Source of the DNA: Pseudomonadota bacterium
GTDB lineage: Bacteria; Pseudomonadota; Alphaproteobacteria; Sphingomonadales; SMXR01
Reading direction: 5' to 3'
DNA: 59,222 nucleotides
Assembly: GCA_022566215.1 (NCBI GenBank)
Contig: JADFJJ010000007.1
Coordinates: forward strand, 1-59,222
A model generated the notes under the pieces. The model saw only the letters and a list, made by a program, of their open reading frames with translations. It did no database searches and was not told the DNA's origin. Below, piece after piece: positions 1 to 59,222 of the stretch (the first letter of the stretch is position 1; every line of letters begins with the position of its first letter). The translations under genes were made by a program, and so were the position numbers.

Positions 1-86
1 AGGACCAGCCAGACCCCCAGCCCGAGCAACAGCCCGCCACCCAGAAAGGCCAGGATAAGGGGTAAAATAGAGCCATCAAACGTCAT
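1..86 (-). CDS. Probable RmuC-family protein, N-terminal fragment
   Basis: This is the first 28 codons of a minus-strand gene that runs off the left edge of the window. The visible peptide begins MTFDGSILPLIL and is a single hydrophobic segment rich in Gly and Leu, as expected for an N-terminal membrane anchor. RmuC proteins carry such an anchor before a coiled coil and nuclease-like domain, and in many alphaproteobacteria rmuC lies divergent to def. The assignment therefore rests mainly on position. Any other membrane-anchored protein would fit the peptide equally well. An 11-nt interrupted palindrome (GGGAATTTCCC) lies directly upstream of the start codon. Confidence 0.4.
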   Translation of the reverse strand, partial: MTFDGSILPLILAFLGGGLLLGLGVWLV

Positions 87-192
87 GGGAATTTCCCAAC
101 AGCATCATAAACCGGTGATCGACAGGGAACCACCTAAACAGGGGCGTTGCAAGGGAAAGTTCCCCGCCTTGACTGGGGCATTGTAAGCGTCT

Positions 193-204
193 AGGTCATG
201 ACCT
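193..204. promoter_or_regulatory. Perfect 12-bp palindrome upstream of def
   Basis: AGGTCATGACCT is a perfect inverted repeat 35 bp before the def start codon, in the divergent rmuC/def region. A TTGACT hexamer lies about 17 bp upstream (169-174), so the palindrome would overlap a -10 region if that is the -35 element. The -10 match itself is poor. It could be an operator, but no regulator is identified. Confidence 0.3.
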
Positions 205-238
205 GGTTAAACCGGGACAACAGCGGGATGAAAAAACC

Positions 239-769
239 ATGACCATTTTGCGGATTTTGACCGCACCGAACCCGGTATTGAGGACCACTTCGAAACCTGT
301 AAAAAAGGTTGATGATGCCCTTCGCGCATTTATCGATGACATGCTCGAGACCATGTATCATTCAGAGAACGGCATTGGTCTGGCGGCCATCCAGGTGGGT
401 GTTCATAAACGCATTATTGTCATGGACCTGTCCGGGGAAGATGCCCCTAAAAACCCCAAATGCTACATAAATCCGGAAATCACCTGGACCGGCGAGGAGG
501 TAGCGATTCACAGCGAAGGCTGTCTGTCGGTGCCGGAATATTACGCCGAGGTCGAACGCCCGGCCAAATGCCGGGTCAAATACCTGGACTATCGCGGCAA
601 GGAACACGAGCAGGAGGCCGAGGGGCTGTTCGCCACCTGCATCCAGCACGAAATTGACCACCTGGACGGAATACTTTTCATTGATCATATCTCTTCATTG
701 AAACGCGGCATGATCGTAAAAAAGCTGAACAAGGCCCAGCGCGAAAAAGCCCAGGCGCACACCATTTAG
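239..769 (+). CDS. def: Peptide deformylase
   Basis: Removes the N-formyl group from the initiator methionine of nascent proteins in the cytoplasm, using a catalytic metal. All three family motifs are visible: GIGLAA-Q near residues 45-51, EGCLSVP near 93-99 (the Cys is a metal ligand) and QHEIDH near 136-141 (two His ligands and the catalytic Glu). The 176-residue length is normal. The ATG at 239 is used because the upstream ATG at 228 reads into a stop after three codons. It is followed after 18 bp by fmt, the enzyme that adds the formyl group, so the two opposing activities are co-transcribed, as is common in bacteria. Confidence 0.97.
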   Translation: MTILRILTAPNPVLRTTSKPVKKVDDALRAFIDDMLETMYHSENGIGLAAIQVGVHKRIIVMDLSGEDAPKNPKCYINPEITWTGEEVAIHSEGCLSVPEYYAEVERPAKCRVKYLDYRGKEHEQEAEGLFATCIQHEIDHLDGILFIDHISSLKRGMIVKKLNKAQREKAQAHTI

Positions 770-787
770 GCCTGGCGGGGAGGCGCT

Positions 788-1711
788 ATGAAACCTTTGC
801 GGCTGATATTCATGGGTACTCCGGAGTTTGCGGTTCCCTCGCTAAAGGCCCTGGTTGAAAGTCCGCACCAGGTTGTCACGGCTTACACCCAGCCGCCGCG
901 AAAAAGCGGGCGCGGCATGAAGGAGAGCAAAAGCCCGGTTCACCGGTTCGCTGAAGATCATGGCATTCCGGTCCTGACCCCTGAAAACTTCAAGGATAAA
1001 AAGGATCTTGAAACCTTTAAGGCCTTGGGCGCGGAGGTAGCCGTGGTGGCGGCTTACGGGCTGATCCTGCCAGAGGCGATACTGACCGCGCCCAGCAAGG
1101 GATGCCTGAACATTCATGCCTCGCTGCTGCCGAAATTCAGGGGCGCGGCGCCGATCCAGCGGGCGATTGAGGCCGGTGAGACGGTCAGTGGCAACACCAT
1201 CATGAAAATTGAAAAGGGCCTGGACGCCGGGGCGATCATTATCCAGGAACAATTTACCCTCAAGCCCGATGAAACCGCCGGCTCCCTGCACGACCGCCTA
1301 TCTGACCAGGCGGCCGGCATGATTGTCCCGGCTCTGGAAGGGTATGTCGCGGGAAAGCTGGTTCCAAAACCGCAGGATGAAACCAATACCACCTATGCCC
1401 CCAAGGTCAAAAAAAGCGAAAGCCGCATCAACTGGAACGCCCCGGCCATCGAGGTCGACCGCAAGGTCCGCGCCTTTTGCCCGTACCCGGGGGCCTGGTT
1501 CCAGCATAGAGGCAAGCGCATTCGTATTCTGAAAGGCCACGTGGTGAAAGCAAGCGGCGCCCCGGGGGAAGTCCTGGACAAGTCCCTGACGGTTGCCTGC
1601 AAGACCGGGGCATACCGGATTGAGCGGGTCCAGCGCGCCGGCAAAAAGCCGATGACGGCGGCTGAGTTTTTGCGCGGCCAGCCGATCGCCCCGGGTGAGA
1701 TTGTTGATTAG
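788..1711 (+). CDS. fmt: Methionyl-tRNA formyltransferase
   Basis: Transfers a formyl group from 10-formyltetrahydrofolate to Met-tRNA(fMet), producing the initiator tRNA. The N-terminal Rossmann-like domain starts [19 protein letters not shown]. The folate-site signature [18 protein letters not shown] lies near residues 108-126 and contains the conserved SLLP and RGAAP. The C-terminal tRNA-binding OB-like domain follows from about residue 205. At 307 residues the length is typical. A GGGGAGG Shine-Dalgarno precedes the ATG. It is the middle gene of def-fmt-truA, and its stop is 4 bp before the truA start chosen here. Confidence 0.97.
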
Positions 1712-1715
1712 TCCC

Positions 1716-2477
1716 ATGGCCCAGCGCTTCAAGATCACGATAGAATACGATGGCGGCGGATATGTCGGCTGGCAGGCCCAGGACAACGGGCCATCGGTTC
1801 AGGAAACCATTGAACAAGCGATCCATGCCTTTTCCGGCGAGCGCGTCCGCCTGACCACCGCCGGCCGGACCGATGCCGGGGTTCATGCGCTGGGCCAGGT
1901 GGCCCATTTTGACCTGAAGAAAAAAATCACACCCCACCAGGTGATGGCCGCGGTCAACGCCCACCTGAAGGAAGCCAAAGTGGCGGTCATCAAGGCTGAG
2001 GCTGTCGATGAAAACTTCAGCGCGCGCTTTTCAGCGGCCCGACGCCATTATCTTTACCGCATCCTGAACCGCAAGGCGCCGCCGGTGCTGGACCACGGGA
2101 AGGTCTGGCACGTGCCGCAAAAGCTCGATGCGGAGAAAATGCATGCCGCCGCCCAAGCGTTGGTGGGGAAACATGACTTTACAACCTTCCGTTCGATCAG
2201 GTGCCAGGCCAAATCACCGGTCAAGACGCTGGACCGGCTGGACGTTGAACGGTTGGGCGAGGAAATTTTATTCCGGGTTTCGGCGCGTTCATTTTTGCAT
2301 CACCAGGTGCGCTCGATGGTCGGCACCCTGAAGCTGGTGGGCCTGGGCAAATGGACCGCAGATAATGTCACTGAGGCGCTTGAGGCCCGGGACCGGACGG
2401 CGGTCGGTTTCAATGCCCCGCCGCACGGGCTGTATCTCATCAGAGTGGAATACCGGGAAGGCCAAACGCCTGCATAA
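1716..2477 (+). CDS. truA: tRNA pseudouridine(38-40) synthase TruA
   Basis: Isomerises uridines 38-40 in the anticodon stem-loop of many tRNAs. The catalytic aspartate is in GRTDAGVHA near residue 53, and the N-terminus [17 protein letters not shown] is the usual family opening. The track ORF starts earlier, inside fmt. I moved the start to the ATG at 1716, which gives 253 residues and matches the normal N-terminus. The 3' end overlaps the convergent membrane-protein gene by 38 bp. Sequence between them is too short for a terminator of its own. Confidence 0.95.
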
Positions 2478-3051
2478 ACAGCGCCATGACAAAAAATACC
2501 AGTAAAACATCAAACAGCACGAACAATATGCCGTGAAAAACCGACGCGCCGAGCGCTTTGCGGGTGATGTAGAACTTGTAGCTTAAGCCCAGCCCGAGAC
2601 TGATCCACCAGACCATAACCGCGGCCGTCCCGGCTATGACGGAGAACGAGCCAAGGACAAAATAGGGCAGCATGATAATCATGAAAAATATCCGGCCCCA
2701 GTTATAAAGCGGCATAAAGACCAGGTAATTGTGGCGCGGGCCGATGATCGACCAGGCATAAAAAATCGCATAGGCAAACATTATCCAGGCGATCGCGTAT
2801 CCGGCAAAAAAGCCAAAAATAAGCAAAAAACCACTCAAATCAAAATCCGGCCCCCGGAACTGCAGCCATTGGATCAGAACATAAAGGGGGGCGGCGAAGA
2901 TCAGGGCTGAGAAAGACCGCAAAACGTTTCTGCCCGAGACCTCCATAAACTTCAGCGCCGTGGAATCGCCTATCAAAAAACGAAACGCGACAAACAGGGA
3001 GAGGACGATATGTTCGGGTAAGGTTTGGCTATGGGTTTTTTTCGGGGACAA
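2440..3051 (-). CDS. Hypothetical polytopic membrane protein
   Basis: I do not recognise a family with certainty. With a TTG start at 3051 the product has 203 residues and about five to six hydrophobic segments, starting with [14 protein letters not shown] and including aromatic-rich runs such as [16 protein letters not shown] and [20 protein letters not shown]. The pattern resembles small YIP1-like inner-membrane proteins, but that is only a resemblance. The track ORF starts inside dapD; the first internal ATG would remove the first membrane segment, so the TTG just after dapD is preferred. It follows dapD by 16 bp and is probably co-transcribed with it. In relatives this position between truA and dapD often holds dapE, which is absent here. 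Confidence 0.55.
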
Positions 3052-3067
3052 GGGACTGGGCCGCCTT

Positions 3068-3859
3068 TCACGGGCGGAGCAAATCGTTGATGGAGGTTTT
3101 GGCCCGGGTTCCGGCATCCACGGATTTGACAATCACCGCCGCGTAGGTGTTTTTTTCCGGCAGTATACCCGGCACCACCACTGAATATGCCGGGATTCGC
3201 CCGGTTGTGACCCGGCCGCTTTTCCGGTCCAGGATCGGGGTGGATTTGCCAAGATAAACCCCCATGGCAAGCACCGCTCCCTCTTCGATTATGACCCCTT
3301 CGGCCACTTCCGAACGGGCGCCGATAAAACAGTTGTCTTCGATAATGACCGGGCTTGCCTGGACCGGCTCAAGCACCCCGCCGATCCCGGCCCCGCCCGA
3401 GATATGGCAGTTTTTTCCCACCTGCGCGCAGCTTCCCACCGTCGCCCAGGTATCCACCATGGTGCCGTCCCCGACATAGGCGCCAATATTGACATATGAA
3501 GGCATCAGCACCACACCCTGGCCGAGGTACGCCCCAAAACGGACCAGTGAGCCAGGAACAGCACGTATGCCGGCCTTTTTGAAGTCGTCTTCGCCCCAGC
3601 CGGAGAATTTCATCGGCGCCTTGTCGTACCATGGACCTTCCTTGACCAGGCGGTTTTCCGACAGCTGAAAATAAAGAAGCACCGCCTTTTTGGCCCATTG
3701 GTTAACTTGCCAGACGCCGTCCTTTTTCTCAGCTGCCCTGAGCCGCCCCTGATCCATCAAGGCAATGACTTCCTCTACGGAAGAGAGAACCGGGTCACCT
3801 GTACTCAGCGAGCTGCGTTTCTCCCAGGCGGTCTCGATGATATTCTTTAGTTTATCCAT
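3068..3859 (-). CDS. dapD: 2,3,4,5-tetrahydropyridine-2,6-dicarboxylate N-succinyltransferase
   Basis: Succinylates tetrahydrodipicolinate using succinyl-CoA in the succinylase branch of lysine and meso-diaminopimelate synthesis, so it feeds both protein and peptidoglycan. The 263-residue protein has an N-terminal helical domain ([15 protein letters not shown]) and a left-handed beta-helix of hexapeptide repeats from about residue 95 to 230, for example [20 protein letters not shown] and the glycine-rich [13 protein letters not shown]. It is slightly shorter than the usual 270-285. The gene follows the HAD nucleotidase by only 4 bp, so both are likely on one transcript. Confidence 0.95.
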
Positions 3860-3863
3860 ATCC

Positions 3864-4559
3864 TCACGTTTGAAGCGTTTCGCTGAGCCAGCCTACCAGA
3901 TGGTCGGTTTCATAATCAATGTGCGCGGCGTCATAGCCCATCGCTCCCCATTCATAGCGGGTCTTGACCCACACCGTGGTCATGCCAAGGGCCGCCGCCG
4001 GGGCCAGGTTGCGCGCCATGTCTTCAATCATCACGGCATTTTTCGGGTCAATTCCGAAGTGGTCGATGAAGTTTTGATAGGAGACCTCATTGGGCTTTGG
4101 AATATGGCCGGCCGCGGTGATATCAAATATTCCGTCGAACTGGTCTTCAATGCCGATTTTTTCCAGCACCCGGATGGCATAGCGGGCCTCACCATTGGTA
4201 AAGATAAATTTTCTCCCCCGAATTGCGCTCAAAGCCCGGCCCAGTTCCTGATCTTGTTTCAGCGGGGACAGGTCAATGTCGTGGACAAAATGCATAAAAT
4301 CTTCCGGGTTGACCCCGTGTACTTCGATCAGGCCGCGCAGGGTAGTGCCATAGCGGATAAAATAATCCTTTTGTATTTTATAGGCCTGGTCTCCGTCGAC
4401 CCCAAGCAAGTTCGTAATATAGGCCTTCATTTTGATATCGATGTGGGCAAACAGGTTGCAATGTTCAGGATAAAGGGTGTTATCCAGATCAAATATCCAG
4501 GCGGTCGAAGAGCTATTCGACACCTTTTTTCTGCTTTTTTTCCGGATAATCTGGTCCAT
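3864..4559 (-). CDS. HAD-family pyrimidine 5'-nucleotidase
   Basis: Haloacid-dehalogenase-superfamily phosphatase of the pyrimidine 5'-nucleotidase (SDT1/PhnX-like) group, probably acting on nucleoside monophosphates. Visible motifs are IFDLDNTLY (motif I, nucleophile Asp near residue 24), FTNGE (motif II), a Lys in the KPN segment (motif III) and MIEDMARNL (motif IV). The track ORF begins inside the end of engB; the ATG at 4559 gives MDQIIRKK and 231 residues with a G-rich ribosome site upstream. The gene commonly neighbours dapD in alphaproteobacteria. The exact substrate cannot be told from sequence. Confidence 0.82.
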
Positions 4560-4576
4560 CGCGGGTGGTTTTCCCC

Positions 4577-5216
4577 CTAACCCTTGCACGCGTTGGCTAT
4601 AGCATCGCGCAAGTCATCAATGCCGATATTCTTGACCGCGCTGGTGGCCAGGATATCGGGGTGTACAATAACATAAGGTTTCAGGTCGTTGCGCAGTTTT
4701 TCCATAGCCGGTTCACGCTCTTCCACTTTCAGTTTGTCGACTTTGGTCGCCACTACCAGGGTGGAAACCGCGGCCTTGCAAAAGTTCAAGGATTTCCCGG
4801 TCGCTTTTCATCAGCCCGCGGCGGGCGTCGATTAAAAGAAACAGCCGCCTCAGGGGCGCCCTTCCCCTCATGTAATCCTTGATCAGGCCGGTCCAGCGCC
4901 TGACCTGGCCCTTGGCCGCCCGGGCATAGCCATAGCCGGGCATATCAACCAGATAACACTCGCCGCCCAGACTATCTCCGGTTAGATGAAAATAGTTCAG
5001 CATCCGGGTGCGTCCCGGGGTATTGGAGGTCTTGGCCATTTTTTTGCGCTCCACCAGGGCGTTCAGCAGGGTCGATTTCCCGACGTTGGAGCGCCCGGCG
5101 AAGGCCACTTCCGGAAAACCGGCCGCGGGCAGATCGTTGGCCGAAACCGCACTGGTCAAAAAGGTGCACTCCACGGCCCAGGGGGGGCCAGCCGCGCTGC
5201 CTTTTTCCTTAGCCAT
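4577..5216 (-). pseudogene. engB: engB/yihA ribosome-biogenesis GTPase, split by a frameshift
   Basis: EngB is a small GTPase needed for assembly of the large ribosomal subunit and is essential in most bacteria tested. The upstream frame (5216 to about 4780) holds the P-loop GRSNVGKST near residues 41-49, switch [10 protein letters not shown] and the segment SDREILELL. It then runs out of frame to a stop at 4713. The remainder continues in another frame as [16 protein letters not shown] (G4 motif TKVD) through the ATSAV region (G5) and ends at 4577. Inserting two bases between 4778 and 4779 restores CTT-TTG-(GA)C-AAG, that is LLDKAAVS, which is what the family normally has. This is either a sequencing or assembly error or a real disruption. 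The gene sits between yidC (8-bp overlap) and the HAD nucleotidase. Confidence 0.88.
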
Positions 5217-6960
5217 CTTTTATTGAGACACCTTCGCGCCTCATGATGATCCACTGCTGGGTGATCGACAACAGGTTGTTCCAGGTCCAGTAAATCACCA
5301 GGGCGACCGGGAACGGCGCCAGGATGAAGGTGAACAAAATTGGCATGAACATGAATATCTTGGCCTGGATCGGGTCTGGAGATTGCGGGTTCAGCTTCAT
5401 TTGCAGCCACATGGTCAGGCCCATCAGGATTGGCCAGATGCCGATCGCCAGGAAGGAAATCCAGCCCGGATAGGACCAGTCGATCAGGCCGAAGCCGGTG
5501 ATCAATGTCGCCGGATCCGGGGCCGACAGATCGTGGATCCAGCCAAAGAACGGCTGATGGCGGGAATCAATCGTGACAAACAACGTCTTGTAAAGGGCGA
5601 AAAACACCGGAATCTGCAGCAAAATCGGCAAGCACCCGGCCGCCGGATTGACTTTTTCCTTCTTGTAAAGCGCCATCGTTTCCTGTTGCTGGCGCGTTTT
5701 GTCGTCGGCATAACGTTCCTTGATCTGCTTCATTTTGGGCTGCAGCTTTTTCATTTTGCTCATGGCCCGGTAGGACTTGTTGGCCAGCGGGAAAAAGAAA
5801 ATCTTGATGATGATGGTCAAAATCAGGATCGCGACCCCGTAATTGCCGGTCGCCTTGAAGAAAAAATCCAGGGTGAAATAAATCGGCTGGGTCAGGAAAC
5901 TGAACCAGCCCCAATCGATCGCCCAGTCAAATTTCGGAATGTTATAGGCTTCGCTATAAGCATCGATCAGGTCCACTTCCTTGGCGCCGGCGAAAAAGTG
6001 GGAAGTGTATTCTGATCTCCCGCCGATCGCTACAACTTCACCGCCTTCGACCAAAAATCTGGCCCGGTAAACATCCCGGCCGCGCATTTTGCTGTAGGTG
6101 TAATTGCCGGTAAAGGATTTGCCTTGATCGGGAATCAGGGCGGTCAGCCAGTTTTTGCCGGTAAATCCCAGCCAGCCATTGTTGCTTCCGGCATATTCCA
6201 GCGGGCCATCATCGGCCAAATCATCATAGTCATAATCGTCTTCCACCTGGTCGTTAAATGCACCAACCGGGCCTTCGTGAAGAATAAAAAAGCCCAGCGT
6301 GTCGGGGGTATCGATGCGCCAGATGTCGCCGGTGGGGGCGATGTTAATCCTAGCGCCTGAGTTGTTCTCAACCACCTGGCGGATGGTGAAAAGAAAATTT
6401 TCATCGACCGAGAAAAACTGGCGGAAGGTAACACCCTGGCTGTTTTCCCAGTAAAGCTCGACCGGGTTATCGGTGGTCAATGTCCCGCCCCGGGCATTCC
6501 AGACGGTATTTTCACCGGGGAGTTCGACGCTGGCATTGGCCCGCCAGCCAAACCGCGCAAAATAAGCATTATTTTCCGGCGCCGGCCTTAAAAGGTTAAT
6601 ATTTAACGCCCCTTCGCCAACCCGGTCGTAATAATCCTTCAACACCAGGTTATCCAGGGTTGCGCCACGGGTCGAGATGCTGCCACGAACCCGGGCAGCG
6701 TCAATTATCACCGGGACCGAGACGGCCGGCGGGGGGGCCGCTTCCGGTGGGGCTTCACCCAATATCTCCCGCGACAGCGGATCAGGGTCGGTAATGGTCT
6801 CACCGCCCAGATCAAGGGGTTGATCAACCTCGGCTTCCTGGTCCAGCTGTTCCTGCTCACGGGCCAGCTCATCCATGGGACCCAAGTAAAATGTCTGGTA
6901 GAGAAACAGAACCAGCATCGAGAGGACCACCGCCGACAGCAAATTTTTCATATCACCCAT
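5209..6960 (-). CDS. yidC: Membrane protein insertase YidC
   Basis: Inserts proteins into the inner membrane, alone or with SecYEG. The 583-residue protein has the Gram-negative layout: an N-terminal transmembrane anchor ([16 protein letters not shown]), a large periplasmic beta domain from about residue 60 to 350, then five C-terminal membrane helices. The conserved cytoplasmic loop [16 protein letters not shown] and the segment [19 protein letters not shown] identify the family. The start at 6960 or the ATG three codons in (6951) are both possible. It overlaps engB by 8 bp and follows yidD by 3 bp, forming rpmH-rnpA-yidD-yidC-engB. Confidence 0.97.
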
Positions 6961-6963
6961 AAT

Positions 6964-7236
6964 TCAAACCTTATTCTTCGCTTTCTTTTTGCGCTGTTCA
7001 GAATGCCCCTCAGAGGCCTCCGGCACGGGATCAAAACCGGAGCCGCCAAAGGGGTGGCACCGGCCAATGCGCTTTAATGCCAGCCACGAGCCTTTAAGTC
7101 CACCATGAAGTTTAATGGCCTCCGCCGCGTACTGGCTGCAGGTCGGCTGGAAGCGGCAGGTGGGCGGAAAAAAGGGTGAAACCAGCCGCTGGTAGCCGCT
7201 GATCATAAGCTGGAAAAATTTGGCCAATGGCGACAT
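6964..7236 (-). CDS. yidD: Membrane protein insertion efficiency factor YidD
   Basis: A small amphipathic protein that assists YidC-dependent insertion at the inner membrane. The 90-residue product carries the family signature with cysteines: [15 protein letters not shown] and the following [15 protein letters not shown]. The basic tail [12 protein letters not shown] is typical in being variable. It lies 3 bp from rnpA upstream and 3 bp from yidC downstream, in the conserved order. Confidence 0.95.
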
Positions 7237-7239
7237 GTC

Positions 7240-7608
7240 TCAGACCTTTTTTTCAAGACGCTTATGTAAGACTTCGAGCGCGCTTTTCAAATCCTGAACC
7301 AACAATTCATAGGGCCTCTTAAGGGCAGCTTTTCGCCCGATCACCACATAATGAAATCGATCCCGGCCCAATTCCGGGAAAACCTCCCCGATCACCTTCC
7401 TTAGGCGGCGCTTGATGCGGTTGCGTTCAACCGCGCCGCCGCACCGCTTGGTCACGGTCAGGCCGGCGTAAATCCCTTTTTCCGCATCCTCGGCCGGCGC
7501 CTTAATCTGGACCACCAGACCGGGCATGGGCTTTTTGACGCCAGCGGCCGCCACCGACAAAAACTGCCGGCGGGTCTTCAGGGTGTATATGTCAGGTTTT
7601 TTCCTCAT
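7240..7608 (-). CDS. rnpA: Ribonuclease P protein component
   Basis: The basic protein subunit of RNase P, which binds the catalytic RNA and the tRNA 5' leader. The 122-residue sequence starts KPDIYTLKTRRQFLSVAAAG and contains the signature AVERNRIKRRLRKVIGEV near residues 55-72, the arginine-rich RNR motif that contacts the RNA. It lies 94 bp downstream of rpmH. A terminator-like hairpin in that gap (separate entry) may set its expression below that of L34. Confidence 0.95.
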   Translation of the reverse strand: MRKKPDIYTLKTRRQFLSVAAAGVKKPMPGLVVQIKAPAEDAEKGIYAGLTVTKRCGGAVERNRIKRRLRKVIGEVFPELGRDRFHYVVIGRKAALKRPYELLVQDLKSALEVLHKRLEKKV

Positions 7609-7636
7609 GATCTGTATCTATACCGTCAAGAAGCAT

Positions 7637-7665
7637 AAAAAAACCGGCCCCTTGGTGGGAGCCGG
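7637..7665 (-). terminator. Intrinsic-terminator-like hairpin between rpmH and rnpA
   Basis: On the minus strand a stem CCGG-(CT bulge)-CCC pairs with GGG-CCGG around a six-base loop (7644-7665) and is followed at once by seven T residues (7643-7637). It lies 38 bp after the rpmH stop and about 28 bp before the rnpA start, so it would end or attenuate the rpmH transcript before rnpA. The stem has a 2-nt bulge, so partial read-through is likely. Confidence 0.55.
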
Positions 7666-7702
7666 CGCTAATCCTCAAAAAGGGTTGATTGCCCCCTTAA
7701 AA

Positions 7703-7837
7703 TTAAGCAGAAAGGCGCTTGCGGCCCTTGGCCCGTCTCGCATTCAGGACCCGGCGGCCGCCGACAGTGGCCATCCGGGCGCGGAAACCGTGGCGGCGTT
7801 TTCTGACCAGGTTGCTGGGCTGAAATGTTCTTTTCAT
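7703..7837 (-). CDS. rpmH: 50S ribosomal protein L34 (missed by the ORF track)
   Basis: This 44-codon gene is too short for the supplied track, but reads cleanly on the minus strand. The product starts [18 protein letters not shown] and continues with [20 protein letters not shown], the very basic and highly conserved L34 sequence of normal length. L34 is a structural protein of the large ribosomal subunit. An AGAGGTGA Shine-Dalgarno lies 5' of the ATG and a textbook promoter lies about 60 bp further upstream. It heads the rpmH-rnpA-yidD-yidC cluster. Confidence 0.97.
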
Positions 7838-7897
7838 AGTCACCTCTGCTCCGGGTTCAACGTCTTGGGCCTGACCCGCTTCTCAATTGCGAGGGGG

Positions 7898-7926
7898 TGT
7901 ATAGCGCTCTCCCCAGGACAAGTCAA
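7898..7926 (-). promoter_or_regulatory. Sigma-70-type promoter of rpmH
   Basis: Reading the minus strand, TTGACT (7926-7921) is separated by exactly 17 bp from TATACA (7903-7898). Transcription would begin near 7891, giving a leader of roughly 54 nt before rpmH. Both hexamers are near consensus. Confidence 0.75.
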
Positions 7927-8063
7927 TGGCCGTAAAGGTGAATTTCCTCAATTTGTTTTCCGGCATCAGGGCCAAAAATTCAGGGCCTTTTACGCTCCTT
8001 TTGCCCTTTGGAACAAATTGGGATAAAGCTAGAAGCCGGAAGCTGGGAATGAGGGGCTTTGGC

Positions 8064-8933
8064 ATGACATTAAACAAGCCAGGATTAACGCGAGCGGCCG
8101 GCCGGAGGTTTCTGGCCGCCCTGATTTTTCTTCTGTTCCCTGTTTCCCTGTTGCAGGCAGCGGAAAAACCGAACCTTATGGAGCGTTGGCTGGTCAATGA
8201 TTCCCTTTCCGGGCGGGAGGTCGACCACAGCCCCTGGCAAAACCTTCTGGACTCCTACCTGGTGGCCCGGGATGAGGGGGAAAGCGCTTTTAACTATGCC
8301 GCCGTCACAAGCCAGGACCAGGAGGTTTTGTCCCAGTACATCATCATGCTGGGGCGGACCGATGTTGACCGCCTGAACCGGGATGAACAAATGGCGTTCT
8401 GGATCAACGCCTACAATGCCCTGGTGGTCAGTATCGTTCTTGAGGACTATCCGGTGCGCAGCATCAATGACATCGGCGGGTGGTTTTTCTCGCCCGGACC
8501 GTGGCAGGAAAAAAGGTTCCGGGTGTACCTGATAAACCTGAGCCTGAACGACATCCACCACCGCATTCTGCGCCCGATCTGGAGGGATTTGCGGATCCAT
8601 TATGTCTTGAGCTGCGGGGCGCGGGGCTGCCCGGCGCTGGCGGCAAAGCCTTTTACCGGGAAATCCATTGAGGAAGACCTGGCGGCGGCCGAGACCGCTT
8701 TCATCAACTTTGGTCCGGCGATCCGCCAGATCAGGGGGACCGGGGTTACGCTGTCACGCATATACGACTGGTATGGGCGCGATTTCGGCGAACAGGAAGA
8801 GGACATCCTGGCCCACATCAAAAACCGGGCCCGGGGGAATTTGGCGGTTCAGCTGGCGCCGGTCGGAAAAATTTCCAGCTACGGATTTGACTGGGATCTG
8901 AACGATGCCGCGGGTCAAACCCCGGGCGACTGA
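8064..8933 (+). CDS. Secreted DUF547-domain protein
   Basis: A protein of unknown biochemical function with a DUF547 domain. From the chosen ATG at 8064 (AGGGG Shine-Dalgarno 7 nt upstream) the 289-residue product starts with a basic n-region and a hydrophobic core, FLAALIFLLFPVSLLQAAE, which looks like a cleavable Sec signal, so it is probably periplasmic. DUF547 hallmarks are FWINAYNALVV and the cysteine pair in YVLSCGARGCPAL, followed by ISRIYDWYGRDFG-like sequence (here LSRIYDWYGRDFG). The track start at 7926 lies inside the rpmH promoter and has no ribosome site, so it is rejected. It is a single gene between rpmH (divergent) and the histidine kinase. Confidence 0.85.
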   Translation: MTLNKPGLTRAAGRRFLAALIFLLFPVSLLQAAEKPNLMERWLVNDSLSGREVDHSPWQNLLDSYLVARDEGESAFNYAAVTSQDQEVLSQYIIMLGRTDVDRLNRDEQMAFWINAYNALVVSIVLEDYPVRSINDIGGWFFSPGPWQEKRFRVYLINLSLNDIHHRILRPIWRDLRIHYVLSCGARGCPALAAKPFTGKSIEEDLAAAETAFINFGPAIRQIRGTGVTLSRIYDWYGRDFGEQEEDILAHIKNRARGNLAVQLAPVGKISSYGFDWDLNDAAGQTPGD

Positions 8934-9000
8934 ACACCTTTCCCGGGTAAAACCCTGAAAATTATTTAATTTTAGGCAAAATCCCTTTACAAACCTATTC

Positions 9001-10407
9001 ATGCAAGAAAAACGTCCAACATTTTTCAATAGCCTGTCATCACAATTGCTGGTGCTGATCATTTTGTTTGTGATGATGATCGAGGTTTTGATTTACGTTC
9101 CCTCGCTGGCCGAGTTCAGAAAAGATTATCTCGACCGCCGGCTGGTGATGGCGCAGGTGGCCGCGCTGTCGCTTGAGGAAGTCCCCGGCCAGGCGGTCAG
9201 CTCCATGCTTGAGGAGGAATTGCTGAGCGCCGCGGAAATCCAGGCAGTGATTGTGATTCGGGATGATTCGCGTCAGCTCATCCTGCGCGGCGATATGCCC
9301 TCAAGGCTTGAAGCGGTCTATGACCTCCGCAACCCCACCTCCTGGGAACTGGTGGTGGATGCTTTCACGGTGCTTGGAAGGGGCGGGACCGGCAGCATCC
9401 AGGTCGAGGGAAAACCCCTTAATACCCGCCACCAGTCGGTCCTGATTGTTTTGAGGGAAGCGCCGCTTTTTGAGGCCATGGTCGCCTTTTCAAAATCGAT
9501 CCTGATCACCTCACTGGTGATCTCCCTGGCTACGGCGGGACTGGTTTTCCTGAGCATCATGATTTTCCTGGTCCGGCCGACCAAAAGGATCACCGATAAC
9601 CTGACCCGGTTTGCCGCTCAGCCGGAATTGGAAAGGAACACCCTGAAGGTCAGCGGGCGGCGAAATGAGATTGGCCTGCTGGAGGATCAAATCTCCCACA
9701 TGCAGCGTGAAATTCAAAAAGCCTTGCAACAGAAAAAACACCTGACCAGCCTGGGGCTGGCGGTCAGCAAGATAAATCACGATCTGAGAAACATCCTTGC
9801 CACCGCCCAGCTCTCCATTGACCGGCTCACCTCGGGCAAAGCCAAGGAAAACCAGGAACAGGTCATGGCGCGTCTTTTGCGTTCGGTGGACCGGGCGGTG
9901 CGTCTTGGCGAGCGCACCCTGAAATACGGCAAAGCGGAAGAACCGCCGCCTGATAAAAAAACGTTTTTACTGGCCGGCCTGGTCGCGGAGGTGAGGGAAT
10001 CCCTCCGGGACGGCGCCCGGGGCGGCCCCAGGTGGGTGGTCAAGATTCCCAAAACCCTGAAGGTCAATGCCGACCGCGAACAATTGTTCCGGGTGCTGTT
10101 GAACCTTTGCGGTAACGCAATCGAGGCGATGGAGGGGGCGGGGACCCTGACCATAATCGGTAAGGCGGATGGCAAAGAGCACCTGATCAGGGTCAAGGAT
10201 ACCGGGCCGGGTATTCCAGAGCGGCTTCAGGAAAGCCTGTTTATTCCTTTCGCCGGGAGCACCAAGGGAAGCGGCTACGGCCTCGGCCTGGCGATCGCCC
10301 AGGAATTGGTCAAAGCGCACAATGGAGAAATTCTTTTGGAAAAATCCGGCCCAACGGGAAGCGTGTTTTGTATTTGCCTGCCCGCCAAACAACCGCGCAA
10401 AAATTAA
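9001..10407 (+). CDS. Orphan sensor histidine kinase
   Basis: An inner-membrane sensor kinase of 468 residues. Order of parts: transmembrane segment near 13-33 (LLVLIILFVMMIEVLIYV), periplasmic sensor region to about 160, second membrane segment near 165-190, HAMP-like linker with a coiled coil, then the kinase core. The phosphoacceptor region reads SKINHDLRNILATAQL (H then DLRN, a variant H-box). The ATPase has N-box FRVLLNLCGNAIEAM, G1 DTGPGIPE and G2 GSGYGLGLAIA. No response regulator is next to it. There is no recognisable Shine-Dalgarno before the ATG at 9001; the upstream DNA is AT-rich with a 16-bp interrupted palindrome (8958-8973). The signal sensed is unknown. Confidence 0.9.
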   Translation: MQEKRPTFFNSLSSQLLVLIILFVMMIEVLIYVPSLAEFRKDYLDRRLVMAQVAALSLEEVPGQAVSSMLEEELLSAAEIQAVIVIRDDSRQLILRGDMPSRLEAVYDLRNPTSWELVVDAFTVLGRGGTGSIQVEGKPLNTRHQSVLIVLREAPLFEAMVAFSKSILITSLVISLATAGLVFLSIMIFLVRPTKRITDNLTRFAAQPELERNTLKVSGRRNEIGLLEDQISHMQREIQKALQQKKHLTSLGLAVSKINHDLRNILATAQLSIDRLTSGKAKENQEQVMARLLRSVDRAVRLGERTLKYGKAEEPPPDKKTFLLAGLVAEVRESLRDGARGGPRWVVKIPKTLKVNADREQLFRVLLNLCGNAIEAMEGAGTLTIIGKADGKEHLIRVKDTGPGIPERLQESLFIPFAGSTKGSGYGLGLAIAQELVKAHNGEILLEKSGPTGSVFCICLPAKQPRKN

Positions 10408-10949
10408 TTGCCGGTGGGATTGTTCAGATTAAGATAAACCCTTTCATCGCGAATGAAGCGCCTGTTTTCCAGCTCCAGCGCCTCAACCTTTTTGAGCAGC
10501 GCCCGGGCCGCCTCGGGCATTGGGGGGCCCAAAAGCATAATCTGGGCGCGGGTGGTTTTCAACCGTTCGGTGGTCTGGCTGATGTTTGACAGTTCCATCT
10601 GCGCGCTCAGCCAGTCTTCCCTGAAGTCCGGGCCGACGGTGTTCCCTTCCAGGTTCTGCCGGAAAGGCATGTAATCGGTCTTGCGCTCAAATATCCTGCG
10701 GGCCAGGGCGGCATATTCGGCCTCCAGATGTTGCAAAAATTGAGCCGGGTTTTCGGCCCCGGCGCGTTCCTCTTCGGTCAACGCCGGCAAGGGGGACAGG
10801 GCAATCTGGTAAGGCGCCGTGCGGGCCGCTTCATGGGCCGCGATCGCCTCGCCGAAGGAAACCGTCGGCCAGTTTTCCCCTTCCGGCGCCGCACATCCGG
10901 CCAAAAGACACAAGGATGCCATGGCCATCGATTTTACAGTATTGATCAC
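10404..10949 (-). CDS. Hypothetical lipoprotein
   Basis: A 181-residue protein with no family that I recognise. The N-terminus MINTVKSMAMASLCLLAGC has a lipobox (LLAGC), so it should be lipid-modified at Cys19 and membrane-anchored. The rest is helical in character, with charged and alanine-rich segments (for example LEAEYAALARRIFERK) and a proline-containing start. The GTG start at 10949 gives the only signal peptide of adequate length. It sits almost exactly where transcription would start from the promoter at 10957-10985, so the message may be leaderless. The last 4 bp overlap the convergent kinase gene. Confidence 0.75.
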   Translation of the reverse strand: MINTVKSMAMASLCLLAGCAAPEGENWPTVSFGEAIAAHEAARTAPYQIALSPLPALTEEERAGAENPAQFLQHLEAEYAALARRIFERKTDYMPFRQNLEGNTVGPDFREDWLSAQMELSNISQTTERLKTTRAQIMLLGPPMPEAARALLKKVEALELENRRFIRDERVYLNLNNPTGN

Positions 10950-10956
10950 GGACGGG

Positions 10957-10985
10957 ATGCTAGCTTAGGACCAGAAAGGGGGCAA
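10957..10985 (-). promoter_or_regulatory. Promoter of the lipoprotein gene
   Basis: On the minus strand TTGCCC (10985-10980), a 17-bp spacer and TAGCAT (10962-10957). The predicted start point near 10950 coincides with the GTG start codon, and no Shine-Dalgarno is present. Confidence 0.5.
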
Positions 10986-11026
10986 GAAAATTGACATAAT
11001 ATTGAAAAGAAAAGCCCGAAAGAGAC

Positions 11027-11055
11027 TTGCAAGCACTCCCTTGAGGCGTTAGGTA
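11027..11055 (+). promoter_or_regulatory. Possible promoter of tRNA-Arg
   Basis: TTGCAA (11027-11032), 17 bp, TAGGTA (11050-11055). This places transcription about 28 nt upstream of the mature tRNA 5' end, which RNase P would remove. Match to consensus is moderate. Confidence 0.35.
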
Positions 11056-11089
11056 ACACTGGCTTTGAAAACCGCATTACTATTCAAAG

Positions 11090-11166
11090 GCGCCCGTAGC
11101 TCAGCTGGATAGAGCACCAGACTACGAATCTGGGGGTCGGGGGTTCGAATCCCTTCGGGCGCGCCA
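11090..11166 (+). tRNA. tRNA-Arg (anticodon ACG)
   Basis: A complete 77-nt cloverleaf. Acceptor GCGCCCG pairs with CGGGCGC; D-arm GCTC/GAGC; anticodon stem CCAGA/TCTGG around loop CTACGAA, giving anticodon ACG; variable loop GGGTC; T-arm with the TTCGAAT loop; discriminator G and an encoded CCA. A34 would be deaminated to inosine, so this tRNA reads CGU, CGC and CGA. The two track ORFs on the opposite strand here are translations of the tRNA complement. Confidence 0.97.
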
Positions 11167-11192
11167 CCCTTCGCCCTGCGGGCTTCGGGTGG
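11164..11192. repeat. Palindromic element abutting the tRNA 3' end
   Basis: A two-tier inverted repeat: CCACCC-TTC-GCCC-TGC-GGGC-TTC-GGGTGG. Both stems are perfect, with a symmetrical TTC/TTC internal loop. Its left end overlaps the CCA of tRNA-Arg. No T-run follows, so it is not a standard intrinsic terminator. Confidence 0.7.
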
Positions 11193-11224
11193 CTGACGCC
11201 AGTTAGCCAATCGGAAACGCAAAT

Positions 11225-11263
11225 GGGGCGAAGGCGTGTCGCCCGTAGCCTTGGCGAAGGGGG
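11225..11263. repeat. Imperfect palindromic repeat of the 'FAKATAG' type
   Basis: GGCGAAGGC and GCCTTGGCGAAG flank a short spacer (GTGTCGCCCGTA). Read on the minus strand the element encodes SPFAKATGD, close to the FAKATAG string that interspersed palindromic repeats yield in spurious translations of many bacterial genomes. I infer a member of that widespread class of short repeats. Confidence 0.5.
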
Positions 11264-11300
11264 ACTGCCGCAAGCCCTAAGGAGCCTTGAATTGCAAGCA

Positions 11301-11350
11301 GGAGTGTCCACCATAGCTTTAGCGACGGCGGAAGCTTTATGCGAAGGGGA
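11301..11350. repeat. Second short palindromic element
   Basis: Contains ATAGCTT and AAGCTTTAT arms around TAGCGACGGCGG, giving a bulged hairpin, and ends in the same GCGAAGGGG string that occurs in the preceding element. Together with the two upstream palindromes it makes a cluster between tRNA-Arg and the antiporter gene. Confidence 0.5.
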
Positions 11351-11441
11351 ACCAAGCCCTTAATACTTCCTCCCAGCCGCGCCATCTTCCGCTATCAGAT
11401 TTTTTGCTCTAGTGTTTCCTTAATCTTTAGGGAGGGACGAG

Positions 11442-11561
11442 GTGGAATTCGTATTTCAGGACTTGCTGATTTTAATGGCGGCGGGCTGGGTTCATCCCAG
11501 TGAGGTCGTTGACGTTCTGGCCCCGCGGGGCATGGTTGGTTTATCTGGTGTGATTTTATGA
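11442..11561 (+). CDS. Small ORF translationally coupled to the antiporter gene
   Basis: A 39-codon reading frame not in the track. It starts with GTG, close behind a purine-rich AGGGAGGGACGAG, and its TGA stop overlaps the ATG of the antiporter gene (ATGA). The product begins MEFVFQDLLILMAAGW and is hydrophobic at its N-terminus. Coupling suggests a leader peptide or a small partner protein, but I recognise no homologue. It could also be chance. Confidence 0.4.
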   Translation: MEFVFQDLLILMAAGWVHPSEVVDVLAPRGMVGLSGVIL

Positions 11562-13279
11562 ACGAATCTGAAATTTTATACGATGTGTTGATTTTTCTTT
11601 TGGCGGCGGTGGTGGTCGTCCCTTTGCTTCGGCGCTTGCGGGCCAGCCCGGTTCTTGGTTATCTTGCGGCAGGTATAATCATCGGGCCTTTTGGTCTGGC
11701 CATCATCAGAGATTCGCAAAACGCACAGACGCTGGCTGAGTTTGGCGTGGTCTTTCTGCTGTTCATGATCGGGCTTGAATTGTCGGTCGAACGTCTTCGA
11801 TCTCTAAGGCGTTATATTTTTGGGTTGGGCCTGCTTCAGGTTATTATAACCGGATCTATAATCGGCGGCATTGCCTGGGCTTTGGGAACCTCAAAAGAAG
11901 CGGCGGCAATAATCGGCTGCGGTCTGGCTTTGTCTTCAACCGCCTTTGTTCTCCAGTTGCTGAAGGAAAAGGGTGAATTGACGTCCCGTTTCGGTCAGGT
12001 CTCATTTGCAATATTGCTGCTTCAGGACATTGCTGTCGTGCCCTTTTTGATACTGGTGGCCTTGCTGGGCGAAGGAGACGGGTCTTTCCTGGGCGCCATT
12101 GGCATCGCCGCCCTCAAGGCGGCGGTAGTGCTGGCTTTGGTGATCGGTTTCGGACGCCTGTTATTGAGGCCAATTTACCGCTTGATAGCAAAGACAGGAA
12201 GTTCCGAGCTTTTTATAGCAACCACATTGCTGACCGTCCTTGGAACCGGGTGGCTGGTGTCGCTGGGGGGTTTATCAATAGCTCTCGGGGCTTTCCTTGC
12301 CGGCCTGTTGCTGGCGGAAACTGAATACCGGCACCAGGTCGAAGCAGACATCCGGCCTTTCCGGGGAATATTGCTGGGGCTTTTCTTCATGACGGTTGGG
12401 ATGTCAATGGATTTCGCCTTGATTCAAGCCAATTTATGGTTAATTGGGCTTCTGGTGGGCGCTCTTCTAATCGGCAAAACCATTATTACCGCCTTGCTTT
12501 GCCGGAGTTTTGGCTTGACCGCTTCAATCTCTGTCAAGGTTGGAATGCTTCTTTCGCAAGGCGGAGAATTCGGGTTTATCATTTTCGCGGCGGCCAGCGC
12601 TTTAGGTTTGCTTGAGCTGGAGGTCACCCAGGTTCTGCTGGCGACGGTAGCCCTGACAATGTTATTGACGCCGGGAATGGCCTTGGCCGGAAACTACTTT
12701 TCCAAAGTGCTGCTGGTTCGCGATAAAAAGTTCGTTGCCGGGTTAAGGGAAAAAGGAACGGATCTTAAGGATCATGTGATAATTGCAGGTTTTGGCCGGG
12801 TAGGACAGACCGTGGCAAGAATCCTCGAAGCGGCGGGCACCCCTTACATTGGAGTGGATTTGGACCCTGACCGCGTTTTGAAATGCCGGAAAAGCGGGAT
12901 GAATGTTTTCTTTGGCGATGCCAGCCAAATAGAGATACTCAAGACGGTTGGCGCAAAAAGCGCGAGAGCAGCCGCCATAACGATCGATCTGCCCGATCAG
13001 GCAAATAAAATAATTTCCGCCCTCCATGAATACGCACCAAGACTGCAACTCTTTGTCCGGGCGCGGGATCTGAAACATAGCCGCCAACTCAAAAACGAAG
13101 GGGTGGCTGCCGCCGTGCCCGCAACCATTGAAGCAAGCCTTCAATTAGGCGGGATGGTGTTGAAGGCTGCCGGAGCGCCTCCGAAAAAGGTCGCGAAAAT
13201 TCTCCAGGAATTTCGCAAAGCAGATTATGCCAAACTTGAAAAAATGATTATTGTCCAACCGGATATTGGTGACGATTAA
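11558..13279 (+). CDS. CPA2-family monovalent cation:proton antiporter (KefB/KefC-like)
   Basis: An inner-membrane K+ (or Na+)/H+ antiporter of 573 residues. The first about 380 residues form the Na+/H+-exchanger domain with some 12 helices: LGYLAAGIIIGPFGLA, FLLFMIGLELSVERLR, GLALSSTAFVLQLL and LLLQDIAVVPFLILV are typical of Kef proteins. After a linker, DHVIIAGFGRVGQTVARIL near 405 begins a TrkA-N/RCK domain with a Rossmann GxGxxG-type loop and an acidic GVDLDPDR, which binds NAD(H) or a nucleotide regulator. It lacks the C-terminal glutathione-regulated features needed to call KefB or KefC outright. Its base composition looks lower in GC than its neighbours, and it lies between palindromic repeats and DUF3126, suggesting it arrived later. 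Confidence 0.9.
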   Translation: MNESEILYDVLIFLLAAVVVVPLLRRLRASPVLGYLAAGIIIGPFGLAIIRDSQNAQTLAEFGVVFLLFMIGLELSVERLRSLRRYIFGLGLLQVIITGSIIGGIAWALGTSKEAAAIIGCGLALSSTAFVLQLLKEKGELTSRFGQVSFAILLLQDIAVVPFLILVALLGEGDGSFLGAIGIAALKAAVVLALVIGFGRLLLRPIYRLIAKTGSSELFIATTLLTVLGTGWLVSLGGLSIALGAFLAGLLLAETEYRHQVEADIRPFRGILLGLFFMTVGMSMDFALIQANLWLIGLLVGALLIGKTIITALLCRSFGLTASISVKVGMLLSQGGEFGFIIFAAASALGLLELEVTQVLLATVALTMLLTPGMALAGNYFSKVLLVRDKKFVAGLREKGTDLKDHVIIAGFGRVGQTVARILEAAGTPYIGVDLDPDRVLKCRKSGMNVFFGDASQIEILKTVGAKSARAAAITIDLPDQANKIISALHEYAPRLQLFVRARDLKHSRQLKNEGVAAAVPATIEASLQLGGMVLKAAGAPPKKVAKILQEFRKADYAKLEKMIIVQPDIGDD

Positions 13280-13383
13280 AATGGCCAAACTGCTGCTACG
13301 GCGAAGGATTTGCCTTTATCCTGGTGCTGGCGACGCCCGCCGAGCTGAAACTGGCCGCCAATAAACTGAAAAAGCAAAAAGGC

Positions 13384-13593
13384 TTAAGGCAGATCCATCT
13401 CCAGGATGGTCATGGTGAAGGCATAGGAGATCTCGCCCTCGTCTTCATCGCGGTAGATGGTGGCGATGAACTCCTCGCCGATATAGACCTCCACCGAATC
13501 ATCGACCCCCGGTCTCGGCTTAACCCGGATTTGGGACAGGTTGAATTTTTCCCGCAAATAGGTCTGCAAGCGGCCGGTTTCCTGGGGGGTCAT
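13384..13593 (-). CDS. DUF3126 family protein
   Basis: A 69-residue cytoplasmic protein of unknown function found mainly in alphaproteobacteria. From the ATG at 13593 it reads MTPQETGRLQTYLREKF and continues through SVEVYIGEEFIATIYRDEDEGEISYAF, the most conserved part of the family. The longer track ORF adds 42 upstream residues with no similarity to family N-termini, so the internal start is used. It is monocistronic. Confidence 0.85.
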   Translation of the reverse strand: MTPQETGRLQTYLREKFNLSQIRVKPRPGVDDSVEVYIGEEFIATIYRDEDEGEISYAFTMTILEMDLP

Positions 13594-13960
13594 GTCGCAT
13601 CTCCTGGTAATTCTTGGGCTCTGCACCGCTTTTACCCCAAGCAATCCAACCCGTAAACGTAAGATTCCCGCTAATTTACAAATTTTTATCACATTTTCGC
13701 CCAACTTTTGCCTTAGCAACGCGTCCCTATGTTTGGAGGATAGGTTTTTAACGGAATTTTACCGGGTAATTTTTGGAAAGTTGCGCAGGCTTGAAATGAA
13801 ATAATGATTCAAGGGCTCAATGAATAATAACATTTCTATCCAAAATGGCCGCGAGGCATTGACAGGCCGGTTAAAAAACATGACTTAAGCCCCAAATTTG
13901 AGTGAAAAGTGAAAATTGAGGCCAGTTTGCAACCTGGCGCTATTGGAGCCGAAAACAGTT
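13594..13960. other. AT-rich intergenic region between DUF3126 and the SleB-like gene
   Basis: About 370 bp with no convincing gene. It should hold the divergent promoters of its two neighbours. A TTGACA hexamer is present at about 13859-13864, but no good -10 follows at 16-18 bp. Short ORFs on both strands here have no ribosome sites and no family resemblance. Confidence 0.5.
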
Positions 13961-14593
13961 ATGCGGATTTTTGCCATCATATTCGCCTTCGCCCTGATGA
14001 TCCCCCTGCTGCTGCCCCAGCAGGAGAAAGCCAGGATTGTTCCGGCCAAACCGAAGCCAGTGGCGGTGGTTGCCGCTGAGCCAACCCAAGCCCCGGCAGA
14101 GGTCGCCGTTCAGCTGGTCAGCGCGCCCGCCTTTGCGCAACGCGCAGACCTGGAAACGCTGATCTGGGCGCTCGAGGTTCTGGGCGATGAGGTTGAAACC
14201 CCGGAAGGCCGCTGCCTGACCCAGGTGATTTATTTTGAAGCCCGCAGCGAGCCGGTTGAAGGCCAGCTGGCGGTCGCCCAGGTGGTGCTGAACCGCACCA
14301 AAAACCAGCGTTTTCCCGACACCATTTGCGGGGTTGTTTTCCAGAATGAAAAAATGAAGCACCGCTGCCAGTTCTCGTTTGCCTGTGACGGCCTCTCTGA
14401 CAACCCGTACAATCCGGAGGCCTGGGATTTGGCCAAGCGGATCGGCTATATCGCGCTTTCCGAACGGTGGGAGGACATCACCTACTCCGCCACCTATTAT
14501 CACGCCAACTACGTCCTGCCTTACTGGGTGACCTCCCTGGAAACAACCGCCCGGCATGGCCGCCATATCTTCTATCGTGACGGGGCTTTCTAA
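13961..14593 (+). CDS. SleB-like cell wall hydrolase
   Basis: A probable peptidoglycan hydrolase of the SleB/CwlJ (Hydrolase_2) family. The ATG at 13961 gives 210 residues beginning MRIFAIIFAFALMIPLLLP, a signal anchor, so it acts in the periplasm. A proline/alanine linker follows to about residue 70. The catalytic domain includes LTQVIYFEARSEPVEGQLAVAQVVLNR, in which the Glu of YFEAR is the expected catalytic acid, then CGVVFQ and CQFSFACDG with paired cysteines. The upstream 15 codons of the track ORF are dropped because they precede the signal sequence. In non-spore-formers the role is likely general cell wall remodelling. Confidence 0.85.
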   Translation: MRIFAIIFAFALMIPLLLPQQEKARIVPAKPKPVAVVAAEPTQAPAEVAVQLVSAPAFAQRADLETLIWALEVLGDEVETPEGRCLTQVIYFEARSEPVEGQLAVAQVVLNRTKNQRFPDTICGVVFQNEKMKHRCQFSFACDGLSDNPYNPEAWDLAKRIGYIALSERWEDITYSATYYHANYVLPYWVTSLETTARHGRHIFYRDGAF

Positions 14594-14620
14594 AGGAGCA
14601 CCGGTCTGGGAAAATTCCGG

Positions 14621-15187
14621 TCAGCTAACCCCTGCTTCCTCGAGAATTTTAATAACCGACCTGGCCCGGGCCTCCTGGGCGTATTGCAGGGCATCGCGCC
14701 CGGTGTAATCGGTGGCAAAAACATCCGCCCCGTTTTTAATCAGAGTTCTAATCACCCGGCTTTTACGCGCGGCGGCGGCTTTCATCAAAGGAGTGCGTCC
14801 CTGCTTGTCAGCAAGGTTGACGTCGGCCTTGAACTCCAGCAACAGGGCAAGCGCCATTTCATCCCCGTTTGAGGAGGCGATCATCACCGCGGTGGTCTGG
14901 TCGGGGAGGCTTTTGCTGTCCGGATAGGCGCCGTGTTCCAGCAGCAGACGCATCATCTCGTAATATTTTTCCCGGACCGCCATAATCAGGGCGGTATCTC
15001 CTCCGCGCCGGGCGTTGGGATTGGCGCCGTCAAAAAGGCGGCCGCGGGCATCGGCGATCTCATTGTCCGCAATCGCATTCAGCAAGTGATGCGTGTCCGA
15101 AAACTGGGCGCCGGCGCCGGGAGTCAGAATGGTCATCATAATCCCGGCCAAACCCAAAGCTGCTAGAAAAGTAAAAATCTTTTTCAT
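14621..15187 (-). CDS. Secreted ankyrin-repeat protein
   Basis: The 188-residue product starts MKKIFTFLAALGLAGIMM and ends its signal near AGAQ, indicating export to the periplasm. The rest is built from four to five ankyrin repeats of about 33 residues, for example ADKQGRTPLMKAAAARK and DTALIMAVREKYYEMMRLLL. Ankyrin proteins act through protein-protein contacts; the partner is unknown. The start is the ATG at 15187; the extra 33 residues in the track lack signal features. It is divergent from the SCO1 gene, and a perfect 12-bp palindrome lies between the two. Confidence 0.85.
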   Translation of the reverse strand: MKKIFTFLAALGLAGIMMTILTPGAGAQFSDTHHLLNAIADNEIADARGRLFDGANPNARRGGDTALIMAVREKYYEMMRLLLEHGAYPDSKSLPDQTTAVMIASSNGDEMALALLLEFKADVNLADKQGRTPLMKAAAARKSRVIRTLIKNGADVFATDYTGRDALQYAQEARARSVIKILEEAGVS

Positions 15188-15234
15188 TATGTTGCTCGCA
15201 ATCCTTATTTCCCGGACCTCGGGGGCCAGTCCGG

Positions 15235-15246
15235 CCCGGTACCGGG
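15235..15246. promoter_or_regulatory. 12-bp palindrome between divergent ankyrin and SCO1 genes
   Basis: CCCGGTACCGGG is a perfect inverted repeat in the 146-bp divergent intergenic region, a position fit for an operator acting on either gene. No regulator is known. Confidence 0.3.
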
Positions 15247-15333
15247 TAGAGTTTTTTATCGAAACCTCTTTCCTTGGTTTTTGCAAGGGGCTACTTTGCT
15301 ACAGGAAAAATTAAGGCGGATCAAGGAGGCTGT

Positions 15334-15951
15334 ATGAATCCCAAAATCCTTAAAGGGACAGCTGCCATTATCATTTTACTGGTTCTCGGGTATTTCGCCG
15401 GGACCCTGAGCGAACGCGCCCCGGGTCCTGCTCCGGTGGTTATCAGCCATGGTGAAGCGGACATCGGCGGGGCGTTTGAGCTGGTTGACACCGGCGGCAA
15501 TGCAGTGACTGATCAGACCCTGCTGGGAAAAAAGGCGCTGATTTATTTTGGCTATACCAACTGCCCGGATGTCTGCCCGCTCGATATGAACCGGATTTCC
15601 ATGGCCCTGAACATTCTTGGGCAGAACCGGCCGGTCCTAGAAGTTCTGCAGCCGGTCTTTATCAGCATCGACCCGGCGCGCGATCCGCCCGATCAAGTGG
15701 CGCGTTTTCTGGCCAGGTATCACCCCTCCTTTATTGGCCTGACCGGCACGTTTGAGCAGATGGAGCGGACCGCCAAAGCCTACAAAGTCGCCTATGAAAA
15801 AATTCTGGCCGCCGAGGATCAACCCCTGATTAATCATTCCTCTAATATTTACCTGATGGACGAGCAGGGCAAATATATCACCCATTTCGGCTCTGACGTA
15901 CCGCCCGGAGCCCTGGCGGAGGCCATCCTTGGTCATCTCGGTTCGTCCTGA
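15334..15951 (+). CDS. SCO1/SenC family copper chaperone
   Basis: Membrane-anchored thioredoxin-fold protein that delivers copper to the CuA site of cytochrome c oxidase. From the ATG at 15334, preceded by AAGGAGG, it has 205 residues: an N-terminal anchor ([16 protein letters not shown]), then the SCO domain. The copper ligands are visible in NCPDVCP near residues 82-88, and the His in INHSSNIYL near 169. The usual FGYT-CPD and [10 protein letters not shown] landmarks are present. Its stop overlaps the next start by one base, so it is translationally coupled to the YcgN-family gene. Confidence 0.92.
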
Positions 15952-16391
15952 TGAACACCTCCCGCCGGTTCTGGGAACAAAAATCCTTGCCTGAGATGAC
16001 CAAAAAGGAGTGGGAGCTGTTGTGTGACGGCTGCGGCAAATGCTGTCTTCACAAGCTTGAAGACGAAGATACCGGCGAGGTTAAATATACCGCGGTTGCG
16101 TGCCGGCTTCTGGACCTGAAAACTATCCGCTGCACCAATTACAAAAAGCGCGGCCGGCTGGTGGCCGATTGCCTGCAGCTGAACGCCAGGACCGCCGCGG
16201 AGTTTAAATGGCTGCCGGGAACCTGCGCCTACCGGCTGCTGGCCGAGGGGAAAGGCTTGCCTGAGTGGCATCCGCTGGTCTCCGGAGATAATGAAAGCGT
16301 CCATACCGCCGGGATATCAATCAGGGGCAAATGCACATCAGAGCGCAGCGCCGGTGATCTGCAGGATCACTTGTGGCCGGACTTTGAATAG
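15951..16391 (+). CDS. YcgN-family cysteine cluster protein (UPF0260)
   Basis: A 146-residue protein of the UPF0260/YkgJ-like group. Its cysteines form the family pattern: CDGCGKCC near residues 25-32, [11 protein letters not shown] near 51-61, DCLQL and GTCAYRLL. These could bind zinc or an iron-sulfur cluster; biochemical function is not established for the family. The ATG overlaps the SCO1 stop codon (TGATG), suggesting the two are made together. Confidence 0.88.
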
Positions 16392-16406
16392 GCCTAGACG
16401 CTTCGC

Positions 16407-18854
<2,448 letters not shown>

Positions 18855-20066
18855 TTAATCTAATTGGTTGATATTTTCGATCACGCCGTCTGTGACGTGG
18901 AGGAACAGGGCCTTGCCCTTGAGCGGTGAAAAAATGGCGGCATCGGTCCCGGTCAGCCAGGTTTGCACCCCAAGGGTTGCAACCTCTTCAAACAAACTGG
19001 TGCGGCGCTCCTGGTCCAGATGGGCCGCCACTTCATCCAGCAGCAGAATTGGGCTGCGCCCCCTAACCGACATCTGGAGGCGGGCGGCGGCCAGGACAAT
19101 TCCCGTCAGCATGGCCTTTTGCTCACCGGTGGAACACTGGCTGGCGGGGATGTCTTTTTCCGGATGCCAGGCCTGGAGATCGGTTTTGTGCGCGCCCCTG
19201 CCGGTTTGTCCGCGTTCGCCGTCGCGGGTTCGTTCCCCGGCCAGCAGACCGGCCAATTGCTCTTCCGCCGCCAGCGCCGGATGTACTTTGAGCAGGTCTT
19301 CCACTTCTCCCTTCAGGGCCAGAACCGGGATCGGAAAGCGGCTCTCGCTGGCAAAAGAAAGATGGGTCTTTAAAAGCTCCAGCCCCTCCAGCCGGGCGGC
19401 GGCGATGGCGACCGCATGTTCAGCCATGCGCCGCTCCAGGGCGGAAATCCAGGTCTCGTCCCTTTGGTTGCCATGGCCGGTAAGGACCTTGAGGCGCTCG
19501 CGGGTGGTTTTTTCATAAGCATATAATTGCCGGGCGTGGTCCGGGAAAAGCCCAACCACGATCTGATCGAAAAAACGCCGCCGTTCGGAGGCGCCTTCCT
19601 GGAACAGGCGGTCCATCCTGGGGGTCAGCCAGATGATCGAGATATAGGGCGCCAGCGCCGCCGCCCCCGAAAGGGGCGTCTCATCCATGACAATCACCCG
19701 CCGGGCCCGGCCCTGTACGCCCCCGGACTTGTTTGCATATTCTATCGCACAACCGATCCGGCGCTGCTCCCCCTGGCCGGCAAAAACAGCAGAAACCGCC
19801 CACGCCCCGGCGGCGCCGTTGGTGGTAATATCATCAAGCCGGGCGCCCCTTAAGCCGCGGCCCGGGCCGAGGTAGGAAAGCGCCTCCAAAAGGTTGGTTT
19901 TGCCGGCTCCGTTTTCACCTACCAGGACAATGCAGTTCTCGCCTGGCGCGGAAATCTCAAGACGGGTCGAGGGGTAATTCCTGAACCGGGTCAGGTCGAG
20001 CCGGCGCACCGCAACGCCCGGTTTTTCGCCCGGCTGCTTTGGGGTCATTGTTGCTGTTTGGACCAT
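18855..20066 (-). CDS. recF: DNA replication and repair protein RecF
   Basis: SMC-like ATPase that helps load RecA at gapped DNA. Visible features in the 403-residue protein are the Walker A loop GENGAGKTNLLEAL near residues 50-63, the ABC signature STGEQKAML near 315 and the Walker B segment ILLLDEVAAHLD. The N-terminus has about 20 extra residues before the usual LTRFRNY; an ATG at codon 7 is an alternative start. It lies between dnaN (62-bp gap with a GC hairpin) and gyrB. Confidence 0.95.
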   Translation of the reverse strand: MVQTATMTPKQPGEKPGVAVRRLDLTRFRNYPSTRLEISAPGENCIVLVGENGAGKTNLLEALSYLGPGRGLRGARLDDITTNGAAGAWAVSAVFAGQGEQRRIGCAIEYANKSGGVQGRARRVIVMDETPLSGAAALAPYISIIWLTPRMDRLFQEGASERRRFFDQIVVGLFPDHARQLYAYEKTTRERLKVLTGHGNQRDETWISALERRMAEHAVAIAAARLEGLELLKTHLSFASESRFPIPVLALKGEVEDLLKVHPALAAEEQLAGLLAGERTRDGERGQTGRGAHKTDLQAWHPEKDIPASQCSTGEQKAMLTGIVLAAARLQMSVRGRSPILLLDEVAAHLDQERRTSLFEEVATLGVQTWLTGTDAAIFSPLKGKALFLHVTDGVIENINQLD

Positions 20067-20098
20067 GTTTTGCCCGTTTCCGCCCTAAAAACCAGAAC

Positions 20099-20112
20099 CG
20101 CCCCTCGGGGCG
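20099..20112 (-). other. GC hairpin between dnaN and recF
   Basis: A 14-bp inverted repeat, CGCCCC-TC-GGGGCG on the plus strand, sits 17 bp after the dnaN stop. TTTTT occurs 12 nt further along the minus strand, too far for a standard terminator. It may modulate read-through from dnaN into recF. Confidence 0.3.
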
Positions 20113-20128
20113 CTGATGATGCGCGCCA

Positions 20129-21241
20129 TCACACCCGCATCGGCATCAGAACATAAAGGGCATCCGCATCCCCGGAATCCCGAATCAGTGTTGGTGATGC
20201 TGAATCGGCCAGCTCCATATTTACAGTATCCCCTTCGATCTGGTGCAGGATGTCCAGAAGGTAGCGGGCATTGAAGCCGATCTCCATCGGCTCGGCGCTG
20301 TAACTGACACTCACCTCTTCGGTCGCGGTGCCACTTTCCGGGCTGTTGACGGAAAGAACCATGGTGTCTTTTCCAAGGCTCAGTTTAACCGAACGGGTGC
20401 GCTCGGTGGAAATGGTCGAGACCCGATCAACCGCCTCGGCCAGGACATGGCCGTCGACACTCAGTTTTTTCTCGTTGGCGGTCGGTATGACACGTTTGTA
20501 ATCGGGAAAAGTCCCATCGATCAGCTTGGAGGTCAGGACGGTCGAATCGAAGGAAAATTTGATCTTGGTGTCGGAAAGGGCGATTTTCACATCGCCGTCA
20601 AATTCCTCGATCAGCTTGCGCAGCTCTGAAACCGTCTTGCGCGGGATGATCACCCCCGGCATCCCCTTGGACCCCTTGGGCGCCTTGGTTTCAACCCGGG
20701 CCATGCGGTGCCCGTCGGTTGAGACCGCCCGCAGCAGTTCCTTGCCGTCATCGACAACGTGAAGATAAATTCCGTTCAGGTAATAGCGGGTTTCTTCGGT
20801 CGAGATGGCAAACCGGGTTTTATCCATCAGTTTCTTCAGGCTCGCTGAAGTAAGGGTAAATTTGTGCGGCATATCGCCTTCGGACATGACCGGAAAATCT
20901 TCCTTGGGCAAACCCGCCAGGTTAAAATCGGAGCGCCCGGCCTTGATCTGGAGCCGGTTATCTTCACCCAGCTTCAATTCAATCTGGGCCCCCTCAGGCA
21001 ACTTTCTGACAATGTCGAACATGGTGTGGGCGGGGACTGTGATGGCGCCGCCCTTTTTTATATCCGCCTCGGTTTTTTCAACGATCGACAAGTCCAAATC
21101 GGTGGCGGTCAGGGAAATAATTCCACCCTCCGCTTCGATCTGGACATTGGATAAAATCGGAATGGTATTCCGGCGCTCAACAATACTTTGGACGTGCCCC
21201 AAAGTCTTCAGAAAATTACCTCGTTCAATGGTCAGCTGCAT
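20129..21241 (-). CDS. dnaN: DNA polymerase III beta subunit (sliding clamp)
   Basis: Ring-shaped processivity clamp of the replicative polymerase. The 370-residue length is normal and the three repeated clamp domains are evident: MQLTIERGNFLKTLGHVQSIV opens domain 1, EDFPVMSEG marks the domain 1/2 junction, and the family C-terminus ALYVLMPMRV is intact. The conserved ISTEETRYYLNGIYLH in domain 2 confirms the family. It lies 268 bp downstream of dnaA, so it may have its own promoter in that gap. Confidence 0.97.
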   Translation of the reverse strand: MQLTIERGNFLKTLGHVQSIVERRNTIPILSNVQIEAEGGIISLTATDLDLSIVEKTEADIKKGGAITVPAHTMFDIVRKLPEGAQIELKLGEDNRLQIKAGRSDFNLAGLPKEDFPVMSEGDMPHKFTLTSASLKKLMDKTRFAISTEETRYYLNGIYLHVVDDGKELLRAVSTDGHRMARVETKAPKGSKGMPGVIIPRKTVSELRKLIEEFDGDVKIALSDTKIKFSFDSTVLTSKLIDGTFPDYKRVIPTANEKKLSVDGHVLAEAVDRVSTISTERTRSVKLSLGKDTMVLSVNSPESGTATEEVSVSYSAEPMEIGFNARYLLDILHQIEGDTVNMELADSASPTLIRDSGDADALYVLMPMRV

Positions 21242-21342
21242 GTGTCAGCCCGCTCCCTTTTTTGTGTGAGTTATAACGGCCCCAAAACCTCTGTTCCGTG
21301 CGGTTTCTAGAGCAATATTAATCGCGTTATTTCCCCATGAAA

Positions 21343-21358
21343 ATGTGTCCTGGCACAT
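21343..21358. promoter_or_regulatory. Inverted repeat upstream of dnaN
   Basis: ATGTG-TCCTGG-CACAT, a 5-bp interrupted palindrome about 100 bp upstream of the dnaN start in an AT-rich stretch. It could be an operator. No canonical DnaA box was found in this gap. Confidence 0.25.
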
Positions 21359-21467
21359 CATATGCGATTTTGCCGCTTGAGAATAGCAAAATATGGGATT
21401 TTTGCCACGTTTTTTATGGCCAAAAACCCTGCTTTTTATGCCTTATTCAACGGCTCTGAAGGGAACT

Positions 21468-21495
21468 GGCCGGAGGGCAAAAAGCCCCCCTGGCC
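21468..21495 (-). terminator. Strong hairpin after dnaA
   Basis: Fifteen bases downstream of the dnaA stop. On the minus strand GGCC-(A)-GGGGGGC pairs with GCCCTCC-GGCC around a TTTTT loop, giving about 11 bp with one bulge and one G-T pair. No T-run follows, so it may be a 3'-end stabiliser or Rho-assisted terminator rather than a classical intrinsic terminator. Confidence 0.45.
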
Positions 21496-21509
21496 CTGAA
21501 GTTTGTTGC

Positions 21510-22862
21510 TTAGCCTTCCAGAAGGTGCGAGAGGCGGTTGAGATCGTCTTCGAGGGTGCTGTCGGTGCGCCTCAAGTCATCAATTTTACGCACCGCATGC
21601 ATCACCGTAGTGTGGTCGCGTCCACCGAATTTGCGGCCGATCTCCGGCAGCGAGCGGCTGGTCATCTGTTTGGCCAGATACATCGCCACCTGCCTGGGGC
21701 GGGCGATGTCGCGGGCGCGCCGGGCGGACAAAATCTCGGAAAGCCGCAGGTTATAATAATCAGACACCTGGCGCATGATCTCGTCGATGGTGACCTTGCG
21801 GTCGTTGGCCCGGAGCAAATCCTGGAGCACACTCCGGGTCATATCGATAGTGACCAGCCGGCCGGTCAGCTCGGTATAGGCAACCACCCGGTTGAGCGCC
21901 CCTTCCAGCTCGCGTACGTTGGAGGTGATTTTGCTGGCGAGAAATTCCAGAACATCCTTGGGGATCTGGACGTTTTCAAAATTCTCCGACTTGGTCTGAA
22001 GAATTCCCAGGCGCAATTCGTAATCGGTCGGGTGGATATCGGCCACCAGCCCCCAACCGAGGCGCGAGCGGATGCGCTCTTCAATGCCCGCCAGGTCGGT
22101 CGGCGAGCGGTCGGCCGAAATGATCACCTGGCGGCGGTTATCGATCAGGGCATTAAAGGTATGGAAAAATTCTTCCTGGGTCGATTCCTTGTTGGCGATG
22201 AACTGGACGTCATCGATCATCAAAAGTTCGACCGTGCGGAACTGGCGTTTAAACTCGACCGTGGTCTTGCTGCGGATTGCGGTAATAAACTGGTACATAA
22301 ACTTTTCCGCCGACAAGTACATGACCTTGCGCCCGGGATGCAGCCGGGTCACCTCAGAGGCGATGGCATGCATCAGATGGGTTTTGCCAAGGCCCACGCC
22401 GCCGTGCAAAAACAGCGGATTGAAGAGCACTTGTTCGCTCTCGGCGGCCCGCCGGGCCGCGGCATAGGCCAACTCGTTGGATTTGCCGACCACAAAGGAA
22501 TCGAAGGTATAGCGCGGGTCGAGGACGCTGCCGAAGCTGTCGGTCAGAACCCCTTTGGCAAAAGCCTTGCCGGCCCCGGCGGCACCGCTGAAACTCGAAT
22601 CAGCGGCGGTTTTTTTATCCACCGTAATATCAACACTGAAAACCTTGGCGCCTTCACGTTCCCACAACTCCTTGATTCGGTCAGCGTAATGACGCCGCAC
22701 CCAATCCCGCACAAAAGGCGTCCGGGCCGAGAACAGCACGGTGCCATCCTCTATATTTTTAAAGTTCAGGTTTTTGATCCAGGCGTTGAAAGCGTCGTCC
22801 CCGATCTCGGCCCTCAAAATGGATTGAATTCTATCCCATTCAGTAATTTGTTTCCCAGTCAT
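21510..22862 (-). CDS. dnaA: Chromosomal replication initiator DnaA
   Basis: AAA+ ATPase that binds DnaA boxes and opens oriC. From the ATG at 22862 it has 450 residues. The order is: N-terminal DnaB-interaction domain (ITEWDRIQSILRAEIGDDAF), short linker, AAA+ core with Walker A GGVGLGKTHLMHA, Walker B LLMIDDVQFI and sensor regions, then the C-terminal helix-turn-helix with the signature GGRDHTTVMHAVRKI. The track ORF adds 29 upstream codons that do not fit the family; the chosen ATG has AAAGG 5 nt upstream. The 742-bp gap to rpsT holds its promoter. Confidence 0.97.
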   Translation of the reverse strand: MTGKQITEWDRIQSILRAEIGDDAFNAWIKNLNFKNIEDGTVLFSARTPFVRDWVRRHYADRIKELWEREGAKVFSVDITVDKKTAADSSFSGAAGAGKAFAKGVLTDSFGSVLDPRYTFDSFVVGKSNELAYAAARRAAESEQVLFNPLFLHGGVGLGKTHLMHAIASEVTRLHPGRKVMYLSAEKFMYQFITAIRSKTTVEFKRQFRTVELLMIDDVQFIANKESTQEEFFHTFNALIDNRRQVIISADRSPTDLAGIEERIRSRLGWGLVADIHPTDYELRLGILQTKSENFENVQIPKDVLEFLASKITSNVRELEGALNRVVAYTELTGRLVTIDMTRSVLQDLLRANDRKVTIDEIMRQVSDYYNLRLSEILSARRARDIARPRQVAMYLAKQMTSRSLPEIGRKFGGRDHTTVMHAVRKIDDLRRTDSTLEDDLNRLSHLLEG

Positions 22863-23604
22863 ATTGCCTTTAAAACTCCCCTCCTGAGGGATTTGTTGTA
22901 AATCCCCGGTCTTTGGACACCCGCTTCTTCTAAAAGGGCGTCCGGGCATTTCTTATTCGCAAGAAACTGGCTTTATGCTGCTTAATTGTTCATCGTCAGG
23001 TCAGAATTTTCAGGGTTTTCCCGTTAAACCAACCGTTGATAAACTTTTTCCGGTAATTTAGGGCCTGATTGGCGGGTCTGCCTCCAATTTCCCGCAGTAT
23101 GCGCCTTACCCGGCCTCCGGATTTCGTCTTTTAAGCCTTTTCTGAATACCTGTATTTCTTGCTCTCCATAGAAAACGCACTATCCCCCGCGTCTTCCAAA
23201 CCCTTTTCGGTATTATTGGGGGTTGGCCGGAAATTTAGCAGCAGTTTTTTGCCTATTCCCCCGATCTTATGCCAAAAACCCTTGAAAACCAAGGTTTTTC
23301 GCCATTTTTGTTGCCTATGTGATTTGATTCGACACCAAATCAATCCTCTGCAACACCCACAACAGGGATAAGATACCCAGACTATTGGAGCCTGACAATA
23401 GCCCAAAATGAAATATCAGGAAATTTTTTCCGATTGTTATGGCTTTGTGGGGATAGGACATACAAAATCTGGGTCAAGTGTTGTTTGAAAAAAAAATTCC
23501 CGATGGAAAAAATATTTTTTTTGGATCAAATCTACCTATACGCGTACAAAGGGCAGGGCCAATGAAGCCCGTACGTGCGAATCAAATAAAAAAGAAGGAA
23601 AAGT
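22863..23604. other. Long structured intergenic region between dnaA and rpsT
   Basis: 742 bp with no convincing gene. It contains three successive hairpins (23274-23299, 23320-23342, 23382-23401), an A/T tract with the perfect palindrome AAAAAATATTTTTT (23507-23520), and TACGCGTA (23539-23546). It must hold the dnaA promoter and may form part of an origin, but I found no canonical TTATCCACA box. The best partial matches are CGTTGATAA near 23035 and CAGGGATAA near 23364. The two overlapping short ORFs here (91 and 70 aa) have no ribosome site. Confidence 0.5.
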
Positions 23605-23871
23605 CTAAGAAGCCAGTGAATTGATTCGGTGCTCAAGCCTGGAAATCTTCCTCGAGGCGGTGTTGCGGTGGTAAACGCCCTTGGTCACGCCGCGGTCAAT
23701 CTCGGGCCGGGCCGCCTTGAAAGCTTCCAAGGCGGCTTTTTTGTCGCCGGCTTCAATCGCCAGCTCGACCTGCTTGACGTGCGTGCGAATCCGCGAACGG
23801 CGCTTGCGGTTGGCCTCCATACGGCGGTCATTGCTCCGGATACGTTTCTTTGCTTGCGGCGAATTTGCCAT
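23605..23871 (-). CDS. rpsT: 30S ribosomal protein S20
   Basis: Small-subunit protein that binds 16S rRNA helices. The 88-residue sequence [31 protein letters not shown] is the standard very basic start, and the tail [20 protein letters not shown] is equally typical. It has its own strong promoter 53-82 bp upstream. The dnaA-rpsT pairing is usual in many alphaproteobacteria. Confidence 0.97.
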
Positions 23872-23923
23872 GTTTTTACCTTAAGTCCTCAGGTTCAAAT
23901 AAGTCTTTCATTAAGGAAGGGGC

Positions 23924-23952
23924 TGTATACCGGCCTCTTTGAGCCCGGTCAA
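23924..23952 (-). promoter_or_regulatory. Sigma-70-type promoter of rpsT
   Basis: On the minus strand TTGACC (23952-23947), a 17-bp spacer and TATACA (23929-23924). The predicted leader before the rpsT ATG is about 46 nt. The arrangement matches the rpmH promoter closely. Confidence 0.72.
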
Positions 23953-23978
23953 CACCTTAAAGGTTGGCCCGGCAAAAA

Positions 23979-24755
23979 TTATTTGTTTTTAAAGCGCGGT
24001 GAGCGTTTGTCGATAAAGGCCGCCATCCCCTCTTTTTGATCATCGGTGGCGAACAGCGCATGAAACACCCGGCGTTCATAGCGGATTCCTTCACTCAGCG
24101 ACATTTCGTAAGCGCGGTTGATGGCCTCTTTGGCGACCATGACCGAGGGCAGCGAAAGCGCGGCGATGCCCTTGGCGATCTTGAAGGCTTCATCCTTCAG
24201 GTCTTCCAGCGGGAACACCCGGCTGACCAGCCCGCAGCTTTCCGCCTCAGTGGCATCCATCATGCGCCCGGTCAGGATCATGTCCATGGCTTTTGATTTG
24301 CCGATCAAGCGGGTCAGGCGCTGGGTGCCGCCGGCGCCGGGGATCACCCCCAGCTTGATCTCCGGCTGGCCGAACTTGGCATTGTCGGCCGAGACGATAA
24401 AATCACACATCATCGCCAACTCACACCCGCCGCCCAGCGCATAGCCGGCGACCGCGGCGATAATCGGTTTCCTGACGCGGGTCGCTTCTTCCCAGTTGGC
24501 GGTGATAAAGTCTTCTAAAAAAACATCCATGTAGCCTTTGGCGGCCATTTCCTTGATATCCGCCCCGGCGGCGAAGGCCTTGTCGCTTCCGGTCAGCAAA
24601 ATAGCGCCGATCTCCTGGTCCGCCTCCAGGTCGCGGAGAGCTGCCGTCAGCTCATCCATCATTTCCCCATTGAGGGCGTTCAGCGCTTCGGGCCGGTTCA
24701 GGGTGATAACGCCGACGCGGTCTTTCTTGTCCAGAAGAATAGTTTTGTAAGCCAT
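23979..24755 (-). CDS. Enoyl-CoA hydratase
   Basis: Crotonase-fold enzyme that hydrates trans-2-enoyl-CoA in fatty acid beta-oxidation. The 258-residue length is normal. The oxyanion-hole segments are visible as [11 protein letters not shown] near residues 59-69 and [14 protein letters not shown] near 104-117. The catalytic glutamates fall in GCELAMMCD and in [19 protein letters not shown]. Placement between rpsT and mutM close to dnaA is seen in other alphaproteobacteria. A more specialised crotonase substrate cannot be excluded. Confidence 0.92.
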
Positions 24756-24839
24756 GGTCTTTCCTCACACTTTTCCCGGTACGGGTTGCCTTTCCTACCT
24801 CTTGCGGCCGCTCAAGAAAAGGGGTTTTTATAAACCCGC

Positions 24840-25211
24840 TCAGGAAAGGGGCCGCAAACTGACCGTCACCTCAAGCGGTTCGGTATCGGAAAAGGTCAGG
24901 GTCAGGTGTTCCTCATCGCGGGTGTAAACCAATCCATCGCCAGCGTTTTCTCCGATCCACCCAAGTTGAAACAACACCTCCCGGTAAAAGGAAAGCGCCT
25001 GGTCCGGGGTTACGTTTCCCACCAGCAAGGTACGGATGATCCGCCCCTCGGCCTTGTCAAAGATAACCCTGTGGCTGAAATCCTCAACCAGCCCCTCCAT
25101 TACCGGAATCCCGCTTAGGTCTTCCAGGCCCGGATCATCCTGGGCCAGCGCACCGGGGGCCAGGCAAAGGACAAAACCCATAAACAGGGCTTTTAGGGAA
25201 AGTTTAATCAT
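24840..25211 (-). CDS. Small secreted protein of unknown function
   Basis: A 123-residue protein. The first 23 residues, MIKLSLKALFMGFVLCLAPGALA, form a clear signal peptide, so the mature part (from about QDDPGLEDL) is periplasmic. The body is predicted mixed alpha/beta, with a segment PDQALSFYREVLFQLGW that recalls tetratricopeptide-like or YjbR-like small exported proteins, but I can assign no family. It is flanked by the enoyl-CoA hydratase and mutM in the same orientation. Confidence 0.65.
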   Translation of the reverse strand: MIKLSLKALFMGFVLCLAPGALAQDDPGLEDLSGIPVMEGLVEDFSHRVIFDKAEGRIIRTLLVGNVTPDQALSFYREVLFQLGWIGENAGDGLVYTRDEEHLTLTFSDTEPLEVTVSLRPLS

Positions 25212-25266
25212 GAGCCCATCTTATCAGGTGAGGGAGCGGTTTAAAAGCATCTCAAGGATCAAAAGC

Positions 25267-26106
25267 TTATTTCTGGCAGCGCGGGCAGTAAAAGGTCGAA
25301 CGCGCGCCCTGGACGATGCGCCGGATGGTTCCCCGGCAGGATTTTTTCCGGCACGCTTCCCCGGCGCGGCCGTAGACATCAAAGCGGTGCTGGAAATATC
25401 CCAGCCCGCCATCGATATGAACATAATCCTTCAGCGATGAGCCGCCGGATTGCAGGGCCTCGCCCAGAACCGCGCGGATGGTCCGGCTCAAGCCTTCAAC
25501 CCGGGCCAGGGAGATCGCCCCGGCCCGCCTCCCGGGATGGATGCCGGCGCGGTAAAGGGCTTCCGAGACATATATATTGCCCAGCCCGGCCACCACCTTT
25601 TGGTCCAGCAGCGCCTGTTTGATATTTACCGATCTGCCCGCCAGGGCGGCCTTGAGCACCGGGCCGTTAAACGAATTGGAAAGCGGTTCGGCCCCAAGGT
25701 GCGCCAATAAAGGATGCTGGTCCAGCTCATCGGTTTTGGCGAAGGTCACCAGCCCAAAGCGCCGGGGGTCGCGGTATGTGAGCCTGATTCCCGCTTCGGT
25801 CTCGATCACAAAATGCTCATGCTTTTCCGGCTTGAAGGGGGTCCTGGAATCCAGCCTGGAAATTAAAACCTGGCCGCTCATGCCAAGGTGCAGCAACAGC
25901 GACCAGCCGTTGTCGATATCCATCACGATGTATTTGGCCCGGCGCCGCAGGGCCTCGATCTTCCGGCCTGTCAGGCGCGTGCTGAATTCCTTCGGGATGG
26001 GAATCCGGAGCTTCGGGCTGAAAGTTTTGGCCAACCGCACCCGTTTGCCTTCCAGATGGGGCAGCAGGCCAAGGCGGATGGTTTCAACTTCGGGCAATTC
26101 GGGCAT
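25267..26106 (-). CDS. mutM: Formamidopyrimidine-DNA glycosylase
   Basis: Bifunctional base-excision enzyme that removes 8-oxoguanine and formamidopyrimidines and nicks the DNA. From the ATG at 26106 it begins MPELPEVETI, where Pro2 is the nucleophile and Glu3 the general acid once Met is removed. The helix-two-turn-helix is near SVNIKQALLDQKVVAGLGNIY, with Lys as an active-site residue. The C-terminal zinc finger is CRKKSC with CPRC, the C-x4-C form often seen in alphaproteobacteria. Length is 279 residues. The 22 extra track codons upstream are rejected. It is divergent from ubiE. Confidence 0.96.
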   Translation of the reverse strand: MPELPEVETIRLGLLPHLEGKRVRLAKTFSPKLRIPIPKEFSTRLTGRKIEALRRRAKYIVMDIDNGWSLLLHLGMSGQVLISRLDSRTPFKPEKHEHFVIETEAGIRLTYRDPRRFGLVTFAKTDELDQHPLLAHLGAEPLSNSFNGPVLKAALAGRSVNIKQALLDQKVVAGLGNIYVSEALYRAGIHPGRRAGAISLARVEGLSRTIRAVLGEALQSGGSSLKDYVHIDGGLGYFQHRFDVYGRAGEACRKKSCRGTIRRIVQGARSTFYCPRCQK

Positions 26107-26182
26107 GGTAATTCTCAAAAGCGGCTGGAATAGTCCAACCCGCTGGGTTAAGGTTCGGCCACACTCTAGCAAGGGTTACAGG

Positions 26183-26974
26183 ATGGCTGCCAAAAAAAAA
26201 TTAAAACCCCGGCAAACCGGGACGGGCCAGGATCATTTCGGCTTCCAGCCGGTGGCGGAAGGAGACCGCCAGGCGCGGGTCAATACGGTATTTGATTCGG
26301 TCGCAGCAAAGTATGACCTGATGAATGATGCCATGTCGGGCGGCCTGCACCGGCTGTGGAAGGCGCACCTGATCAACCGCCTGAGGCCTGGAAAGGGAAT
26401 GCGGCTTTTGGACTTGGCCGGGGGGACCGGGGATATCGCGTTCCGGTTCCTTAATGCCGTGGGAGAGCTTGAAGAGGGGGCGGTTCCGGTCACGGTTTGC
26501 GACATCAACCCCAACATGCTGGAGGTCGGCCGCGGCCGGGCGCTGGATAAGGGGTACCTCAGGGAGATTGAATGGCTCACCGGCAACGCCGAGGATTTGC
26601 CCCTCAAGGATGAAACTTTCGATGCCGTCACCATTGCCTTTGGCATCAGGAACGTAACCAATCTCGAAAAAGCGATTAAAGAGGCTCACCGGGTCCTGAA
26701 GCCAGGGGGGAGGTACCTGGTGATGGAATTTTCCTCTGGCCAGGCGCCGTTGATCCGGGATGTTTATGACTGGTATTCCTTTAATGTTATCCCGAAAATA
26801 GGCAAGGCCATCACCGGCGATGAAGCAGCGTATGAATACCTGGTGGAAAGCATCCGCAAATTTCCGCGCCCGAAGGTTTTTGCAAAATTGATGTCTGATG
26901 CCGGGTTTGTGCGGGTCGCCATGGACCAGCTGGCGGGCGGGATTGTTACCCTCTATCGCGGCTGGAAAATTTAG
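26183..26974 (+). CDS. ubiE: Ubiquinone/menaquinone biosynthesis C-methyltransferase UbiE
   Basis: SAM-dependent methyltransferase that methylates the C-2 position of the quinone ring precursor. The ATG at 26183 gives 263 residues. The N-terminal FDSVAAKYDLMNDAMSGGLHRLWK is the family signature 1; the SAM site is LLDLAGGTGDIAFRF; RVLKPGGRYLVMEFS is the post-II motif. The supplied 465-residue ORF is an artefact: its first 202 codons lie antisense to mutM. It is followed 9 bp later by ubiB on the same strand. Confidence 0.96.
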   Translation: MAAKKKLKPRQTGTGQDHFGFQPVAEGDRQARVNTVFDSVAAKYDLMNDAMSGGLHRLWKAHLINRLRPGKGMRLLDLAGGTGDIAFRFLNAVGELEEGAVPVTVCDINPNMLEVGRGRALDKGYLREIEWLTGNAEDLPLKDETFDAVTIAFGIRNVTNLEKAIKEAHRVLKPGGRYLVMEFSSGQAPLIRDVYDWYSFNVIPKIGKAITGDEAAYEYLVESIRKFPRPKVFAKLMSDAGFVRVAMDQLAGGIVTLYRGWKI

Positions 26975-26983
26975 GGGGGGGTG

Positions 26984-28432
26984 ATGTCGGGTTTCAAAAA
27001 CGCCTCCCGGTTCCTGAAAGTCGGCTGGATTCTGGCCCGTTTTGATGCGCTCTATTTCCTGAAAGGGAAACGCACCCGCCTGACCGCGCTTCATATTTGC
27101 ATCCGCGTATTATTGGCCCTGGTGCCAGTGCGGCGCGATCTCAAATCCCTCGCCCCGGGAGAGCGGCTGGCCAAGGCATTGCAGCATTTGGGGCCCGCCT
27201 ACATCAAGCTGGGCCAGACCTTCGCCACCCGCGCCGACCTGATCGGGGAGGAGGCGGCGGGACACTTGAGATTATTGCAGGACCGTCTTCCCAGCGTTCC
27301 TACGGAAGAGATCATTGCCGCCATCGAGGACGACCAGGGCCAGAAGATCGACCAGCTTTTTTCCCATTTTGACCCGGTCCCGGCGGCCGCCGCCTCAATC
27401 GCCCAGGTGCATTTCGCGGTCACCCCGGACGGCCGTGAAGTGGCGGTCAAGGTGCTTCGCCCGGGCATTGAGGAGGCGATGCGCCGCGATATTGAAAGTT
27501 TTTTCTGGCTGGCCGGAGTGTTCGAGAGGTACATGCGCCGCGCCCGGCGGCTGAGGCCGGTCGAGATTGTCCGGACCCTGAGCGAAACCGTAAAGGCGGA
27601 GTTGGACCTGCGCATGGAGGCCAGCGCCGCTTCAGAGCTGAAAGACAACATGGCCGGAGAAAAAGGGTACCGGGTGCCAACCATGGACTGGTCCAGGACC
27701 AGCCGCCGGGTGCTGACGATGGACCGCGTATATGGCACGCCGATTTACCAGATAAAGGACAAAAAACTGGCCCGGGAGATCAGCCGGACCGTGCTCCGGG
27801 TTTTTCTGACCCAGGCTTTGCGCGATGGATTTTTTCATGCCGACTTGCACCAGGGCAATTTTTTCGTCGAGGCCGACGGGACGCTGGTGCCGGTGGATTT
27901 CGGCATCATGGGGCGGCTTGACAAGAAAAGCCGCCGTTATCTGGCGGAAATCCTCTGGGGATTTCATACCCGCAATTATTCCCATGTCGCGGATATCCAT
28001 TTTGAAGCCGGGTACGTTGGCGCCGACCAGTCCCGGGCGGCGTTCGCCCAGGCCATGCGGGCCTTGGTCGAGCCGATCATGGACCAGCCCCTGAATCAGG
28101 TCTCGTTCGGCAATCTCCTGATGCAATTGTTCCAGACCACGGAAAAATTTTCGATGCAGACCCAGCCCCAGCTTCTGACCTTGCAGCGCTCCATGATGAT
28201 GGTCGAGGGTCTGGCGCTCAGCCTCGATCAGGATATCAACGTGTGGGAGGTTTCGCGCCCGGTTGTGGCGCATTGGGTCAAGCGCCAGGCGGGCGGCAGT
28301 GGAACGTTCTCAGACCTGTTCGAGCTGATAAAAGCGTTCCTGGCTCTGGTGCCCGGTTTCCTCGAGATCATCAAGGACTTTCTTGAGGGGCTGGTAAAGA
28401 GACCCGCACCACCGGGAAAACCAGCGGCCTAA
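26984..28432 (+). CDS. ubiB: Ubiquinone biosynthesis regulatory protein kinase UbiB
   Basis: Atypical ABC1/ADCK-type kinase needed for ubiquinone synthesis, probably assisting substrate release from membranes. Of about 482 residues, the kinase-like domain contains the alanine-rich loop AAAASIAQVHFAV that replaces a glycine-rich loop, VAVKVLRPGI with the catalytic Lys, and FHADLHQGNFFV and VDFGIMG (catalytic and metal sites). The C-terminus has a hydrophobic stretch (LIKAFLALVPGFLEII). The ATG at 26984 is one codon after a GTG at 26981; a G-run lies just upstream. Confidence 0.95.
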   Translation: MSGFKNASRFLKVGWILARFDALYFLKGKRTRLTALHICIRVLLALVPVRRDLKSLAPGERLAKALQHLGPAYIKLGQTFATRADLIGEEAAGHLRLLQDRLPSVPTEEIIAAIEDDQGQKIDQLFSHFDPVPAAAASIAQVHFAVTPDGREVAVKVLRPGIEEAMRRDIESFFWLAGVFERYMRRARRLRPVEIVRTLSETVKAELDLRMEASAASELKDNMAGEKGYRVPTMDWSRTSRRVLTMDRVYGTPIYQIKDKKLAREISRTVLRVFLTQALRDGFFHADLHQGNFFVEADGTLVPVDFGIMGRLDKKSRRYLAEILWGFHTRNYSHVADIHFEAGYVGADQSRAAFAQAMRALVEPIMDQPLNQVSFGNLLMQLFQTTEKFSMQTQPQLLTLQRSMMMVEGLALSLDQDINVWEVSRPVVAHWVKRQAGGSGTFSDLFELIKAFLALVPGFLEIIKDFLEGLVKRPAPPGKPAA

Positions 28433-28503
28433 TCACTCTTTAATTTGCTTACCCGTGAACTTATCTGTAAAAGGCCTAAGTCTTGAAAAATTTTGGATAA
28501 ACA

Positions 28504-29715
28504 ATGGCCGAATTGAAAAACAAGCGGATTCTCATGATCATCGGCGGCGGCATTGCCGCTTACAAGGCGCTGGAGCTGATCCGCCGCCTCAAGGACCAGG
28601 GCGCCCGGGTGCGCGCCATCCTGACCGGGGGCGGGGCCCAGTTTATTACCCCCTTGTCGGTGGCCAGCCTGACCGGCGAGAAGGTTTTCAGCGATCTTTT
28701 TTCGCTTACCGATGAAACCGAAATGGGCCATATCCGGCTGTCACGGGAGGCCGACCTGTTGCTGGTGGTTCCGGCGACCGCCAACCTGTTGGCCAAAATG
28801 GCCCACGGCATCGCCGATGACCTGGCCTCCACCACGCTGCTCGCCACCAACAAGCCGGTGATGGCGGCCCCCGCCATGAATGTCGAGATGTGGGCCAAGC
28901 CGTCCACCATGCGCAACATCAGGCAGTTGCGCCAGGACGGCGTGATGATAATCGAACCGGCCGAAGGGGAATTGGCGTGCGGCGAGGTTGGGGTTGGGCG
29001 CCTCCCCGAAGTGGATGTGATTCGCGATCATGTGATCCGGCATTTCAAGGGCCACAAGGGACGCCTCCATGGTCTTCGGGCGCTGGTGACCGCCGGGCCG
29101 ACCCATGAGCCGATCGACCCGGTGCGCTACATCGCCAACCGCTCTTCCGGCAAACAGGGTTACGCCATCGCCGGCGCCTTCGCCCGCTTTGGCGCCGAGA
29201 CAGTGCTGGTTTCCGGACCGACCCATCTTGAAACGCCTCAGGGGGTGGACCGGATTGATGTCGAGACCGCGAGGGAAATGTGGCGCGCGGTCCAGAAAAA
29301 TCTCCCCTATGACGTTGCCGTCTGTTCCGCCGCGGTCAGCGATTGGGGGATCGACCAACAAGCCGGCCAGAAAATCAAGAAAGAAAGCGGCGCCGACCAG
29401 GTCATGACGTTTAAGCAAAACCCGGATATTCTGGCCGACCTTGCGCTCAGCAACCGGCGTCCGCGCCTGGTCATTGGCTTTGCCGCCGAAACCGAAAACC
29501 TGTTGGAAAACGCCCGCGAGAAACGCTTGCGCAAGAACTGCGACTGGATCATCGCCAATGACGTCTCAGCCGCCACCGGAATCATGGGCGGGAATGAAAA
29601 CACCGTTCACGTCATCACCGGGGACGGGGAGGAAGCCTGGCCCAAAGCCAGCAAGGAAGACGTGGCCTTGAGACTGGTGGAGAAAATTGCCGGCCATCTG
29701 GAAAGCAATCCCTGA
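28504..29715 (+). CDS. coaBC: Phosphopantothenoylcysteine decarboxylase/synthase (CoaBC)
   Basis: Bifunctional enzyme of coenzyme A synthesis: the N-terminal flavoprotein (CoaC) decarboxylates 4'-phosphopantothenoylcysteine, and the C-terminal CoaB forms it using CTP. The CoaC part shows [16 protein letters not shown] and the PAMN motif ([11 protein letters not shown]). [13 protein letters not shown] carries the catalytic Cys. The CoaB part starts at [19 protein letters not shown] and includes [10 protein letters not shown]. The 403-residue length is standard. Its last base overlaps the dut start. Confidence 0.96.
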
Positions 29716-30176
29716 TGAGCAATTCGGTGGTTGTCCAGTTTATGCACCTGGCCCATGGCAAGGGCCTGCCGGTCCCCGCTTACGAGACCGGGGCCAGCGC
29801 CGGGATGGACTTGCGCGCGGCAGTGCCGGAGGGGCAGCCGCTGACCCTCCAGAACGGTGACGTGGCGCTGGTTCCAACCGGATTTGCGATGGCGCTGCCG
29901 GTTGGTTTCGAGGCCCAGGTCAGGCCCAGATCGGGCCTCGCCGCCAAGCATTCGGTCACCGTCCTCAATACCCCCGGAACGATCGATGCCGACTACCGTG
30001 GCGAAGTCAAGGTGATCCTTACCAATTTCGGCATCGAGCCTTTTGTCGTGAAGCGCGGCATGCGCATCGCCCAGATGGTGATTGCCCCGGTCACCACGGC
30101 TGACTGGAAGGTGGTTGAAACCCTGCCCGAAACCGAACGCGGAGCCGGCGGCTTCGGCTCCACCGGGAAGACATGA
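29715..30176 (+). CDS. dut: dUTP diphosphatase
   Basis: Hydrolyses dUTP to dUMP, keeping uracil out of DNA and supplying thymidylate synthesis. All five trimeric dUTPase motifs are present in 153 residues: [27 protein letters not shown] (with the catalytic Asp and Tyr), RIAQMVI and the C-terminal [11 protein letters not shown] that closes over the substrate. It overlaps coaBC by one base and moeB by four, consistent with one operon. Confidence 0.97.
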
Positions 30177-30943
30177 CCCTAAGCAATGAACAGCTGGACC
30201 GCTATGCCCGCCATATCGTGCTCGGCGAGATTGGCGGCGCCGGCCAGCAAAAACTCCTTAAATCAAAAGTTCTGGTGATCGGCGCGGGCGGGCTGGGCTC
30301 GCCCTTGCTGATGTACCTGGCTGCCGCCGGGGTCGGCACTTTGGGCATCGTTGACGATGATACGGTCAGCCTTTCCAACCTGCAGCGCCAGATCATTCAT
30401 GCCACAAAAAACATTAACCGCCCCAAGACGGTTAGCGCCGGCGAGATGATCGCCGCGCTTAACCCCGGGATCGAGGTCATAGCCCACACCGTGCGCCTGA
30501 CCGCGGAAAATGCCGCCGGTCTGGTCCGGGACTATGACCTGGTGGCCGATGGATGCGATAATTTCGAAACCCGCCTGGCGGTCAGCGATGCCTGTCTTGC
30601 GGAAAGGAAAACGCTGGTCTCGGCGGCATTGCAAAAATTTGACGGCCAGCTTTCAACCTTCAAGCCCTATCAGAAAGATAGCGGCGGCAATCCCCTGCCC
30701 TGCTACCGTTGCCTGGTTCCACAGGCACCGCCAGTTCAGGATCTGGCCTGTGCCGAGATCGGCATCCTCGGGGCCAGCGCCGGGGTGATGGGAACCCTGC
30801 AGGGGGTGGAGGTGATCAAGGAGCTTTTGGGGCTGGGGACATCGCTGGCCGGATCGGTTCTGATCTACGACGGCCTGAAAGCGGATTTCAGAAAAGTGCA
30901 GCTGGGTAAAGACCCCGAATGCCCGGGCTGTTCCAAGGCTTGA
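30173..30943 (+). CDS. moeB: HesA/MoeB/ThiF-family adenylyltransferase
   Basis: E1-like enzyme that adenylates the C-terminal glycine of a small sulfur carrier (MoaD or ThiS) for molybdopterin or thiamine synthesis. The ATP-binding loop is [19 protein letters not shown] near residues 35-53. [16 protein letters not shown] follows with the Arg finger. The zinc ligands appear as CYRCLVP and, at the end, CPGC. The 256-residue length fits MoeB without a rhodanese domain. MoeB and ThiF cannot be firmly separated here because no moa or thi gene is adjacent. Confidence 0.85.
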
Positions 30944-30962
30944 CCCAAGGCAAAACTTGGGT
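30943..30962 (+). other. Perfect 7-bp hairpin after moeB
   Basis: ACCCAAG-GCAAAA-CTTGGGT begins within the moeB stop codon and ends 12 bp before the next start. It is followed by A rather than T residues on the plus strand, so it is probably not an intrinsic terminator. It could protect the upstream mRNA end. Confidence 0.35.
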
Positions 30963-30974
30963 AAAAACCGGATC

Positions 30975-31499
30975 ATGAATAAATTTGGATTTTTAATGAG
31001 CGGTCTCTCATTCGTTCTGGTTTTTTTTGCCGCCGGGCTGGCTTATTCACAGCCGCTGCCCAGGGAAGAGGGTAAATTCGGGGCCAGCGGGCTGCCCCTG
31101 CCAAGGTTCGTTTCCATCTCGGCCAGCAGGGCTAACATGCGCGCGGGGCCGGGAGAGCAGTATCCGATCGCGTGGGTCTATACGCGGGAGCTTTATCCTC
31201 TGGAAATCATTGGCGAATACGATCAATGGCGCCAGGTGCGCGACGTGGACGGGACCGAGGGCTGGATGCACCGGGTTTTGCTTTCCGGCAACCGCACCGC
31301 GCTGGTGGTGCAAGGGACCGCTTCCCTGTTCCGGAAGCCATCGTCAATTGCTCCCCTGGTCGCCCGCCTGGAAGCCGGAGTGGTCGGAGAAGTTCTGGAA
31401 TGTTCGCCCAGCTGGTGCCGCCTTGATATTGACGGCGCCCGGGGCTGGGTCGTCACCAGCGCTCTCTGGGGCACCTTCCAGGGGGAAATTATCAATTAA
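30975..31499 (+). CDS. Secreted SH3-domain protein
   Basis: A 174-residue exported protein. The signal peptide MNKFGFLMSGLSFVLVFFAAGLAYS is followed by two bacterial SH3-like units (SH3_4 type): SRANMRAGPGEQYPIAWVY..., ending WMHRVLLSG, and TASLFRKPSSIAPLVARLEAG..., ending GWVVTSALWG. Such domains usually bind peptidoglycan or other envelope partners. The ATG at 30975 is chosen over a TTG at 30957 because it starts directly at the signal peptide. It ends 4 bp before the convergent flavoprotein gene. Confidence 0.85.
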   Translation: MNKFGFLMSGLSFVLVFFAAGLAYSQPLPREEGKFGASGLPLPRFVSISASRANMRAGPGEQYPIAWVYTRELYPLEIIGEYDQWRQVRDVDGTEGWMHRVLLSGNRTALVVQGTASLFRKPSSIAPLVARLEAGVVGEVLECSPSWCRLDIDGARGWVVTSALWGTFQGEIIN

Positions 31500-31503
31500 A
31501 AAG

Positions 31504-32901
31504 TCAGTCGCCGGTCAGGATCCGGTCCACCAGTTGCTTGACGGTCGGGATAAACCCGTTTGAATAAAACGGATCCTTGGCGAAATTGAAGCAGTTGTGC
31601 CCGGCGAACATCAGATTGTGCTCGAGGTCGCCGTCGTGGGCGATGTCCTGAAGGGTCTTCTGGATGCAAAAACTTCTCGGGTCGGCCTTGCGGCCGGTGG
31701 AGGTCTTTTCATTGTCGGCCCAGTTGGAAAACCGGCATTGCGAAAGACAGCCCATGCATTCGATCTGGTGCTGCCTGATCTGCGCCTGTTTTTCCGGGGT
31801 GACAAAAATCAGGGTCTGGTCCGGGGTGCGCATGATTGAGGTAAAACCCTGGTGTATCCATATGTTGGCGCGGATCAAATCCCCCTGGGTGACATAGATG
31901 ATATTGCCCTTGCGGTTGATATCCAAGGGCCGGCTGTGATCGCCCACCATGTCGGGGGTATAGGCGATCTGGCGGTCGGAGCGGGCCTGAAGCTCCAGCA
32001 GAAATTCGTTGTGGACGGCTGAGGAATAGAACCCGGTCGGGCTGAAACGGTGCAAAATCACGTCGCCTTCCTTGAGTGTCAGCAGTTTTTGTTTCCATTC
32101 GTCCGAGATCCGGCTTTCCTTGGTAAGCAAAGGACGGGTGCCAAACTGAAAAGCAATCGGGCCCAGCTCCTGGTTGTCGATCCAGTCGGCCCAGTCACGC
32201 AGGTACCAGACCCCGCCGGCCATGATGATTGGAACTTCGTCGACGCCCATTTCGCGCATCTCTTTCCTCAAGAGAGCAACCCGTGGGTAGGGGTCTTGCG
32301 GTTTATCCGGGTCTTCGACATTGGACAGGCCGTTATGGCCGCCGGCCAGCCAGGGATCCTCATAGACAACCGCGCCGAGAAAACTGGCGAATTTTCGGTA
32401 GGCCCGCTTCCACAGAGCCTTGAAGGCGCGTGATGAGGAAATGATCGGGTAGTAATAAACGCCGTAAGAGGCGGAAATTTCCGCCAGTTTATATGGCATG
32501 CCGGCGCCGCAGGTAATCCCATCGACCAGGTGTTTGGTTTTTTCCAGAACCCCCTTCAGGATTCTTTGGGCGCCGCCCATTTCCCACAGAATGTTGACAT
32601 TGAGGCTGCCCAGGCCGTGGCGCAGATCGTGGGCCTTTTGGATCTGGGCGATGGCGCCTTTGATGGAAAAGCTGACCAGTTCCTCATGGCGGTCCCGGCG
32701 GGTCCGGCCATGATAGATTTGCGGGATGATGTTGCCGGCCTTATCGAAGAAATCGGCATTGACCGCGGACACTGTTCCAACCCCGCCGGCGCAAGCCCAC
32801 GCGCCTGAAGAAGCGCCGCTGGTAATGGAAATGCCCTTGCCGCCTTCGATCAGAGGCAGAACTTCCTTGCCGGAAAGTTTTATCGCGTTCAGCGCCTTCA
32901 T
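31504..32901 (-). CDS. Nitronate monooxygenase-like flavoprotein with Cys-rich tail
   Basis: A TIM-barrel FMN protein of the 2-nitropropane dioxygenase/nitronate monooxygenase superfamily, 465 residues from the ATG at 32901. Visible parts are GGKGISITSGASSGAWA near the N-terminus, the central GITCGAGMPYKLAE, IIMAGGVWYLRDWADW (flavin phosphate site) and GPIAFQFGTRPLLT. It is longer than classical nitronate monooxygenases (about 330 residues). The extension contains Cys near 382, 385, 389, 412 and 437 (ECMGCLSQC...SFC...HNC), which could hold a metal or Fe-S centre. The true substrate is unknown; FabK- or PfaD-like enoyl reductase activity is an alternative. Confidence 0.78.
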   Translation of the reverse strand: MKALNAIKLSGKEVLPLIEGGKGISITSGASSGAWACAGGVGTVSAVNADFFDKAGNIIPQIYHGRTRRDRHEELVSFSIKGAIAQIQKAHDLRHGLGSLNVNILWEMGGAQRILKGVLEKTKHLVDGITCGAGMPYKLAEISASYGVYYYPIISSSRAFKALWKRAYRKFASFLGAVVYEDPWLAGGHNGLSNVEDPDKPQDPYPRVALLRKEMREMGVDEVPIIMAGGVWYLRDWADWIDNQELGPIAFQFGTRPLLTKESRISDEWKQKLLTLKEGDVILHRFSPTGFYSSAVHNEFLLELQARSDRQIAYTPDMVGDHSRPLDINRKGNIIYVTQGDLIRANIWIHQGFTSIMRTPDQTLIFVTPEKQAQIRQHQIECMGCLSQCRFSNWADNEKTSTGRKADPRSFCIQKTLQDIAHDGDLEHNLMFAGHNCFNFAKDPFYSNGFIPTVKQLVDRILTGD

Positions 32902-32932
32902 GCGGCTATCACCCCTTATCCGCCTGTCTCTT

Positions 32933-35062
32933 TTAAGAGCGCGGACCTTTTCTCTGCGGCCTCGGCCGGGGACCAAGCGGCCGGTCTTCTTCGACGCGCA
33001 TGGTCAGGCGTACTTTGCCGCGGTCATCGACCTCGAGAACCCTCACCTTAACCTTATCACCTTCTTTTAACACATCGGTGACCTTTTCGACACGCTCTGA
33101 TGACATTTCGCTGATATGAACCAGGCCGTCCTTGCTGCCGAAGAAGTTCACGAACGCGCCGAAGTCGGCGATTTTAACGACCTTGCCGTCATAGACCTCG
33201 CCAACTTCCGGTTCAGCGACGATGCTCATGATCCATTTCTTGGCGGCTTCGATAGCCTCCAGATCGGAGCTGGCGATCTTGATCACCCCATCGTCATCGA
33301 TGTTGACCTTGGCGCCGGTGGTCTCAACAATCTCGCGGATGATCTTGCCGCCGGTGCCAATCACCTCGCGGATTTTATCGCGCGCGATCTGGATGGTCTC
33401 GATCCGGGGGGCATGGACGCTCATCTCAGCGCGGGCTGTTTTCAGGGCCTTGTTCATCTCGCCCAGAATATGGGTGCGGCCATCCTTGGCCTGCGATAAG
33501 GCCTTTTCCATAATCTCTTCGGTGATGCCGGCGACCTTGATATCCATCTGCAGCGAGGTAATGCCCTTTTCGGTGCCCGCCACCTTGAAGTCCATATCGC
33601 CGAGGTGATCCTCATCGCCCAGGATATCCGAGAGGATGGCGTACTTGCCGCCTTCCATGATCAGCCCCATGGCGATGCCGGAAACCGGCCGTGTTATGGG
33701 AACCCCGGCATCCATCAGCGCCAGTGAAGCGCCACATACCGTGGCCATCGAGGACGATCCGTTGGATTCGGTAATTTCCGAGACCACCCGGATGGTGTAG
33801 GGGAAATCTTCGCTGTCAGGTAAGACCGCCTTTAAGGCCCGCCAGGCCAGTTTGCCGTGGCCAATTTCGCGTCTCCCGGTAAAGCCGATACGGCCGGTTT
33901 CGCCGACCGAGTAGGGCGGAAAGTTGTAGTGCAGCATGAAGTTTTCGCGGTAGGTTCCCTCCAGCGCATCGACGAACTGTTCGTCCTCGGCGGTGCCCAG
34001 AGTGGCCACCACCAGCGCCTGGGTTTCGCCGCGGGTAAACAGAGCGGTGCCGTGGGCGCGGCCCAGAATACCGACTTCGGAAACAATCTGGCGCACCTGG
34101 TCAAGTTTGCGCCCGTCGATCCGTTTGGAGGTTTTCAGGATATTTCCGCGGACGATGTCCTTGGCTATTTTTTTCAAAATGGCGGAAATGTCCTTGTCGT
34201 CAACGCTCTCATCCCCGGCGAAGGTTTCCTTGACCTTGGCGCGGATTTCAGAAAGCGCGGCGGTGCGGGTTTGCTTGACGGTCTCCTTATAAGCCGCGCG
34301 CATATCCTTGTCCGCCAGCTTGGCGATCTTTTTCTCCAAATCACTCAAGTTTTTTTCCGCCGGAAGTTCCCACGGGTCCCTGGCGCATTCTTCGGCCAGG
34401 CTGATGATCATGTCGATCACCGGCTGCATTTCCGCATGGCCGTACATGACAGCCCCCAGCATGACCTCCTCGGACAATTCTTTTGCCTGGGATTCGACCA
34501 TGAGAACCGCCTCGGAGGTTCCGGCGACCACCAGGTTGAGGTCGCCCTCGGCCAGCTCCGCCGGGGTTGGGTTGAGGATATACTCACCATCCTTATAGCC
34601 GACCCGGGCGCCGCCAATCGGCCCAAAAAAGGGTAACCCGGAAAGCGTCAGCGCGGCGCTGGCGCCGATCATCGCGACAACGTCCGGATCGTTTTCCAGA
34701 TCGTGGGACAAGACCGTGCAGACAACCTGGGTTTCATTTCTGAAGTTGTCCGGAAACAGGGGCCGGACCGGCCGGTCGATCAACCGGCTGGTCAGGGTTT
34801 CCTTTTCGGTCGGCCGCCCCTCGCGTTTAAAATAACCGCCCGGGATTTTCCCGGCGGCGTAGGTTTTTTCCATGTAGTTGACCGTCAGCGGGAAAAAATC
34901 CAGATCCGGCTTCGGGTTTTTGTCGGCCACCACAGTGGCCAGCACAATAGTTTCACCGTATGTTACGACCACGGCGCCGCCAGCTTGGCGGGCAATCTTG
35001 CCGGTCTCGATACTGAGTGGTCTGCCACCCCAGGTGATCTCTTTTTTATATATATCAAACAT
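32933..35062 (-). CDS. pnp: Polyribonucleotide nucleotidyltransferase
   Basis: Phosphorolytic 3'-to-5' exoribonuclease of the degradosome. The 709 residues hold two RNase PH domains (N-terminal with [14 protein letters not shown]-terminal with [21 protein letters not shown]), an all-helical linker, a KH domain ([16 protein letters not shown]) and an S1 domain ([19 protein letters not shown]). The tail is short and basic (RPQRKGPRS). It follows rpsO by 71 bp with a hairpin in the gap, the usual rpsO-pnp pair. Confidence 0.97.
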
Positions 35063-35110
35063 CTTTCAAATCTTTCATGACAGCTGACTTTTACCAAACA
35101 CGCCTGGCGC

Positions 35111-35129
35111 TTCCGGGCCCATCCCGGAA
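35111..35129 (-). other. rpsO-pnp intergenic hairpin
   Basis: TTCCGGG-(5-nt loop)-CCCGGAA, a perfect 7-bp stem just after the rpsO stop and before pnp, with no following T-run. In other proteobacteria this interval holds a processing or attenuation site controlling pnp; the same role is inferred here. Confidence 0.5.
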
Positions 35130-35133
35130 AACC

Positions 35134-35403
35134 TTATTTTCTCAGGCCAAGCCGTTTGATCAGCTGTGTGTATCTTTGTTCATCGGTTTTTTTCAGGTAG
35201 GCGAGCAGACGCCGGCGCCGGTTGATCATTTTCATCAAACCATAGCGCGAATGATTGTCCTTGGCATGCTCTTTGAAATGCCCTGTCAGGTTGACAATGC
35301 GTTCGGTCAAAATGGCGACCTGTATTTCAGGTGAGCCGGTATCATTCTTTTTTACAGCGTAATCTTTTACAATTTCCTGTTTTCTCTCAGGTGTAATCGA
35401 CAT
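35134..35403 (-). CDS. rpsO: 30S ribosomal protein S15
   Basis: Primary 16S rRNA-binding protein at the three-way junction of the central domain. The 89-residue sequence [36 protein letters not shown] is the standard start, and the [24 protein letters not shown] tail is complete. It lies 12 bp after truB in the rimP-nusA-infB-rbfA-truB-rpsO-pnp cluster. Confidence 0.98.
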
Positions 35404-35415
35404 CGTGTTCTCCGT

Positions 35416-36324
35416 TTAGTTCGGGGTTGAGTTCAGGTTAAAAACACGAAGCGGTCTGGTCTCGCCTTGGTTGACGCTTGCCAGGGCGATCAATGCCTTG
35501 TCAAGGGTCAGGCGGACAGTGCCGCTTCGCTTGGTTGGAAGCCTCAAAGTCTGGCCATTTTTAATGCGCCGGGCTTCGTCTTCGGTAATGGCCAGGGCCG
35601 GGATGTCGTCCAGCGCGGTCATTACCGGAATCAGGGCTTCCAAAGCGCGCGCACTATGGCTCAAATCATTCAGTTTTGCCAGAGAAATTACGCATGCTTC
35701 CGAAAAGGGGCCGGCCCGGGTGCGCCGGATGGCCGTAATATGGCCAAAACACTGGAGTTTTTGGCCCAAATCGCGCGCCAGGGACCTGATATAGGTGCCT
35801 TTTCCGCATACCACGTGGAAATTGCCGTGATTTTCATCTCCCCCGCCCCCGATCAGGTCGAACACATCAACTGTCACCATCCTCGGTTTCAGCTCCACGG
35901 TCTGGCCGGAACGGGCCAGGTCATAGGCGCGCTTGCCGCCGACCTTGAGGGCTGAGAATTGCGGCGGCATCTGTTCTATTTCGCCGACAAAAGCGGGCAG
36001 GGCCGCCTTGATGTCCCGGGCGGAGGGTCTTTTGTCGCTGCTCTTTACCACCTCACCTTCGGAATCGTCGGTGGTGCGTTGTTCTCCCCAGCGGATGGTA
36101 AAGTCATATTCCTTTTTGGCGTCGACAATGTAGGGAATGGTTTTGGTGGCTTCACCGAGGGCAATCGGCAGAATGCCCGTCGCCAACGGGTCCAGGGTGC
36201 CGGCGTGCCCGGTCTTCAAGGGGTGAAAAATCCGTTTGATGGCGCGCACCACATCGGTGGAGGTCATTCCGGGGTCCTTGTCGATAATGATCCAGCCGTC
36301 GATTTTATTGCCTTTGCGAGACAT
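35416..36324 (-). CDS. truB: tRNA pseudouridine(55) synthase TruB
   Basis: Converts U55 of the tRNA T-loop to pseudouridine. The N-terminus contains IDKDPGMTSTDVV, and the catalytic Asp lies in GHAGTLDPLATGILP near residues 39-53. The family's YDFTIRWGE and GKRAYDLAR segments follow, and a C-terminal PUA-like region includes ALIPVMTALDDIPAL. At 302 residues it is normal. The ATG overlaps the rbfA stop (TGATG), so the two are translationally coupled. Confidence 0.97.
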   Translation of the reverse strand: MSRKGNKIDGWIIIDKDPGMTSTDVVRAIKRIFHPLKTGHAGTLDPLATGILPIALGEATKTIPYIVDAKKEYDFTIRWGEQRTTDDSEGEVVKSSDKRPSARDIKAALPAFVGEIEQMPPQFSALKVGGKRAYDLARSGQTVELKPRMVTVDVFDLIGGGGDENHGNFHVVCGKGTYIRSLARDLGQKLQCFGHITAIRRTRAGPFSEACVISLAKLNDLSHSARALEALIPVMTALDDIPALAITEDEARRIKNGQTLRLPTKRSGTVRLTLDKALIALASVNQGETRPLRVFNLNSTPN

Positions 36325-36716
36325 CAGTCTTTTGCTTCCAAGTCTTTCGCCACTTTCGGGTTTTTCAAAAGCGTACTGATATGGCCCGATTCATCAAAAG
36401 TTTCATCGGCGATAAATTTCAGTTTGGGAAGATATTTCAAATGAACCGAGCGCGAGAGGAAACTGCAGATATAGGGGGCGGCCTGGTTAAGGGCTTTCAG
36501 GACCGGGTCCCGGTTTTCACCGCCCAGCGGCAGGACGAACACGGTGGCGTTCCTGAGGTCGGGACTGGTCCTGACCTCGGTCACGGTAATCGAGACGTCC
36601 TTGAGGTCCGGGCCGCCAAAGTCTTCGCGCCTGAGGATCTCCGAGAGGGCATGGCGGATGTTTTCGTTGACCCGCAGCAACCGTATGCTCGGTTCGCCTT
36701 TGATTTTTTTTCGCAT
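36324..36716 (-). CDS. rbfA: Ribosome-binding factor A
   Basis: Maturation factor that binds the 30S subunit and is needed for processing of the 16S 5' end. From the ATG at 36716 it has 130 residues, with the KH-like fold visible: RVNENIRHALSEILRRED, ITVTEVRTSPDLRNATVFV and the C-terminal LPKLKFIADETFDES. The track ORF extends 46 codons upstream into infB and is rejected. The chosen start lies inside the last codons of infB (17-bp overlap). Confidence 0.95.
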   Translation of the reverse strand: MRKKIKGEPSIRLLRVNENIRHALSEILRREDFGGPDLKDVSITVTEVRTSPDLRNATVFVLPLGGENRDPVLKALNQAAPYICSFLSRSVHLKYLPKLKFIADETFDESGHISTLLKNPKVAKDLEAKD

Positions 36717-36732
36717 GGTACGTTCCAGGGGA

Positions 36733-39273
36733 TTAAAGAGTTTTCTTTTGCTCTCTGGTCTCGAAAAGTTCAATGATATCGCCGGCCTTGAAGTCGATGT
36801 AATTTTCCAGGCTGAGACCGCACTCAGTGCCCGCCTTGACCTCTTTAACCTCATCCTTGAAGCGCCTCAAGGAATCTATCTTGCCGGTGAAAATTACCGT
36901 ATCGTCACGCAGTAGCCGGGCCTTGGCGTCGGCCTTTGCGACCCCTTCAAGCACCACGCAGCCCGCGGCCTTGCCCTTCTTGCCGGCGGAAAAGACATCC
37001 TTGATCTCCACCAGGCTGATAACATTTTCAATGATCGCCGGCGGAAGCTTGCCTTCCATGGCGGTTTTCACGTCGTCCACGACATCATAGATGACCGAAT
37101 AATACTTGATCGGCACCCCCTCTTTTTCCGCGGTATCGCGCGCCTGTTTGTTGGCGCGGACATTAAAGCCGATGATAAAGCCGTCCGAGGCGCTGGCCAG
37201 CGTTACATCGGATTCGGTGATGCCGCCGACCCCGGCATGGACGATATTGGCCTGGATTTCCTCATTGCCGATTTTCTGCAGCGCCAGCGAGATGGCCTCG
37301 GCCGAGCCCTGGACATCGGCCTTGATAACGATCGGGAAACTTTCCGCCTGGTCTTCTTTCATGGCCGAAAACATGTCCTCCAGGGATACCACGCTGCGGG
37401 CGACGCGCTTGTTTTTCATTTGCTCCTGGCGGTATTCTGAAACCTCACGGGCGCGGGCTTCGTTCTTGACCACGGAAAACACGTCCCCCGCCGAAGGCGC
37501 GCCGTTCAGGCCAAAAATTTCCACCGCCATCGAAGGTCCGGCCTCTTTTAGCTTGGCGCCCTTGTCATCCAGCAACGCCCGGACTTTGCCCCATTCAGCG
37601 CCGGCGACAACGATATCCCCGGTCTTTAAAGTCCCGCGCTGGATCAAAAGGGTTGCGATCGGTCCGCGGCCCTTATCCAGCCTGGCCTCAATTACGGCGC
37701 CTTCGGCGTTGCGATCGGGGTTGGCTTTCAAATCCAGTAATTCGGCCTGGAGCAGTATGGCTTCTTCGAGTTTGTCGAGGCCTTCTTTTTTCTTGGCGGA
37801 AACTTCGACATCCAGAGTGTCGCCGGACATTTTTTCGACCACCACTTCGTGTTGCAGCAGCTCATTGCGGACCTTGTCCGGGTTGGCGCCGGGAACATCC
37901 ATTTTATTAATGGCGACGATCAGCGGAACCTTCGCCGCCTTGGCATGGTTGATCGCCTCAACCGTCTGCGGCATGACACCGTCGTCGGCGGCCACCACCA
38001 GCACCACGATATCGGTGACCTTGGCCCCCCGTGAGCGCATTTCGGTAAAGGCCTCATGGCCCGGGGTATCCAGGAAGGTGATTTTCTGGCCGGATTTCAG
38101 GATCACCTGGTAGGCGCCGATGTGCTGGGTGATGCCGCCGGCCTCGCCGGAGACCACATCGGTTTTGCGGAGGACATCCAGAAGCGATGTTTTGCCATGG
38201 TCGACGTGACCCATGATGGTCACCACCGGGGCTCTCGGCTTGAGCGATTTGGGATCGTCCTTTTCCCCTTCCAGGCCAATCTCCACGTCGGCCTCTGAAA
38301 CCCGCTTGATGGTGTGGCCAAATTCAGCAACCACCAGTTCGGCGGTGTCCTGGTCCAGGGTCTCGTTAATTGCCGCTGTGACCCCCATGTTAATCAATAC
38401 CCGGATTACCGCCACCGCTTTTTCCGCCATGCGGTTGGCCAGTTCCTGGACCGTAATATTTTCCGGCACCACCACTTCGCGGGATTTCTTGGCGCTGGTA
38501 TCCTGGCCCATTGCCGCCCGTTTGTGTTTTTCCTTGGCGCGTTTCAGGGCCGCCAGGGAACGGGGCCTGAGCTCATCACCGCCGTCGAGCGCATTGGCTA
38601 CCGTCAGCTTGCCGCTGCGCCGCCTTTCCCCGCCAATTTTTTTCAATTTGGCGTGGCGTTTTTTCTCAGTTTCTTTTTTATGCGCGCGGATTTCCTCGTC
38701 CCGGATTTTATGGGTGTCCGGCTTGGGGGGGGCCGCGGCTTTCTCCCTTTGAGCCTCATCCAGAGCCTTTTGGGCCTCGGCTTCGGCGGCGGCCTTTTGC
38801 TCAGCTTCCTTTTCCGCCTTGAACTTGGCGTCTTCTTCCACCTTGAGACGCGCTTGTTCTTCCTCGCCGCCCTGGGCTTTTTGTTCCTCCTGTTCGCGGT
38901 CGTGATCTTCAGCCGCTTTTTCGCGCTGGCGTTTTTCCTCGGCCGCCCGCATGCGGTCTTCCTCGGCCTGGCGGATGGCGTCTTTGAGGGCCTCGACCCG
39001 GGCATCCCGTTCCTTGGAGGTCAGTTTTTCATCGCCCTCGGGGGAGCGCTCTTCCGCGGGTTTTTTGGGCTTGAGGGAGAAGTTTTCCTCGACCACCGCT
39101 GGGCCGGCGGGGGCTTCAGCGCCCCTTTTCAGGATCCTGCGGCGCTTTCTTTCCACCACCACCGGCTTGGTCCGCCGGGGGGGAAGACCTGGGCGCGGCT
39201 TGCCGGGCTCGGGGGGTTTGCCACCGACCGGGCCGGGTTTGTCCGACAATGTCAATTTTCGATCGTCACTCAT
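36733..39273 (-). CDS. infB: Translation initiation factor IF-2
   Basis: GTPase that brings fMet-tRNA to the 30S subunit. The 846-residue protein has a long low-complexity N-terminal region (about residues 1-260) rich in Pro, Lys, Glu and Ala, which ends in a conserved IF2_N segment ([18 protein letters not shown]). The GTPase follows with G1 [13 protein letters not shown]3 DTPGHEAF and G4 NKMD, then domains II, III and the fMet-binding domain IV. The C-terminal domain ends [10 protein letters not shown]. The N-terminal tail length varies freely in the family. The usual ylxR gene between nusA and infB is missing. Confidence 0.97.
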
Positions 39274-39371
39274 TCATCCAGGTCCTGTTTATCGCCAGCT
39301 CTTGTAATCCGGGCTTTTTTCCGTGCCAACCGTTTAGCTCAGGTTCGGCCCTTTAACAAGGCTGCCCGGTT

Positions 39372-41039
39372 TTATGCCTTGTCGGCATCCGCCTCTTTTT
39401 CCTCAGCCGGAGCTTCCTCTTCCGCTGCTCCTTCTTCTGCTGCTCCTTCTGCCGCTTCTTCCGCTGCTTGTTCCGCCGCTTTCTGCTCCTTGGCGCTGGC
39501 CACCGCGGCCAGATCCTCTTTGGTGATCCACCCGGCCTTGAGGCGGGCGTCCAAAACCATGTCACCGGCCTCGGCCTCGGTCAGGTCGCTGTCCTTAAAG
39601 GGAGCATCAGCGCCGAAGATCAACTCGTCAGCGGCAAATCCCGCAAAGTCTTCGAGGGTTTTGGTGCCTGCTTCACCCAGAGTGACCAGCATTTCAGGGG
39701 TCAGGCCCTTTACCGCCGCCAGGTCGTCGGCGACGCCGAGTTTCTTGCGCTTCTTGTCCGCTTCTTTTTTCCGGCTCTCGAGGGCATCGACAGCACGCTG
39801 CTGCAACTCGGACACCAGCCCTTCATCAAATCCTTCAATGGCGACCAGCTCTTCGGCCTCGACAAACGCCACTTCCTCCAGTTCGGAAAAGCCCTCCACC
39901 ACCAGAAGCTGGGCCAGGGTTTCATCCACATCCAGGGTTTTGGCGAACATTTTGCTGCGGGTCTTGAACTCTTCCTGGCGCCGTTCAGATTCTTCCGCTT
40001 CGGTCAGGATGTCGATCACCCAGCCGGTCAGTTTCGAAGCCAGCCTGACGTTCTGCCCGCGGCGTCCAATGGCCAGCGAAAGCTGGTCGTCCGGGACCAC
40101 CACTTCAATACGGCGTTCGTCTTCATCCAGAACCACCTTGACCACCTGGGCCGGGGCCAGGCCGTTTACAATCAGAGCGGCGGGATCCTGGGTAAAGGCA
40201 ATAATGTCAATTTTCTCGCCCTGGAGCTCGCTCACCACCGCCTGAACGCGGCTGCCGCGCATGCCGACACAGGCACCAACCGGGTCGATCCCGCTATCGT
40301 TGGAAATGACCGCGATCTTGGCCCGGCTTCCGGGATCACGGGCAACCGCCTTGATCTCGATCACGCCGTCATAAATCTCCGGAACTTCCTGGGCGAACAG
40401 CTGCGCCATGAACTCGGGCACGGTCCGCGAAAGAAAAATCTGCGGTCCCCGGTTTTCCTTCCGGACATCCATGATATAGGCGCGGATGCGCTCGTTGTTG
40501 CGCATGTGTTCCCTCGGGATCACATGGTCGCGCGGGATAATCGCCTCGGCCCGGCCCAGATCGACAATGACGTTGCCGTATTCAATCCGCTTGACCACAC
40601 CGGTGATAATTTCACCAACCCGGTCCTTGAACTCTTCGTACTGGCGCTCGCGCTCGGCGCTCCGCACCTTTTGCACAATCACCTGCTTGGCGGTCTGGGC
40701 GGAAATGCGGCTGTAATCAATGGGCGGCAGGGGCTCGGCGATAAATTCTCCCACCTCAGCCTCCGGCTTGTCCTTGCGCACTTCGTCGAGCGAGATTTCG
40801 GTGCTGACGTTTTCGACCTCTTTCACAACCTCACGGATGCGGAACAGCCGCAAGTCGCCATTTTCGCGATCGATCTGGGCGCGGATGTTGTTTTCCATGC
40901 CGTAACGGGCCTTGGCCGCCTTTTGAATGGCTTCCTCCATGGCCTCGATCACGATTTCCTTGTCGATTGCCTTTTCCCTGGCGACCGCTTCCGCGATCTG
41001 CAGGATTTCCAGTTTGTTAGCTCCAACTGCCAGCGCCAT
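39372..41039 (-). CDS. nusA: Transcription termination/antitermination protein NusA
   Basis: RNA polymerase-associated factor for pausing, termination and antitermination. From the ATG at 41039 (MALAVGANKLEILQIAEAVA) it has 555 residues: N-terminal polymerase-binding domain, S1 domain near 135-200 (GEIITGVVKRIEYGNVIVDLG), two KH domains (with the GMRGSRVQAVVSEL and GRRGQNVRLASKL loops), and C-terminal repeat domains. The last 40 or so residues are an Ala/Glu-only tail (EEAAEGAAEEGAAEEEAP) produced by imperfect GCTGCTCCTTCTTC-type DNA repeats. It follows rimP by 38 bp. Confidence 0.96.
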   Translation of the reverse strand: MALAVGANKLEILQIAEAVAREKAIDKEIVIEAMEEAIQKAAKARYGMENNIRAQIDRENGDLRLFRIREVVKEVENVSTEISLDEVRKDKPEAEVGEFIAEPLPPIDYSRISAQTAKQVIVQKVRSAERERQYEEFKDRVGEIITGVVKRIEYGNVIVDLGRAEAIIPRDHVIPREHMRNNERIRAYIMDVRKENRGPQIFLSRTVPEFMAQLFAQEVPEIYDGVIEIKAVARDPGSRAKIAVISNDSGIDPVGACVGMRGSRVQAVVSELQGEKIDIIAFTQDPAALIVNGLAPAQVVKVVLDEDERRIEVVVPDDQLSLAIGRRGQNVRLASKLTGWVIDILTEAEESERRQEEFKTRSKMFAKTLDVDETLAQLLVVEGFSELEEVAFVEAEELVAIEGFDEGLVSELQQRAVDALESRKKEADKKRKKLGVADDLAAVKGLTPEMLVTLGEAGTKTLEDFAGFAADELIFGADAPFKDSDLTEAEAGDMVLDARLKAGWITKEDLAAVASAKEQKAAEQAAEEAAEGAAEEGAAEEEAPAEEKEADADKA

Positions 41040-41077
41040 GATCGTACTCCTTAGGTAAGTTTGCGACACTGTTAATG

Positions 41078-41572
41078 TTAAGTTGCTTGCCCTTTCAGGG
41101 AAGCTGTGGCCAGCTCGTCGGTCAGGATAAGCTTGGCCTTTTCGATATTTTCAAATTCCACTTCTTTTTCACCGTCCTTGGTCAAAATTCTTATTTTGCC
41201 CTTCTCTTCTCCGGCCAGCTTGCCCCGGAACCGCTTCTGGCCTTCAACCGGGGTTTTGGTTTCCAGCTTGGCTTCAAGGCCGGCAAAGTCCCGGAAATCC
41301 TTCAGCCGCGTCAGCGGCCGGTCGATCCCGGGCGAGGAAACCTCCAGAACATATCCTCCGGTCATCGGGTCTTCGACCTCCAGGATCGCCGAAAGCTCCC
41401 GGCTCAGCCTGGCGCAGTCATCCACCGTTATGGTCCGGTCCGGGCGTTCCGCCATGACCTGGATGGCGGGCCGGCCGGTCCCTGTGATGCACAGGCGCAC
41501 CAAATTAAAACCCAGCCCCTCAATGGCGGGCTCCAAAAGGTTTGCCAATCTTTTCTCAAGCGCCGATGGCAT
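41078..41572 (-). CDS. rimP: Ribosome maturation factor RimP
   Basis: Assists maturation of the 30S subunit. The 164-residue protein has the two expected domains: an N-terminal alpha/beta domain with LANLLEPAIEGLGFNLVRL and DCARLSRELSAILEVED, then YVLEVSSPGIDRPLTRLKDF (the family signature) leading into a C-terminal Sm-like barrel (KIRILTKDGEKEVEFENIEKAKLI). It is the first gene of the nusA-infB cluster and has a promoter and an intrinsic terminator in its leader. Confidence 0.95.
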   Translation of the reverse strand: MPSALEKRLANLLEPAIEGLGFNLVRLCITGTGRPAIQVMAERPDRTITVDDCARLSRELSAILEVEDPMTGGYVLEVSSPGIDRPLTRLKDFRDFAGLEAKLETKTPVEGQKRFRGKLAGEEKGKIRILTKDGEKEVEFENIEKAKLILTDELATASLKGQAT

Positions 41573-41619
41573 CAGCGAACCTCCGCCGGGTTTGTTTCAC
41601 GCCGGTCATTCGGGCAATC

Positions 41620-41642
41620 AAAAAAAGCGGGCCCAAGCCCAC
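41620..41642 (-). terminator. Intrinsic terminator in the rimP-nusA-infB leader
   Basis: On the minus strand GTGGGC-TTGG-GCCCGC forms a 6-bp stem with a 4-nt loop and is followed by seven T residues (41626-41620). It lies 48 bp upstream of the rimP start and downstream of a plausible promoter, so it would act on the nusA operon transcript as an attenuator, or end trmB transcripts, or both. Confidence 0.7.
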
Positions 41643-41678
41643 TTCCCGCCGAATTGAATGTCGTGAAGATGCTTTCTC

Positions 41679-41708
41679 ATAATATAAGTCGGGAAATTTT
41701 GCAATCAA
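41679..41708 (-). promoter_or_regulatory. Probable promoter of the rimP-nusA-infB operon
   Basis: On the minus strand TTGATT (41708-41703), 18 bp, TATTAT (41684-41679), in an AT-rich patch after trmB. The transcript would start near 41672 and run through the terminator at 41620-41642 before reaching rimP. Confidence 0.5.
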
Positions 41709-41741
41709 GAAATGAAAAAAATGCTCCCGCGCCTGGGGTTA

Positions 41742-42437
41742 TCAGGTTCGGACGAAAGTCAGGTAAGCGCATTTGGCGTCTGATTTTTTGGCCTTTGCGG
41801 CATAGCGGGTCTGATACCAGCCGGCGGGCGGGATACGCCAGTCCGCCGCCCGCCCCGCGGTCCATTTAAAATCGGTGCGGGGCTGCATCTGGACCATGGT
41901 CCAGGCCATGTAAACGGGGTGGTCGGTGCCGATCCTGAGCTCAGCGCCCCTTTTCATGACCCGGGCGAGGGCATCCAGGTTCGCCTGCGAGACAAACCGC
42001 CGTTTAGCGTGACGGGCCTTGGGCCAGGGGTCGGGGTGGAGCAGAAAAACCCGGCCGATGCTGTCATGTTTCAGGGCCTCAAGGACATGCCGGGCGTCAT
42101 CAGGATAGATGCGGACATTATGCAAACCTTGTTCGTGAATTTTTGTCACCAGACCGGCAATGCCGTTGATAAACGGCTCGCACCCGATGAGCCCTGCCCG
42201 GGGGTGCGCTTGTGCCTGAAGCGCAAGGTGTTCGCCCTTGCCAAAACCAATTTCCAGCCACACCCGGGTAGGGGTAAAGTCAAACAGGGTCCGGGGGTCC
42301 AGGCTGCCCGGGTCAAGGTTTTCCACCGAGAAGGAAACGCCCGGTAAAACTTCCTTCAGCAATCGTTCCTGGCGGGCGGAAAGTTTCTGGCCCTTGCGGC
42401 GGCCATAAAATTTTTCCCGGTATTCTCTGGCGCTCAT
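41742..42437 (-). CDS. trmB: tRNA (guanine(46)-N7)-methyltransferase
   Basis: SAM-dependent methyltransferase that makes m7G46 in the tRNA variable loop. In the 231-residue protein the SAM site is VWLEIGFGKGEHLALQAQAHP near residues 79-99, and the family motif LHPDPWPKARHAKRRFV near 152-168 holds the catalytic and RNA-contacting residues. The basic N-terminus (FYGRRKGQKLSARQ) suits tRNA binding. It sits between metK and rimP in the same orientation, the conserved alphaproteobacterial order. Confidence 0.95.
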   Translation of the reverse strand: MSAREYREKFYGRRKGQKLSARQERLLKEVLPGVSFSVENLDPGSLDPRTLFDFTPTRVWLEIGFGKGEHLALQAQAHPRAGLIGCEPFINGIAGLVTKIHEQGLHNVRIYPDDARHVLEALKHDSIGRVFLLHPDPWPKARHAKRRFVSQANLDALARVMKRGAELRIGTDHPVYMAWTMVQMQPRTDFKWTAGRAADWRIPPAGWYQTRYAAKAKKSDAKCAYLTFVRT

Positions 42438-42466
42438 CGAATGATTCTATCGGATCGAAGAATGCC

Positions 42467-43633
42467 CTAGAACTGCGCTTTCAGGGTGTCCACCAGATCG
42501 GTCTTTTCCCAACTGAAAGAACCGTCCTCCCTGGGCTGGCGGCCGAAGTGACCGTAAGCGGCGGTTTGGGCGTAAATAGGCCGGTTGAGCCCCAGGCGTT
42601 CGCGGATTGCTCTTGGGCCCAAGTCTATCATTTCCACGAAAAGTTTGGCGAGTTTTTCTTCATCCACCTGGCCGGTGTTGAAAAGGTTGACGTCTACGCT
42701 CAATGGTTTCGAGACCCCAATGGCATAGGATAACTGGATCAGGCAGTTTTCCGACATCCCGGCGGCAACGACATTTTTCGCCAGATAGCGGGCCATATAG
42801 GCGGCCGAGCGGTCAACCTTGGTCGGATCCTTGCCGGAAAATGCCCCGCCCCCATGGGGCGCCGCGCCGCCGTAGGTGTCGACAATAATTTTCCTTCCGG
42901 TAAGGCCGGTGTCGCCATCCGGACCGCCGACCACAAACTGCCCGGTCGGGTTGACGTAAAATTCCTCTTCCGGGCACATCCACCCTTCGGGAAGAACCTC
43001 CTGAACATGGCCGCGGATATATTCGCGCAACTCCGATCCGGTAAAATCCGGTTTGTGCTGGGTTGAAACCACAATCGAAGTGGCGCGCACCGGCTTGCCG
43101 TCTTTATACTGCAAGCTGACCTGGCTTTTGGAATCGGGCTCCAGCCCCGGCGCCTTGCCGGAATGCCGGTCCCGGGCCATGGATCTGAGAATTTCATGGG
43201 CATACTGGATCGGGGCCGGCATCAGGCCATCGGTTTCAGTGCAGGCATAACCGAACATAATCCCCTGGTCGCCGGCGCCTTCGTCCTTGTTGTGTGAAGC
43301 ATCCACGCCGATCGCGATGTCTTCGGATTGAGGATGCACATAAGAGGTGAACTCGGCGTCCTTCCAATGAAAGCCCGGTTGCTCATAGCCAATGTCGCGG
43401 ACCGCCTGGCGGGCGACTTTTTCCAGGACATCAGCGGTAATGCTTTGCGGCCCGCGGACCTCGCCGGCGATAATAATACGGTTGGTTGTAACCATGGTTT
43501 CCACGGCCACGCGGGAATGGGGATCTTCCTCCATATACTTGTCGAGAATGCTGTCTGAAATCCTGTCGGCCACCTTGTCCGGATGCCCCTCGGACACGGA
43601 TTCACTGGTAAAAAGATAGTTTTTGATCGACAC
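42467..43633 (-). CDS. metK: S-adenosylmethionine synthetase
   Basis: Makes SAM from methionine and ATP. Motifs in the 388-residue protein include [16 protein letters not shown] near the start, [15 protein letters not shown] (ATP loop), [22 protein letters not shown] (phosphate and K+ binding) and the acidic and lysine residues of the tripolyphosphatase site. I chose the GTG at 43633 because AGGAG lies 7 nt upstream; the track start at 43648 is a TTG inside that ribosome site region. The leader contains a compact RNA structure (separate entry). Confidence 0.96.
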
Positions 43634-43640
43634 GGTTTTC

Positions 43641-43696
43641 TCCTGCAATCTTTACCGGCTTTAAATTGAATTTTTCAGGTGATGCAACCTCAAGCA
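43641..43696 (-). promoter_or_regulatory. Structured metK leader, candidate SAM-responsive riboswitch
   Basis: The transcript would begin close to CTTGAGG. AGGT-TGCATC-ACCT forms a small hairpin; TTGA before it can pair with TCAA after it; and the loop TGCA can pair with TGCA adjoining the AGGAG ribosome site. This H-type pseudoknot that hides the Shine-Dalgarno recalls the compact SAM-II and SAM-V classes, which regulate SAM metabolism. I judge by pattern only; no covariance search was possible. Confidence 0.4.
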
Positions 43697-43700
43697 CGGA

Positions 43701-43730
43701 CGTATACCAGCAAGCTCCGGGACTATTCAA
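43701..43730 (-). promoter_or_regulatory. Probable metK promoter
   Basis: On the minus strand TTGAAT (43730-43725), 18 bp, TATACG (43706-43701). The predicted start near 43694 yields a leader of about 60 nt that coincides with the structured element. Confidence 0.45.
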
Positions 43731-43769
43731 GCAAAAGAGATTAAATTTTACAGCTCTTGCCAGACAAGT

Positions 43770-43795
43770 AAAAGGCCGGGGAAAACCGGCCTTTT
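43770..43795. terminator. Bidirectional terminator hairpin between HTH gene and metK
   Basis: AAAAGGCCGG-GGAAAA-CCGGCCTTTT, a perfect 10-bp stem with a six-base loop, 21 bp after the HTH gene stop. T-runs of four flank it on either strand. It separates HTH transcription from metK, which therefore has its own promoter. Confidence 0.65.
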
Positions 43796-43816
43796 AAAAA
43801 GTTGAAATTTTTGCCC

Positions 43817-44218
43817 TTACTTCCCGGACTGGGCCACCGCCTTCACCAATTCAAAGGTTTTCTTTCTCACTTTGGGATCGGAGATTTTGTAATAGGCGCG
43901 AACCAGCTCAAGCGTTTCCCGCTTTGCCAGCTGATCCTGCTCAAAGGTCTCGGGATTTGTATCGCTTAAACCCCGGGCCCGTCTGACCGTCTCCGCCTGC
44001 ATGTCCTCAAAAAAATAGCCGACCGGGACATCCAAAATATGCGATAATTTATAAAGGCGGCTGGAGCCAATACGGTTGGCCCCTCTTTCATATTTTTGAA
44101 TTTGCTGAAAAGTAAGGCCAAGGGCATTTCCCAATTTTTCCTGGCTCATTCCAAGGAGGGTGCGGCGCATTCTGACGCGTGAGCCGACATGAATATCAAT
44201 CGGATCTGGTGTGGACAT
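43817..44218 (-). CDS. XRE-family helix-turn-helix regulator
   Basis: A 133-residue cytoplasmic DNA-binding protein. The Cro/C1-type HTH spans about residues 14-68 (RVRMRRTLLGMSQEKLGNALGLTFQQIQKYERG, then SRLYKLSHILDVPVGYFFED). The C-terminal half is helical (ELVRAYYKISDPKVRKKTFELV). A gene of this type lies between lnt and metK in many alphaproteobacteria, but its targets are not established. The upstream 150 bp are very AT-rich and contain a perfect palindrome that could be an autoregulatory site. Confidence 0.9.
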   Translation of the reverse strand: MSTPDPIDIHVGSRVRMRRTLLGMSQEKLGNALGLTFQQIQKYERGANRIGSSRLYKLSHILDVPVGYFFEDMQAETVRRARGLSDTNPETFEQDQLAKRETLELVRAYYKISDPKVRKKTFELVKAVAQSGK

Positions 44219-44323
44219 AATTTTATTAACCCGGCTTGTTGGTGTTGTTCTCTTGGCTTCTTCCTTTAGGGGGTATCCTGATAACCTTCAAGACTATAAT
44301 TTCAATATATTTCAGATTTTATA

Positions 44324-44337
44324 TTTTAATATTAAAA
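44324..44337. promoter_or_regulatory. AT palindrome upstream of the HTH gene
   Basis: TTTTAATATTAAAA, a perfect 14-bp palindrome, lies about 105 bp upstream of the HTH start in a stretch (about 44290-44390) that is almost free of G and C. It is a candidate site for the HTH protein or for an AT-binding regulator such as MucR. Confidence 0.3.
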
Positions 44338-44367
44338 ATAATAAATTTTTGAATTTTTATTTCAAAT

Positions 44368-45945
44368 TTAACGGTAATCTTGTTTTGGATCGCTTTTAAT
44401 AATTATCCCGATTGTCAAAAAAGCAAACACCATAACCAAGAAAATTATACTACCGTAAACCGAGTAAAGCGTCTTTTGCACAAGCGGGCGGGGCAAGGCC
44501 ACATCCAAAAAACCAGTTTGTCCCAAACCCAGTTTGCCGGTCACCCGTCCGAGCGGATCCACCACCCCTGAAATACCACCTCCGGCCACCCGAACAACCG
44601 GAATACCCTCCTCCACCGCCCGCATCCGGGCCATTTCAAAATGCTGGTATGGACCCGGGGTCACGCCGAACCAGGCATCATTGGTCAGGTTGAGAAACCA
44701 GGCCGGATTTTCGTTCGGGGCAACCACATTGCCGGGGAAAATAATCTCGTAACACACCAGCGGACTGAACCGGGGCAAGCCCGGCAGTTTCATGGTTTTC
44801 AAACCCGCCCCGCGGGAAAAATCGCTGGAGCCCACGACCAGGGCGTTTAAACCCATTCGGCCGAGATATTCCCGAAATGGAATATATTCGCCAAACGGAA
44901 CCAGGTGGACTTTGTCATAAATATCCAGCACCTCACCGCCTGGGGCCAAGGCATAAACGCTGTTGAAGACCTTGTCCTCTTCCTCACCCCCATAGCGGTT
45001 GGCCCCGGAAATCAATGTAACCTCGTCCCCCAACGCTTCAGCCAGATAGCCGCGAACCACCGGATCGCCAACATCAAAGGGAATAGCGGTTTCCGGCCAA
45101 ACAAGATACCGGACCGGCGTTCCCTCCGCGGTAAGCGGGGTGCTCAGCATAATATGCCGGTCAAGATTCCTGCGCAGCAGGGCGGGGTCCCATTTTTCCC
45201 TCTGTGGGATGTTGGCCTGAACCAGACGAAGGGTTATCCCTTCATGATATTCGGTGGTCACCGCACCAAGCCGGGCCCAGCCAAGCAAGGCAACCGCCGC
45301 CAGCATCAGGACGCCCATCAGGGTCATCCCGAACCGGTCATAGCGGGGGACGGCTTTGTCAAAAAGGGCGACAAACAACCCGGCCGCAAGCAGCGTCAGG
45401 GCTCCCAGACCATAGCTGCCGACCAGCGCCGTCATCTGGATCATTTCCTCATAAGGCCACCAGATGGATGAGGTAGTGTTCCAGGGAAAGCCCAATTCTC
45501 CCGATCCCCGCAGCCATTCAAAAAAAGAATAAATCCCGGCAAAAATCAGCGCCCGGGGGGCCCATTTTGACCCCCAGAAATTCCTCGAGATCATGAACGC
45601 CAGGGCGGGAAACAGGCTCATGTACATGACCAGTAAAACCACCGCGATCGGAGCGGTCCAATGGGGCACGTTCGATTGCGCCAGAAAAGATTCCCCGACC
45701 CAGTAAAGGCTCATGCCAAAATAACCAGCCCCGAAGGCAAAACCGAGGGCAAAAGCCCGCCATCCTCTCTTGGCCCGGCTCAGCAGTATCAGCACCAGGG
45801 GGAGACTGACCATAAACAACAGCGTAAACGGGTAGGGCGGCAGTGAAAAAGCGGCCAGGGCGCCCAAGAAAGCAGTCAGCGCCAGCGCCGATTTTCCGGT
45901 TTGCGCCTTAACGAAATCGCCCGTTCTACCTAACACCCCCAGCAT
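44368..45945 (-). CDS. lnt: Apolipoprotein N-acyltransferase
   Basis: Adds the third acyl chain to the N-terminal cysteine of lipoproteins at the periplasmic face of the inner membrane. The 525-residue protein has about six N-terminal membrane helices and a nitrilase-type catalytic domain. The catalytic triad is visible as Glu in VWPETAIPF, Lys in YDKVHLVPFGE and Cys in LVCYEIIFP. A final membrane helix (SIIFLVMVFAFLTIGIII) completes the usual layout. It follows hlyC by 19 bp in the conserved ybeY-hlyC-lnt order. Confidence 0.95.
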   Translation of the reverse strand: MLGVLGRTGDFVKAQTGKSALALTAFLGALAAFSLPPYPFTLLFMVSLPLVLILLSRAKRGWRAFALGFAFGAGYFGMSLYWVGESFLAQSNVPHWTAPIAVVLLVMYMSLFPALAFMISRNFWGSKWAPRALIFAGIYSFFEWLRGSGELGFPWNTTSSIWWPYEEMIQMTALVGSYGLGALTLLAAGLFVALFDKAVPRYDRFGMTLMGVLMLAAVALLGWARLGAVTTEYHEGITLRLVQANIPQREKWDPALLRRNLDRHIMLSTPLTAEGTPVRYLVWPETAIPFDVGDPVVRGYLAEALGDEVTLISGANRYGGEEEDKVFNSVYALAPGGEVLDIYDKVHLVPFGEYIPFREYLGRMGLNALVVGSSDFSRGAGLKTMKLPGLPRFSPLVCYEIIFPGNVVAPNENPAWFLNLTNDAWFGVTPGPYQHFEMARMRAVEEGIPVVRVAGGGISGVVDPLGRVTGKLGLGQTGFLDVALPRPLVQKTLYSVYGSIIFLVMVFAFLTIGIIIKSDPKQDYR

Positions 45946-45964
45946 GCTTGACCTTTATACCCCT

Positions 45965-46885
45965 TTAATCTTGTTCACTGGTTTCCGGTTTCCGGGGCAG
46001 GTGTATCCTGACCCTTTTGACGGCTCTGGGGCTGGCGTCGAGTATTTCAAACCGGTAGCCGAGCGGATGCTCTATCACTTCCCCGATTTCCGGGACCCTT
46101 CCCTCGAGCGCAAAAATCAAACCACCCACAGTATCAATGTTTTCATCCCATTCATCACTCAAAAGGTCGCTCTTCAGCGTTTTTTCCAGTTCTTCAACCG
46201 AAAGCCTGGCATCGGCCTCATAAATTCCGCCGCCGATGAAGGTCAGCCGGGTTTCATTATCCTTATCATATTCATCTTCAATCTCGCCGACGATCTGTTC
46301 CACCAGGTCTTCAATCGTCACCAGGCCATCGGTTCCGCCATATTCGTCCGCCACCAGGGCCATGTGAATGCGCTGTGATTTCATCCGCTTCAAAAGATCA
46401 ATCAGGCGCATCGACGGGGGAACGACGATCACTTCCCGAAGGATATCTTCAATCGTGGGCTTTTTTCCTTTGCCGCCAGCCGCCAGGACGCCCAGGGCAT
46501 CCTTGACGTGAACCATGCCGGCAATATCATCAAGGGTTTTCTTGTATATGGGAAGACGTGAATGACCCGCCTGGCGCAGGGTTTTGACCAGATCCTTGAA
46601 CGGGGTCGAAATTTCAACCGCGACAATATCGGCTCTCGGGACCATGATGTCGTCAGCCCGAAGCTCATTGTATTTCAGGACGTTAAGCAGCATTTCACGT
46701 TCTTCGTCGCCCAGTCCTTGTTCCTTTGAAGTGTCTTCATGCTCCTCAATAACCTCTTCCAGGCTTTCCCTTAAGGTATGATCTCCATTGCCCCCAAAGC
46801 CGAGCTTTTTCAGGAACAACCGCAGCCGGGAGGGGCTTTTTTCACTGTGCGGAGCCGGTTTATTTTCTATCCTGGGGGTGTTCAT
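45965..46885 (-). CDS. CBS-domain CorC/HlyC transporter-associated protein
   Basis: A 306-residue soluble protein with two CBS domains (VPRADIVAVEISTPFKDLVKTL near 82-103 and VPPSMRLIDLLKRMKSQRIHMALV near 155-178) and a C-terminal CorC_HlyC domain ending GYRFEILDASPRAVKRVRIH. Such proteins accompany magnesium or cobalt efflux and often link to envelope genes, but the role is not settled. It lacks the N-terminal DUF21 membrane domain found in full-length CorB-type proteins, as expected for the ybeX-like form next to ybeY. It starts 3 bp after ybeY. Confidence 0.9.
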   Translation of the reverse strand: MNTPRIENKPAPHSEKSPSRLRLFLKKLGFGGNGDHTLRESLEEVIEEHEDTSKEQGLGDEEREMLLNVLKYNELRADDIMVPRADIVAVEISTPFKDLVKTLRQAGHSRLPIYKKTLDDIAGMVHVKDALGVLAAGGKGKKPTIEDILREVIVVPPSMRLIDLLKRMKSQRIHMALVADEYGGTDGLVTIEDLVEQIVGEIEDEYDKDNETRLTFIGGGIYEADARLSVEELEKTLKSDLLSDEWDENIDTVGGLIFALEGRVPEIGEVIEHPLGYRFEILDASPRAVKRVRIHLPRKPETSEQD

Positions 46886-46888
46886 GAC

Positions 46889-47440
46889 CTACAACCTTCG
46901 CGCTTCCGGGGCGGCGTATGGATCGGCAATTCCAAAGCCGGACAGAGTTTCTATTTCCAGCTTTTCCATTTCCCTGGTTCCGGGTTCATCCTGATGGGAA
47001 TACCCGGCCAGATGCAAAACGCCATGGACCAGCAGGTGAACGGTGTGTTCGTGCAGGGACTTGCCTTGAGTTTTTGCCTCCTCCGCCACGACCCCGAAAG
47101 CCAGCACGATATCCCCCAGCAATACCTCCTGCTCCCCGGCCGCAAGTCCGTTATCATCCGCGGGAAATGACAGGACATTGGTTGGGGTGTTTTTTTCCCG
47201 GTATTTGGCGTTAAGGCCCTGGACGAATAGATTGCCGGCAAAACAAACGCTGACCTCAACCGGCCTGACGGGAATGCCGGCCTCAAAATGGCGCCAGCTG
47301 GCCGGGCGGGCCAGAACCTCGCTCACCACTTCAGCGGCAAGGGCCTCCAGGCGGGGCAAGGCTTCGGTCCAGGCCGGGTCCTTGATGTTCACCTCAACAG
47401 CCAATTTTAATTCAGGTTCGGGGTTCGGGTCATCGGCCAT
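46889..47440 (-). CDS. ybeY: Endoribonuclease YbeY
   Basis: Metal-dependent endoribonuclease involved in 16S rRNA 3'-end maturation and ribosome quality control. From the ATG at 47440 it has 183 residues. The zinc site is HLLVHGVLHLAGYSHQ, giving the H-x3-H-x5-H pattern. The preceding NVLSFPADD and LLGDIVLAFGVV are also conserved. The track ORF adds 47 codons antisense or within phoH and is dropped. It immediately follows phoH, as in the common phoH-ybeY pair. Confidence 0.95.
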   Translation of the reverse strand: MADDPNPEPELKLAVEVNIKDPAWTEALPRLEALAAEVVSEVLARPASWRHFEAGIPVRPVEVSVCFAGNLFVQGLNAKYREKNTPTNVLSFPADDNGLAAGEQEVLLGDIVLAFGVVAEEAKTQGKSLHEHTVHLLVHGVLHLAGYSHQDEPGTREMEKLEIETLSGFGIADPYAAPEARRL

Positions 47441-47441
47441 G

Positions 47442-48506
47442 TTATTTTGCCCTGCCCCTGGGGTTTTTGCCCTTTTCTCCGGCGTCATAGGCATTGACGA
47501 TACGGCGCACCAGGGGATTGCGGATGACATCCTTGTCGGTAAATTTGATGACTGAAACCCCCTCAACCCCGTCCAGGACATCGATGGCGTGCTGCAGACC
47601 GGATTCGGCTCCAGGGGGAAGATCCACCTGGCTGGGATCGCCGGTGACCGCCATGGTGCTGGCTTCCCCCAGCCGGGTCAGAAACATTTTCATCTGGCCC
47701 GGGGTGGTGTTCTGGGCTTCATCCAGAATCACGAACGAGTGCGATAACGTCCGCCCGCGCATAAAGGCCACCGGAGCAATTTCAATCTCGCCAATCTCGA
47801 TGCACCTGGCGACCTGTTCGGCGGGCAGGGTATCATGCAGGGCGTCGTAAAGCGGACGCAGGTAAGGATCGACCTTTTCCTTCAGATCGCCGGGCAGATA
47901 GCCAAGGCTTTCCCCGGCCTCCACCGCCGGCCGGGACAGAATGATGCGTTCCACCTCCCCGGCGATCAGTTTGGAGACCGCCACGGCCACCGCGAGGTAG
48001 GTTTTGCCGGTCCCCGCCGGGCCGGCGGCGAACACCAGGTCTTTGCTGGCCAGTTCCCGGATATAGCGGTTCTGGGTCGCCGTCCTGGGAGTGATAACCC
48101 GTTTGCGGGTATGGATTTTCAACATCCCGGAAGGTTCGGCTTTCTGGTCCCCTTTGGTCATTTTTCCAGTGTCCTGTTTTTCCGCACCGGTGGCAAGCAG
48201 GTCCTGGTCCTTTTCCTGGACCAGCCTCAGGGCGCCGTCAACATCACCGATGGAGACGGCATTCCCCGCCTTCAGGGTGTGGTAAAGGTACAGGAGAACA
48301 TCTCTCGCTTCCCGGCAGGCGGTTTCTTCGCCCTCCAGGACAATTTTATTGCCGCGGCTGGCAAGAACCACGCCCAGCGCCTGTTCTATCCGCGCCAGGT
48401 GTTCATCGTGCTGGCCAAAAAGGCTGGCGAGAAGCAAATTGTCCTCAAACGACAAAACAATTTTTTCCTTGGCCGGTATCTGTTTGGATTTGGTTTTGAG
48501 GGTCAT
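47442..48506 (-). CDS. phoH: PhoH-like ATPase
   Basis: P-loop ATPase of the PhoH/YbeZ family, which acts with YbeY in RNA metabolism. In the 354-residue protein an N-terminal KH-like region is followed by the ATPase: Walker A AAGPAGTGKTYLAVA near residues 158-172 and Walker B HSFVILDEAQNTTPGQMKMFLTRLG, with sensor TGDPSQVDLP. The linker between about 100 and 130 is charged and variable. It lies 12 bp after miaB. Confidence 0.95.
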   Translation of the reverse strand: MTLKTKSKQIPAKEKIVLSFEDNLLLASLFGQHDEHLARIEQALGVVLASRGNKIVLEGEETACREARDVLLYLYHTLKAGNAVSIGDVDGALRLVQEKDQDLLATGAEKQDTGKMTKGDQKAEPSGMLKIHTRKRVITPRTATQNRYIRELASKDLVFAAGPAGTGKTYLAVAVAVSKLIAGEVERIILSRPAVEAGESLGYLPGDLKEKVDPYLRPLYDALHDTLPAEQVARCIEIGEIEIAPVAFMRGRTLSHSFVILDEAQNTTPGQMKMFLTRLGEASTMAVTGDPSQVDLPPGAESGLQHAIDVLDGVEGVSVIKFTDKDVIRNPLVRRIVNAYDAGEKGKNPRGRAK

Positions 48507-48518
48507 CTGGTTTGTAAA

Positions 48519-49898
48519 TTATGCCGCGCTTTGCGCCCTGGCGGGAAGCGTCAGCTTTCCCTTTAAACTATTGGGTCCGGCGGCCAAAATTTCAACTTCT
48601 TTTAGAGACCCGAGGCAGTTTTTTGCATCTTCGGTAACGACATGCACCGCCTGCATATAGGGGTTGCGGCCAACAATCTGGCCCTTGTGTTTGCCGTGAC
48701 GCTCGAACAGGACTGTCATCTTTTTGCCGACACTGGCCTGGTTAAAAGCCTGCTTTTGGGCGTTTAAAATCTGCTGCAGGGCGGCCAGCCGGTCCGCTTT
48801 CACGGCCTCCGGGATCTGCCCCGGGGCATTGGCCGCAGGGGTTCCGGGCCGCGGGCTGTATTTGAAGGAATAGGCCTGGGCGTAGTTGATCTCCCTTACC
48901 AGCTCGAGGGTTTTTTCAAAGTCTTCTTCCCGCTCCCCCGGAAAGCCAACGATAAAGTCGCTGGAAAGGGCAATATCGGGCCGGCTTTTTCTGATTTTTT
49001 CCACCAGTTTCAGGTAATCACCCGCGCTGTGGCCCCGGTTCATGGTCTTCAGGATCCGATCCGAGCCGGATTGCACCGGCAGATGCAAGTGCGGCATCAG
49101 GGCCTCAATTTCACCGTGGGCGGCGATCAGGTCGTCTTCCATGTCGCGCGGATGCGAGGTGGTATAGCGGATGCGCGCCAATCCCTTTATTCCCGCCAGC
49201 CGCCTGATCAGGCCGCCCAGGCCAAGCTCGTTGCGGTCTTTGTCCAGGCCATGAAAGGCATTGACGTTTTGTCCGAGCAGCGTGATCTCGCGCGCTCCCC
49301 TGGCCGCCAGCCCCCGGGCCTCGAGCGCGATTTCCTCAATGGTGCGCGAAAACTCGCCCCCCCGGGTGTAAGGCACCACGCAAAAGGTGCAAAACTTGTC
49401 ACACCCTTCCTGAATGGTCAGGAACGCCGAAGGGCCTGGTGCGGGCGCCTTTTTCGCCAGATGGTTAAATTTTTCCTCGACCGGAAATTCGGTATCGACG
49501 ATGGCGGCCGGCCGGTTGGATTTTTTTGCCTTTGCGACGCTTTCCAGCAATTCCGGCAGACGGTGATAGGTCTGGGGGCCGAACACCAGTTCGACCACCG
49601 GCGCGCGGCGGATAATCTCCTCCCCTTCGGCCTGGGCGACACATCCGGCGACAGCGATGGTCATGTCGCGCCCGGCGGCTTTTCCCTTTTCCTTCAGGGC
49701 GCGGAGGCGGCCAATGTCGGAATATACCTTTTCGGAGGCCTTTTCCCGGATATGGCAGGTGTTCAGAATGACCAGATCGGCCTCGTCCGGGGTCTCCGCC
49801 AGGCGATAGCCAATCTCCGCCAGCAAACCGGCCATACGGCTGGAATCATAAACATTCATCTGGCAGCCGTAGCTTTTGATATGGACCTTCCGTGTCAT
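48519..49898 (-). CDS. miaB: tRNA-2-methylthio-N6-dimethylallyladenosine synthase
   Basis: Radical-SAM enzyme that methylthiolates i6A37 of tRNAs reading UNN codons. The ATG at 49898 gives 459 residues. The N-terminal UPF0004 domain has three cluster cysteines ([21 protein letters not shown]); the radical-SAM cluster is CDKFCTFC in [19 protein letters not shown]; a C-terminal TRAM domain follows. The track ORF adds 84 upstream codons that have no such features. A 16-bp tandem duplication lies directly upstream of the start. Confidence 0.96.
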
Positions 49899-49902
49899 TG
49901 CA

Positions 49903-49934
49903 CCATTTTTCCAGGGCGCCATTTTTCCAGGGCG
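49903..49934. repeat. Tandem 16-bp direct repeat in the miaB leader
   Basis: CCATTTTTCCAGGGCG occurs twice in direct succession immediately before the miaB start codon. It places two GGAAAAATGG copies on the minus strand, so the ribosome-binding context of miaB is duplicated. Confidence 0.75.
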
Positions 49935-50001
49935 CCCCTTTCCAAGCCAAAGCCTCCTAGCTTTTTCCGATGCGGGTGGTTTACCCGGTTTTTCAGTATA
50001 T

Positions 50002-50448
50002 TCAAGATTTCTTTTTCCGCGACAGCAGGACCCCGTAAAGCTCCATGCGGTGATCAACCAGCTTAAAACCCATTTTTTTGGCGATTTCCTTCTGGAGCTT
50101 TTCAATTTCATCACTTTGAAATTCAAGCACTTCACCGGAATCCACGTCAATCAGGTGGTCATGATGGTCCTCCGACAAGAGTTCGTACCTGGCGCGGCCG
50201 TCACGGAAATCGTGGCGTTCCAGGATACCGGCTTCCTCAAACAGGCGAACGGTCCGGTAAACGGTGGCGATGCTGATGCCGGGATCGATTGCGGTTGAGC
50301 GTTGGTAAACCTTCTCTACATCCGGATGATCGGTCGCCCCCGACAGAACCCGGGCAATGACACGGCGCTGGTCGGTCATGCGCATGCCCCTGTCGAGGCA
50401 AAGCTGCTCAATATCGCTAATGGCCACGCCCGGCTGGTGTTTATCCAT
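50002..50448 (-). CDS. fur: Fur-family transcriptional regulator
   Basis: Metal-dependent repressor. The 148-residue protein has an N-terminal winged helix ([30 protein letters not shown] and [19 protein letters not shown]) and a C-terminal dimer/metal domain with [24 protein letters not shown]. The second Cys pair of E. coli Fur is replaced here by D and S (HLIDVDSG), which is normal for alphaproteobacterial Fur/Mur, often manganese- or iron-responsive. The internal ATG at 50448 is used; the track start lies 21 codons upstream. It is transcribed toward miaB. Confidence 0.92.
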
Positions 50449-50543
50449 TTTTTTCCCTGCTCCGTTATCAGAGTTTAAAATTGCGGTTAGTTTGCAATAG
50501 CACTTTTCCACCGACTAGCACAAACTACCCCGGCGCCAAAGGC

Positions 50544-50577
50544 AAAAAGGGCCGCGATTAAACTCGCGGCCCTTTTT
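50544..50577. terminator. Strong bidirectional intrinsic terminator after mucR
   Basis: GGGCCGCGA-TTAAAC-TCGCGGCCC, a perfect 9-bp stem with a six-base loop, flanked by A5 and T5, so it can terminate both strands. It lies 21 bp after the mucR stop and separates mucR from fur. Confidence 0.85.
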
Positions 50578-50597
50578 ATCGGGGGGGTATCTCTAAT

Positions 50598-51020
50598 TTA
50601 TTTGTTCCTGCCAAGGCCGATGGATTTGGCCAATTGCTGCCTTTTCAGGGCATAATTAGGAGCCACCAGGGGATAATCAGGCGGCAGGCCCCAACGCTTT
50701 TTGTAGTCTTCGGGGCTAAGTTGATATTTCGTCCTCAGGTACCTTTTCAGCATCTTCAGGCGCTTGCCGTCTTCAAGGCAGACAATGTAATCAGGCTTGA
50801 TCGAGTCCTTTATCGGCACTGCCGGCTGCACGCTCGGGGTCAGGGAAGCGTTTGAACCATTCAACTGTTCCATGGTCTTGTACACCTGGCGGATCAGGCC
50901 CGGGATGTCCTTGACATCAACAGTATTGTTGGACAGGTGGTTGGCGACCACTTTGGCGGTCAGCTCCAGCAGATCAATATTTTTTTCCTTGCGGGGCATT
51001 TTCAGATTGTTTTCACTCAT
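50598..51020 (-). CDS. MucR/Ros-family regulator with a degenerate zinc finger
   Basis: MucR/Ros proteins silence AT-rich promoters in alphaproteobacteria. This 140-residue protein has the N-terminal oligomerisation region and the C-terminal DNA-binding domain with VCLEDGKRLKMLKRYLRTKYQ and KKRWGLPPDYPLVAPNYA. The Cys of the CLEDG motif remains, but the two histidines expected in the KRHLxTHx segment are replaced by Tyr and Lys/Tyr (KRYLRTKY), so classical zinc binding should be lost. Zinc-independent members of this family are known. A GGAGGTGA ribosome site precedes the ATG. The promoter region is AT-rich, which would suit autorepression. Confidence 0.9.
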   Translation of the reverse strand: MSENNLKMPRKEKNIDLLELTAKVVANHLSNNTVDVKDIPGLIRQVYKTMEQLNGSNASLTPSVQPAVPIKDSIKPDYIVCLEDGKRLKMLKRYLRTKYQLSPEDYKKRWGLPPDYPLVAPNYALKRQQLAKSIGLGRNK

Positions 51021-51092
51021 GTCCGGCTCACCTCCGGGCCCTTTGGGTGACTGGCGTCAAGGACCCCTGTTAAATCCCTTTACTTTAAAATT

Positions 51093-51165
51093 AGGGCGAA
51101 ATTTAAATAAACTCTAATATTCGCAAGTTAAATATAGCTCTAAAATAGTATATATTTGGTTAACA
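51093..51165. promoter_or_regulatory. AT-rich promoter region of mucR
   Basis: About 70 bp with many TA steps (for example TATATACTATTTTAG on the minus strand) between mucR and the rimI remnant. MucR-type proteins bind such sequence, so autoregulation is plausible. I could not settle on a single -35/-10 pair. Confidence 0.35.
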
Positions 51166-51282
51166 GGGAGTGATTTTCATGACCAGGGTCATTTTGTTTA
51201 CCGCTTTGGCTGTGAGAGTGGCCCTTGCTTGCGCCACACCGGCAAACTCCAGGCTTTCATAAAGGCTTATCGCGGGCCGGTT
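51160..51282 (-). pseudogene. rimI: Remnant of a GNAT acetyltransferase, probably rimI
   Basis: A 40-codon frame starting at the last codons of tsaB and closing at a TAA. It reads NRPAISLYESLEFAGVAQAR... and ends MTLVMKITPC. The N-PAISLYESLxF string is the typical C-terminal helix and strand of RimI-type N-acetyltransferases, which modify S18. In related bacteria rimI directly follows tsaB. Upstream of NRPAIS the frame runs antisense-like into tsaB with no GNAT sequence, so roughly the first two-thirds of the gene is missing. There is no start codon for it. Confidence 0.7.
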
Positions 51283-51974
51283 TATGATCCGGCTGAAAAC
51301 CGGGAAGGACTTTGCGGCGTGGCGTCCGGCGGCCGCAGGTACAGGGGAGTTGCGGTATCCTCATAAGCACTTTCGGGATAAAGGAGCGCGCTCCGGATCA
51401 GGTCTTCAGCCCGCGGCCAGGTATCAATTTTTGCAAAACCCTCCGCTTCCGGTATTTGGTCCATCCGTGGGCCGGCGATTATCCCTTTCCCGGCCCCGGT
51501 CCAGGCATAAAAATCCTCCAGGCTGACAATTTCCGGCCCTTTTAGGGTTTTCGGCACAAGCGATGTCTTTTCCGGCTTGGTGAACATTTCCGCAGACACG
51601 CCGGCCCGGCCGGCCGGAATTGCCACGACCAGCGGCAGGGACTTGGGCCAGGACCCCTCAAGGGAAACGCTTCCGGCCAGTGCTTCAAACGAACTTAGCC
51701 CCAAAACCCGGGCGCCGGTCGCCAGCGCCAGCGACCGGGCAAAAGCAATCCCGATCCGGACCCCGGCGAAGGTGCCGGGGCCTCTGGTCACAACTATCCG
51801 GGTGATCGCTTGCGGCTTAACCCCGGTCTGCTGTAAAACTTCGTCCACCATCGGCACCAGGGTTTCAGCCTGGCCGCGGCTTTGCACCACATGCCGGGCT
51901 GAGGCCAGTTCCCCCGACAGTGAAGCCAGGGCCACCGAGCAGGCATTAAAAGCCGTATCCAGCGCCAGCAGCAT
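51282..51974 (-). CDS. tsaB: tRNA threonylcarbamoyladenosine biosynthesis protein TsaB
   Basis: Scaffold partner of TsaD in making t6A37 in tRNAs reading ANN codons. The 230-residue protein starts MLLALDTAFNACSVALA and has the ASKHA fold, with LVPMVDEVLQQTGV, TRGPGTFAGVRIGIAFARSLAL and the C-terminal PLYLRPPDA. It is intact: the RPPDA end is close to where the family normally stops. The rimI remnant starts within its stop codon region, so the deletion that removed rimI left tsaB whole. Confidence 0.95.
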   Translation of the reverse strand: MLLALDTAFNACSVALASLSGELASARHVVQSRGQAETLVPMVDEVLQQTGVKPQAITRIVVTRGPGTFAGVRIGIAFARSLALATGARVLGLSSFEALAGSVSLEGSWPKSLPLVVAIPAGRAGVSAEMFTKPEKTSLVPKTLKGPEIVSLEDFYAWTGAGKGIIAGPRMDQIPEAEGFAKIDTWPRAEDLIRSALLYPESAYEDTATPLYLRPPDATPQSPSRFSAGS

Positions 51975-51985
51975 TCAAATCCTTT

Positions 51986-52579
51986 TCAGATTATTTCCGC
52001 GACGGTCTCAAACGCGGGACGCGGGGAGCGCGGGAATAGCAGTTCATTGGTCCCAACCCCGAGCGCGCAGATGAAATTGGCCCGGTATTGGCCGTCCGGG
52101 AAAAATTCTTTATTGACCCCAGCCTGGTCAAAGCCCGACATCGGGCCGCAATCCAGCCCCAGCGCACGCGCGGCGATCATCAGGTAAGCCCCTTGCAAGG
52201 TGCTGTTTCGAAACGCGGTTTCAAAAGCCAAATCCTGATCATTTGCAAACCATTCCCGGGCTTCCGGATTGTGGGGGAAAAATTCCGGGATGCGGTCAAA
52301 AAATTTGCTATCATAGGCAATGATCGCCACCACCGGGGCGGTCAGGACCTTTTCAACGTTAAACTCATCAATGTGGGGTTTCAGGCGGGCCTTGGCCTCG
52401 GCGGATTTGACAAACACCAGGCGCATCGGCCAGCAATTGGCGCTGGTCGCCCCCCATTTCATCAGCTCGACAATCTCTTTCAGGGTTTGATCGGAAACAT
52501 CCTCATTGGCCCAGCGGCTGTGGGACCGGGCTTCCCTGAAAATCAAATCCTTGGCCCGGTTATCCAGGGGTTTTTTCAT
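51986..52579 (-). CDS. Nitroreductase family protein, probably malonic semialdehyde reductase (RutE-like)
   Basis: FMN-dependent reductase of 197 residues. The length, the start MKKPLDNRAKDLIFREARSHSRW and the segments MKWGATSANCWPMRLVFV and LDCGPMSGFDQAGVNKEFF match the HadB/RutE group, which reduces malonic semialdehyde to 3-hydroxypropionate in uracil breakdown. No other rut gene is near, so the physiological substrate is uncertain. The ATG at 52579 is preferred to the track start. It is 11 bp from tsaB and 16 bp from the NifU-like gene. Confidence 0.82.
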   Translation of the reverse strand: MKKPLDNRAKDLIFREARSHSRWANEDVSDQTLKEIVELMKWGATSANCWPMRLVFVKSAEAKARLKPHIDEFNVEKVLTAPVVAIIAYDSKFFDRIPEFFPHNPEAREWFANDQDLAFETAFRNSTLQGAYLMIAARALGLDCGPMSGFDQAGVNKEFFPDGQYRANFICALGVGTNELLFPRSPRPAFETVAEII

Positions 52580-52595
52580 CCTCTTGATTCTTTTT

Positions 52596-53150
52596 TCAGA
52601 TTTGGCGGACTTCCTGAACATCGGGGATGTAGTACTTCAAGAGGTTCTCGATCCCGCTTTTCAGGGTGTAAATGGAAGAGGGACAGCCGGAACACGCGCC
52701 CTGCATAACAAGATAGACAATGCCGTCCTCAAATTTGGAAAAAATCACATCACCGCCATCCTTGGCTACCGCGGGACGGACTTTTTCATCCAGTATGGTG
52801 CGGATTTGCTGGACAATTTCATTATCCTCTTCGCTGTCTTTCTTTGGTTCCGGCTCCTTAACCGCCGTCTCCAGAATGGCCGGCTTGCCGGAGGTAAAAT
52901 GATCCATCAGCACGCCCAGAATGGCGGGCTTGGCCTCTTTCCAGTCATTTCCCTTGATGGTGACCGAAATAAACGAAGGCGCCAGCAATACCCCGGTGAC
53001 CTCCTTCAGGGCGAACAGCGCCTGGGCGAGGGGGGAGGCTTCCGCTTTGCCGGAATCTGTAAAATGCACCGTGCCCTTTTCAATCACCGGGCGGTCCGGG
53101 ATAAATTTCAGGGATCTGGGATTTGGGGTCTGTTCGGTTTCTATAAACAT
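52596..53150 (-). CDS. NifU/Nfu-family iron-sulfur scaffold protein
   Basis: Carries Fe-S clusters to target proteins. The 184-residue protein has an N-terminal Nfu-type domain (MFIETEQTPNPRSLKFIPDRPV) and a C-terminal NifU domain with GACSGCPSSIYTLKSGIENLL, whose CxxC binds the cluster. The charged hinge EPEPKKDSEEDNE links the two. The arrangement is the one usually found next to tsaB and uspA in alphaproteobacteria. Confidence 0.95.
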   Translation of the reverse strand: MFIETEQTPNPRSLKFIPDRPVIEKGTVHFTDSGKAEASPLAQALFALKEVTGVLLAPSFISVTIKGNDWKEAKPAILGVLMDHFTSGKPAILETAVKEPEPKKDSEEDNEIVQQIRTILDEKVRPAVAKDGGDVIFSKFEDGIVYLVMQGACSGCPSSIYTLKSGIENLLKYYIPDVQEVRQI

Positions 53151-53161
53151 TCTGTTCTCTT

Positions 53162-53674
53162 TTAAGCCATTTCGTCAATTTGTTCAATGGTCATGCCGCC
53201 GGGGACAATCACCACCGGGCATTTCAGGGACCCGCACAGGGGGCCGGAAAAGTAATCGACCAGCGGGCCCGGTTCCCCTTCGGGATGGGCGCCGAGAAAC
53301 AAAGCGAACAAATCGCGGGTCTTTTCCATGTATTTTTGCAGTTCCTCTTTCGGATTGCCCTCCCGGATAACTATTTCCGGCTCAATCCCGTATTCCTCTT
53401 CGACAAAAGCGGCAACTGTTTGCAGCAGATCCCGGGCCTCTTTTTTGGATTCCAGCTGCATGCGGTCCTGAACCGCCACCCAGTGCTGGAACTCGCCCGG
53501 CGCCACCACATGGAAGATAACCAGCGACCCGCCGTTTACGTGTGAGGCCCGGGCGGCGGCGAACTTCATCGAGACCTGGGCTTCGGGTGACGAGTCCATC
53601 ACCACCACAAAGCGCCGCTTGCGGGCCTTTAGCGGGTGCCGCCCCCGGCCTTTTTTGGATTTTTTCCCTGCCAT
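53162..53674 (-). CDS. Universal stress protein (UspA domain)
   Basis: A 170-residue cytoplasmic UspA-fold protein from the ATG at 53674. After a basic leader (MAGKKSKKGRGRHPLKARKRR) the fold begins at FVVVMDSSPEAQVSMKFA. Nucleotide-binding landmarks are degenerate: the usual G-2x-G-9x-G(S/T) is represented by GAHPEGEPGPLVDYFSGPLCGSLKCPVVIVPGG. Conserved hydrophobic strands such as GSLVIFHVV remain. It lies between the Nfu gene and a lipoprotein gene, and may be expressed with trpS and murJ. Confidence 0.88.
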   Translation of the reverse strand: MAGKKSKKGRGRHPLKARKRRFVVVMDSSPEAQVSMKFAAARASHVNGGSLVIFHVVAPGEFQHWVAVQDRMQLESKKEARDLLQTVAAFVEEEYGIEPEIVIREGNPKEELQKYMEKTRDLFALFLGAHPEGEPGPLVDYFSGPLCGSLKCPVVIVPGGMTIEQIDEMA

Positions 53675-53749
53675 AATGGAAAACTTGGCAACTGCGGCGC
53701 CAAAGCGCAAGAGGAGAAACGAAAATTTCAGATAAAAGTGATAGAAATA

Positions 53750-54448
53750 TTAGTAACCACCGCCCCCGTCAGACTTGATTTTAATCCGTTCAGTGACGCC
53801 GCTTTCTCCCGGAAAGTTGGTAAACATGGCGCGGACCAGAACCGGCATAATTTTTGTCAGGTTCTTTTCCCGCCCAACGCTTTTCACCAGACCCTCGAAC
53901 AAAACCCCGCCGCCGTTCCGCTCAATCACCATCTCCAGGGCGCGCTCGTAGACAGTGTATGCAGTCCGGTAAGAAGAATACCCCAACCCATAGCCATAAC
54001 CATAACCAAAGCCATGACCGCGGTAACCAAGGGAGCCGTAATAAGAGTAATTATAATGGGGGTAATAATAATAGGGAAGGCCGCCATAATAGTGTCCGCC
54101 ATGGTAATAAAACCCGCCAAAGAAGGGGCCGGGATAGGCTGTCCGCCGGGTTCTTGCAATCGGCGGGGAAACAGCGTAATCAATTTTTACAATAATCTCA
54201 GGGGTTTCGGTCCCGGCCGGGGTATAGCCTTCCATTCTCAAATGCTCGCTTATTAATGCCGCATAGCTTTTCAGCTCAAGACTGCCTTTTTTGTCCTCGT
54301 TTTTGGCGATGATAATAAAGGTTTCCCCGCGCGCCCCGGTCAGCTCATGAAAACGGGTGACGTCGGCGCGGTAGGTGGTGGCGCAGGCCCCGAGCAACAG
54401 AATTCCCAGAACCAGAAGTCCAAAAGATTTGATTTTGCCTGACATCAT
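53750..54448 (-). CDS. DUF4136-type lipoprotein with Tyr/Gly-rich segment
   Basis: A 232-residue lipoprotein. The N-terminus MMSGKIKSFGLLVLGILLLGACATTY has a lipobox (LLGAC). The first and last parts resemble DUF4136 proteins (TFIIIAKNEDKKGSLELKSYAALISEHLRMEGY and YERALEMVIERNGGGVLFEGLVKS). Between about residues 115 and 165 lies a low-complexity run of Tyr, Gly and His (GGFYYHGGHYYGGLPYYYY, then GFGYGYGYGLGY). Envelope location is likely; function is unknown. It lies just downstream of trpS in the same orientation. Confidence 0.72.
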   Translation of the reverse strand: MMSGKIKSFGLLVLGILLLGACATTYRADVTRFHELTGARGETFIIIAKNEDKKGSLELKSYAALISEHLRMEGYTPAGTETPEIIVKIDYAVSPPIARTRRTAYPGPFFGGFYYHGGHYYGGLPYYYYPHYNYSYYGSLGYRGHGFGYGYGYGLGYSSYRTAYTVYERALEMVIERNGGGVLFEGLVKSVGREKNLTKIMPVLVRAMFTNFPGESGVTERIKIKSDGGGGY

Positions 54449-54507
54449 ATTTCTACCTTGACTCAAATTATAAAACATCGCAGGTGAATACACAATGAAC
54501 GGGGGGC

Positions 54508-55536
54508 TTAAGAAGTGAGGCCGATGATCCGGTGGACCTCTTTCAGGATCGGCGCGGCCAGGTCATTGGCCCGCTCGGCGCCCGCCGCCAGGATGCCGTC
54601 AATATAGGCCGGATCGCCTTTCAGGCGTGACATTTCCGCTGTAATTGGGGCCAGTTTCTCCACCGCAAGTTCGCTCAGGGCGGCCTTGAATTCGGCAAAC
54701 CCCTTGCCGCTAAATTCCTGGCACACGCGCTTTAGCGGGAGATCCGCAAGGGCGCTGTAAATGGTTACCAGATTGAGCGCTTCAGGCCGGTCTTTAAGGG
54801 CCTCCAGGTTGTCCGGGATCGGGTCGGCGTCGGTCCGCGCCTTGCGGATTTTTTTGGCGATGGCGCCGGCATCGTCGGTCAGGTTGATGCGCGAGTAATC
54901 GGAAGGATCGGATTTGCTCATTTTCTGCCTGCCGTCCCTGAGCGACATAATCCTGGCCCCTTCCTCGAGAATCGCCGGTTCAACGATTGGAAAAAAGTCG
55001 ACCCCGAAGTCATTGTTGAATTTCTGGGCGATGTCGCGGGTCAGCTCGAGGTGCTGTTTCTGGTCCTGGCCGACCGGGACCCGGGTCGCCTTGTACAAGA
55101 GGATGTCGGCGGCCATCAGGGTCGGGTAGATATAGAGGCCGACGCTGGCCCGTTCCTTGTGCTTGCCGGCCTTGTCCTTGAACTGGGTCATGCGGTTGAG
55201 CCAGCCGAGGCGCGCCACACAGTTGAATATCCAGGCCAGCTCGGCGTGCGCCGGAACCTGGCTTTGGCTGAACAGGATGCTTGCCTCCGGGTCGATCCCG
55301 GAGGCGATATAGGCCGCCGCGGCATCCCGGACATTGTCCCTTAAGGTCTCCGGGTCCTGAAAGGTGGTGATCGCGTGCAGGTCGACAACGCAGTAAATGC
55401 AGTCATAATCCGCCTGCATGCGAGCCCAGTTCCGGAACGCGCCCAGGTAATTTCCCAGGTGCATGTTGCCGGTCGGCTGGGCCCCGGAAAAAACCCGCTC
55501 ACGGGCCTTCATTTTCTTGCTCTGGTCGTTTGCCAT
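54508..55536 (-). CDS. trpS: Tryptophan-tRNA ligase
   Basis: Class I aminoacyl-tRNA synthetase. The 342-residue protein shows the ATP motif in [17 protein letters not shown] (HLGN, the HIGH equivalent) near residues 19-35, the specificity segment [11 protein letters not shown] and the KMSKS loop [13 protein letters not shown] near 205-217. The C-terminal anticodon region is normal. It is preceded by murJ, 50 bp upstream, as in the conserved cluster. Confidence 0.96.
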
Positions 55537-55586
55537 ACCCTGATACCCCTATTATTGCCGCTGCTTCGACGCAAGGGGAAAATGCT

Positions 55587-57155
55587 CTATCCGCTGGGCC
55601 CTTTTCCTGAAAACAGCTGGCGGGCCTCGGCGATGCTGAGCGCCCCGGTCAGGCGCGCCGCGCCGCCGTAGACCAAAAGCCCTATGAGAACCAGAGCGAG
55701 GAGCGCCGCCGCCCCCTCGAAGGTCCCCCTCGCGAAGGAGGGGGCCAGAAGTCTGGATGCAGCCCACAGCACCGCCCCCATCAGCAGGCTTGAGCCAATA
55801 ATTTTCAGCACCCTTCGTTTAAGCCTTTTATCGACCCTGAAATAACCCCGCCGGGCCAGGTAGAGATACAGCAGCGTGACGTTGACCCAGGAGGCGATGG
55901 CGGTCGCCAATGCCAGGCCGACATGGGCCAGGAACTGCATCAGCACGATGTTCAGGACGAAATTGACCCCGATGCTGATCAGGCCGAACTTGACCGGCGT
56001 TCGGGTGTCTTTCCGGGAATAGTAGGCCGGGACCAGAACCTTGACCAGGACGTAGGCCGGAAGACCAATAACATAGGCCATCAATGCCTTTGAAGTCGCA
56101 AGGGTATCAGAGGCAACGAATTCCCCGCGCTGGAAAAGAACCGCAATCATTTCAAAAGAAATTATAAAAAGGGCAAATGCGGCGGGAATAGTCAAAAAAA
56201 GCGCCGCCTCCATTGCCCGGTTTTGCTCAAAAATTGCCTGCTTTTTGTTTCCCGCGCCGAGCGAACGGCTCAAGGCCGGCAGCAGCACCGTCCCGACCGC
56301 CACCCCGATGACCCCGATCGGCAGCTGGTTCAGCCGGTCGGCATAGTAGAGAAAGGAAAGCGATCCCTGCGGCAAAAACGAGCTTAACACCACATCCACT
56401 ATCAGGTTGATCTGCATGACCCCGGCGCCAAACGCCACCGGCGCCATGACCCGGCCCAGCTCCCTGACCCTGGGGGTCAGTTTGGGCCACAGCAGCTTTG
56501 GCCGGAACCCGGCCCTGGACAAGCCCCACAGCATCCACACCAGCTGGATAATCCCGGCCAGCGTCACCGCCCGGGCCAGCGCATGGCCGGTTAAAATGGC
56601 GTTGTCATGGAAAAAAATCATCGCGGTGATCAGGGTCAGGTTCATCAAAATCGGCGCCGCGGCGCCGGCCGCGAACCGGCCCAGCCCGTTCAGGACGCCC
56701 CCCAGCAGGGCGACGATCGAGATCAGCATCAGGTAGGGGAAGGTCATGCGGGAAAATTCAATCGCCAGATCAAATTTGTCCGGCTCTTCCATAAAACCCG
56801 GGGCCAGCAAGATCATCACCCACGGCATGGCGACCTGCATGACCACCGTGAACGCCAGCAAAATGCTGATCAGCACGCTTAGGGATTCCTCGGCGAAACG
56901 CTCCGCCAACTTTCTTTTTTCGGCGTCCTTGCCGCTCCCCAGCAGGCCGCAAAAAATGGGGACGAAGGCCGCGCTGAAGGCCCCTTCGGCAAACAGGCGG
57001 CGGAAAAAATTGGGCAGCTTGAAGGCGACAAAGAAAACGTCTGAAACCAGCCCGGCGCCAAGGAATTTGGCGATCAGGATATCGCGGGCAAAGCCCAGAA
57101 AGCGGCTGATCAGGGTAAGCCCGCTGAAAGTGGATATCGATTTTATTAATGACAT
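55587..57155 (-). CDS. murJ: Lipid II flippase MurJ
   Basis: Moves lipid II across the inner membrane for peptidoglycan synthesis. The 522-residue protein has about 14 membrane helices of the MOP superfamily. The N-terminus MSLIKSISTFSGLTLISRFLGFARDILIA is the family start, with the conserved Arg-Phe-Leu-Gly-Phe-Arg patch. FFRRLFAEGAFSAAFVPIF, with the essential arginines, follows. It ends just before trpS and begins 22 bp after glnD. Confidence 0.95.
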   Translation of the reverse strand: MSLIKSISTFSGLTLISRFLGFARDILIAKFLGAGLVSDVFFVAFKLPNFFRRLFAEGAFSAAFVPIFCGLLGSGKDAEKRKLAERFAEESLSVLISILLAFTVVMQVAMPWVMILLAPGFMEEPDKFDLAIEFSRMTFPYLMLISIVALLGGVLNGLGRFAAGAAAPILMNLTLITAMIFFHDNAILTGHALARAVTLAGIIQLVWMLWGLSRAGFRPKLLWPKLTPRVRELGRVMAPVAFGAGVMQINLIVDVVLSSFLPQGSLSFLYYADRLNQLPIGVIGVAVGTVLLPALSRSLGAGNKKQAIFEQNRAMEAALFLTIPAAFALFIISFEMIAVLFQRGEFVASDTLATSKALMAYVIGLPAYVLVKVLVPAYYSRKDTRTPVKFGLISIGVNFVLNIVLMQFLAHVGLALATAIASWVNVTLLYLYLARRGYFRVDKRLKRRVLKIIGSSLLMGAVLWAASRLLAPSFARGTFEGAAALLALVLIGLLVYGGAARLTGALSIAEARQLFSGKGPSG

Positions 57156-57177
57156 TCAGACGTCCCTTACACGCTTC

Positions 57178-59222
57178 CTACGGTTTTTTCCCGGTGATGG
57201 CTTGGCGCAGGGCCGTCTCCATTTCATCCAGCTTTTTCGGGTCCAGTATTTTTTTTCCGTCCCGGTCCTGAAGATAAAATACATCCACCGCCCGGTCGCC
57301 GAAGGTGGCAACATGGGCATTGAAAATGGCACAACCATGGCGGACCAGGACCTGGGCCAATTCATGCAGAAGGCCTATCTTGTCCCGGCCCTTGACCTCA
57401 AGAAGCGTAAAGGCGCTGCTGACCTGGTTATCAAAACGGACCCGGGAGGGAACCTCGAAGACTGCCCTCCGGTCCCTGATCAGGCTTTTTTTCCTGACAA
57501 TTTGGAAGGATTGAAGTTCATCCACGGCCAGGGACCGAAGGACGGTTTTCAGTTTTTTTTGTTTTTCCTTCGAGGAAAACAAATCGCTGGGCGGGTTTTC
57601 GACGACAAAACTGGTCAGCCGCCGCCGGTCGGTCAGGGTAAAGCCCCGGGCGTCCAGAATATTGATGCCGAACGAGGCCAGCGCCCCCGCCAGGTTTGAA
57701 AACAGCCCCGATCCGTCCTGTGAGACGACGCTGACGCGGAAAATTTCCGAACCTTCCTGGGGGCCAATTTCAACCGCGATTTTATTTCCCGAATGGCGTT
57801 TCACCAGCACCGCCTCCTTGGCCTGGATCGAGGTCCGGTCGGCCATCCAGTAATTCTCCGGGAACAGCGCCAGTAAATCTTTCAGGCCGCTCACCCGCTC
57901 TTTTTTCAGGACCCTGGCCAGGGCTTCCTTTTTTTCCCTGTTTTGCGCGGCTCTGGCTTTTTTGATGCTTTCCTGGGAGAACCAGGGCTTGGAAATTTCG
58001 TATAAATCCGACAGCAGCCGATGTTTCCAGGCGGTCCAGATTTTAGGCCCGACAGCCATGATGTCGGCAATGGTCAAAACCGCCAGCAGGCGCAGCCGTT
58101 CCAGGGTTTTGACCTTTTTGGTAAAGGTTTTAATGGTCTCGTCGTCCGACAGGTCGCGCTTGAAGGCAACGTTGCTCATCAAAAGATGGTCCCGAACCAG
58201 CCACGCCACCAGGTCGGTCTCCCCCTTGGTAAAACCAAGCCGGGGGCAGAGCCCATGGGCGATCTGCTCGCCAAGCTCGGAATGGTCGCCGCCCCGGCCC
58301 TTGGCGATATCGTGCAGGAACAGCGCCATATAAAGCGCGGACCGTGACATGATGGTCCCGGTGATTTCCGAACCCAGGGTCTGAACCTCGTTCAGTTGCC
58401 CTTTTTCAATCCGCGCCAAAATGCCGATTGCGCGGATGGTATGCTCATCGACGGTATAATAATGGTACATGTCGTGCTGGGTCTGGGCCACCGCGCGGCC
58501 GAAATCGGTAATAAAGCGGCCCAGAACCCCGGCTTCGTTCATGCGTCTTAAGGAGGTTTCCGGATCATGGCGGGAGGTCAGCACCTCCATAAAGGCGTCA
58601 CCCGCCGCCGGATCGCGCCGCAGCCGGGCATCGATCAGCTGCCGGTGACTGGTGATCAATTTCAGGGCATCGGGGTGGATATCGTAGCCATGGCGGTCGG
58701 CGACCGCAAAAATCCGGATCATGTTGGCGGGATTTTTCTGAAAATCCTTTTTGTCGGCAACCGTCAGGCGCCCGCCCACCAGCCGGAATCCCTCGACCTT
58801 GGTTTTCAGGGGCAGCGGCGCCCAGTCCAGCAGACTTTTTTTCTGGTGGCGCTCTTCCAGCAGGGCGCAAAAAATCCGGGTCAGGTCACCGACATCCTTG
58901 GCGATCAGGAAGTAATGCTTCATGAAGCGTTCGACCTTGTTGAGGCCGGGGTGATCCTGATACCGGAACTCTTTCGCCAGCGCCAGCTGCATATCAAAGG
59001 TCACCCGTTCCTCCGCCCGTCCATTCAGCAAGTGCAAATGCTGGCGCACCGTCCACAGAAAATTTTCCGCCCGCCGGAACGTTCCAAGCTCCTTGCTGGT
59101 CAAAATTTTCTTGAGGACCAGGCCGGAGATATCCTCAACCCGGTACAGGAACCGCGCCAGCCAGAACAGGGTATGGAGATCCCGAAGCCCCCCTTTGCCC
59201 TCCTTCAGGTTGGGCTCCACCA
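57178..59222 (-). CDS. glnD: [Protein-PII] uridylyltransferase/uridylyl-removing enzyme, 5'-truncated by window
   Basis: Sensor of glutamine that uridylylates and deuridylylates PII proteins, controlling nitrogen metabolism. Only the C-terminal 680 or so residues are present; the gene continues past 59222, so the nucleotidyltransferase active site (GSxAR...) lies outside. Visible are NLKEGKGGLRDLHTLFWLAR (end of the transferase part), the HD hydrolase domain with HDIAKGRGGDHSELG and two C-terminal ACT domains (VSVVSQDGSGLFSNLAGALAS and VKGRDKIGLLHELAQVLV). The ATG reported by the track at 59220 is a GTG internal to the gene. Confidence 0.95.
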   Translation of the reverse strand, partial: VEPNLKEGKGGLRDLHTLFWLARFLYRVEDISGLVLKKILTSKELGTFRRAENFLWTVRQHLHLLNGRAEERVTFDMQLALAKEFRYQDHPGLNKVERFMKHYFLIAKDVGDLTRIFCALLEERHQKKSLLDWAPLPLKTKVEGFRLVGGRLTVADKKDFQKNPANMIRIFAVADRHGYDIHPDALKLITSHRQLIDARLRRDPAAGDAFMEVLTSRHDPETSLRRMNEAGVLGRFITDFGRAVAQTQHDMYHYYTVDEHTIRAIGILARIEKGQLNEVQTLGSEITGTIMSRSALYMALFLHDIAKGRGGDHSELGEQIAHGLCPRLGFTKGETDLVAWLVRDHLLMSNVAFKRDLSDDETIKTFTKKVKTLERLRLLAVLTIADIMAVGPKIWTAWKHRLLSDLYEISKPWFSQESIKKARAAQNREKKEALARVLKKERVSGLKDLLALFPENYWMADRTSIQAKEAVLVKRHSGNKIAVEIGPQEGSEIFRVSVVSQDGSGLFSNLAGALASFGINILDARGFTLTDRRRLTSFVVENPPSDLFSSKEKQKKLKTVLRSLAVDELQSFQIVRKKSLIRDRRAVFEVPSRVRFDNQVSSAFTLLEVKGRDKIGLLHELAQVLVRHGCAIFNAHVATFGDRAVDVFYLQDRDGKKILDPKKLDEMETALRQAITGKKP

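Follow-up and report, generated by a model that had tools for sequence, protein, structure and literature searches.

What does it mean that the gene for a ribosome-assembly GTPase, reported to be essential in B. subtilis, E. coli and other bacteria (PMC10654211), is broken in the middle of its GTPase core in an alphaproteobacterial genome? We addressed this question for engB (ysxC/yihA) in a stretch of 59,222 nucleotides (the window) from a 1.89-Mb draft genome of 100 contigs and 93% completeness. The gene is present in a single copy on the minus strand (5216-4577) and is split by a net deletion of 2 nt. Its reading frame starts at an ATG at 5216, remains EngB-like until about 4775, and continues from there out of register as far as a stop at 4713; the open reading frame containing it (4713-5216) overlaps a second minus-strand frame (4577-4789), where mechanical upstream extension of the 3' part reaches a TTG at 4789. 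An earlier note on this DNA had read the two overlapping frames as one EngB, and this proved correct, as their products match complementary ranges of the family profile TIGR03598 (YihA/YsxC, length 186; Table 1). The adjoining yidC, whose 3' end overlaps the start of engB, adds to the likeness to the EngB/YsxC/YihA family; the difference from that family is that the frame is broken here between the G3 and G4 motifs. The 5' part contains G1 (GRSNVGKS), the G2 region and G3 (DMPG), while G4 (TKVD) and G5 (TSAVK) are found in the shifted-frame 3' part, so that as assembled G1-G3 are parted from G4-G5 and no single polypeptide carries all five motifs. The 5' part alone passes the curated cut-off of the profile (124.45 bits), compared with a score of 206 bits for the gene of a congener.

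Table 1. Coordinates of the engB locus and its neighbours in the window
Feature	Position	Strand	Evidence
engB 5' part, in frame	4779..5216	-	TIGR03598 164.8 bits, positions 2-129
engB 3' part, shifted frame	4577..4774	-	TIGR03598 29.4 bits, positions 127-185
2-nt deletion site	between 4774 and 4775	-	sole gap in 3639-nt, 95%-identical G001 alignment
yidC, intact upstream neighbour	5209..6960	-	PF02096, PF14849
pyrimidine 5'-nucleotidase (HAD), intact downstream neighbour	3864..4589	-	TIGR01993 205 bits, above cut-off
dapD, intact	3068..3859	-	TIGR00965 398 bits

The 2-nt deletion itself was confirmed by comparison with G001, a Proteobacteria metagenome-assembled genome of the same genus (contig JADFFP010000025.1), in which engB is intact with 213 codons. 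At the gap the window reads CTTTTGCAAG--GCCGCGG and G001 reads CTTTTGCAAGCAGCCGCGG, and the same two nucleotides are the only gap when the alignment is extended to 8.4 kb (window 821-9179). The corresponding codons are CTT TTG CAA GCA GCC GCG GTT (LLQAAAV) in G001 and CTT TTG CAG GAG GCC GCG GTC (LLQEAAV) in another relative, G002, while more distant relatives mostly have LLD or MLD, then E, D, A or V, and then AAV. The earlier note had inserted the missing bases between 4778 and 4779 and restored LLDKAAVS; both proposals were slightly off, as the alignment with G001 puts the gap a few bases away (Table 1), the nearest relatives have LLQAAAVS (G001) and LLQEAAVS (G002), and the K of KAAVS is an out-of-frame residue. 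Supposing a lost GAG codon like that of G002, one of the two units of an AGAG pair could have dropped out, although this is a guess. The deletion site is not within a homopolymer, the commonest location of sequencing indels.

A second engB, which the earlier note had offered as an explanation for a genuine loss, was not found, all other matches in the 93%-complete draft falling below the family cut-off, and it would be unusual for a copy to lie in the missing portion. There was also no other copy of the junction region and no alternative allele of it anywhere in the assembly. We rejected a misjoin through a repeat elsewhere in the genome, having found only chance-level matches of 14-36 nt, and an exact search of viral contigs with the junction flanks returned no match. 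The gene is intact in nearly all relatives: an engB match spans the site in a single frame in all of the 60 close relatives, 59 of which have no internal stop. At the level of the order, 245 of the 251 genomes, including complete ones, harbor engB above the family cut-off, and the six without a match are drafts of 67-93% completeness. Only two of these 251 genomes stand apart by a much poorer best E-value, the one studied here (3.9e-48) and G117, a 53%-complete draft (2.1e-41), the next weakest value being 2.6e-56. The one close relative with an internal stop is G008, a draft genome of the same order. Its engB (G008:C281:11000-12700) is interrupted by an in-frame TAA within the G3 motif (YVVD*PGYG); upstream of it, the end of yidC is open. 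This is another draft assembly with a broken engB, independent of the one studied here.

Long-read genomes that have little short-read coverage have been described as containing frequent uncorrected indels (PMC9426551), and the case at hand resembles the interrupted open reading frames of such metagenome-assembled genomes (the IDEEL idea) in that a conserved single-copy gene of a draft genome is broken by a non-triplet indel. It differs from those genomes in its rarity, with only one clear case in the roughly 118 kb that we aligned to G001, of which about 54 kb came from the window and 64 kb from four other 20-kb stretches. Over this length no gene with a recognised family other than engB has a clear frameshift; the other non-triplet indels are intergenic, lie near gene starts, form compensating groups or fall in frames with no recognised family, a few of the last being located at about 21510, 23142, 23889 and 53152 of the window. 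As the substitutions in engB do not cluster at third positions, the gene escaped the automatic coding filter, and the indels were therefore classified by eye. Furthermore, the 46.5 kb of coding sequence in the window contain 104 homopolymers of at least 6 nt, none of which shows a clear frameshift where aligned, and the C7 and A7 runs within engB are intact. The lesion is therefore an isolated one and no sign of indel-prone sequencing, which is not supported as a general cause, given where the remaining non-triplet indels fall. Such isolation weakens a blanket explanation by bad sequencing, and agrees with a consensus error confined to a spot where strains differ or coverage is thin.

We thus consider that the deletion is an isolated local consensus or assembly error, or else a minor strain haplotype with a sporadic lesion that was captured by the assembler, and assign to this reading a probability of roughly 0.78. 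It is favoured because the gap, isolated and 2 nt long, affects a gene that is otherwise intact, present in a single copy and retained very widely, in a genome that is still a draft. The working engB of the organism would then be ordinary and unbroken, with the 213 codons found in the congener, and no function would depend on the break. The earlier note, too, had held a sequencing or assembly error to be likeliest, and the isolation of the lesion, the fragmented and incomplete state of the draft, the retention of the gene in relatives, and the failure to find a second engB or a recoding signal all support it. That the assembly, and not the dominant cell population, is at fault is our inference, and the deletion may yet be a real strain variant. 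What follows is more probably only a caution, namely that surveys of the presence and absence of essential genes in draft genomes need checks for single indels.

The clean assembly around the deletion, the non-homopolymer site and the dN/dS of engB nevertheless leave room for a real and recent mutation. Between this genome and G001 this ratio is about 0.34 for the 5' part, about 0.41 for the 3' part and 0.365 overall, the highest among the 23 genes tested (the other values being 0.057-0.343); with only 25 substitutions behind it, this value does not suffice for a claim of relaxed selection on the gene. Together with the small genome (1.9 Mb), these features speak for a genuine recent loss of function that has become fixed in the lineage, with ribosome assembly bypassed through a suppressor or another assembly GTPase. 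We nonetheless regard such a loss as unlikely, given the reported essentiality of EngB in several bacteria (PMC10654211), the retention of the gene almost throughout the order, complete genomes included, and the lack of further decay within engB. As both parts look constrained and neither has a second lesion, signs of long-standing pseudogene decay are absent, and the substitution pattern does not support an old pseudogene. It is quite improbable that the deletion is both real and fixed, such that an alphaproteobacterium with a small genome builds its 50S subunit without full-length EngB or through an unrecognised +1 recoding. If the deletion were real, nature would have provided a bacterium that lacks, or recodes, an assembly GTPase found to be essential wherever this has been tested.

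A ribosome could cross the break only by shifting +1 (or -2) near 4775; because of the overlap between the frames at this place, one +1 shift would suffice for a protein short of one residue. A truly interrupted engB could accordingly give near-full-length EngB by ribosomal +1 frameshifting near 4775-4790, but we consider this very unlikely. None of the relatives uses such a shift, and the conserved interruption by which programmed frameshifting is judged is absent, the 60 close relatives being single-frame across the site. Inspection of the site showed neither a prfB-like CUU-UGA nor any obvious +1 slip codon, there is no stop among its 0-frame codons, and no conserved frameshift signal was found at engB. 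Likewise, no stable stimulatory RNA structure was found downstream of the site (z = -0.21, with 78 of 200 shuffles folding as well). Separate translation of the 3' part from the in-frame TTG at 4789 is possible on paper only, and two halves, parted between G3 and G4, that associate into a GTPase are hardly credible, since no relative has a split gene, the first product bears about 20 out-of-frame residues, no ribosome-binding site is apparent by inspection, and a 70-residue G4-G5 fragment alone would be unlikely to fold.

The comparison with G001 revealed several other differences in the window. One open frame (48519-50150) has in-frame length differences of 6 and 15 nt around 49911-49938, in a short repeat (CCATTTTTCCAGGGCG), and the gene at 39372-41069 has a 27-nt in-frame insertion at 39427, in a low-complexity stretch of the CTTCTGCTGCTCC type. 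The segment directly after a tRNA-Arg gene (11090-11350) is highly divergent from its counterpart in G001, and short stretches of it recur widely in the G001 genome, as if it were a dispersed repeat. At the intergenic position 31502, G001 has 22 extra bases, which include a second copy of GTCAGTCGCCG.
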